Part shown: positions 1 to 39,835 of the stretch, piece after piece | How the letters are laid out: each line of letters begins with the position of its first letter | Position numbering within the stretch: the first letter of the stretch is position 1 | Assembly (NCBI GenBank): GCA_902595225.1 | Contig: CACJPG010000008.1 | Span: 1 to 39,835 of the forward strand | Origin: an uncultured Thiothrix sp. | GTDB lineage: Bacteria > Pseudomonadota > Gammaproteobacteria > Poriferisulfidales > GCA-002705445 | DNA length: 39,835 nt | Reading direction: 5' to 3' | Position numbers and translations under genes: made by a program | The notes under the pieces: model-generated | The model's database searches: none | What the model saw: only the letters and a program-made list of their open reading frames with translations | Told to the model about the DNA's origin: nothing

Positions 1-643
1 GCGCTATGTTCTTTGCGTGATCGCCAATTCTTTCTATGCTTTTTGCGCAAGTTGAAATATCAAGGAAATTTTTTACTCCCTTGTCGTCATCAATTTTTAC
101 AATATAAGATATTAATTGTCTCATGCATGCCTTAAATTCGATATCAATTTTTTTATCGTCCTTTATTACTTCTAATGCATGCTCAACTGATTTTCTTGCA
201 TATGCATCAATTGAATTATGTAATATTTTTGAAGTACTATTGCCAAGATGCTCTAAGGTTTTTAAGAGCTCCATATCAATATTTTCGTAATTTAATTTTA
301 GAGACATTCTTGCGATTTTTTCTGCCTCATCACCTACCCTCTCAAGATCTGTAATAATTCTTAAAATAGTAATAATCGATCTTAAATCTGATGCAACAGG
401 GGTTTGAAGTGCCAATATAGTATTACACTTTTCATCAATTTCGATTTCCATTTTATTTACAATAAAATCATCAGTAGCAACTTTTTTAGAGAGAGAGCTT
501 TCACCATTAATGAGGCCTGCTAAAGCATCAGAATATGATGCTTCAACGATTCCAGACATTTCGAGAGTCTTAGATAGTATTTCATCTAAAGCCTTATGAT
601 ATTGTGTTGAAATATGTCCTGTATCAAACTGATTTTCTTCCAT
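1..643 (-). CDS. phoU: PhoU phosphate signalling regulator (C-terminus off the left edge)
   Basis: About 214 residues are visible from an ATG at 643 (MEENQFDTGHIS) before the window edge cuts the C-terminus. PhoU is a cytoplasmic helical-bundle protein that links the PstSCAB transporter to the PhoR kinase and restrains the Pho regulon when phosphate is plentiful. Both PhoU repeats are recognisable: the first holds LRSIITILRIITDLERVGDEAEKIA, written here only as its key elements LRxI, DLERVGDEAEKIA, and the second ends with the matching element SIERIGDHAKNIA at the window edge. It is divergent from pstCAB, with a 138-base spacer that carries a PhoB-like box. In many gammaproteobacteria phoU instead closes the pst operon, so this arrangement is less usual. 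The family assignment is secure. Confidence 0.95.
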   Translation of the reverse strand, partial: MEENQFDTGHISTQYHKALDEILSKTLEMSGIVEASYSDALAGLINGESSLSKKVATDDFIVNKMEIEIDEKCNTILALQTPVASDLRSIITILRIITDLERVGDEAEKIARMSLKLNYENIDMELLKTLEHLGNSTSKILHNSIDAYARKSVEHALEVIKDDKKIDIEFKACMRQLISYIVKIDDDKGVKNFLDISTCAKSIERIGDHAKNIA

Positions 644-669
644 ATTATTTTTTTTTAAATCACGCTGTA

Positions 670-691
670 TTGTAATAAAACTTTAATAAAA
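670..691 (+). promoter_or_regulatory. Candidate PhoB box upstream of pstC
   Basis: Two 11-base direct repeats, TTGTAATAAAA (670-680) and CTTTAATAAAA (681-691), match at 9 of 11 positions. This is the layout of a PhoB site, in which 7-base units resembling CTGTCAT alternate with 4-base A/T spacers. The units read toward pstC. Ten bases beyond the 18-base core lies TTAAAT (698-703), a plausible -10 at the spacing seen in PhoB-activated promoters. The site is also 27 bases upstream of the phoU start, so it could serve both directions. PhoB binding is inferred from the pattern and the context. Confidence 0.6.
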
Positions 692-781
692 CAATGATTA
701 AATAGTTTCAGTTAATTTCATTATTACCTGTAAGTTATTAAAAATCAAACTTATACCTAATAATAAGACTAATAATATCAT

Positions 782-2002
782 ATGAATATTACAATAATAT
801 TAATAACTCTCGTTTTGCTAGCAGCGTCGTCATACTATGTTGGCCTGAAAAAATCAATATCTATTCAAAAATCAGATAAGTTACACTCTGCCCCAATTTA
901 TCATGGTTCTTTACTTGCTATTTACTCATTAATAGTATCCTTGCTTTTCATTTTGATATGGCATCTTTTTGAAAATTATTTGTATCCTGAATTTTCTTTA
1001 TCAAGAAATTTAATTTTCTTTTTATCCTTATTGGTTTTTTTAATAACAGCCCTTAGTGTTTTTCTAAAGATCGAAAAAAATTTTCGCGCAAGAGAAAAAG
1101 TAGAAAATATTATTGAAATTTTTTTATTAATTTGCTCAACAGTTGCAATATTAATTACTATCGGAATATTACTTTCTGTAATTTTCGAGGCAACTAGATT
1201 CTTTTCAATGGTGCCTATAACAGATTTTCTTTTTGGTACTCATTGGAGTCCACAGATTCCTATTAGAGAAGATCAGGTAGGTTCTTCAGGCGCCTTTGGT
1301 GCAATTCCATTATTTACGGGGACTTTTTTAATAGCATTTATTGCAATGATTATTGCAGGCCCAATAGGTTTGATGTCTGCAATATATATGTCTGAGTACG
1401 CTACGAAAAAAACTAGAGATATAATTAAACCATTAACAGAAATCCTCGCAGGAATCCCAACCGTGGTATATGGATTTTTTGCAGTAATCGTTGTAGCGCC
1501 ATTTATTAGATCTAGCGGTGAATATTTTGGTTTAAACATTGCTTCAGAAAGTGCTTTGGCCGCTGGACTTGTAATGGGGATAATGATTATACCTTTCGTA
1601 TCATCAATTTCAGACGACGTAATAAATGCTGTACCTCAAAATCTGAAAGATGGCTCTTTAGGAGTTGGAGCTACAAAATCTGAAACTATTTTAAAAGTAA
1701 TCATACCAGCTGCACTTCCAGGAATTATTGGTGGGCTTCTATTGGCTATTTCTAGAGCAATTGGAGAAACAATGATTGTTGTTATGGCAGCAGGTATGTC
1801 AGCAAATTTAACGGCAAATCCGTTAGAAGCAGTAACAACTGTTACAGTACAAATTCTAGTTTTGCTTGTTGGTGATCAAGAATTTGACAGCCCCAAAACT
1901 CTAGCAGCATTTGCTCTAGGATTAGTTCTATTTTTTATGACATTGATACTTAATTATGTTGCTTTGAATATTGTAAGAAAATATAGGGAACAATATGAAT
2001 AA
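782..2002 (+). CDS. pstC: Phosphate ABC transporter permease PstC
   Basis: One of two inner-membrane subunits that form the phosphate channel of the PstSCAB importer. At 406 residues it is longer than E. coli PstC (about 320). The extra N-terminus has two or three membrane helices and a conserved LHSxPxYHG motif (residues 34-42), as in the long PstC form common in proteobacteria. The binding-protein-dependent permease domain starts near residue 178. The cytoplasmic EAA-type loop that contacts PstB lies near 290-315 (GSLGVGATKSETI...IIPAALPGI). The ATG at 782 has no obvious Shine-Dalgarno sequence. It overlaps pstA by 8 bases, so the two are probably translationally coupled. The PhoB-like box upstream suggests induction by phosphate starvation. 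Confidence 0.96.
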   Translation: MNITIILITLVLLAASSYYVGLKKSISIQKSDKLHSAPIYHGSLLAIYSLIVSLLFILIWHLFENYLYPEFSLSRNLIFFLSLLVFLITALSVFLKIEKNFRAREKVENIIEIFLLICSTVAILITIGILLSVIFEATRFFSMVPITDFLFGTHWSPQIPIREDQVGSSGAFGAIPLFTGTFLIAFIAMIIAGPIGLMSAIYMSEYATKKTRDIIKPLTEILAGIPTVVYGFFAVIVVAPFIRSSGEYFGLNIASESALAAGLVMGIMIIPFVSSISDDVINAVPQNLKDGSLGVGATKSETILKVIIPAALPGIIGGLLLAISRAIGETMIVVMAAGMSANLTANPLEAVTTVTVQILVLLVGDQEFDSPKTLAAFALGLVLFFMTLILNYVALNIVRKYREQYE

Positions 2003-3254
2003 TTTAAAATCAAGGCTTGCAAAAGAAAAAAGGTTTAAGGCATATGGCATTATATCAATAATCACAGCGTTAACGTTACTCACTATTTTATTTGTAAGTA
2101 TTTTTTCTCAAGGGTATACGGCATTTCAGGAAACAAGAATTCAGTTACCAGTTTATTTTGATCAAGAAATTCTTGACCCAAATAAAACTAGTGATTGGGA
2201 CAATATAAAAAAAGCAAATTTTAATGGATTGGTAAAACAATCTTTAAGAAACTTATTCCCAGAAGTTTCTGGTAGAAGTAATAAAAGAAAATTATACAAA
2301 ATTGTTAGTAGCTCGGCAGAATATCAGATAAGGAATATTGTAAATAACGATCTAAGTATTATTGGTTCAAAACAAAATATTTGGGTTTTAGCTGATGATG
2401 ATGTTGACATGCTAATAAAAGGAAATATTAATAGAAATTTACCTGAAAATGAAAGAAGAATTGATGATCAAGAACTTATGTGGATTGAATATCTTGAATC
2501 AGAAAACTTAATAAAGAAGGTTTTTAATAAAACGTTATTTACTAGCGGAGATTCTTCAGAATCAGAACAATCAGGAATTTTGGTAGCACTATTAGGTTCA
2601 TTTTATGCACTCCTAATAACTCTTGCACTATCTTTTCCAATTGGAATAGCAACCGCGGTCTACTTAGAGGAATTTGCACCAAAAGATAATAAATTTGTAG
2701 ATTTTATTGAAGTAAATATAAATAATCTGGCTGCAGTTCCGTCAATAATTTTTGGATTATTAGGGCTTGCAATTTTTCTAAATTTTTTTGAAATGCCAAG
2801 ATCTGCTCCTCTTGTTGGTGGCATGGTATTATCATTGATGACATTGCCAAGAATTATTATTCCAGCAAGAGCTGCTTTAAAGTCTGTTCCTCCATCAATT
2901 AGAGAAGGAGCGCTTGGCTTAGGAGCGTCTAATGTTCAGGCTGTTTTTAATCATGTATTACCAATAGCAACGCCTGGAATGTTGACAGGCACTATTATAG
3001 GAATGGCTCAAGCTCTGGGAGAAAGTGCACCACTGTTAATTATTGGCATGGTAGCTTTTATAGTGGATGTACCTCAAGGCTTTACAGATCCTGCAACTGC
3101 ATTGCCTGTGCAAATATATCTTTGGGCAGATACTCCTGAAAGAGGGTTTGTTGAAAGAACGGCAGCTGTAATTATGGTATTATTAATATTCCTTATTTTA
3201 ATGAATAGTCTAGCTATTTATTTGAGAAAAAAGTTTGAAAAAAATATTACCTAG
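1995..3254 (+). CDS. pstA: Phosphate ABC transporter permease PstA
   Basis: Second permease subunit of the Pst importer, paired with PstC. Its 419 residues begin with one membrane helix (about 20-40) and a roughly 150-residue predicted periplasmic region, as in the long PstA form with the DUF3333-type N-terminus. The permease domain follows from about residue 195, with the EAA loop visible as [13 protein letters not shown] and LPIATPGM. The start lies inside the end of pstC (8-base overlap), and the TAG stop shares its last base with the GTG start of pstB, so pstC-pstA-pstB are one tightly coupled operon. Confidence 0.96.
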
Positions 3255-4102
3255 TGAAAAGAACTATGTTTGATAACGAAGAATTAATAAAAGAAACTAA
3301 ATCACAGGCTTTAAATTCTGAAACTGTTGGAGATATTCATGTTGATGACCCAAGAATCATTGCAAAGAATATAAATGTGTTTTATGGAGATAAACCAGCG
3401 ATTAATAATGCAAGTATTGATATAGGAAAAAACGAAGTCCTTGCTATGATAGGGCCATCTGGTTGTGGCAAATCAACATTTTTAAGGTGTTTAAACAGGA
3501 TGAATGACACTATTGATACTTGTAGGGTTGAAGGAGAATTATTTCTCGATAACGAAAATATATTAGATAAAAAAACTGATGTTGTTTCTTTAAGAGCAAA
3601 AGTTGGGATGGTTTTTCAGAAACCAAACCCATTTCCAAAATCCATTTACGATAATGTTGCATATGGTCCAAAAATTCATGGTATGGCAAAAAATAAAATA
3701 GAGCTTGATGAAATAGTTTTTAAAAGCTTAGATAAAGCTGGTTTATTCGAAGAAGTTAAAGATCGGCTAGATGCTCCTGGAACAAGTATTTCCGGTGGAC
3801 AACAACAACGATTGTGCATTGCAAGAACAATTGCTGTAAGTCCTGAAGTTATTCTTATGGACGAACCGTGTTCAGCTCTTGATCCAATAGCAACTGCAAA
3901 GATTGAAGAATTAATATATGATCTGAAAAAAAACTTCACTATTGTAATAGTAACTCATGCAATGCAGCAAGCCGCAAGAGTTTCGCAGCGAACAGCGTAT
4001 TTTCATTTGGGTAATTTAGTTGAAGTCGGCCCAACAAGTAAAATATTTACAACCCCGCAGCATAAACTGACAGAATCATATATCACTGGCAGGTTTGGTT
4101 AG
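3254..4102 (+). CDS. pstB: Phosphate ABC transporter ATPase PstB
   Basis: The ATPase that powers phosphate import through PstC/PstA. All nucleotide-binding motifs are intact: Walker A GPSGCGKS (67-74), Q-loop near FQKPNPFP (121-128), signature SGGQQQ (180-185), Walker B VILMDEP (199-205) and the switch histidine His235. CYS-containing NRMND after the P-loop is typical of PstB. Length is 282 residues. The start taken is GTG at 3254, overlapping the pstA stop by one base; an in-frame ATG at 3266 would remove only four residues and cannot be excluded. The stop codon directly abuts the stop codon of the convergent phoR gene, with no bases between. Confidence 0.97.
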
Positions 4103-5407
4103 TCAATTCGCTTTTGGGAATATACAAGTAAATTGGCTTCCGACATCTGGCTCGCTACTAACCTCTAATCTAGCACCATGGCGTATTAAGATATGCTTTA
4201 CTATAGATAACCCAAGTCCTGTCCCCCCTTGTTCTCGAGACCTACCCTTATCAACCCTATAAAATCTTTCAGTAATTCTATCGATGTCTTCAGGTGGTAT
4301 TCCAACACCATAATCTTTTACAGAAAAAACTATCTCACCGTTTGCACTTGATGAACATTGAATTTCTATATTAGTTCCTTTTTCTGAATACATAATTGCA
4401 TTGTTAACTAAATTAGAAAAAGCGCTATAAATTTCCTCATAAACTCCTCTTATATATAATTTATTTGAAATAGAAAATTTTATTTCATTTTTATTTATTT
4501 TTGATTTCTTATCAAAAGATGTAACTAATTCATTTATAATTTCTTCTAGATTAATTATTGAAAATTTCTTATCTGGAATATTTGTTGTTTGTAACTTTGT
4601 AAGTTTTAATAGATCACTTATTAATGTATCCATTCTTTTAGCTTGTTTTAACATCTCGTCAATAATTTTTTGATCAAAGCCCGAAGAATTATCTATACTT
4701 ATTGTTTCTAAATATCCAAATAGAACTGTAAGGGGTGTTTTTAATTCATGAGAAACATTAGCTACAAAGTCTTGACGCATCTTATCAAGTTTATCAAGTT
4801 GCGACACATCTCTGAAAGTTAACAAAAATTTATCTTCTGCGTATGGAACAATGAAGCACTGAATGGTCATATTATAATTTTGTGGAGAAGTAAAATACAC
4901 ATAAAAGTCTCTTTCTTTTGAATTTAAAAAATCAGTAAAATTTGGATTTCTTATGAGGTGTAATATTGGCCTTCCGATATCTATTTCTTCAAAAAATAGC
5001 ATTTTTCTTGCAGCCTCATTGAACCATTCGGTATTAAGTTTTTTATCTATGACAACGGCGGCGTCAGGCATTGAGTTGCTTAATTCTTTAAATCTTTTCT
5101 CTAAGGCATTAAATTTATCAGAGATCGATAACAAATCTTCATAATTTTTATTTATTTTTAGAATTAAATTTTCATTTTTTTTAGGATAATTATCTAAACT
5201 TTTACCATCGAAATCTAATATGATTTTCTCAAGCTTATAATTTTCATATAGAATTTTTAAGACAAAAATAAATAATGCGATTATAAGGCTATAAGCAAAG
5301 CTATTTAATAATGCGCCAATGACAAGTGATAAGATTATAAATATTGCAAAATAAAGTGCGTCATAAATAAAAGAAAAACTTTTAAATTTCGTATCTTTAT
5401 TTTTCAT
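4103..5407 (-). CDS. phoR: Phosphate regulon sensor histidine kinase PhoR
   Basis: Membrane sensor kinase that phosphorylates PhoB during phosphate starvation, taking its signal from the Pst transporter through PhoU rather than from external phosphate. Order of parts: two membrane helices (about 13-32 and 36-53), a linker, a PAS domain (about 111-200), the dimerisation/phosphoacceptor helix with SHELKTPL (His220), then the ATPase domain with N box NLVNN (332-336), G1 DYGVGI (365-370), F box RFYRVD (381-386) and G2 GGTGLGL (394-400). No large periplasmic domain is present, as in E. coli PhoR. Length is 434 residues. It lies 43 bases behind phoB on the same strand, forming a phoBR operon. Confidence 0.96.
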   Translation of the reverse strand: MKNKDTKFKSFSFIYDALYFAIFIILSLVIGALLNSFAYSLIIALFIFVLKILYENYKLEKIILDFDGKSLDNYPKKNENLILKINKNYEDLLSISDKFNALEKRFKELSNSMPDAAVVIDKKLNTEWFNEAARKMLFFEEIDIGRPILHLIRNPNFTDFLNSKERDFYVYFTSPQNYNMTIQCFIVPYAEDKFLLTFRDVSQLDKLDKMRQDFVANVSHELKTPLTVLFGYLETISIDNSSGFDQKIIDEMLKQAKRMDTLISDLLKLTKLQTTNIPDKKFSIINLEEIINELVTSFDKKSKINKNEIKFSISNKLYIRGVYEEIYSAFSNLVNNAIMYSEKGTNIEIQCSSSANGEIVFSVKDYGVGIPPEDIDRITERFYRVDKGRSREQGGTGLGLSIVKHILIRHGARLEVSSEPDVGSQFTCIFPKAN

Positions 5408-5450
5408 GTAAGCATTATATCTAAAATAGTATAAAAGTTATTATTTTCTT

Positions 5451-6131
5451 TTAATTTGAAAATCTATATCCTGCCCCTCTTACAGTTTGAATGTGCTTTG
5501 AGGAATCTGGTTTCAATGATTTTCTTAATCTTAATATATGTACATCAACGGTTCTTTCTTCGACGTATACGTTTCTACCCCATACAAAGTCTAATAATTG
5601 TGAGCGACTATATACTCTATCGGGATGTGTCATAAAAAAATGTAATAATTTGAATTCTGTGGGACCTAAATCTAGCTCATTACCCCCATCATTTACTTTA
5701 TGTGTTGAAGGATTGAGAGTAATACTTCCTATGCTTACTATATCTGTGCTAGTTTGTGGTGATGATCTTCTTAATATAGCTTTTATCCTTGCGATTAATT
5801 CGTTTGGGGAAAAAGGCTTAGTTACATAGTCATCTGCTCCTGAGTCTAAACCCATAATTTTATCCGACTCTTCTGATTTTGCAGTTAGCATAATTATTGG
5901 TATATTTTTAGTTTCAGGCATCGACCTTAGTTTTTTTGAAATCTCAATACCTGCTCGCCCAGGCAACATCCAGTCTAAAAGGATAAGGTCAATATTATAT
6001 TTTTTTAAAATATCAAGTGCGATTTCACCATTTGCAGCTTCACGAACCTCAAAATCTGCTTTATTCAAGGCATAAAAAAGCATTTCTCTTACCGCTTGCT
6101 CATCTTCGATGACTAATATTTTGACTGCCAT
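5451..6131 (-). CDS. phoB: Phosphate regulon response regulator PhoB
   Basis: OmpR-family transcription factor activated by PhoR. The receiver domain (1-120) has the acidic pocket (Glu9, Asp10), phosphoacceptor Asp53 (LLDWMLPG), Thr83 and Lys105. The C-terminal winged helix (about 130-225) has the recognition-helix region RTVDVHILRLRKSL and ends RGAGYRF, as in PhoB. At 226 residues it is close to E. coli PhoB (229). The upstream region (6132-6234) is shared with a divergent symporter gene and holds a PhoB-like site reading toward phoB, which suggests autoregulation. Confidence 0.97.
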   Translation of the reverse strand: MAVKILVIEDEQAVREMLFYALNKADFEVREAANGEIALDILKKYNIDLILLDWMLPGRAGIEISKKLRSMPETKNIPIIMLTAKSEESDKIMGLDSGADDYVTKPFSPNELIARIKAILRRSSPQTSTDIVSIGSITLNPSTHKVNDGGNELDLGPTEFKLLHFFMTHPDRVYSRSQLLDFVWGRNVYVEERTVDVHILRLRKSLKPDSSKHIQTVRGAGYRFSN

Positions 6132-6158
6132 TTATTATAGACTTTTACAATATTCTGC

Positions 6159-6176
6159 ATTAGTGTCATATTACAA
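6159..6176 (-). promoter_or_regulatory. Candidate PhoB box upstream of phoB
   Basis: Read on the minus strand the site is TTGTAAT, four bases, then CACTAAT. The first unit is identical to the first unit of the pst site (670-676), and the second differs from its partner (CTTTAAT) at two positions. It ends 27 bases upstream of the phoB ATG and reads toward it. No strong -10 sits at the expected distance, so confidence is lower than for the pst site. Confidence 0.45.
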
Positions 6177-6222
6177 CATAAATATGTGAAAAAAATATTA
6201 AAATGTTTAAGAAATATTTAAA

Positions 6223-6230
6223 AAGGGGGA
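6223..6230 (+). promoter_or_regulatory. Strong ribosome binding site of the AGCS symporter gene
   Basis: AAGGGGGA lies four bases before the ATG at 6235. It stands out because most genes in this window lack a clear Shine-Dalgarno sequence, and it supports this start. Confidence 0.7.
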
Positions 6231-6234
6231 TTTT

Positions 6235-7599
6235 ATGGAGGGTATAACAAATTTCTTTTCCACTTTAAGTGGTATTGCATGGGGTCCATACATGCTAGCT
6301 TTCATTGGCTTTACAGGTCTATATTTAATCCTTGGATTGAAATTTATGCCTTTAGTTAAAATTCCTTATGCTATAAAGCTTTTAAAAGACAAATCTTCTG
6401 ATTCTGAGGAGGGAGAGATTCCTCCAAGATCTGCTTTATTTACAGCCATGTCTGCCACTGTTGGTACTGGAAATATTGCGGGAGTAGCTACAGCTATTGC
6501 ACTTGGTGGCCCAGGTGCGATTTTTTGGATGTGGGTCATGGGATTTGTTGGCATGGCAACAAAATATGGTGAGGCAGTTTTAGCAGTGAAGTATCGTGAG
6601 ACTGACTCGAATGGATCATATGTTGGTGGACCAATGTACTATATAAAAAATGGCTTAGGTGAAAAATGGAAGTGGCTTGGTTTTTTATTTGCACTGTTCG
6701 GCACAATTGCAGCATTTGGAATTGGTAATATGGTTCAATCAAATACTGTTGCAAATCAATTACAAAATACACTTAATATCGAGCCAACAATAACTGGTAT
6801 TGTTATAGCAATAGTTGCTGGATTAGTAATTATTGGAGGTGTAAAAAGGATTAGTACATTTGCGTCGACGCTTGTTCCTCTAATGGCAGTTATTTATATA
6901 TTTTCTGCATTAGTTATAGTGATTTTCAATTTTGATTTAGTTCCTGGAGCTTTTAGTATTATCATAGACCATGCATTTAATGGAACTGCTGTAACTGGCG
7001 GCTTTGCTGGGGCAACTGTTCTAATGGCAATACAATTTGGTATTGCCAGAGGTGTTTTCTCTAATGAAGCTGGTTTAGGAAGTGCCCCTATTGCACACGC
7101 AGCTGCAAAAACAAATAACCCTCCAAGACAAGGAGCAATTGCAATGCTTGGAACCTTCTTTGATACAATTATAATTTGCTCCTTGACTGCTCTAGTAATA
7201 ATAATAAGTGGATCATGGATGAGTGGAGAAAATGGTGTTGCATTAACCTCAAATGCATTTGTATTTGGATTACCAAATATTGGAGATTCAATTGTCACAA
7301 TATGCCTAATTCTTTTTTCTTTTACAACAATCATTGGATGGAGCTATTATGGAGAGAGGTGTGCTCAATATATCTTCGGGACAAAAATAATAACGCCCTA
7401 TAGAATTTTATGGCTTCTATCAATTATACTTGGTGCCTATGCATTAAATCTTGGTGGACAAGCAAGTGATAGTATAAGTTTAATATGGCTTGTCGCGGAT
7501 GTTATGAATGGATTTATGGCTCTTCCGAACCTAATCGCGCTAGTTTTATTAAGCCCAGTAATATTCAAAATATCAAAAGAGTATTTTTCAGGTAAGTAA
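6235..7599 (+). CDS. Sodium:alanine/glycine symporter (AGCS family)
   Basis: Inner-membrane transporter of 454 residues, the usual AGCS length, with about ten or eleven membrane helices. The family hallmark region is clear near residues 75-125: GTGNIAGVATAIALGGPGA followed by FWMWVMGFVGMATKYGE. Later family signatures include ARGVFSNEAGLGSAPIAHAAA and GWSYYGERC. Members import small neutral amino acids (alanine, glycine, sometimes glutamine) driven by sodium, which suits a marine cell; the exact substrate cannot be read from the sequence. Only four bases separate it from nadC, so the two are probably co-transcribed, without an obvious functional link. Confidence 0.94.
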   Translation: MEGITNFFSTLSGIAWGPYMLAFIGFTGLYLILGLKFMPLVKIPYAIKLLKDKSSDSEEGEIPPRSALFTAMSATVGTGNIAGVATAIALGGPGAIFWMWVMGFVGMATKYGEAVLAVKYRETDSNGSYVGGPMYYIKNGLGEKWKWLGFLFALFGTIAAFGIGNMVQSNTVANQLQNTLNIEPTITGIVIAIVAGLVIIGGVKRISTFASTLVPLMAVIYIFSALVIVIFNFDLVPGAFSIIIDHAFNGTAVTGGFAGATVLMAIQFGIARGVFSNEAGLGSAPIAHAAAKTNNPPRQGAIAMLGTFFDTIIICSLTALVIIISGSWMSGENGVALTSNAFVFGLPNIGDSIVTICLILFSFTTIIGWSYYGERCAQYIFGTKIITPYRILWLLSIILGAYALNLGGQASDSISLIWLVADVMNGFMALPNLIALVLLSPVIFKISKEYFSGK

Positions 7600-7603
7600 C
7601 TAA

Positions 7604-8464
7604 TTGAAAACCAGTGATCTAAAAAAAATTGCAATTCTAGATGTAAGCAAAGCAATAAAAGAAGACCTTGGTAAAAAGGATCTTACGACGAATCTTTTGT
7701 ATAGAAAACGAAAGGATGTCGTAAAAGCTTTTGTGATTGCAAATGAAAATTCAATTTTATGTGGACAAATTTGGTTTGATGAGGCCTTCAACCAAATCAA
7801 GAGAAAATACAAAGGATCTGCAAAAATTCAATGGTTGAAGAAAGATGGAGAAACAATAAAGAAGGGTCAAAAAATATGCCAAATTATTGCTTCAAGAGAA
7901 ATTGTTCTAACTGCAGAGAGAACCGCGTTAAACTTTATTCAGATGCTAAGTGGTATTTCAACTAAAACAAACAAATATGTAAGGAAACTAAATAATAAAA
8001 AAATAAAAATTTTAGATACAAGAAAGACAATTCCAGGTCTCAGATTTTGTCAAAAATATGCTGTGAAAATCGGTGGAGGTTACAATCATAGATCAGGATT
8101 ATATGATCAGGTTCTTTTTAAAGAGAATCATATTTCGAGCTTCGAGTCTTTTTCTGACTTTATCCTGTTTACACAAAAAAAAATAGATTTAAGAAAAGTT
8201 TCAATAGAAGTTGAGAATCTTAGAGATCTTGAAATACTTTGCAAATATAATCCAAAAAATATATTACTCGATAATTTTAGTATTTCTCAAATAAAAAAAG
8301 CAATAAAGTTGTGTCTTAATTCTAAATCATCTATAGAAATATCTGGTAATATTTCGTTAAGTAATATTGATTCCTTCAAAGGTCTAAAAATAGATTATAT
8401 ATCTATCGGAGATCTCACCAAAAATGTCGAATCAATAGATTTCTCTCTTCTCATTGAAAAATAA
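7604..8464 (+). CDS. nadC: Nicotinate-nucleotide pyrophosphorylase (carboxylating), NadC
   Basis: Quinolinate phosphoribosyltransferase: converts quinolinate and PRPP to nicotinate mononucleotide, CO2 and pyrophosphate in de novo NAD synthesis. Family motifs are intact: ERTALN (105-110), DTRKTIPGLR (138-147), the Lys151 region KYAVKIGGGYNHR and KENH (173-176). The start is TTG at 7604, four bases after the symporter stop. No in-frame ATG occurs before about residue 114, beyond essential sequence, so a non-ATG start is required, and the N-terminus (AIKEDLGKKDLTT) aligns with the family's usual EDxGxGDLT region. Length of 286 residues is normal. Confidence 0.95.
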   Translation: MKTSDLKKIAILDVSKAIKEDLGKKDLTTNLLYRKRKDVVKAFVIANENSILCGQIWFDEAFNQIKRKYKGSAKIQWLKKDGETIKKGQKICQIIASREIVLTAERTALNFIQMLSGISTKTNKYVRKLNNKKIKILDTRKTIPGLRFCQKYAVKIGGGYNHRSGLYDQVLFKENHISSFESFSDFILFTQKKIDLRKVSIEVENLRDLEILCKYNPKNILLDNFSISQIKKAIKLCLNSKSSIEISGNISLSNIDSFKGLKIDYISIGDLTKNVESIDFSLLIEK

Positions 8465-8475
8465 GTTTTATTCTC

Positions 8476-8503
8476 TTGACAAAAATTTGATTTTTAATAG
8501 ACT
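8476..8503 (+). promoter_or_regulatory. Candidate sigma-70 promoter of the TonB-dependent receptor gene
   Basis: A perfect -35 TTGACA (8476-8481), a 16-base spacer and TAGACT (8498-8503, 4 of 6 matches) precede the gene, predicting a leader of about 60 bases. Just downstream is a small palindrome, ACATA-CTA-TATGT (8522-8534), that could be an operator. GGAG at 8555-8558 is the likely ribosome site, ten bases before the ATG. Confidence 0.5.
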
Positions 8504-8568
8504 AATCTTGCTGGAACAAGAACATACTATATGTACTAACGTAGGCATCAACATGGAGATTTTGTGAT

Positions 8569-10431
8569 ATGTTACGTTTCATTCTTGTTTTTTTATTTAG
8601 TTTTTCATCTGTCTACGCTAAGGGTTTGCCTCCAATTTATATTTCCCCAGACCCAACAATTGAGGATATTTATTTTCATTCTGGTAATACAGAAATAATT
8701 AAGTTAAAAGAAAAAAGTATTAACCTTTCGATTAGCGAGGTTTTAAAAAGTAAATCCAGTCTTTCACTTAGCCAATCTGGAGGAATTGCAGCACAGAATC
8801 AACTAAGAATAAGAGGCAGTGAGGCAAATCACGTTCTTGTGCTAATCGATGGTATTGAGGCAAATGATGCAGCTTCAGGCTCAGAATTTGATTTTTCGCA
8901 TCTTTTTTCACACAATTTTGAGTCGATTGAAATATTAAGAGGTTCTTATAGCAATGTTCATGGTCCTGATGCTGTAAGTGGAGTTATAAATATAAAAACT
9001 AAAAATAAAAACAGTGCGAATTTAACAACTGGAAGTAATAACACTATCATTAAGAATTATTCTGTATCTGGTGAAAATGATATTTTTCAATATGGAATTG
9101 ATTTTAACTTACTTGAATCTAGTGGAACGGATACAAGTGGCTCTTCTGGAGATAGAAATAGATATGAGAATGAAGGCATAAGAATAAATTTAAAATCAAT
9201 AAAACATAATTTATCTTTATTTTATTTTGATATATATCGTCAAAATGATAGAAACGCAAGCGGCATTGTATCCGATAATGAAAATGCCATAACCGATATC
9301 AATCAATTTTACTCTCAGTATTATTATAAAGATAAAATTTCAAATAATATTTTCTTTAAACAGGGATTTCAATACACAACAAATAAAAATTTAGATTTTA
9401 GTCCAAGTAACGGTGTTTGGGAGTCACTTACTCAATCAGAAAAATTTAAAACTTTCTTCAATGCTAAAATTAATTTAAGTGACTTATTAAAATTTTCGAA
9501 AAATCCCTCACTGTCACTAGGTGCAGAGTATGAAAAGATAAATTTTACTCAACTAGTTCTCGACCAAAGCTATGGAAATGGTAATCAAAATCAGGATGAG
9601 TATAGCAGCTCTTTTGTTTCTGAATTTATATTTCCATATAAGAAAACTCAATTAGAATTAAGCGTTAGACGTACAATTAATCAAATGTTCGATAATAATA
9701 ACTCTCATAGGGTGGGAGTAACATATAAAATAAATGAGGGAAAAATATTTGTAAATCATGCCAGAGCTTTCAAAAATCCAACTTTCACAGAAAGGTATGG
9801 ATATTATCCTGGAACATTTAATGGAAATGAAAATTTAAAACCAGAAAGCATAAAGCAAATTGAATTTGGTTATTTTAAAAGTTTTTTTGAAAATAAACTA
9901 AATATTTCCCAGACTTATTATAATATGAAGTTAATGAATGAAATTAATGGTTTTACTAGTGATGGCAACGGTGGTTATACAGCATTGAATATGACAAATA
10001 AAAGTTATAGAAAAGGCTTAGAAACCCAAATTGAAATGTTTGTAAATAATAATTCAAAGGTAACTTTAAAACATGATTATGTAGATTCCACTCAGTTTGA
10101 TAGCACAGCTAAAAAACAGATCTCTGAAGTAAGAAGGCCAAAAAATGTTCTAAATTTAATATATGAAAATAATTTTTCAAATCATATATTTCTAAGTGCA
10201 AATATTTTATATTCAACAAAAATTAAGGACACAAATTTTACTTCTTATCCATATAAGGCTGTCTTTTTAAGTGACTATGCCCTTGCAAATGCAAGAATAA
10301 ATTATAATCTAGATAGTAATCATACAATATCTTTTATATTCAATAATATTTTTAATAGGAAATATAATGAAGTGTATGGGTATAATAACCCAGGTTTTGA
10401 ATTTCAAATGAATTTTTCAAGATACTTTTAA
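8569..10431 (+). CDS. TonB-dependent outer-membrane receptor, BtuB-like
   Basis: A 620-residue TonB-dependent receptor, close in length to E. coli BtuB (614). It has a signal peptide (MLRFILVFLFSFSSVYA, cleavage near residue 17). The plug domain (about 45-145) contains LRIRGSEANHVLVLIDGIEAND and ends with EILRGSYSNVHGPDAVSGVINI, of which only the key residues are meant here: RIRG, LIDGI, EILRG and GVINI. The C-terminal barrel finishes FSRYF with a terminal Phe, as needed for outer-membrane assembly. Plug and overall size most resemble vitamin B12 receptors, but siderophore or other ligands remain possible. There is no cobalamin riboswitch in the 104-base leader, and no transport or cobalamin gene is nearby. 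No clear TonB box was identified. Its stop codon interlocks with that of the convergent hypothetical gene. Confidence 0.88.
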   Translation: MLRFILVFLFSFSSVYAKGLPPIYISPDPTIEDIYFHSGNTEIIKLKEKSINLSISEVLKSKSSLSLSQSGGIAAQNQLRIRGSEANHVLVLIDGIEANDAASGSEFDFSHLFSHNFESIEILRGSYSNVHGPDAVSGVINIKTKNKNSANLTTGSNNTIIKNYSVSGENDIFQYGIDFNLLESSGTDTSGSSGDRNRYENEGIRINLKSIKHNLSLFYFDIYRQNDRNASGIVSDNENAITDINQFYSQYYYKDKISNNIFFKQGFQYTTNKNLDFSPSNGVWESLTQSEKFKTFFNAKINLSDLLKFSKNPSLSLGAEYEKINFTQLVLDQSYGNGNQNQDEYSSSFVSEFIFPYKKTQLELSVRRTINQMFDNNNSHRVGVTYKINEGKIFVNHARAFKNPTFTERYGYYPGTFNGNENLKPESIKQIEFGYFKSFFENKLNISQTYYNMKLMNEINGFTSDGNGGYTALNMTNKSYRKGLETQIEMFVNNNSKVTLKHDYVDSTQFDSTAKKQISEVRRPKNVLNLIYENNFSNHIFLSANILYSTKIKDTNFTSYPYKAVFLSDYALANARINYNLDSNHTISFIFNNIFNRKYNEVYGYNNPGFEFQMNFSRYF

Positions 10432-10766
10432 TTTTTCGGTATCTTTAAAATTATCTTGTCGGTAGAGTCGTCAATTTCTAAAAATTCTATATTACTTGGA
10501 TTAATATTTATTTGGTTTTCATTATTTAGAAGAAAAATACTTACACTATTTTCTTCAACACTTAATTTTCCATAACTCTTATTATCTTTACCTTTTAATA
10601 AAATAGTATTAGCAGATACAGAATTTGCAGTTATATTGTAATCGCCAAAAAGTCCTATACGTTTTGCGGAATCAAATATTAACGCAACTGCCATTATTAA
10701 TATGACAAATTTCAAAGTACCTATTTGTTTTACCAGTTTTTCATAATTTTCATCATTATTATTCAT
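10428..10766 (-). CDS. Uncharacterised single-pass membrane protein, 112 residues
   Basis: I do not recognise this family. A short charged N-terminus (1-17) is followed by one hydrophobic helix (about 18-32), then a roughly 75-residue region beginning ITANSVSANTILLKGKDNKSYGKLS that is quoted only by its pattern: short alternating hydrophobic/polar stretches rich in Asn, Ser and Ile, suggesting a small beta-rich domain. Basic residues follow the helix (AKR), so topology is uncertain. It lies four bases behind the phosphatase gene, so it appears to be the last gene of the purC operon, and it overlaps the receptor gene by 4 bases at interlocked stop codons. Coding looks real given the operon fit and the absence of any other use of the strand. 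Confidence 0.75.
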   Translation of the reverse strand: MNNNDENYEKLVKQIGTLKFVILIMAVALIFDSAKRIGLFGDYNITANSVSANTILLKGKDNKSYGKLSVEENSVSIFLLNNENQININPSNIEFLEIDDSTDKIILKIPKN

Positions 10767-10770
10767 AAAA

Positions 10771-11448
10771 TCACCAATTTTTTAATAATTCTGGAACTTC
10801 TGTTATTGAAGAAATAAGTTTACTTGCGCTGATATCAAAATCTTCATTGTTTTCATTTTTTAACCAAATATAATTCATATTAGCTGATTTTGCACCGATT
10901 ATATCTTTTTCATAACTATCACCAACATGGACTATCTCATTAGATTTACATTTTGCTTTTTTAATTGCAGCCTGAAAAATCTTTGGGTCTGGCTTCATAA
11001 ATCCTACATCTGCAGCTTTTGTTTCAAAATCAAATAAATTATTAAGACCAATTTTTTCCAGCGATGCATTACCATTTGTAATTGTTCCAATTAGGTAATT
11101 TTTTTTTAATTTCTTTAAAGTTCTTTCGACGCCATCAAATAATTTTACTTTATTTCTATATTTCATAAAATACTCGAAAGACCTTGTTGGCATAGTCTCT
11201 GGAAGCTGATATAAATTCTTAAGGTGAGTATATCCCTTAATTCGAATCGCACTTAGATCATGCTTTATTTCAGGGTTCTCGAGTGCAGTTTGTTTCATTA
11301 ATTTTCTCAGAGAAAGAGAATCATGATTTTCTGCTATAATTGGATAATTTTGCTTAAGCCAATTATTAAAATTTATCTCCGCCTCTATTATGACAGGTTC
11401 AATTTTCCAAAGAGTATCATCAAGATCAAAAGTAATGCATTTAATCAT
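10771..11448 (-). CDS. yigB: HAD-family phosphatase, YigB-like
   Basis: Cytoplasmic haloacid-dehalogenase-superfamily phosphatase of 225 residues. The four catalytic motifs are visible: FDLDDTLW (nucleophile Asp8, acid Asp10), TITNGN (Thr124/Asn125), Lys152 in MKPDP, and GDSYEKD (Asp177, Asp182). The N-terminus (ITFDLDDTLW...PVI..AE), the helical cap and the AITNGN-like motif resemble E. coli YigB, an FMN phosphatase that can supply riboflavin. HAD specificity is hard to assign from sequence, so nucleotide or sugar phosphates are alternatives. It sits three bases behind purC and four before a small membrane protein gene on the same strand. Confidence 0.82.
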   Translation of the reverse strand: MIKCITFDLDDTLWKIEPVIIEAEINFNNWLKQNYPIIAENHDSLSLRKLMKQTALENPEIKHDLSAIRIKGYTHLKNLYQLPETMPTRSFEYFMKYRNKVKLFDGVERTLKKLKKNYLIGTITNGNASLEKIGLNNLFDFETKAADVGFMKPDPKIFQAAIKKAKCKSNEIVHVGDSYEKDIIGAKSANMNYIWLKNENNEDFDISASKLISSITEVPELLKNW

Positions 11449-11451
11449 ATC

Positions 11452-12336
11452 TTAACCTGTTAACATCCTGTTTAGATCTTTATACTTCTCAAAAGTTTTC
11501 TCTACAATATAATCTGGGAGTTCTGGCGCTGGCATTGTATCATTCCAAGATATACTTTTGACATAGTCTCTAATGAATTGCTTATCAAGACTAACAGGGC
11601 TTATGCCCTCCTCATATGAATCCGATAACCAAAATCTTGATGAATCGGAAGTTAATATCTCATCCATAATAGTTAATTCTCCGTCTGCACTTGTGCCAAA
11701 TTCGAATTTTGTATCAGCCAAAATTATATTCTTACTTTCAAGTATCTTTGAAGCTTCATCAAAGATTTTTAAACTGACTTCTTTTATTAATGAAGAATTT
11801 TGATCTCCTACAATTTCTCTCATCTCTTCAAAACTTATATTTACGTCATGATCTCCTAAAGCTGCTTTTGAAGAAGGAGTAAAAATTAAATTTGGAAGTT
11901 TAGAAGCCATTTTAAGATTTTCTGGAAGATCAATACCACATATTTTCCCTGTAGTAATATAATCTGAATATCCTGAGCCTATTAAGTAATTTCTTACAAT
12001 CGATTCAATTGGGACAGGTTTTAATTTTTTTGCAATTACAAATCGTCCTTCTATTTCATTATATTCTTCATCTGAAATTTTTAATTTGCTAACGTCAAAT
12101 CCTGATAAGTGGTTATTAATTATATTATTAAATTTTTTAAACCAAAAATTTGAAACATTATTTAGAATAATTCCCTTTTCAGGTATTGGCGTAGGTAAAA
12201 TTATGTCGAAAACCGAAACTCTATCTGTTGATATTATAAGTAAGTGATCATGATCAACTTCATAGACATCTCTGACTTTGCCTTGATAGATTTTTTTCAG
12301 ACTTTTGATATTTGATGTATGTAAAATATTTTTCAT
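11452..12336 (-). CDS. purC: SAICAR synthetase PurC
   Basis: Phosphoribosylaminoimidazole-succinocarboxamide synthase: joins CAIR and aspartate using ATP, the step after PurE/PurK in purine synthesis. Signatures: KKIYQGKVRDVYEVD (nucleotide-binding glycine-rich region, 14-28), STDRVSVFDIILPTPIPEKG, VPIESIVRNYLIGSGY, and LADTKFEFG near the C-terminal half. At 294 residues it belongs to the longer PurC type rather than the 237-residue E. coli form. It is divergent from purE, with a 95-base shared upstream region, so purC and purEK are back to back and probably co-regulated. Confidence 0.96.
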   Translation of the reverse strand: MKNILHTSNIKSLKKIYQGKVRDVYEVDHDHLLIISTDRVSVFDIILPTPIPEKGIILNNVSNFWFKKFNNIINNHLSGFDVSKLKISDEEYNEIEGRFVIAKKLKPVPIESIVRNYLIGSGYSDYITTGKICGIDLPENLKMASKLPNLIFTPSSKAALGDHDVNISFEEMREIVGDQNSSLIKEVSLKIFDEASKILESKNIILADTKFEFGTSADGELTIMDEILTSDSSRFWLSDSYEEGISPVSLDKQFIRDYVKSISWNDTMPAPELPDYIVEKTFEKYKDLNRMLTG

Positions 12337-12371
12337 TAATATAGGTTTAAATGTACAATTACTGGTAAATC

Positions 12372-12400
12372 CATTCTATAGATAGCATTTACATTCTATA
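12372..12400. repeat. Direct repeat CATTCTATA x2 in the purC/purE spacer
   Basis: CATTCTATA occurs at 12372-12380 and again at 12392-12400, a 20-base period or about two helical turns. The second copy directly precedes TATAAT (12402-12407), a perfect -10 for purE. The position suits a regulator site, but the sequence is A/T-rich and no PurR-like palindrome is present, so the function is open. Confidence 0.35.
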
Positions 12401-12422
12401 CTATAATATCATATTTGATATT

Positions 12423-12427
12423 GAGGG
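12423..12427 (+). promoter_or_regulatory. Ribosome binding site that favours the second purE ATG
   Basis: GAGGG precedes two consecutive ATG codons at 12432 and 12435. The gap is four bases to the first and seven to the second; seven is the more usual spacing, so the second is preferred. Confidence 0.55.
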
Positions 12428-12434
12428 TAACATG

Positions 12435-12929
12435 ATGGCTGAAGGTAAAAATCCAATAGTTGCAATTGTCATGGGAAGTGACAGCGATTGGCCAATAATG
12501 AAACTTGCTGCAGAAATACTAGACAAATTTGATATTGAATATGAATCTAAAGTTGTTTCTGCACATAGAACCCCTGACATGTTGTATGAATTTGCTGAAA
12601 AAGCAAAAAGCAGAGGCATAAAATACATAATTGCAGGTGCTGGTGGTGCTGCTCATTTACCTGGCATGCTCGCTGCAAAGACTGAATTGCCAATTTTAGG
12701 TGTGCCTATTCCTACAAAACATCTCGAAGGTAATGACTCACTCCTTTCGATAGTTCAGATGCCTAAAGGAATTCCTGTTGCAACATTTGCCATTGGCGAA
12801 CCTGGTGCTGCAAATGCAGCATTATTTGCTATATCAATGTTGGCAACGAATGACAAAAATATAGAAAAGAAACTCCTAGAATTTAGAATATCGCAAGAAG
12901 AAAAGGTAAAATCAAAAAAATTGACGTAA
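12435..12929 (+). CDS. purE: N5-CAIR mutase PurE
   Basis: Converts N5-carboxyaminoimidazole ribonucleotide to CAIR; it acts directly after PurK. Class I PurE features are all visible: the phosphate-binding [27 protein letters not shown] with the catalytic His, and PVPIP-like [11 protein letters not shown]. Length is 164 residues (E. coli 169). The start at 12435 is chosen on ribosome-site spacing; the adjacent ATG at 12432 is possible. purK starts six bases after the stop. A TATAAT at 12402-12407 is a likely -10. Confidence 0.96.
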
Positions 12930-12935
12930 CATAAC

Positions 12936-14060
12936 ATGCAAGAAAAAAAATTCATTGCCATGCTAGGTGGCGGACAACTTGGGTTGATGTTTACCGAGAG
13001 TGCTCACAAAATGGGAGAGAAAGTTATTGTTCTTGATCCTGATAAAGATTGTCCTGCTGGAAAAATAGCAGATAGGTTTCTAAATACAGATTATCTTAAT
13101 ACAAATTCATTGAATACACTAATTGAAAATTGCGATGTATGTACTACAGAATTTGAAAATATTCCATATAAAACCCTAGAAATTTTAGAAAAGAAAATCA
13201 AAGTATATCCGAATTCTAATGCACTCAAAATATCTCAAAATAGAATTCTTGAAAAGAATTTTATGCAAAATTTAAAAATACCTACGACAAATTTCTATAT
13301 AATAAATTCTGAAAATGATTTAAGTGAAATAAAAAATATTAATGATTGGCCCTATATCATTAAAACTAGTACTTTTGGATATGATGGAAAAGGTCAAGCT
13401 GTTGTGAATAATTTCAAGGAATTGAATAAAGCTTATAAAAATCTCAAATCCGATAGTTTTATTTTAGAAAAAAAAGTTAATTTAAAGATGGAGGTTTCTC
13501 AAGTTGCCTGTTGTTACCCTGATGGTATTGTACTTCTGCCTATAAGTGAGAATACTCACATAAATAATATTCTTCATAAATCTAAAGTACCTGCAGAAAT
13601 TTCTATAAACTCAGAAGAAGAGATTCATAAAATTACTACTACAATAACAAAGAGCTTAAATTATATCGGCATATTATGTGTTGAATTTTTTATATCTAAA
13701 TCAGGTGATATTATGGTGAATGAAATCGCCCCTAGGACGCATAATAGCGGACATTACTCTATCGAGGGATGTAGTGAGTCTCAATTTGATCATCAAGTAA
13801 GAATTTTAAAAAATTTAGAACCTAAGAAATCTAGTCTGCTAAAGCCATCTGTAATGGTAAACTTATTGGGTGATCTTTGGAGCAATAAAGAATTAGAAAA
13901 AAATCTTATTGATTCGGACGGAGTTTTTTATCATTTATATAATAAGAATATCCCAAAAAATGGAAGAAAAATGGGTCACTTTACTGTTATAAACGATTCC
14001 TTGAATATGGCTAACAAAATTGCTGATGATATTTTCTTAAAGCTAAAAGATGAAAAATAA
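12936..14060 (+). CDS. purK: N5-CAIR synthetase PurK
   Basis: ATP-grasp enzyme that carboxylates aminoimidazole ribonucleotide with bicarbonate and ATP to give the PurE substrate. The N-terminal domain begins with the typical AMLGGGQLGLMF and VLDPDKDCPA; the ATP-grasp core has WPYIIKTSTFGYDGKGQ, and the metal-binding region VNEIAPRTHNSGHYSIEGC is represented by NEIAPRxHNSGH. At 374 residues the length is normal (E. coli 355). It follows purE by six bases and overlaps the next gene by 11 bases. Confidence 0.96.
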   Translation: MQEKKFIAMLGGGQLGLMFTESAHKMGEKVIVLDPDKDCPAGKIADRFLNTDYLNTNSLNTLIENCDVCTTEFENIPYKTLEILEKKIKVYPNSNALKISQNRILEKNFMQNLKIPTTNFYIINSENDLSEIKNINDWPYIIKTSTFGYDGKGQAVVNNFKELNKAYKNLKSDSFILEKKVNLKMEVSQVACCYPDGIVLLPISENTHINNILHKSKVPAEISINSEEEIHKITTTITKSLNYIGILCVEFFISKSGDIMVNEIAPRTHNSGHYSIEGCSESQFDHQVRILKNLEPKKSSLLKPSVMVNLLGDLWSNKELEKNLIDSDGVFYHLYNKNIPKNGRKMGHFTVINDSLNMANKIADDIFLKLKDEK

Positions 14061-15039
14061 TAAATATAAATCTTTAATAGTTTCATACAAAGATGGAAAA
14101 CATGAATCCACTTGCATAGTAAATAAATTTAGAGAACTAGAAGCTGGTGAAGTTCTTGTCAGAACAAAATATTCTAGCCTAAATTATAAAGATGCTTTAT
14201 CTGTTACTGGGACATCAAAAATTATTCGTAAAAATAATCTTACTCCTGGACTAGATTTCTCGGGAATAGTTGAAGAAACAAGTTCAAAAAAATTTTCAAT
14301 TGGAGAAAAAGTGTTTGCCTCTGGTTCAGGTTTAGGAGAGTTGGTTGATGGCGGGTTCTCTGAATATATTTATATCAAAAGTGACAAATTGCTAAAGATG
14401 CCAAAAAACCTAAACTTACTTAGTACTATGCAACTAGGTACTGCAGGCTTTACCGCTGCTATAGCTATCGAAAAAATGATTTTAAATAAACAAAATAAAA
14501 TATTAGGACCAATATTAATATCAGGTGCAGCCGGTGGTGTCGGAAGTATATCATTAAGTATCCTGAAAAGTCTTGGTTATGAGACTATTGCTCTTACAAG
14601 AAAAAAATCATCAACATCGTATCTGAAAAGTATTGGGGCAGATCATGTTATGTATACCAATATTATAAGCAATAGTAAATTTTTAAATAAAAAAGTTATT
14701 GGCGGAGCAATTGATAACATTGGTGGTGATACTCTTGATTGGATAATAAAAAGTACAAATGATGGTGGAAATGTTGTATCTGTAGGTATGGCGTCAAATT
14801 CAGAATTAAATACTACGGTTTTTCCATTTATAATGCGTGGAGTAAATGTACTTGGAGTGAGTTCAACAAATTATACAGGAGACCGAAGAAAAATTTGGAG
14901 GAAACTATCTACTAAATACAAACCTAAAAATTTAAAGAAAATAAATACAAAGATTATTGATATGAAAAATATTATAAACTTATCAAAAAAAATAGTCTCT
15001 GGAAAAAATAAGGGGAGAGTTATTATAAAATTTTCTTAA
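14050..15039 (+). CDS. acuI: Acryloyl-CoA reductase, AcuI/YhdH family
   Basis: Medium-chain dehydrogenase/reductase of 329 residues matching the YhdH/AcuI family, NADPH-dependent enzymes that reduce the toxic electrophile acryloyl-CoA to propionyl-CoA. Family marks are SSLNYKDAL (42-50), GLDFSGIV (67-74), GTAGFTAA (130-137), the cofactor loop SGAAGGVGS (158-166) and [10 protein letters not shown]. No zinc-ligand cysteines are seen, as in the zinc-independent branch. In marine bacteria AcuI detoxifies acrylate from dimethylsulfoniopropionate. It is odd as the third gene of a purEK operon (11-base overlap with purK), and no other DMSP or propionate gene is in view. Its stop interlocks with that of uvrB. 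Confidence 0.85.
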
Positions 15040-17057
15040 CTAGCTGTCTCTTGGTTATTTGATGAAAAAATAAACTCTTTAACTTTTTTTATCTCATCCC
15101 TAATTTTAGAGGCTTCTTCAAACTCAAGATTTGAAGCATGTTCGTACATTTTTTTCTCAAGTTTTTTTATTTTTCTCATAGCTATTGATGGGCTAATACC
15201 AGAATATTCTCTTGCAAAATCATCATCAATATATTTCTTTTCTTTTTTATTTACGGATTCTGCTTCCATAATATCAGGGATAGACTTGACGACTCCTTTC
15301 GGGGAAATTTTGTTGACTTCATTATGTTTAAGCTGTTTTTCTCTTCTTCTCTCTGTTTCTTCAATAGTTCTTTTAATAGAACCAGTAATCTCATCGGCGT
15401 ACAAAATAGCTTTTCCGTTTATATTTCTTGCAGCTCTTCCAATAGTTTGTATTAATGATCTATCAGATCTTAAAAAACCTTCTTTATCAGCATCTAAAAT
15501 AGCTACTAATGAAACTTCAGGTATATCTAAACCTTCTCTTAGAAGATTGATGCCAACTAAAACATCAAATTCTCCTAATCTTAATCCTCTGATAATTTCT
15601 ACTCTCTCTACAGTATCAACATCTGAATGAAGATATTTTACTTTTATATCGTGATCTTTTAGATAGCTAGTAAGATCTTCTGACATTCTTTTTGTTAGCG
15701 TGGTTACTAAAACTCTCTCATTTAACTCAATAACTCTTGAAATTTCACTTAATAGATCATCCACCTGTGATTTCGCAGGTCTTACTTCAATTTGAGGATC
15801 TACTAGGCCTGTTGGCCTAACAACTTGCTCAACTGTTTGGTCAGATTTCTTAAGCTCATAGTCACCAGGTGTCGCTGAAACATAAATCATTTGTGGAGAT
15901 AAAACTTCAAATTCCTCAAACATTAGTGGTCTATTATCAAGAGCTGAAGGGAGTCTAAACCCAAAATCAACTAACGTTTGTTTTCTTGACCTATCACCCC
16001 TGTACATACCCATAAATTGAGGAACAGTAACATGACTTTCATCCATAATCATTAAAGCGTTAGATGGCATATAATCAATTAAACATGGTGGTGCCTCTCC
16101 TGGATTTCTTCCCGAGAGATATCTGGAATAATTTTCGATACCGGAGCAATAACCAATTTCTTTTATCATTTCTAAATCAAATTTTGTTCGTTCTTCTAGT
16201 CGTTGGGCTTCAACAAGTTTATTTTGAGATTTAAATTCTTTTAACCTAATATCTAATTCAACGCCAATGTCTTCAATAGCTTTGAGTAAAACCTCTCTTG
16301 GAGTTACGTAATGAGTTTTTGGATATATAGTTAATCTTGGAACAACCTTGATTATTTCTCCAGTTAAAAAGTCAAAAAAACTTAATTTTTCAATTTCGTC
16401 TCCAAATAATTCTATTCTAACTGCCTCATTTTCAGAATCTGCAGGATGCACATCGATTATATCTCCCATAACTCTAAAGGCCCCTCTTTTTAACTCTGTT
16501 TGATTTCTTGTGTACTGTAATTCTGCCAATCGTCTAAGAATTTTTCTCTGATCTATTATTTCCCCCCTCGATAAATGAAGAACCATTTCTTGATATGATT
16601 TTGCATCTCCCAACCCATATATCGAAGATACAGAGGCTACTATTATTGTATCTTGCCTTTCGAAAAGTGCTTTAGTAGCAGATAACCTCATTTGTTCAAT
16701 ATGCTCGTTAATTGCTGCATCTTTTTCAATGTAGCTATCTTTTGCTGGGACATAAGCCTCTGGTTGATAATAGTCATAGTAGGAAACGAAATACTCTACC
16801 GCATTTTTTGGAAAATACTCTTTCATTTCTCCATATAGCTGAGCTGCAAGTGTTTTATTTGGAGCAAGAACTATTGTTGGTCTCTGAATCTTTTCAACAA
16901 TATTAGCGATAGTGAAAGTTTTTCCTGATCCCGTCACGCCAAGAAGTACTTGGGAACTCAAACCGGACTCTATTCCATCTAATAGCTTACTAATTGCTAT
17001 TGGCTGATCGCCAGATGGTTTATATTTTGATATTAACTTAAATTCCTTTTTATTCAT
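15036..17057 (-). CDS. uvrB: Excinuclease ABC subunit B, UvrB
   Basis: Damage-verifying helicase-like subunit of nucleotide excision repair; it is loaded by UvrA and recruits UvrC. Visible parts: Walker A GVTGSGKT (40-47), the damage-probing beta hairpin [13 protein letters not shown] (92-104), the DEAD-like MIMDESHV, helicase motifs [17 protein letters not shown] and QTIGRAARN (key residues only), and a C-terminal UVR domain (about 630-665) that contacts UvrC. Its 673 residues match E. coli. Upstream lies a 99-base spacer shared with the divergent aminotransferase gene; I see no LexA box there. Confidence 0.98.
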
Positions 17058-17156
17058 TTTGTCAATTAATAATTGTGTTTAGTGAAAAATTAGCTATGAT
17101 TCTAGTTAAGAATATCATAATATCCAGTTAATTTTACATAGTACATTTTTTAGATA

Positions 17157-18335
17157 ATGAAACTCTCACAGAGAATCGCAAACACAAAAACATCAGCGAC
17201 GATTGCGATGAGCATGAAAGCTCGAGAACTGAGATCGCAAGGCAAAGACATCATTTCCTTAAGTGCAGGTGAACCAGATTTTGAGACTCCGGAACATATT
17301 AAAGAAGCCGCAATAAATTCCATTAATTCTGGAAATACAAAATATACGCCTGTAGATGGTATGGTTGACTTGAAAGAATCAATTATTAAGAAATTCAAAA
17401 ACGAGAACCGACTTGAATATAAGTTAAATCAAATCATTGTATCTACTGGTTGCAAACAAAGTATTTATAATTTATGTCAAGCAACTCTTAATAAGAGTGA
17501 TGAGGTTTTAATACCAGCTCCATATTGGGTATCATATCCAGAAATTGTAAAACTATCAGATGCAAATCCTGTTTTTGTTGAAACAAACAGTGAAACTGAT
17601 TTTAAAGTTTCGGGTAAGATGATATCTGAAAGAATTACAGATAAAACAAGAATGATTCTTCTTAATAGCCCTTCAAATCCATCCGGATTCATATACACAG
17701 AAGATGAGTTGAAGGACATTGGGAAAGTTTTAAAAAATTATCCAGATATTATTATCGCATCTGATGACATATATGAACATATAATCTTCAATGAAAAAAA
17801 ATTCTATAATATTTTAAATGTCTGTCCTGAGCTTTTTAATCAAACAGTTGTATTGAATGGTGTTTCGAAAGCATATGCTATGACAGGCTGGAGGATAGGA
17901 TATGCTGCAGGAAATTCAGACATCATTGGAGCAATGAAAAAAATTCAGTCACAAAGTACCTCATGTACTTGCTCTATTGCACAATCTGCAGCTAAAGCAG
18001 CTTTGGATAATGGAAAACTAAAAGTTGATGATATGGTAAAAGAATATCAAGCAAGAAATGAGTTTCTCCATAAAGAATTAAATGATATTGATGGCTTTAA
18101 TTATAAAAAACCTGACGGTTCTTTTTATGCCTTTGTAGATGTTAATGGGGTAATTAAAAAAATTAAAGGAGTAAATGATGATTTTGATCTTGCTGAATAC
18201 TTCTTATTGAATGCAGATGTAGCTGTAGTGCCTGGAACTGCTTTTGGAGCAAAAAACCATATTCGAATATCTTTTGCGACAAGCTTTGAAAATCTTAAAC
18301 AGGCAGTAGAAAGAATAAAAAAAGTTTTAGTCTAA
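17157..18335 (+). CDS. aspC: Class I aminotransferase, aspartate/prephenate type
   Basis: PLP-dependent aminotransferase of 392 residues. Signatures: SAGEPDFETPEHI (36-48), TKYTPVDGM, SPSNPSG (171-177), the PLP Lys238 in GVSKAYAMTGWRIGYA and the C-terminal substrate Arg in HIRISFATS. This is subgroup I-beta, common outside the enteric bacteria; some members also transaminate prephenate to arogenate. It may therefore cover aromatic amino-acid transamination, since the hisC-type gene usual between pheA and tyrA is absent from this window. The ATG at 17157 has no clear ribosome site. The gene overlaps the convergent DUF3050 gene by 9 bases. Confidence 0.92.
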   Translation: MKLSQRIANTKTSATIAMSMKARELRSQGKDIISLSAGEPDFETPEHIKEAAINSINSGNTKYTPVDGMVDLKESIIKKFKNENRLEYKLNQIIVSTGCKQSIYNLCQATLNKSDEVLIPAPYWVSYPEIVKLSDANPVFVETNSETDFKVSGKMISERITDKTRMILLNSPSNPSGFIYTEDELKDIGKVLKNYPDIIIASDDIYEHIIFNEKKFYNILNVCPELFNQTVVLNGVSKAYAMTGWRIGYAAGNSDIIGAMKKIQSQSTSCTCSIAQSAAKAALDNGKLKVDDMVKEYQARNEFLHKELNDIDGFNYKKPDGSFYAFVDVNGVIKKIKGVNDDFDLAEYFLLNADVAVVPGTAFGAKNHIRISFATSFENLKQAVERIKKVLV

Positions 18336-19094
18336 GTCTCTTATTTTCTTGTAAACCCCATCCCATAAATTAATTCTGCTTTCAATTGCTTTGATAGCAA
18401 AACTAATTGCTTCATCAAAGATTTTCTGGTCATTATTACAAGTGAAATTAAATAATTCTAGAGATAAAGGACCATGCCTAGAACTATCAACCTCAATATG
18501 TCTATTTATATATAACCTCAAGTTGGTATATTTTTTATCGTTCTTATCTATCTTATTCAATATTTTAGTAAACATTTCAGGAATTGTGGTTTCTCTCCCA
18601 TATGTAAATATTGCTGCTATATTTGGTAATTTTTTTGATTTAATACAATTAAATGTATTTTCAATAAATTCAAAGCTTTCTTTCGGTGGTTCCGTTAAGC
18701 TCTCCTCCTGCTTATCAAAGTCCTTAACAAACTTAAGAATTTTACTACTATCTGCGCCAACATCATTCATTGCGCACAAATACAAATCAAAATGCGAAAA
18801 ATAATTCCCATTTTCATCAACGTCTGACTCTTCGGAAAATACAATCTCGTTTATAAGATGAGCTATACCATTTTTTGTGTATTTGCTTGGCATCCATGGA
18901 TATCTTGAAGGACAAATAGTATTTTGAAGAGCCTTTACAATACTCATAAAATCCCAAACCGCATATACATGATATTCCATAAAGATCTTAAGCTCTCTAT
19001 GAGTAAAATTTTCACCCTCTTCAAATAGTTTGTGCGAATTTAATTCAGATATCTTTTTTTTCAGTTTTAGAAAATCTTTTGTATTAGTTTCCAT
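18327..19094 (-). CDS. DUF3050 family protein, possible haem-oxygenase-like fold
   Basis: A 255-residue, mostly helical soluble protein that I assign to DUF3050 from YHVYAVWDFM (41-50), LINEIVFSEESD (80-91) and the late motif NRHIEVDSSRHGPLS (197-211). No function is established for the family. I recall it being grouped with haem-oxygenase-like folds. His199, Asp203 and His207 are spaced i, i+4, i+8 on one helix; with His42, Glu83 or Glu88/89 they could form a metal site like that of haem-oxygenase-like di-iron oxidases. That is inference only. No signal peptide is present. It appears monocistronic, with an 8-base-arm inverted repeat 35-59 bases upstream of its start, and its end overlaps the aminotransferase gene by 9 bases. 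Confidence 0.8.
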   Translation of the reverse strand: METNTKDFLKLKKKISELNSHKLFEEGENFTHRELKIFMEYHVYAVWDFMSIVKALQNTICPSRYPWMPSKYTKNGIAHLINEIVFSEESDVDENGNYFSHFDLYLCAMNDVGADSSKILKFVKDFDKQEESLTEPPKESFEFIENTFNCIKSKKLPNIAAIFTYGRETTIPEMFTKILNKIDKNDKKYTNLRLYINRHIEVDSSRHGPLSLELFNFTCNNDQKIFDEAISFAIKAIESRINLWDGVYKKIRDLD

Positions 19095-19128
19095 GTTTCA
19101 ATAATATGTTAAGTTCAACTGATAGATA

Positions 19129-19153
19129 AATCTTAATATTTATAGTTAAGATT
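19129..19153. repeat. Inverted repeat upstream of the DUF3050 gene
   Basis: Perfect 8-base arms AATCTTAA (19129-19136) and TTAAGATT (19146-19153) flank a 9-base loop. No T-run follows on either strand, so it does not look like an intrinsic terminator. At 35-59 bases before the DUF3050 ATG it could be an operator or a leader hairpin. The remainder of the 199-base spacer (19095-19293) is A/T-rich and holds no recognisable gene. Confidence 0.4.
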
Positions 19154-19270
19154 CAAATCTACCAAATATTTTTTATTTATTTAAGAAATTTTCCATATAT
19201 TTATAACTTTCCATTATTGCTTTTTTGCTATCACCTATAGAATAACATTATGAAAATTAAAAAAAATACG

Positions 19271-19276
19271 TATAAT
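19271..19276 (+). promoter_or_regulatory. -10 element of the tRNA-Asn promoter
   Basis: A perfect TATAAT ends 17 bases before the mature tRNA 5' end. At the normal 17-base spacing the -35 would be TTATGA (19248-19253), a weak match. Transcription would start near 19283. Confidence 0.5.
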
Positions 19277-19293
19277 AACTATTCACATGATAT

Positions 19294-19369
19294 TCCCCTG
19301 TAGCTCAGTTGGTAGAGCGGGTGACTGTTAATCACTAGGTCGGCGGTTCGAGCCCGTCCGGGGGAGCCA
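19294..19369 (+). tRNA. tRNA-Asn (anticodon GUU), CCA encoded
   Basis: A complete 76-base cloverleaf. The 7-bp acceptor stem pairs TCCCCTG with CGGGGGA, followed by discriminator G and an encoded CCA. The D arm is GCTC/GAGC. The anticodon stem GGTGA/TCACT encloses loop CTGTTAA, with anticodon GTT at positions 34-36. The variable loop is AGGTC, and the T arm GGCGG/CCGTC encloses TTCGAGC. Only three bases separate its 3' end from the stop codon of galU on the opposite strand. Confidence 0.98.
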
Positions 19370-19372
19370 GTT

Positions 19373-20254
19373 TTAGCTTAAATCAAGATTTTTAAGATAG
19401 TCCTTTAAATCCTTAGAAAGTTCTCCATGATGCAGTCCATATTCAATAGTAGCCTTTAGAAAACCAAGTTTATTTCCACAGTCAAACCTTTTACCTTCAA
19501 ACTCATATGCATATACCTTTTCCTTTGTGATTTGACTTGCAAGGGCGTCAGTGAGTTGAATTTCTTCTCCAGCACCTTTTTTTGTGTTCTCTAAAATATC
19601 AAAAATTGATTCATTTAGAATATACCTTCCCACAACACCCATATCGCTTGGAGCTTTTTCGATCTCCGGCTTTTCAACAATATTTTTTAACTCCCAATCA
19701 CTTTGATTTATTTTTGAGCCTTGAATTATTCCATATTTATGAAGATATTCTTTCTTAACTTTTTCTACTGCAATGATGCTTGAATTCAATTCAATATATT
19801 TTTCTGCCATTTGCTTTAAGCACCCATTAGTTTTTGAAAGTATCATATCGTCAGCAAGTATTACAGCAAAAGGATTATTACCTACAGCAGGCTTTGCACA
19901 TAGTACAGCATGACCAAGTCCTAGTGCTTGATTTTGTCTTATGTAAATGCATTTAATGTTTGAAGGTAATACATTTACTAATTCAAGTTCTTTTGTTTTT
20001 TTTCTCCTCTCAAGCTCAGTTTCTATTTCATAAGCTTTATCAAAATGGTTTGGTATACTAAATTTGTTTCTGCCTGTGATAAAAATTAGAGTTTCAATAC
20101 CAGCATCTACTGCTTCTTCAGCAGCATACTGTATTAAGGGCTTATCAACAATTGGTAACATTTCTTTTGGACTTGCTTTTGTGGCAGGAAGAAAACGCGT
20201 GCCCATACCAGCAACTGGAAAAACTGCTATTTTTATTTGATTATTGCTACTCAT
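19373..20254 (-). CDS. galU: UTP-glucose-1-phosphate uridylyltransferase GalU
   Basis: Makes UDP-glucose from UTP and glucose-1-phosphate for lipopolysaccharide and other glycan synthesis. The nucleotidyltransferase signature is AGMGTRFLPATKASPKEMLP (15-34), with the catalytic region continuing IVDKPLIQY; later elements include LADDMI (metal/uridine binding), GIIQG and RFDCGNKLGFL. Length of 293 residues is normal. It sits three bases after pyrF and is the last gene of the eleven-gene leftward run from gyrA. No terminator hairpin fits in the three bases before the opposing tRNA gene. Confidence 0.96.
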   Translation of the reverse strand: MSSNNQIKIAVFPVAGMGTRFLPATKASPKEMLPIVDKPLIQYAAEEAVDAGIETLIFITGRNKFSIPNHFDKAYEIETELERRKKTKELELVNVLPSNIKCIYIRQNQALGLGHAVLCAKPAVGNNPFAVILADDMILSKTNGCLKQMAEKYIELNSSIIAVEKVKKEYLHKYGIIQGSKINQSDWELKNIVEKPEIEKAPSDMGVVGRYILNESIFDILENTKKGAGEEIQLTDALASQITKEKVYAYEFEGKRFDCGNKLGFLKATIEYGLHHGELSKDLKDYLKNLDLS

Positions 20255-20257
20255 TGA

Positions 20258-20983
20258 TTACCTCATATTTTCTTCAAATTCTTTTTTAAATATAGTCAAG
20301 GTATTTTTGGGATCCCTACTTCTTGTTATTGGTCTTCCAACCACAATATAATCTGCTCCATTTTTTGCAGCAAGCATTGGCGTCATGACACGTGATTGAT
20401 CGTCAATATCGTCACCTAAAGCCCTTATTCCGGGGCAAACACATATAAATTCTGAAGGGAGGTTTTCTTTAATAACTTTAGCCTCATTTGCAGAACAAAC
20501 TATGCCATTAAGCTTTGATTGATGACATAAAGATGCCATCCGTAAAACTTGATTATTAACATTATTTTGAAAACCAATCTCTTTTAAATCTTTATCATTT
20601 AATGATGTTAATATTGTTACACCGAGAAGTAAGCAGTCTTTTTGAACTTTTCTTAGTTCTTCTTGTGCGTTTAGCATCATTTTCTTACCGCCACTAGAAT
20701 GAATATTTGTCATCCATATACCTAATTTACCAATTGTATTAATACTTTTTAAAACTGTATTACTAATATCATTAAGTTTTAAATCTAAAAATATTTTATA
20801 ATTAAGGTTGTGAATTTTTTTTATAATGCTTGGTCCACAGCTTATAAATAACTCTAATCCAATTTTTAGATTGCATAATTTGGGATCAAGCAAGTTGGCA
20901 ATTTCAAGTGCATCATTTTCATTATTACAATCAAGAGCAACAATTACTTTTGATAAAGGAGCCTCAGACGACATAGTGATCAT
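20258..20983 (-). CDS. pyrF: Orotidine 5'-phosphate decarboxylase PyrF
   Basis: Last step of UMP synthesis. Active-site residues are present: Asp18 (IVALD), Lys40 (LKIG) and the central Asp67-x-Lys69-x-x-Asp72 charge network. The motif usually ends DIPNT; here it is DISNT, with Ser74 in place of Pro, outside the catalytic set. The C-terminal phosphate-binding region is VVGRPITRS, and CPGIRALG binds the base. Length is 241 residues from the ATG at 20983, which overlaps lapB by 20 bases; an ATG at 20974 (MSSEAPL) would leave an 11-base overlap and is equally plausible. Confidence 0.95.
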   Translation of the reverse strand: MITMSSEAPLSKVIVALDCNNENDALEIANLLDPKLCNLKIGLELFISCGPSIIKKIHNLNYKIFLDLKLNDISNTVLKSINTIGKLGIWMTNIHSSGGKKMMLNAQEELRKVQKDCLLLGVTILTSLNDKDLKEIGFQNNVNNQVLRMASLCHQSKLNGIVCSANEAKVIKENLPSEFICVCPGIRALGDDIDDQSRVMTPMLAAKNGADYIVVGRPITRSRDPKNTLTIFKKEFEENMR

Positions 20984-22160
20984 TTTTTGACTTAGTTAAA
21001 GTACTCTTATTAATAGAGGACCACTGATGACAGCTTGGACACTGCCAAAAATGCCTAATGCTACTAAATCCACAATTTGCACATTTATGATTACTTTCTT
21101 TAGATGAATATAACTCTAAACATTTCTTAATATTATTGAGGCTTTTATTATCAAATGCTATCTTGTTCTGCTCTATTAAATTTATATAATCTGATAATTG
21201 GGTTAATGATGCCTCACCTTTTTGAAATTCTGTATTGTATAATTCAGATATATCCTCATTGCTCATGTTTTTTGGAATATAATTACTTAAATTTGAATAG
21301 AGCTCCATTGGGTTTCTTATACTAGACAAACTCTTTATAAAGGTAAAAAAGTTCTCGTTTGTACCTAACTTTTCGTATGTTATTTTTAACTTTTCAAGCA
21401 CAAGGTATGAAAAATCTGGGTATGAATCAAAAATGCCAATATAACGTTTCAATGCTTCATTAAATTTTTTATTTTGAAAAGAGACGTCTCCCAGCAAAAT
21501 TAATGCTCTGACTGACTTCTTATTATAATTTAGAGCCTTATTGATATATTTTTTAGCTTCATTTAAGTTTTCTTCAGAAGATAAAATAATCTCATTTTCA
21601 GCCAATTCACAATAATAATGGGATATTGTATCTGATAAATCCTCGTTTGAAATAGATTGTATTCTCTCAGATATACCTATAGCTTTTTTCCACTCTTTTT
21701 CTTGTTCATAAATTTCTTTTAAATGCAAACAAACAACAACTGGATTATCTATTTCAAATGATAGTTTTTTAAAAATTTGCTCAGCTCTATCTAAAAAACC
21801 TGATTTAAGATAATCTCTAGCAAGTTCTATGGAGCATTGTTGTCTGATTTCAGGCTTAAGCTCTGGTCTTGCAATTAAATTTTGATGAATTCTGATTGCT
21901 CTATCAACCTCTCCTCTGTTTCGAAATAAATTTCCAAGAATAATATGTGTTTCCGCTGTATCTTTATTAACACTTACCATTGACATAAAAGTATCAATAG
22001 CTTTGTCGTGTTGCTCAGATAATAAGTAATTCATACTTTGTAAATACTCTGTAGGTATGTTGTTTGGATTTTTTTTATAAAAGGATTTAATTGATACGTA
22101 AAAAAGTATCGCAGAAATTATTATTATTAAAAAAATTATTGTAGAAATTGCTATATACAT
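20964..22160 (-). CDS. lapB: Lipopolysaccharide assembly protein B, LapB (YciM)
   Basis: Inner-membrane protein that controls LPS synthesis by directing FtsH to degrade LpxC. A single N-terminal membrane helix (about 2-22) is followed by a long cytoplasmic array of tetratricopeptide repeats (for example IDTFMSMVSVNKDTAETHI and the following RNRGEVDRAIRIH, key residues only). The C-terminal rubredoxin-like zinc site has Cys360, Cys363, Cys374 and Cys377 (CANCG...CPSC). Length is 398 residues (E. coli 389). The lapA-lapB-pyrF order is the gammaproteobacterial norm. Confidence 0.94.
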   Translation of the reverse strand: MYIAISTIIFLIIIISAILFYVSIKSFYKKNPNNIPTEYLQSMNYLLSEQHDKAIDTFMSMVSVNKDTAETHIILGNLFRNRGEVDRAIRIHQNLIARPELKPEIRQQCSIELARDYLKSGFLDRAEQIFKKLSFEIDNPVVVCLHLKEIYEQEKEWKKAIGISERIQSISNEDLSDTISHYYCELAENEIILSSEENLNEAKKYINKALNYNKKSVRALILLGDVSFQNKKFNEALKRYIGIFDSYPDFSYLVLEKLKITYEKLGTNENFFTFIKSLSSIRNPMELYSNLSNYIPKNMSNEDISELYNTEFQKGEASLTQLSDYINLIEQNKIAFDNKSLNNIKKCLELYSSKESNHKCANCGFSSIRHFWQCPSCHQWSSINKSTLTKSKNDHYVV

Positions 22161-22167
22161 TTTTCCT

Positions 22168-22458
22168 TTACTCTTGGATCGGTATTCTTCTTAAATTTTG
22201 AACTTCCTTATCTAAAAGCTCATGATCTTTTTTTAAAATTTTATATTTTTTTCTTACATTTAAAACTAATCCAATGAGGAAAATACATGCAATTAAAATG
22301 CCAAGTAGCATTGACAAAAAAAGAAATATTCCTAGGGGGATTGTATCAAATTGATATATGTAAAAATCTACAAGAATTGGAACTTCATTATAATAGACTG
22401 CGGCAACACTAATTACGCACAAAAAGATTGTCAAAAATAAAGCGATTAACCTAAACAT
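22168..22458 (-). CDS. lapA: Lipopolysaccharide assembly protein A, LapA
   Basis: Small inner-membrane protein of 96 residues (DUF1049 family) that works with LapB in LPS assembly. It has two membrane helices (about 2-20 and 42-66), with a short periplasmic segment containing the family-typical pattern of NxxPxxVDF followed by PLGIFLFLSMLLGILIAC, cited here by its start PLGIFL. A charged, probably coiled-coil tail (RKKYKILKKDHELLDKE) follows in the cytoplasm. It sits seven bases before lapB. Confidence 0.92.
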   Translation of the reverse strand: MFRLIALFLTIFLCVISVAAVYYNEVPILVDFYIYQFDTIPLGIFLFLSMLLGILIACIFLIGLVLNVRKKYKILKKDHELLDKEVQNLRRIPIQE

Positions 22459-22502
22459 AATTTTTATAAAGTAATCTAAAAATCTTTACAATTATATGAC
22501 TT

Positions 22503-22820
22503 TTATTGAGTTTTGTCGTGCGAATTATTTATTCTATTTCTTAATACTTTACCTGGCTTAAAGTGTGCTGCATTTTTACCTGGTAGAGAGACAGAATCGC
22601 CAGTTTTAGGGTTTCTTCCAATTCTTGGCTTTCTGTAGTGAACAGAAAAGCTTCCAAAGCCTCTAACTTCTGTTCTTTCACCCGATGCTAAAGTCTCGAT
22701 AATTTTCTCAATAAGAGATTTTACAGATAACTCAACATCTTTTACTCCAAGTTGTGGTATTTTTAAGGATATTTTTTCTATCAATTCTGATTTTGTAATT
22801 GATTCTCTTTTCTCTTCCAT
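22503..22820 (-). CDS. ihfB: Integration host factor beta subunit, IhfB
   Basis: DNA-bending HU/IHF-family protein; the beta subunit pairs with Ihf[12 protein letters not shown] at the start matches IHF-beta, after about seven extra N-terminal residues (MEEKRES). [14 protein letters not shown] (53-66), the DNA-intercalating arm RNPKTG (69-74) and HFKPGK (86-91) are diagnostic. Length is 105 residues (E. coli 94). It follows rpsA by two bases, as in other gammaproteobacteria. Confidence 0.95.
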
Positions 22821-22822
22821 TT

Positions 22823-24481
22823 TTATTTATCTATTTGTTCTTTTAAAATATCACCAAGAGAGTTTCCAACAGATTCATTATTTTGATTATATTCATCTAA
22901 TGCTTCATTCTCGAGATGTTTTTCTAGTGCTTTCATTGATAAATTAATAACTTGGTTCTTTTTATCAATATTCGTAATAATTACTTCAATTTCGTCATCA
23001 ATATTTACTGTATCTACATTTTTATCTGGATTTAACTCGGATAATTTTAAATTTCCAGTAATATCAGAATCCAACTGAAGCGAAATATTTTTAGCATTTT
23101 TCTCTATCACTTTTCCTTTTACAATCGTCCCCTTCGGATTTTGTTGAATGTATTCTTGGAATTTATTAACTGTAAGCTGTTTTACACCCAAAGAAATTCT
23201 TTCCCTATCAATATCGCCAGATAGCAAAATCGTCTTTAATTCATCTCCTTTTTTATAATTTCTTACAGCAATCTCACCACTTTCTGTCCATGATAAGTCT
23301 GACAAATGAACTAAACCGTCAATACCATCATCTAATCCAATAAAAATTCCAAAATCAGTAATGGACTTAATCTTACCTGTAATAATGTCACCAACATTAT
23401 TATTTTCAATGAATTTTGACCACGGATTTGGTTGGCATTGCTTAATACCAAGCGAGATTCTCCTTCTTTCAGGATCGATGTCAAGAATCATGACATCAAT
23501 TTCTTGCCCAATAGAAACAAGCTTTTCAGGATTTGCATTTTTATTTGTCCAATCCATTTCTGATACATGAACAAGACCCTCAACTCCATTGTGTATTTCA
23601 ACAAAGCATCCATAGTCGGCTATATTTGTTATTTTTCCTTTAAGTTTTGAACCTTCTGGATGTGCCTTGCTAATTTCAAACCATGGATCCTCATTTAATT
23701 GTTTCAATCCTAACGATACTCTAGTTTTTTCTTTATCAAATTTAAGGACTTTGACTTCAATTTCATCACCAATATTAATTAACTCTGAAGGATGTCTAAC
23801 TCTTTTCCAAGCCATGTCGGTAATGTGTAAAAGGCCGTCGACACCACCTAAGTCTAAGAAAGCGCCATAGTCAGTGATATTTTTTACTATACCTTTTACA
23901 ACAGAATCTTCTTCTAAATTTGAAATTAATTCATCTCTCTCGTCGCTGTTTTCTGTTTCAAGAACGGCTTTTCTAGAAACGACAACATTGTTTCTTTTTT
24001 TATCTATTTTTATAACTATAAATTCTAAATCTTTTCCCTCTAGGTATGTTGTCTCACGTACAGGCCTTACATCAACCAGCGACCCAGGCAGAAAAGCTTT
24101 TATGTCAGCCAAGTCAACAGTAAAGCCTCCTTTAACTTTTCCAGTTATTCTACCCTCTAGAATTTGTTTATTTTCAAAAGCTTCAGTTAAAGAAACCCAA
24201 GCCCTAGCTTTCTTTGCTTTTTCTCTAGATAGTTTTGTTTCGCCAAATCCATCCTCAATTGCATCAACCGAAACTTCAACAGTATCTCCCTCTTGGACTT
24301 CAACCTTACCATCAAAACCGATAAATTGGTCGATAGGTATCATTCCTTCGGATTTTAGTCCAGCATTAACAATTACTAAATCTTTTTTTATATCTATGAC
24401 GGTACCATTTATAATGGTTCCAGGTTTAACCTGTAACTTTGAAATACTTTCTTCAAGTAATGTTGAAAATTCTTCACTCAT
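22823..24481 (-). CDS. rpsA: Ribosomal protein S1, RpsA
   Basis: 30S protein that binds and unfolds mRNA leaders. Its 552 residues hold the six S1/OB-fold repeats seen in the E. coli protein (557). Repeats 3-6 are easy to see by their recurring cores, such as [45 protein letters not shown] and [23 protein letters not shown] (each quoted only as the alignable GxFxxLxxGxxGLxHxSDx pattern). Most genes nearby lack a strong Shine-Dalgarno sequence, so dependence on S1 for initiation may be high here. It lies five bases after cmk and two before ihfB. Confidence 0.97.
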
Positions 24482-24486
24482 AAATT

Positions 24487-25161
24487 TTAAATTCTTTTGT
24501 CAACTTCCTTCGTAATTTTTGTAAATACTTGTGACACACTCAAATTTGTTGTGTCAACAATTAAAGCATCTTTTGCTGGAACTAGAGGTGATATTGCTCT
24601 TTCTGTATCAGCCTTATCCCTAAATAAAAGTTCCTTTATAAGGTTCGGCAAGTTAGCACTAATTCCTTGATCTTTCAACTGGTTTAGTCGCCTTTCTGCC
24701 CTTTTTTCTACCGAAGCTGTTAAAAAAAACTTAATATTGGCCTCAGTGAACACTTTTGTGCCCATATCACGGCCATCAGCAACTAATCCTGGTGATTTGA
24801 TATGGTTTCTTTGAATAACTTCAAGCATCTCCCTTGCGCTTGAATTTTTAGCAACTTCAGAGGCCATTTTTGCCACGTTTTCATTCCTAATCTTATTTGT
24901 ATATTCTTTATTATTGACAAAAATAGTTATTTCTCCATTTTTACAATAACGATAATCTATATTGATTTTTGCTAATAATTTTTTAAAGTCTACTAAATCT
25001 TTGTCTATATCAATATTTTCTTCAGATAATGCGAGTGCTAAAGATCTATACAAGGAGCCGCTATCTAGGTAATTAAATCCAAAATGATCAGCAACCATAA
25101 TAGCAATTGTCCCCTTTCCAACACCGCTTGGTCCATCTATTGTAATAATTTTAGGTATCAA
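24487..25161 (-). CDS. cmk: Cytidylate kinase Cmk
   Basis: Phosphorylates CMP and dCMP with ATP. P-loop GPSGVGKGT (10-18), then [13 protein letters not shown] (the NMP-binding start; the usual Thr/Ala-Gly of DTGAMYR is Ser-Gly here), GRDMGTKVF (109-117 region) and the LID segment [13 protein letters not shown] are visible, with [15 protein letters not shown] later, cited by RAISPL. Length is 224 residues. It overlaps aroA by 11 bases, matching the widespread aroA-cmk-rpsA order. Confidence 0.95.
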
Positions 25162-26464
25162 TTTCTCTCTCGTTTTTTATCCCTAAACTTTTCATAATTT
25201 TGTAGAAATCAGGAAATGATGTTGATACGTTTTTTGTATTTAGAATCTTCATATTTCCTTTGGATATTATTCCTGCTATAGAAAATGCCATAGCTATTCT
25301 ATGATCATCATAACTGTCAACATTTGCTCCAAATAACTCTCCTCCAAATATTTCAATACCATTGCTTGTAACAATATTATCAATTTTACATTTTTTTAAG
25401 CCTACAGACATTGCTTCAAGTCTATCACTCTCTTTAAACTTTAATTCTTCGGCATTTTTTAGAATGGTTTTCCCTGCTGCGGCTGCGGCTGCAATGAAAA
25501 TAACTGGAAATTCGTCAATTGCGCTAGGGATATATTCTTTAGGAATTTCAATACCTCTCAAACTAGATGATGTAACGAATATATCACCATAAATTTCTGG
25601 GCCAGTTGTATTTGTATATGATACTTGTATATCTGCCCCCATCATTTTAAGTATTTCTATCCCACCAATTCTAGAGGGATTTAATCCAACATTTTTAATT
25701 GTTATTTTTGAACTCTTTGAAATTAAACATCCTACAATGAAAAACATTGCTGATGAAATATCTCCAGGAATAAAAATATCTTTCGCGTCAATTTTTTTTG
25801 GTGGATTTAAAGTTATTTTATTATTATCTACAACAATATCTGTTCCTAAATAATTCAAAATATTTTCAGTGTGGTCTCTTGATTTTACCTTTTCTAATAT
25901 TTTTGATTTACCTTTAGCATAAAGAGCAGCAAGCATAATAGCGGATTTAATCTGTGCGCTGTCAATAGGCATATTATATTCTATTGGTAGTATATTTTGT
26001 GCAGGATATATATTAATTGGCGCAGTTTTTTCATCATGAAGTGAAATATTTGCTCCCATTATAGATAATGGTTTTGAAACCCTATCCATTGGCCTCTTAT
26101 TTAATGAAGAATCTCCAACCAAGCAGCTTTCAAATTGTTGGGCTGATAAAAGCCCACTTAGCAGTCTCATGCTTGTTCCAGAATTACCACAATCAAGATT
26201 ATCATCGCAACCTTTTAGTCCAAGCTTACCAACACCTTCTATCAAATAATTATTTTTTTCGCTTTTTTGGATTTTGACACCTAGTTTTTTTAAAATATTG
26301 GCTGTTGCGATACAGTCATCAGACTCAAGAAAATTAGATATACTGGCGGTCCCCTCACTTATCGATAATAAAATCAACGCTCTATGTGATATAGACTTGT
26401 CTCCAGGGACTGTTATTTCTCCCGTTATATTTTCTGATGGATGTATAATATAGTTTTCTGACAT
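25151..26464 (-). CDS. aroA: EPSP synthase AroA
   Basis: 3-phosphoshikimate 1-carboxyvinyltransferase, the sixth shikimate-pathway step. Key motifs: PGDKSISHR (20-28), LDCGNSGTSMRLLSG (91-105), KSRDHTE, GDISSAMFF, the catalytic Asp in IDEFPV, KESDRL and DDHRIAMAFSIAG. The GNSGTSMR form resembles Pseudomonas/Bacillus-type enzymes more than the GNAGTAMR of E. coli. Length of 437 residues is normal. It is separate from tyrA (3-base gap), whereas in Pseudomonas the two are fused. Confidence 0.96.
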   Translation of the reverse strand: MSENYIIHPSENITGEITVPGDKSISHRALILLSISEGTASISNFLESDDCIATANILKKLGVKIQKSEKNNYLIEGVGKLGLKGCDDNLDCGNSGTSMRLLSGLLSAQQFESCLVGDSSLNKRPMDRVSKPLSIMGANISLHDEKTAPINIYPAQNILPIEYNMPIDSAQIKSAIMLAALYAKGKSKILEKVKSRDHTENILNYLGTDIVVDNNKITLNPPKKIDAKDIFIPGDISSAMFFIVGCLISKSSKITIKNVGLNPSRIGGIEILKMMGADIQVSYTNTTGPEIYGDIFVTSSSLRGIEIPKEYIPSAIDEFPVIFIAAAAAAGKTILKNAEELKFKESDRLEAMSVGLKKCKIDNIVTSNGIEIFGGELFGANVDSYDDHRIAMAFSIAGIISKGNMKILNTKNVSTSFPDFYKIMKSLGIKNEREIDT

Positions 26465-26467
26465 AAA

Positions 26468-27328
26468 TTAATTTTTGGGATTACACTCTTTTAAAAATAA
26501 AATTATATCTTCAAGATCATTTGAATTAATTTTTGATTTTAGAAGATTTAACTCGCCAATGTAATCGTCTATAAATTCCAAAATATTTTTTTCATTACTA
26601 AGAAATATATTTGCCCAAGCCTGAGGGTCACTTTTAGCAATTCTTGCCATATCAGATAAACTTCCTTTGTCAAGAATCCACGGATTATTTTCAATGTATT
26701 TCATATCATTAATTTTTTTTGCTAAGGCAAAAGAAATAAAATGTGGGGCATGGCTAACAGCAGATAATATATTATCATGTGAGCGGATATCCATTTCAAA
26801 TATGTTACAACCTACATAACTCCATATAGATTTAATAATTTCTACAAATTCTAAATTTGAATTTTCCATAGGGCAAATTATAGATGTTGAATTTAAGAAA
26901 AGATCATGTTTTGAATACTTAATTCCAAAGTTTTCAGTCCCGGCCATAGGGTGGGAGAAAATAAAGTTGCTTATATTCTTTAGATTATTTACTTTGAAAT
27001 AATCCAATATTAATTTTTTTGAACTAAGTGTATCGCTGAAAACTTTTTCGGTATTAAAAAAATTTTTGGCTTCATCTAGGCAGCTATCTATTTGAGATAC
27101 TGGTACTGAAAAAATAATTATATCTGATTCTATAATGCCATCTCTAAGATTATTAACTTCCTCATTTATAAATTTCTTTTCTTTGGCGTAACTGATCACT
27201 TCTTTATCCTTATCGTAGCCGTATACTTTTCCAACTTTTTTTGAACGAATCAAAGATTGTGAAAGAGAAGACCCTATGAGCCCAAGTCCTACCACTAAAA
27301 TGTTATTTTTTGTTTTGTTTTGAGACAT
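26468..27328 (-). CDS. tyrA: Prephenate dehydrogenase TyrA (monofunctional)
   Basis: NAD(P)-dependent oxidation of prephenate (or arogenate) for tyrosine synthesis. It has the Rossmann GLGLIGSS (14-21), then VYGYDKD with the Asp that favours NAD, FSVPVSQ, and the substrate region SHPMAGTENFG; SHAPHFISFAL and DKGSLSDMARIA follow. Length is 286 residues, without the N-terminal chorismate mutase of enteric TyrA or a C-terminal ACT domain. The chorismate mutase is instead in PheA directly upstream (6-base gap). NAD versus NADP use cannot be settled by eye. Confidence 0.94.
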   Translation of the reverse strand: MSQNKTKNNILVVGLGLIGSSLSQSLIRSKKVGKVYGYDKDKEVISYAKEKKFINEEVNNLRDGIIESDIIIFSVPVSQIDSCLDEAKNFFNTEKVFSDTLSSKKLILDYFKVNNLKNISNFIFSHPMAGTENFGIKYSKHDLFLNSTSIICPMENSNLEFVEIIKSIWSYVGCNIFEMDIRSHDNILSAVSHAPHFISFALAKKINDMKYIENNPWILDKGSLSDMARIAKSDPQAWANIFLSNEKNILEFIDDYIGELNLLKSKINSNDLEDIILFLKECNPKN

Positions 27329-27334
27329 AATTTA

Positions 27335-28414
27335 CTAGTTTTTTGCAATTGGGTAAGAACCAAGAAATCTATATAAACTCGCTTGCTTTTTTATCTCTTC
27401 ACTTGCTTTCATTAAAGATTGATCTTTAATATGACCATCAAGATCAAGGTAAAACAAATATTCCCAATTATTATTTCTTGACGGTCTTGATTCAATTCTC
27501 GTCATGCTCACTTGATGTTGTGATAAAGGCTCTAATAAATTATATAAGGCTCCTGAATCATTCTTTGTCGAAACTATTATAGTTGTCTTATCTGCACCAG
27601 ACGGCTCAGTATCTCTATCTCCAATTACTAAAAATCGAGTTGAATTATTATGGTTGTCTTCTAAACTTCGTGACAATATCTCTAGGCCATATATTTCAGC
27701 AGCGATTTCGCTTGCTATTGCAGCTGCACTCTTCTCTTTAGATGCAATTAATGCGGCCTCAGCATTACTTGATGCATTTATTTTTTCAGCCTTTGGTAAG
27801 TTTTTTTCAAGCCAAGTTTTGCACTGCGAGAATGACTGTGGATGAGCATAAACTTTTTTAATTTCTGAAAATTTCTCTGATTTTGAAAGAATATTATGAT
27901 GAATTGGAATTTCAATCTCACCAGAGATTTTTAAATTTGAGCTCATAAACATATCAAGTGTAGATGAGACTATGCCTTGTGTAGAATTTTCGACAGGCAC
28001 TACCCCATAATGAGATTCTCTTTGTTCAACAGAAGAAAAAACATCCTCAACGTTTGATTTGGGAACAGATAAAATAGAATTGCCAAAATGTGACTGTGTG
28101 GCTGCTTGAGTATATGTTCCTTGTGGGCCAAGATAAGAAACTTTTAAAGGTGCTTCAAGCGATAAACATGCCGACATAATTTCTTGATAAATACTTGATA
28201 TTTCTTTATCAGTCAAAGGTCCTTTATTAAGTTCTTTTATTCTTCTTATTACTTGGGCTTCACGTTCAGCATTATAAAAGTTATCTGAGTTATCAGATTT
28301 TTGTTTTTCTTTTGAAATATTGACCGCTTCTTTTGCTCTTTTATTAAGGAGATCAACTATATCGCTATCTATTAAATCAATATTTTTTCTAATATTTTTT
28401 ATATCATTACTCAT
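27335..28414 (-). CDS. pheA: Chorismate mutase/prephenate dehydratase PheA (P-protein)
   Basis: Bifunctional enzyme that converts chorismate to prephenate and then phenylpyruvate. The chorismate mutase domain (about 1-88) has [20 protein letters not shown], cited by its core IDxIDxxIVxLLNKRA; the dehydratase domain (about 90-270) has [22 protein letters not shown] and the catalytic [10 protein letters not shown]; the C-terminal ACT domain (about 275-355) has the phenylalanine-binding ESRPSR, so feedback inhibition is expected. Length is 359 residues. The ATG overlaps the gyrA stop in an ATGA, with no serC gene between. Confidence 0.96.
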
Positions 28415-30990
28415 GTTTTATTCGTATTAATTTTATCATCATCTACTCTCTCTTCCTCAACTTTTTCAATTTGGGATAACTTCTCATTATTGTTTAGAGT
28501 TTGTAATCTTACTCCTTGAGTATTCCTTCCAAGTTGTCTTATATCTTTTACTGATGTCCGAACCAGAGTTCCATGATCAGTTATAAGCATTAGATCATCA
28601 TTTTCTCTCACTTTTAGGGCTCCTATAACCTTACCATTCCTGTCAGAAGTTTTAACAGCGATGTTTCCTTTTCCAGATCTTTTTTGTAATGAAAATTCAT
28701 TTATATCTGTTCTCTTCCCATATCCATTTTCTGTCGCGATCAAAATATCGTCATTGCCATCCTTATTGCTCGTTATCATGCTAATTACATTATTATCTTT
28801 ATCAATAGTAATTCCCTTTACCCCTGAAGCACTTCTTCCAACACAAGTAACATCAGACTCGTTAAAACGAATTGCCTTGCCCGCACTTGAAAACAACATA
28901 ATTTGTTTTTCACCGTTAGTAATAGATACTTCAATTAAATTATCACCATCTTTAAGATTTATTGCGATTAATCCAGATGATCTTGGTCTAGAAAAATCCG
29001 AAAGTTTAGTTTTCTTAATAACACCTTTGCTAGTTGCCATCAATACGAAAAGATTTTCATCATATTTACTCACTTTTTGTATAGCTGTTATTTTTTCATA
29101 TTGAGCAAGAGGCAAGATATTAACTATGGCTTTTCCCTTTGCAGAACGTCCAGACTGAGGTATGTCATAAACTTTAAGCCAATATACCTTCCCAAGGCTT
29201 GAAAAACACAAGATTGTGTCATGTGAATTAGCTACAAATAATTTTTCAATAAAATCTTCATCTTTAACAGTAGCTGCAGTTTTGCCCCTTCCTCCTCTTT
29301 TTTGCGGAGTGTATAAATGAATTGGTTGTGCTTTGACATATCCAGCATTTGATAAAGTCACAACTAAGTCCTCTTCTTTTGTAAGGTCCTCTTTTGAAAA
29401 ATTTACAAGCTCTTCAAAATCAGTTTTTCTTTCATCTCCAAAGTTTTTCTTAATATCACTTAATTCATTTCTTATTAAATCCATCAAAACACTTCTATCA
29501 TTCAGTATTTTTTGAAATTCTTTTATTTTTTTTAATAAATCTTTATAGTCTAATGTAATTTTATCTTGCTCGAGAGCCGTTAGGCGGCTTAATTTCATTT
29601 CTAAAATAGCTTGAGCTTGGGTATCTGAAAAAATGTATTTATCCTTGATAAGGCCAATATTTTCGTCAAGTCCATTGGGTTTTGTTATTTGTTCTCCAGA
29701 AGAACCAAGCATTTTCTTTATTGATCCTGCTTTGTATTTCATAGATAAAAGTTTTGTTTTTGCTTCAATAGAATTTTTAGATTCTTTAATTAGCTTAATA
29801 ATTTCATCGATATTTGATAAAGCTACAGCTAATCCCTCTAAAATATGAGCTTTTTCTCTTGCCTTTTTTAACTCATATCTTGTTCTTCTAATAACGATTT
29901 CTTTTCTATGCTCAATAAATGATAAAAGAATATCTTTAAGGTTTACAGTTCTTGGCTCTCCTTCTACTAAAGCAACCATATTTATACCAAAAGAGGTTCT
30001 CATTTGGGTTTGCTGGTATAAATTATTTAATATTACTTCTGCAATCTCAGACTTTTTTATCTCAATAACGATTCTCATGCCATCCTTATCTGATTCATCT
30101 CTAAGTTCTGAAATCCCATCAAGCTTCTTGTCTCGAACCAACTCAGCAATCTTTTCGATAAGACGAGCTTTATTAACTTGATAAGGTAACTCAGTGACTA
30201 TAATTTTCTTTTTTGATGATTTTCCGTCTGAAGGAATATCTGCTTTAGCTTGCATGATAACTTTTCCTTTTCCGGTTTCATATGCAGACCTTATTCCATT
30301 TGAATCATTTTTGTCTATTGTTATTATTCCTGCTGTAGGGAAATCAGGACCTGGAATATATTTCATTATCTCAGAAATCTTCATGTCTGGTTTTTTAGTT
30401 AGTGCAATTACTGCGTCAATTACCTCGCTAAGATTATGAGGTGGAATATTTGTTGCCATCCCAACTGCAATACCGGAAGAACCATTAATGAGCAAATTAG
30501 GAATTCGGGTTGGTAAAACCACAGGCTCAATTTCATTTTCATCATAGTTAGGTCTAAAATCTACAGTATCTTTGTCTAAGTCTGAAAGAATCTCATGCGA
30601 TATCTTTGCCATTCTTACTTCTGTATATCTCATGGCTGCAGGTGAATCACCATCTACAGAGCCAAAATTTCCTTGGCCATCGACTAAGACGTATCGCATA
30701 GAAAAATCTTGAGCCATCCTAACAATTGTGTCGTATGCAGCGGTATCACCATGGGGATGGTATTTACCAATAACATCTCCGACAACTCTTGCTGATTTTT
30801 TATAAGGCTTATTAGAATAATTTCCCATCGACTCCATTGCATAAAGAACTCTTCTGTGAACGGGCTTTAAACCATCGCGAATATCAGGTAAAGCTCTGCC
30901 AGTAATTACGCTCATAGAGTAATCAAGGTATGCACCCTTCGCTTCATTTTCAACAAATTGGGTTATAATTTCTTTAGCTATATCTGACAT
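28411..30990 (-). CDS. gyrA: DNA gyrase subunit A, GyrA
   Basis: ATP-dependent type II topoisomerase subunit that cuts and rejoins DNA. Starting at the second ATG (30990, MSDIAKEI) gives 859 residues and puts catalytic Tyr at 122, with the quinolone-region residues Thr83 and Asp87 in E. coli numbering; an ATG at 30999 would add three residues. Visible parts: [39 protein letters not shown], the GyrA box QKRGGRGK in the C-terminal wheel domain, and several later wheel repeats ([24 protein letters not shown]). Thr83 occurs naturally in Pseudomonas. This is the first gene of the long leftward run; a TATAAT (minus strand, 31021-31026) lies about 30 bases upstream. Confidence 0.97.
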
Positions 30991-31128
30991 TATGGTCATA
31001 AAAATTAATTGATTGGGATAATTATAATTCTATCATGGGAAGGTATTTTTCACTACATAATCAAGAAAAATATGACGAAAAATGGCGAGAATAATGCTTA
31101 TTTTCTGCAAATAATATAATATATATTT

Positions 31129-31818
31129 ATGAATGTAGATAAAAAAGAAATCAAAAAATTTGATGATATATCCTATAGCTGGTGGGATCCTGAAGGTCCT
31201 TTTAAACCACTTCATATGTTAAATCCTGTAAGAACAGACTTTATAAAAAATCGAATAGATCTAAAAGATAAGACGCTAATAGATGTAGGTTGTGGTGGTG
31301 GTCTTCTTTGTGAGAACCTTGCTGAGCATTCAAAAGAAGTTAAAGGAATTGATATGTCAAATGAAGCAATTGAAATTGCAAAGACTCATCAAACGTTAAA
31401 AAATTTAAAAATTGATTATGAAGAAATTGCTCTAGAAGGTTTACTTAAGAAGTCTAAAAAAAAGTATGACGTACTTACCTGCATGGAGTTAGTCGAACAT
31501 GTGCCTGATCCTGAAAAACTTATAAAAGATTGTTTCAAAATTACAAATAAAAAAGCAGATTTATTTTTCTCAACTCTTAACAGAAACCTAATATCATATA
31601 TTATAGCAATTATTGGTGCTGAATATATTCTAAGTATTTTACCAAAGGGAACACACAAATATGAAAAATTTATAAAGCCATCAGAGTTCTCTAAAATCTT
31701 GAGAAGTAACAATCTTGTTGTTGAAGATATTAAAGGAATTAGTTTTAATTTATTATCAAACAAATTTTTTGAATCAAATAATACAGACATAAACTATATA
31801 ATACATTGTAAAAAATGA
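31129..31818 (+). CDS. ubiG: Ubiquinone biosynthesis O-methyltransferase UbiG
   Basis: SAM-dependent methyltransferase performing both O-methylations in ubiquinone synthesis. The N-terminus KKEIKKFDDISYSWWDPEGPFKPLHMLNPVR is diagnostic, cited by its core SWWDxEGxFKPLHxLNPxR. SAM motif I is DVGCGGG (52-58), with GIDMS following; ELVEHVPDPE and TLNRN are also typical. Length is 229 residues (E. coli 240). A TATAAT at 31115-31120 lies only nine bases before the ATG, implying a very short leader. The stop overlaps the next start by 4 bases (ATGA). Confidence 0.95.
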   Translation: MNVDKKEIKKFDDISYSWWDPEGPFKPLHMLNPVRTDFIKNRIDLKDKTLIDVGCGGGLLCENLAEHSKEVKGIDMSNEAIEIAKTHQTLKNLKIDYEEIALEGLLKKSKKKYDVLTCMELVEHVPDPEKLIKDCFKITNKKADLFFSTLNRNLISYIIAIIGAEYILSILPKGTHKYEKFIKPSEFSKILRSNNLVVEDIKGISFNLLSNKFFESNNTDINYIIHCKK

Positions 31819-32474
31819 TTAATAGAAAAATTGAAGCAATTCTTTTTGATTTTGATGGCACAATTGCAGATACTTCTGAAGATATGGTTGGGTGCTTAAA
31901 CATTCTTCTAAAAAATCACTCAAAAGAAGATGTTGATATTAGAAAAGCAAAAAATTTTATATCAAAAGGAGCGGCTGGACTTATAAATTTTGCTTTTCCA
32001 AAAATCCCTGATGAAGAAAAAAAATTATATATAAGTGAATATTTAGAAATATATAAAAATAATCTCTACATAAAAACAAAACTTTTTTCTGGTATTGAGG
32101 AATTAATATTGAGTATAATAAAAAAACAGTACAAGTGGGGTATAGTAACAAATAAGCCAAGTTTTCTCGTAAACCCTATAATAGAAAAAATTAATTTTAC
32201 CTACTCTCCTAATTGTGTTGTTGCCGGTGATACTCTTAGTGTAAAAAAACCCAACCCTGAACCTTTAATTCATGCTGCAAAAATTATTGGATGTGACCCC
32301 TCTCTGTGCGCTTATGTTGGCGATGATATTCGTGATATAACTGCAGCAAATTCTGCAGGAATGATATCAATTGCAGCCTTATATGGTTTTATTGAAGATT
32401 TACAACAGGTAAAAGAGTGGGGCTCTGATTATATGATTAACAAGCCATTGGACTTAGAGAGCCTTTTAGTTTAG
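31815..32474 (+). CDS. mupP: HAD phosphatase, MupP/Gph type
   Basis: Cytoplasmic HAD phosphatase of 219 residues. Catalytic motifs are FDFDGTIADT (nucleophile Asp12, acid Asp14), GIVTNKP, a Lys in VKKPNPEP, and VGDDIRDI. The C-terminus (GMISIAALYGF ... WGSDYMINKPLDL) fits the MupP/Gph group. In Pseudomonas a gene directly after ubiG encodes MupP, which dephosphorylates N-acetylmuramate 6-phosphate in cell-wall recycling; in enteric bacteria related Gph removes phosphate from phosphoglycolate. The 4-base overlap with ubiG favours MupP by synteny, but sequence alone cannot separate them. Its TAG stop interlocks with the pntB stop. Confidence 0.75.
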   Translation: MINRKIEAILFDFDGTIADTSEDMVGCLNILLKNHSKEDVDIRKAKNFISKGAAGLINFAFPKIPDEEKKLYISEYLEIYKNNLYIKTKLFSGIEELILSIIKKQYKWGIVTNKPSFLVNPIIEKINFTYSPNCVVAGDTLSVKKPNPEPLIHAAKIIGCDPSLCAYVGDDIRDITAANSAGMISIAALYGFIEDLQQVKEWGSDYMINKPLDLESLLV

Positions 32475-33889
32475 CTAAGATTTAAAGCTTGCACTATTTC
32501 TTCAGTGGTTTGTTTTGCATCCCCTAACAACATCATTGTTTTATCCCTAAAAAAAAGATCATTATCAACACCAGCGTAACCTGAGGCCATAGATCTTTTT
32601 AGAAACAAAGTAGTTGCCGCTTTCTCCACATCTAGAATAGGCATTCCATAAATAGGACTTTGTGGATCAGTTTTTGCTAAGGGGTTCGTTACATCGTTTG
32701 CTCCTATAACGAAAGCTACGTCTGCAGTCGAAAATTCATGATTAATTTCCTCTAGCTCAAAAACTTCATCATAGGGAACATTTGCTTCCGCTAATAAAAC
32801 GTTCATATGACCTGGCATTCTCCCAGCAACTGGATGAATAGCATATTTAACTTCCACCCCCTTTTCTTTTAATAAATCACACATCTCTCTTAAAGCATGT
32901 TGAGCTTGCGAAACTGCCATGCCATAACCGGGAACAATAATTACCTTTTGAGCATTACCCATAATAAAAGACGCATCATCAGCACTTCCTCGTTTTACAT
33001 TACCTTTAGGACTTGATGCTGCTGCAGCTGCCTCATCTGAATCTCCACCAAATCCTCCTAGAAGAACACTTACAATTGATCTATTCATTCCCTTGCACAT
33101 TATGTAGCTCAAGATAGCGCCAGACGAACCGACTAAGGCTCCAGTAATAATCAAGGCTGTATTTTGAAGAGTAAAACCAATTCCGCATGCAGCCCAGCCA
33201 GAGTACGAGTTAAGCATTGAAACAACAACTGGCATATCTGCTCCTCCAATTGGCAATACAATTAGAAAACCAATTAGAAAAGACAAACCAACAATTGCCC
33301 AAAAGTATTGTTCCTTAGATAAATTCATTGGGTCTACAGAAATCATGTAAATTAATGTCAAAATCGCTAGAAAGATAATTAAATTAATTAAGTGCTGACC
33401 TTTGAAAACTAATGGATTACCACTTACCAACCCTTGAAGCTTTGCAAATGCAATGACTGACCCAGAAAATGTAATAGCACCAATAGCCAGACCTAAACTC
33501 ATCTCAATCATGCTGCCAGTAGTAATTATTCCCCCATCAAAAAAAGCAGATGGATTCTTATATGCACCTATTGCTACAAAAACTGCAGCTAAACCAACAA
33601 GGCTATGAAAAGCCGCAACTAGCTGAGGTAAGGCAGTCATACTAATTTTCAAAGCAAGAATTGCTCCAAAAACACCACCAATTATAACTGCAATAATAAT
33701 GTTGGTATAATTTCCTAACTCAAGACCTGAGCCATGTAATAGTAAAGTTGTGACAACAGCAATAGCCATCCCAATCATTCCAAAAATATTTCCTTGTCTG
33801 GCTGAGACTGGGGATGAAAGTCCTTTTAGAGCAAGTATAAATAATACCGCCGATAAGAGATATGCAAAACCAAAAATTGTGTTATCCAT
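32471..33889 (-). CDS. pntB: Proton-translocating transhydrogenase beta subunit PntB
   Basis: Inner-membrane subunit that couples proton entry to hydride transfer from NADH to NADP. Its 472 residues start with about nine membrane helices (domain II), continue through an Ala-rich linker (DEAAAAASS) and end in the NADP-binding domain III, with VPGYGMAVSQAQHAL, HPVAGRMPGHMNVLLAEANVPYD (cited by GRMPGHMNVLLAEA) and IGANDVTNPLA; KRSMASGYAGVDN follows. It is the last gene of pntA1-pntA2-pntB, 16 bases after pntA2. Confidence 0.96.
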   Translation of the reverse strand: MDNTIFGFAYLLSAVLFILALKGLSSPVSARQGNIFGMIGMAIAVVTTLLLHGSGLELGNYTNIIIAVIIGGVFGAILALKISMTALPQLVAAFHSLVGLAAVFVAIGAYKNPSAFFDGGIITTGSMIEMSLGLAIGAITFSGSVIAFAKLQGLVSGNPLVFKGQHLINLIIFLAILTLIYMISVDPMNLSKEQYFWAIVGLSFLIGFLIVLPIGGADMPVVVSMLNSYSGWAACGIGFTLQNTALIITGALVGSSGAILSYIMCKGMNRSIVSVLLGGFGGDSDEAAAAASSPKGNVKRGSADDASFIMGNAQKVIIVPGYGMAVSQAQHALREMCDLLKEKGVEVKYAIHPVAGRMPGHMNVLLAEANVPYDEVFELEEINHEFSTADVAFVIGANDVTNPLAKTDPQSPIYGMPILDVEKAATTLFLKRSMASGYAGVDNDLFFRDKTMMLLGDAKQTTEEIVQALNLS

Positions 33890-33905
33890 TTACTTTACCT
33901 ACTTT

Positions 33906-34193
33906 TTATTTTTTCTTTTTAAACATTGCCAACATTCTTTGAGCAACCATAAATCCACCAAAAATATTAACCGAAGCCAAAAGTACCGCGATTAATCCCA
34001 TAGTACTTGATAAATCAATTAATCCTTTACTAGCGACAGCAGCAATAAGTCCTCCTACAATAATTACGGAAGAAATTGCATTTGTAACAGCCAACAACGG
34101 AGAATGAAGTGCAGGTGTAACCCCCCAAACTACATAGAAACCTACAAAAACTGCAAGAACAAAAATTGTAAATAAGCTTAAAAAATCCATCAT
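33906..34193 (-). CDS. pntA2: Transhydrogenase alpha-2 subunit (membrane part of PntA)
   Basis: A 95-residue protein with three membrane helices (about 4-23, 32-55 and 63-83). It equals the C-terminal membrane segment of the fused E. coli PntA. VTPALHSPLLAVTNAISSVIIVGG contains the conserved PALHSPLMSxTNAISG-type motif, and MLAMFKKKK ends the protein. Its start overlaps pntA1's stop by 4 bases. The three-subunit form is common in alphaproteobacteria and many marine bacteria. Confidence 0.93.
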   Translation of the reverse strand: MMDFLSLFTIFVLAVFVGFYVVWGVTPALHSPLLAVTNAISSVIIVGGLIAAVASKGLIDLSSTMGLIAVLLASVNIFGGFMVAQRMLAMFKKKK

Positions 34194-35341
34194 GAAACTC
34201 CCTTAACTATTTCATTAACAACTGAACCGTCTTTAGTAACTAAAGTATTTTTAACGGTTTCATCTTCCCAATCAAGCTCTAAGCTTTTTGACTCTTTATT
34301 TACGTGTGGAGATAAAAAGTTTAGAAGATTTTTTGCGAATAATGTGCTCGCATCTTTAGGCAGCTCACCTGGTAAATTATCGTACCCAACAATTTTGACT
34401 CCATCTGCATCTACAACTTCATTTCTTTTTGCTAATTCACAGTTTCCGCCAGTTTCCACTGCTAAATCAACTATTACCGAACCTGTTCTCATAGAATTTA
34501 CCATCTCCTTGGTAACAAGTTTAGGTGCTGGCCTTCCAGGAATAAGTGCTGTTGTAATTACAATATCCTGATCTTTAATATGATTTTTTATAACTTCTTG
34601 TTCTTTCTTTTTATAATCTTCCGTCATTTCCTTTGCATAACCACCAGAAGTTTCAGCTTCTTTCATTGCTTCTTCATCTACAATTAGAAATTTACCACCA
34701 AGACTCTCTACCTGCTCTTTTGTGGCTGCTCTTACATCATAAGCCGTAACTATAGCCCCCATTCTTTTCGCTGTTGCAATTGCTTGTAGACCTGCTACCC
34801 CAACTCCCATAATAAAAACTTTTGCAGGAGCAACTGTGCCTGCTGCTGTCATCATCATTGGGAATGCGCTATTAAAATTATTAGCTCCTTTTATGACAGC
34901 TTGATAACCAGATAAATTAGACTGTGAAGACAAAACGTCCATAGATTGCGCTCTACTAATTCGTGGCATTAAATCCATAGCAAATGTCGTGATTGAGGCT
35001 TTTGCATACTCTTCAATATCAGTCTTTGAACTTAAAGCAGACATATGAGAAATAACCATTGCGTCCTTTTTACACATTGAGATTTCATCAATTTTATCTT
35101 TTGATGTCATCAAGCGCTGAATTTTGAAAATAATATCTGCATCTTTAAGAGTTGCTTTTGTATCCGAGGCTATATTAGCTCCAACATCTTCAAATATTTT
35201 ATCGGTAAATCCAGAGTTTAATCCCGCGCCACTTTCAATAGTTACCTCAAAACCCATACCTGTGAACTTTTTTACAACTTCAGGAGAGGCTGCAATTCTT
35301 GTCTCACCGTCTCTGTTTTCTTTTGGAATAGATATTTTCAT
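34190..35341 (-). CDS. pntA1: Transhydrogenase alpha-1 subunit (NAD-binding part of PntA)
   Basis: Soluble NAD(H)-binding domain I of the transhydrogenase, 383 residues, related to alanine dehydrogenase. It begins MKISIPKENRDGETRIAASP, typical of PntA, and has QSNLSGYQAVI, then the Rossmann fold FIMGVGVAGLQAIATAKRMGA (key GxGxxGL), AYDVR, ALIPGRPAPKLV and VDLAVETGGNCE. The domain ends before any membrane helix; those are in pntA2. A good sigma-70 promoter with a central palindrome lies 49-77 bases upstream of the start. Confidence 0.95.
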   Translation of the reverse strand: MKISIPKENRDGETRIAASPEVVKKFTGMGFEVTIESGAGLNSGFTDKIFEDVGANIASDTKATLKDADIIFKIQRLMTSKDKIDEISMCKKDAMVISHMSALSSKTDIEEYAKASITTFAMDLMPRISRAQSMDVLSSQSNLSGYQAVIKGANNFNSAFPMMMTAAGTVAPAKVFIMGVGVAGLQAIATAKRMGAIVTAYDVRAATKEQVESLGGKFLIVDEEAMKEAETSGGYAKEMTEDYKKKEQEVIKNHIKDQDIVITTALIPGRPAPKLVTKEMVNSMRTGSVIVDLAVETGGNCELAKRNEVVDADGVKIVGYDNLPGELPKDASTLFAKNLLNFLSPHVNKESKSLELDWEDETVKNTLVTKDGSVVNEIVKGVS

Positions 35342-35389
35342 TTAATTGTTTCTTATATTTTATTTTTTAAGTAGATGGTACGACAATAT

Positions 35390-35418
35390 ATTCTAATATT
35401 CCGGAATACTCAAGACAA
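35390..35418 (-). promoter_or_regulatory. Candidate pnt promoter with a palindrome in the spacer
   Basis: On the minus strand: -35 TTGTCT (35413-35418), a 17-base spacer, then -10 TAGAAT (35390-35395, 5 of 6 matches). The spacer contains a perfect 12-base palindrome, TATTCCGGAATA (35397-35408), where a bound regulator would touch the polymerase site. Transcription would start near 35383, giving a leader of about 40 bases. The rest of the 128-base spacer shows nothing further. Confidence 0.55.
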
Positions 35419-35469
35419 AAATACCCAAAATGGGCTATAAAGATAATAAAATTAAAAAAACTTTATTTA

Positions 35470-36105
35470 TCAATGAATATTTTCATTATTGTATTCATCC
35501 GAATCAACCATATCAGCCGATATTTGTTCAGAATCTAGTTGCTCATTATCAAGTAGGCCCAATTGCCTTTTTTCCAATTCAGAAAACTCAGTAATATCAT
35601 CAAGTTTAGGGAGTTGGTTTAGTGATACCAAGTTATGTGAATTAAGAAATTCCTTTGTTGTGCCAAATATTGCTGGTTTACCTGGTGCATCTTTATATCC
35701 TAGAATTTTTATCCATTCCCTTTCTAGTAAAGTTTTTATTATATTACTGCTTACGCCAACACCTCGCACGGCTTCTATTTCAGTTCGTGTGATTGGCTGT
35801 CTATAGATTATTAGCGCTAATGTTTCCATTAGGGCTCGTGAATATTTTTGAGGTTTTTCTGGATAAAAATTTGAAACCCATTCATTACAATCTTCAGAAA
35901 CTTGAAATCTATAACCTGAAGAAACTTTGACTAACTGAACACCTGAGTTTTCATAGCTTATTTGAATTTCATTTATAATATTTTGTAAAGATAACTCAGA
36001 TAAATCCTCATTCGAAAAGAAATCTCTTATTTGCTTTAATGAAATCGGATTTGGAGAAGAAAAAATTAATGATTCGATAATTTTTTTACATTTTGTTTCT
36101 TTCAA
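35470..36105 (-). CDS. scpB: Segregation and condensation protein B, ScpB
   Basis: Winged-helix partner of ScpA in the SMC-ScpAB condensin complex that organises and separates chromosomes. IIESLIFSSPNPIS at the N-terminus, then YSRALMETLALIIYRQPITRTEIEAVRGVGVSS and LGYKDAPGKPAIFGTT (recognised by RALxETLAIIAYxQPITRxEIExIRGV and GRxxxPGRPxxYGTT patterns). Length is 211 residues. The start is TTG at 36105, supported by AAAGGAG seven bases upstream and by the lack of a suitable ATG. The C-terminal 35 residues are acidic, unlike the core. Confidence 0.93.
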   Translation of the reverse strand: MKETKCKKIIESLIFSSPNPISLKQIRDFFSNEDLSELSLQNIINEIQISYENSGVQLVKVSSGYRFQVSEDCNEWVSNFYPEKPQKYSRALMETLALIIYRQPITRTEIEAVRGVGVSSNIIKTLLEREWIKILGYKDAPGKPAIFGTTKEFLNSHNLVSLNQLPKLDDITEFSELEKRQLGLLDNEQLDSEQISADMVDSDEYNNENIH

Positions 36106-36112
36106 TTTCAGC

Positions 36113-36119
36113 TCCTTTC
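36113..36119 (-). promoter_or_regulatory. Ribosome binding site that decides the scpB TTG start
   Basis: Minus-strand AAAGGAG lies about seven bases before TTG at 36105. It overlaps the last bases of scpA, consistent with coupled translation. Confidence 0.65.
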
Positions 36120-36931
36120 TACTTTAACTTTACATAAATTGTGGAGAACTGTTTTGCTTGAGCACAATCTATGAGTGATAATTTAATTAATTCTAAAATT
36201 GCTAGAAATGACACGATTAAACCATACTTACCTTCGTTCAAGTCGAGTAGTGTCTTAAAATCTACGAAATTTTCCTTGTTTATTGAATTCAATATTAAGG
36301 TCATTTTTTCTCTTACTGATAAATAATCTTTTTTAATGTCATGCGGTTTTAAAATCTTTGTTTGTTCCATTAATTCATGAAATATTATTACAAGCTTTTC
36401 TAAATCAACCGCTTCCTTTTTTTCTTCGGTTTTAATTTTGCTGTATGTTACTTTGCTTGGTAAATAAAAGTCTCTATCAACTCTTTTTAAATCGTCTAAT
36501 CTTACACTAGCCTTTTTAAATCTCTCATATTCTTGTAGGCGTCTGATAAGCTCAGCTCTTGGATCATCTTCCTCATCAGAACCTTCATTTTTTTGGGGTA
36601 ATAAAAATTTAGATTTAATTTCAGCTAATGTTGCAGCCATTAACATATATTCTGCCGCAAGTTCTAATTTCAACTCCTGCATTAGCTCAATATATTGAAT
36701 ATATTGATCTGTTATTTTTGCCACTGGAAGCTCCAAAATATCAAAGTTTTGGCTTTTTATTAAATAAAGTAAAAGATCTAGCGGACCTTCAAATGACTCT
36801 AAAACGACCTCAAGAGCATCAGGGGGGAGATATAAATCTTTGGGGGCGGTTAAATATGGTTCGCCCTTCACATAGGCCAACGGTACACTGATGTTTTTTA
36901 AATCTTTGAATCCTTCTGATTTAGTATCCAT
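36119..36931 (-). CDS. scpA: Segregation and condensation protein A, ScpA
   Basis: Kleisin subunit that bridges the SMC heads. The kleisin N-terminus is clear at about 42-90: FEGPLDLLLYLIKSQNFDIL, then ITDQYIQYIELM, LAAEYMLMAATLAEIKSKFLLP (cited by its core AAEYLxMAAxLxxIKSxxLLP). A charged middle (EGSDEEDDPRAELIRRLQEYERFK) is family-typical, and the C-terminal winged helix is near 205-270 (FLAILELIKL). Length is 270 residues, including about 35 extra residues at the N-terminus. scpB follows 13 bases later. Confidence 0.94.
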   Translation of the reverse strand: MDTKSEGFKDLKNISVPLAYVKGEPYLTAPKDLYLPPDALEVVLESFEGPLDLLLYLIKSQNFDILELPVAKITDQYIQYIELMQELKLELAAEYMLMAATLAEIKSKFLLPQKNEGSDEEDDPRAELIRRLQEYERFKKASVRLDDLKRVDRDFYLPSKVTYSKIKTEEKKEAVDLEKLVIIFHELMEQTKILKPHDIKKDYLSVREKMTLILNSINKENFVDFKTLLDLNEGKYGLIVSFLAILELIKLSLIDCAQAKQFSTIYVKLK

Positions 36932-36942
36932 AAACTCTCAGC

Positions 36943-36972
36943 ATGATATTATATGATTCTTATTATATCATT
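36943..36972. repeat. Inverted repeat in the scpA/yciB divergent spacer
   Basis: Arms ATGATATTATA (36943-36953) and TATTATATCAT (36962-36972) pair at 10 of 11 positions around an 8-base centre. The sequence is almost all A/T, so chance is a real possibility. It sits between two divergent genes, where an operator could lie. Confidence 0.3.
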
Positions 36973-37018
36973 ATAATTATTATACTAAACATTTTTCTAA
37001 GTTTAATTGGAGTTAAAT

Positions 37019-37621
37019 TTGAAAGTTTTTATTGATTTTATCCCAGTTTTATTATTTTTTTTGACATATATTTTCTTCTTAGATATACCAATTGAATATG
37101 TAGAAACTGCTAATGAGGTATTTTACATTGAGCTTGATAAAGAGAAGAGTAGTGGAATATATTTTGCAACTCTAGTATTAATGATTTCGTACTTAATCCA
37201 ATGTTTTGTTCTATATGTTTTTAAACAAGCTAAAAAAATTCACTTGGTAACGTTAATTATTATACTAGTTGCTGGTTTTAGCACCTTGTATTTCAAAAAT
37301 CCATTATTTATCAAAGTAAAACCTTCAATAGTTTATTGGGGATTTGCATTATTTTTCATAGTTAACGCATTGATAGGTAAAGAGAATATGATGAAAAAAT
37401 TGCTTCAAGAACAAATTAGTCTTGATGAAAAAAATTGGAAATTTTTGACAAACTCGTGGATATATTTCTTTGTATTTTGTGGTTTCATAAACCTTTATGT
37501 GGCTCACTATTACTCTGAAGAAACATGGGTTGAATTCAAATTTTATGTACTTGGAATTATCTTTCCAGTAATATTTATTGTGATGAATGGAGTTTATTTA
37601 AGTATTTATGCAAAAAAATAG
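37019..37621 (+). CDS. yciB: Inner-membrane septation protein YciB (IspZ family)
   Basis: Polytopic inner-membrane protein of about 200 residues with five or six helices, implicated in cell-envelope integrity and division. The start is taken as TTG at 37019, giving MKVFIDFIPVLLFF, which matches the family's MKxFxDFxPLxxFF, with GGAG five or six bases upstream. Further family marks are SGIYFATLVLMIS, GFSTLYFKNPLFIKVKPSIVYWGFA (core TLxxxxxxFIKxKPTxxYxLFA), GKENMMKKLL, NWKFLTNSWIYFFVFCGFINLYVA (core WxxLxxxWxxFFxxxGxxNxYVA) and TWVEFK. It is divergent from scpA and converges on mlaA with only two bases between stops. Confidence 0.92.
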   Translation: MKVFIDFIPVLLFFLTYIFFLDIPIEYVETANEVFYIELDKEKSSGIYFATLVLMISYLIQCFVLYVFKQAKKIHLVTLIIILVAGFSTLYFKNPLFIKVKPSIVYWGFALFFIVNALIGKENMMKKLLQEQISLDEKNWKFLTNSWIYFFVFCGFINLYVAHYYSEETWVEFKFYVLGIIFPVIFIVMNGVYLSIYAKK

Positions 37622-37623
37622 AT

Positions 37624-38349
37624 TTACTCTTCTATATCCGATGTAAGATCAGAATCACTAAGATTTCCATCAGAAATTTCAAATTCCCTTTGCTCTAGGA
37701 AAGCATCTTTGTAAAGAGTGTATTTATCATCAGATATTTCGCTTGCTATTTCTTCTTTTGCTAGAAGATTTGATCTTGCATCGACAGCATTTATACCAAC
37801 CATTATGTTCCTAAACGAAATGTCGTCTAACCACGCTAATGGATTTAGATACATAGACAAAACTCTTCCAGGAACGTCTCTTACACTACTTGACCCTAAA
37901 AGAGGTAGAACAATGTATGGTCCTGAACCTGCACCTAAGTATCCAAAAGTCTGCCCTAAATCCTCTGGTGAATGTTGTAGGCCCATGTGCGACGCAACAT
38001 CAACTATTCCACCTATTCCGATTGTAGAATTTATTGCTAACCTGCCAACAGACACTGCAAAGCCCTCGGGCTTTCCTTGGAATAAGTTATTTATAGCGTT
38101 ATCTATTTCATTAAGATTATTAAAGAAATTTGTTACCCCGTTTCTGATTGGTTCAGGTGTTACAGCGTTGTAACCTTTCGCGAGTGGCTTGAACAAAGCA
38201 GTATCGAAGGCATCATTAACTGTAAATACAGGACGGTTAACTGATTGCCAAGGGTCGTTTGCATCAACCATTGAGTTTCCAGAGTATGTAGCACAACCGC
38301 TTGAAAGTATTGCTACAAGACCAATTAAGATAACGCTTATTTTCCTCAT
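37624..38349 (-). CDS. mlaA: Outer-membrane lipoprotein MlaA (VacJ)
   Basis: Removes mislocalised phospholipids from the outer leaflet of the outer membrane and passes them to the Mla pathway. The start at 38349 is preceded by GAGGAG five bases away. It gives a lipoprotein signal MRKISVILIGLVAILSSGC with lipidated Cys19 followed by Ala, fitting outer-membrane sorting; a longer frame from 38388 would put 13 residues before it. Family motifs: DPWQSVNRPVFTVNDAFD, then NFFNNLNEIDNAINNLFQGK (core NxFxNLxEpxxxVNxLLQGK), DLGQTFGYLGAGSGPYIVLPLLG (core DFGQTLGxWGxxxGPYxxLPxxG). The protein is 241 residues with an acidic tail. No mlaBCDEF genes are nearby. Confidence 0.94.
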   Translation of the reverse strand: MRKISVILIGLVAILSSGCATYSGNSMVDANDPWQSVNRPVFTVNDAFDTALFKPLAKGYNAVTPEPIRNGVTNFFNNLNEIDNAINNLFQGKPEGFAVSVGRLAINSTIGIGGIVDVASHMGLQHSPEDLGQTFGYLGAGSGPYIVLPLLGSSSVRDVPGRVLSMYLNPLAWLDDISFRNIMVGINAVDARSNLLAKEEIASEISDDKYTLYKDAFLEQREFEISDGNLSDSDLTSDIEE

Positions 38350-38375
38350 ATTTACTCCTCTTTTAGACATATAAT

Positions 38376-38403
38376 AAGCTTCATACATCTATATGTACAG
38401 CTT
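38376..38403 (+). terminator. Weak candidate hairpin with T-rich tail between mlaA and argG
   Basis: AAGCT (38376-38380) pairs with AGCTT (38399-38403), and TACAT (38384-38388) pairs with ATGTA (38393-38397) around loop CTAT, with a small 3/1 internal loop. On the plus strand TTAGTTTTTT follows. If real, it would stop plus-strand (antisense) transcription coming from yciB before it enters argG. The same hairpin lacks a T-run on the minus strand, so it would not terminate argG. Confidence 0.3.
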
Positions 38404-39611
38404 TAGTTTTTTGGTCTATTTTTTAACCTCAAGGCATTTAACGCTATAAATCCCTCCGCATCTTTATGATCATAACCACCTTTATCGTCATCAAAAGTTG
38501 CAAGTTTCGCATTGTATAGGCTATTTTTTTCAGATTTTCTTCCTTGGATAATTATATTTCCTTTGTATAAAGATAATTTCACAAAACCATTAACATTTTT
38601 TTGTGTGGAATCTATGAAATTTTGAAGATTTTCTCTCTCAGGGCTAAACCAAAAACCATTATAAATAAAGTTTGCATATTTAGGCATTAACTCAGTTTTT
38701 AAATGAGCAACTTCTCTATCAAGCGTAATTGACTCTATTGCTCTTCTTGCGCCAAGAATAATTGAACCACCTGGAGTCTCATAACAGCCTCTTGATTTTA
38801 TCCCTACATATCTGTTTTCTGTAATATCAATTCTTCCAATACCATTTGCAGCACCTAAATTATTCAATGTTTCAAGTAATTTAGCAGGATTTAATTTTTT
38901 GCCGTTTATACTCACAGGATCCCCAGATGCAAATTCAATTTCTATTTGCTCAGTCTTATCAGGCGCTTCCAAAGGCGAAACCGTCCACCTCCACATATCT
39001 TCTGGTGGTTCGACCCAAGGATCTTCGAGAACCTTTCCTTCGTAAGATATATGAAGTAAGTTTGCATCCATAGAATATGGTGGAGTATCGTTTTTATCTA
39101 CATCCACAGAAATATTTTTTGATTTAGCATAAGAAATCAGCTTCTCTCTAGAATTTAAATCCCATTCTCTCCAAGGCGCAATTATACTAATGTCAGGATT
39201 TAATGCGTAAGCAGAAAGTTCGAAACGTACTTGATCATTACCTTTTCCGGTTGCTCCGTGCGCTATTGCGTCTGCGCCAGTCTCTTTTGCAACTTCAATC
39301 AACTTTTTAGATATTAAAGGACGGGCAATCGCAGTTCCAAGAAGATATTGTTCTTCATATAAAGTATTTGCTCTTAACATAGGAAATACAAAATCTTTTA
39401 CAAATTCTTCTTTTAAGTCCTCTACAAAAATTTTGTCAACACCTAAATCCTTGGCTTTTATTTTAGCGGAATCTATTTCGCCAATTTGTCCTAAATCAGC
39501 GGTATAAGTTATTACTTCGCAGTGATAATTTTCTTGAAGCCATTTGACGATTACAGAAGTATCTAGTCCACCTGAATAAGCAAGAACAACTTTATTAATT
39601 TTTTTTGTCAT
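38403..39611 (-). CDS. argG: Argininosuccinate synthase ArgG
   Basis: Condenses citrulline and aspartate with ATP in arginine synthesis. The PP-loop AYSGGLDTS (11-19) is followed by [19 protein letters not shown] (core of the substrate site), APWREW, the [13 protein letters not shown] region and [23 protein letters not shown] (core GxxDxxExRxxGxKSRGxYExPG). Length of 402 residues is normal for the short bacterial type. It starts two bases after the grxD stop, so the two are probably co-transcribed. mlaA follows 53 bases later on the same strand. Confidence 0.97.
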
Positions 39612-39613
39612 AA

Positions 39614-39835
39614 TTACGAAGTTGCTTCTTCAATCATTTTTTTTAACTCACCTTTTTCATGAAGCTCAAGTGTAATATCACATCCACCAATAAATTCTCC
39701 GTTTATGTATAGTTGTGGAAAGGTTGGCCAGTCTGCAAATTTTGGTAAATTTTGAAATATGTCTGGATCCATTAAAATATTTACATAAGCAAATTCTTTA
39801 CCACATTGCTTAAGAGCTTCTGCGGTTCTACTCGA
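39614..39835 (-). CDS. grxD: Monothiol glutaredoxin GrxD (N-terminus off the right edge)
   Basis: Seventy-three C-terminal residues plus the stop are visible. They match CGFS-type monothiol glutaredoxins, which bind and transfer [2Fe-2S] clusters with glutathione and BolA. The visible part includes [36 protein letters not shown] (core WPTxPQLxxxGxxxGGCDI) and [10 protein letters not shown]. By alignment, the first visible residue (Ser) should be the last of the CGFS active site, so the catalytic Cys lies just outside the window. Because the start is not visible, completeness cannot be judged. Confidence 0.94.

Follow-up and report, generated by a model that had tools for sequence, protein, structure and literature searches.

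Heme-oxygenase-like di-metal oxidases and oxygenases (HDOs) carry out many kinds of unusual oxidation, and no more than about a dozen of these enzymes are described as characterised (PMC13108848). In the account given there, the enzymes bind two Fe, or Fe/Mn; once reduced, the site reacts with O2 to give a peroxo species, and a bound small molecule is oxidised (PMC13108848). DUF3050 (PF11251) was placed in the heme-oxygenase-like superfamily in 2015 by several methods and modelled on CADD (1RCW); the di-iron ligands listed were Glu93, His105, Glu177, His207, Asp211 and His215, and Pfam clan CL0230 is noted for the family in the same paper (PMC4520260). The reading of DUF3050 as a di-metal oxidase is therefore not new, and this paper was the only one returned by our literature search for PF11251. 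Individual members are described in different settings: MgoB, a DUF3050 protein, belongs to the mgo operon of Pseudomonas syringae, and its insertion mutant produces slightly less mangotoxin (PMC3298696); the ham/pvf clusters have HamA/PvfA as their haem-oxygenase-like gene, presented as of unproven role (PMC11659414, PMC10194917, PMC11705231); and a DUF3050 gene appears in the Nit1C cluster figure of a 2022 metagenome paper (PMC9716671). One DUF3050 structure is solved, PDB 9vwb (2025), whose title names HamA 'a Heme-Oxygenase-Like Enzyme'. We read it as the HamA of the fragin/valdiazen ham cluster; our literature search found no paper on this structure. DtpC of Acinetobacter is an HDO-like protein that acts outside a biosynthetic pathway, and Ala mutants of three of its predicted ligands lose function (PMC13232832, which mentions no DUF); it is likened to the protein studied here by description, not by sequence. 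Beyond the published assignment, this work corrects the ligand list, gives evidence against two particular functions and draws attention to 9VWB.

Gene, family and invariant residues

The window, that is, the whole stretch of 39,835 nucleotides analysed, contains an uninterrupted DUF3050 ORF of 255 aa (Table 1). The initial annotation had placed it correctly; its coordinates need only be assigned to the minus strand, the plus strand being full of stops there. The encoded protein (P0001) matches PF11251 with E 8.4e-76 and 255.1 bits, against a curated cut-off of 22.2, over profile positions 1-233 of 233. No NCBIfam match was found for it, and in a Pfam search at E 10 this protein alone matches DUF3050 only and not PF14518. 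The DUF3050 gene and its tail-to-tail neighbour share 9 nt (18327-18335). From their sequences, we take this neighbour to be an aspC-like aminotransferase gene and the gene beyond the tRNA-Asn to be galU-like.

Table 1. Coordinates of the DUF3050 gene, its neighbours and the codons of selected residues in the window
Feature	Position	Strand	Basis
DUF3050 (PF11251) gene, heme-oxygenase-like fold, 255 aa	18327..19094	-	ORF, Pfam match, AlphaFold2 model
aspC-like aminotransferase gene (presumed), tail-to-tail neighbour	17157..18335	+	context
tRNA-Asn, between DUF3050 gene and galU	19294..19369	+	context
galU-like gene (presumed), conserved neighbour	19373..20254	-	context
H42 codon, invariant, auxiliary helix 32-60, non-canonical ligand position	18969..18971	-	model, 111-protein alignment
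D48 codon, invariant, candidate, near SznF/RohS seventh-ligand position	18951..18953	-	helix 32-60 (model), 111-protein alignment
E88 codon, carboxylate ligand predicted on core helix 1 (= CADD E81)	18831..18833	-	invariant 111/111; common to CADD-like proteins
H101 codon, His ligand predicted on core helix 1 (= CADD H88)	18792..18794	-	invariant 111/111; CADD-like alignment
E168 codon, carboxylate ligand predicted on core helix 2 (= CADD E142)	18591..18593	-	invariant 111/111; CADD-like alignment
Y195 codon, invariant, four positions ahead of H199 (= CADD Y170)	18510..18512	-	invariant 111/111
H199 codon, predicted core-helix-3 ligand (= CADD H174)	18498..18500	-	invariant 111/111; CADD-like alignment
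D203 codon, predicted core-helix-3 ligand (= CADD D178)	18486..18488	-	invariant 111/111; CADD-like alignment
H207 codon, predicted core-helix-3 ligand (= CADD H181)	18474..18476	-	invariant 111/111; CADD-like alignment

The family alignment contains 111 proteins: 31 were found with the HMM and 80 through a pattern scan, the latter being the best 80 of 590 confirmed candidates, which lean towards close relatives. The scan patterns preselect the stretches around H42-D48 and H199-D203; the 31 HMM-found proteins, which are free of this bias, show the same invariant positions as the 111. A second alignment, of 107 proteins, omits L003 and L021 because of the motif filter and L028 and L031 because of masked letters; the set of 111 includes these four. 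Since the lowest pairwise identity among the 111 proteins is 28%, invariance is informative. Exactly four His (42, 101, 199 and 207), three Asp (48, 91 and 203) and three Glu (88, 89 and 168) are invariant in 111/111, together with K54, R167, R198, R240, Y105 and Y195. The window protein has seven His, four of them invariant and three of these four at canonical ligand positions. The conservation of the candidate residues is far beyond chance.

His199, Asp203 and His207, which the initial annotation had noted on one helix, are indeed found on a single helix of the model (residues 187-219), at spacing i, i+4 and i+8. Its candidates in earlier helices fared unequally: H42, E88 and E89 are invariant, and E83 is variable, with E in 96/111 proteins and D, H, Q, N or S in the others. 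Taken as a ligand list, this first proposal keeps H199, D203, H207 and E88, loses E83, places H42 at a non-canonical position and had left out the invariant H101 and E168. Non-conservation, named beforehand as evidence against the idea, was found in the 111-protein alignment for E83 only.

Predicted fold and ligand set

The AlphaFold2 model of the window protein, obtained from an input alignment of 65 sequences (the window protein and 64 of the 80 scan loci), has a pLDDT of 93.7 and a pTM of 0.90. Its best Foldseek match is 9vwb (E 2e-13, 34% identity), followed by CtCADD, a TenA-like archaeal protein, PolF and UndA; HrmI was also matched. The VIA Z scores are 30.1 for HamA (rmsd 2.0 A over 242 residues), 20.8 for HrmI, 20.1 for CADD, 20.0 for UndA, 19.1 for each of PqqC and FlcD and 16-18 for TenA, in a list where the absence of MboA, AetD and SznF carries no meaning. 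The structural comparison with UndA and CADD thus gives the same fold, with Z about 20. HamA belongs to the same Pfam family as the window protein and shares with it the set H, D, E, E, H, E, Y, H, D, H, which in HamA corresponds to H40, D46, E84, E85, H96, E168, Y195, H199, D203 and H207.

The fold alone is no proof of a metal site, because the metal-free proteins PqqC and TenA score close to the HDOs. Their chains align nearly as well (Z 19.1 and 16-18), as would be expected if the window protein were a metal-free member of this fold whose conserved acids and His do acid-base chemistry. This reading is nevertheless improbable: the six HDO ligands are invariant in 111/111 and aligned with those of CADD-like proteins, PqqC-like proteins (e.g. 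L116-L123) differ, by eye, at the core-helix-3 motif, and the best structural matches by Foldseek are HamA and CADD. The ligand set, unlike the fold alone, does separate metal HDOs from metal-free PqqC and TenA.

The joint alignment that defines this set contains 13 proteins, including the CADD-like L112, L113 and L114, and shows ten invariant columns: V46, P66, E88, E89, H101, E168, P172, H199, D203 and H207. Seven of the ten are acids or His, namely the six HDO ligands and E89. When L112 is aligned to 1rcw, the shared columns fall on CADD E81, E82, H88, E142, H174, D178 and H181; the CADD ligand numbers agree with the motif and with the 2015 scheme. DUF3050 and the CADD-like proteins match in profile-profile comparison with E 4.8e-6 (3e-4 with a larger alignment), in the same register as the joint alignment. 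PF14518, 'Iron-containing redox enzyme', is matched by 57/65 DUF3050 members (best 1.3e-12) and the CADD model by 7/65 (best 1.6e-4). Profile comparisons of DUF3050 with other PF14518 groups were insignificant (E 0.18 for group A4, and 0.19). A mixed profile of DUF3050 and CADD-like proteins, compared with the PDB, matched BesC (5.6e-4), UndA (1.8e-3) and, weakly, SznF (1.6). E88, H101, E168, H199, D203 and H207 are, as predicted from these alignments, the canonical 3-His/3-carboxylate ligand set of an HDO.

The window protein resembles CADD/NePabS (1rcw, 8va9 and 9pj4) in the fold, the six predicted metal ligands, the loop-broken core helix 1 and a Tyr four residues ahead of the first core-helix-3 His. 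In the model, helix 77-89 ends at E88/E89 and the next helix begins at H101; at the corresponding place a loop is described as breaking core helix 1 of CADD and of SznF, and only a kink is described for AetD, UndA and BesC (PMC11611611). DUF3050 differs from CADD in about a dozen inserted residues ahead of core helix 1, in the extra invariant D48 and D91, and in the core-helix-3 motif, which is one residue longer (HxxxDxxxH, H199-x3-D203-x3-H207) than the HxxxDxxH of CADD. The ligands of MboA are H172, D176 and H181 (PMC13185094), so this spacing varies among HDOs. HrmI, UndA, PolF and BesC show the same fold, and the 3-His/3-carboxylate scheme predicted in DUF3050 is that of UndA, BesC, HrmI, PolF and MboA (PMC13108848, PMC13185094); these five differ from it in their ligand spacing, with an identity of about 10-12%, and MboA is absent from the structure rows.

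The proposal of the initial annotation that this is a haem-oxygenase-like di-metal oxidase is thus backed by the predicted fold, by CADD-like/Haem_oxygenas_2 sequence homology and by the invariant six-ligand set, and on the strength of sequence and model the window gene very probably encodes an HDO. Its annotation was corrected to 'DUF3050, predicted heme-oxygenase-like di-metal oxidase'. By fold and homology, the protein would be a bundle of seven helices with two Fe, or Fe/Mn, bound by E88 and H101 from core helix 1 (which the loop at 90-100 interrupts), by E168 from core helix 2 and by H199, D203 and H207 from core helix 3. As in characterised HDOs, the reduced site would react with O2 to form a peroxo-bridged di-metal(III) species, and this species would oxidise a small substrate in the central cavity. 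K54, R167, R198, R240, Y105 and Y195, singled out by their invariance, may shape the pocket and bind the substrate, or may serve radical chemistry. The charges of K54, R167, R198 and R240 suggest a small, anionic or zwitterionic substrate, such as an amino acid derivative. With ligand and pocket residues listed, targeted mutants are possible.

Additional invariant acids and histidine

Besides the six predicted ligands, an extra Asp/His pair, D48 and H42, is invariant on the auxiliary helix 32-60. A His is also found at the H42 column in two of the three CADD-like rows, so H42 is not special to DUF3050. SznF and RohS, which are 3-His/4-carboxylate N-oxygenases, have an auxiliary-helix Glu as seventh ligand (E189 in SznF and E93 in RohS; PMC11611611, PMC13108848), and SznF resembles DUF3050 in its loop-broken core helix 1. 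D48 is an Asp 40 positions ahead of the core-helix-1 carboxylate, whereas in SznF the seventh ligand is a Glu 26 positions ahead of that carboxylate, presumably E215. From alignment and model, D48 could be a candidate for a position near the seventh-ligand place of SznF/RohS, on the hypothesis that a DUF3050-specific loop (about 61-76) absorbs the extra residues. Profile alignments of DUF3050 to the PF14518 proteins of group A6, in which D and E are 26 residues apart, miss the D48 helix.

Two PF14518 proteins of about 465 aa (L167 and L168) show a D-G-A-W motif 26 residues before the invariant Glu, the same spacing as between E189 and E215 of SznF; a sequence search of L167 against the PDB found no HDO. 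Two other long PF14518 proteins (L169 and L173) seemingly contain two tandem HDO-like domains, the first apparently, by eye, without some of the ligands.

One could speculate, as a possibility that we consider doubtful, that DUF3050 forms its own HDO subclass, in which D48/H42 of the auxiliary helix and E89/D91 next to core helix 1 give a 3-His/4-carboxylate or histidine-enriched site, and whose stand-alone members, found in Bacteroidota as well as in this reduced genome of about 1 Mb, act on a common metabolite unrelated to diazeniumdiolate pathways.

Distribution, gene order and possible reactions

The genome of the window is about 1.0 Mb, 84% complete, and contains one DUF3050 copy. Counting this genome, DUF3050 is carried by 9/11 genomes of the genus, 10/20 of the order and 21/299 of the sampled phylum. 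The gene order uvrB-aspC-DUF3050 (gene names presumed) is kept in all nine family relatives fetched, with galU also present in eight; the ninth locus is cut at the contig end. A close relative, G301 (L177), shows aspC-tRNA-Asn-galU without DUF3050, through loss or as an older empty site, and the gene is therefore dispensable there, being absent amid the kept gene order. For G302, where no full galU was found, the absence of DUF3050 allows no inference. No conserved functional operon was found: the neighbours in the 80 scanned loci depend on the lineage, and no partner stood out among gene calls that were mechanical and gave no DUF3050 call in L039, L041 and L097.

The closest solved structure being HamA, of the same Pfam family at 34% identity, the window gene might be thought an orthologue of MgoB/PvfA/HamA that serves a diazeniumdiolate signal pathway of the valdiazen or leudiazen type. 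HamA works alongside an AurF-like N-oxygenase and an NRPS of the same cluster (PMC11659414), whereas the window gene is stand-alone. No AurF N-oxygenase was found in any of the 20 genomes of the order, including its own (84% complete), and in the phylum sample AurF lies beside DUF3050 in only three of the 20 other carriers (G130, G237 and G286). In the tree, which is without HamA itself, the window clade (10 rows and L032) is a long branch with support 100/99, apart from the AurF-linked clade (100/99). Such a role is very unlikely, and a HamA-type pathway in this genome was rejected on the absence of AurF across the order. The window HDO would then act alone, without the N-oxygenase partner of its MgoB/HamA-type relatives. 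As DUF3050 is widespread, conserved and mostly outside biosynthetic clusters in the sampled loci, what is in question is an ordinary cellular reaction.

CADD, the second-best family by Foldseek, sacrifices its own Tyr27, with Lys152 as the amine donor (PMC11965152), and 92/111 DUF3050 proteins have a Tyr at the Tyr27 position, as a self-sacrificing p-aminobenzoate synthase of the CADD/PabS type would. In the window clade this position is a Phe (F24), and the Lys152 position corresponds to I178, with I, L, M, V or F in 107/107 proteins and no Lys. The window genome also has its own pabB (366.8 bits, above the cut-off), as do 19/20 genomes of the order at that cut-off. On F24, I178 and this pabB, p-aminobenzoate synthesis was rejected for the window protein, for which it is most improbable. 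The codon of residue 24 is at 19023-19025 on the minus strand, and Phe is found there in 17/111 proteins, the window genus and the AurF-linked rows being included in the count.

Heme degradation or binding by a true heme oxygenase, suggested by the common fold and by a ferrochelatase-like gene directly upstream in Allomuricauda and Maribacter, has hardly any probability, against an invariant and complete predicted di-metal ligand set, a Foldseek rank of only 48 for HmuO and the restriction of that neighbour to a few flavobacteria.

For the predicted HDO, our best guess at the chemistry, and a tentative one, is oxidation at nitrogen, because HrmI has the top Z outside DUF3050 (tied with CADD and UndA), the helix break is SznF-like and the context of HamA points the same way; these are loose analogies, none of them strong.

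Two arrangements recur among the flavobacterial loci, with neighbours that we name from their sequences. In some flavobacteria (Allomuricauda and Maribacter; L041, L045, L049, L079 and L099), DUF3050 is directly downstream of a presumably ferrochelatase-like gene. In relatives of Winogradskyella and Olleya (L033, L034, L035, L037, L042, L044, L052, L055, L064, L070, L075 and L085), DUF3050 is directly 3' of what we take to be a methionine-aminopeptidase-like gene, and in most of these loci a presumed methyltransferase-like gene is next after DUF3050.
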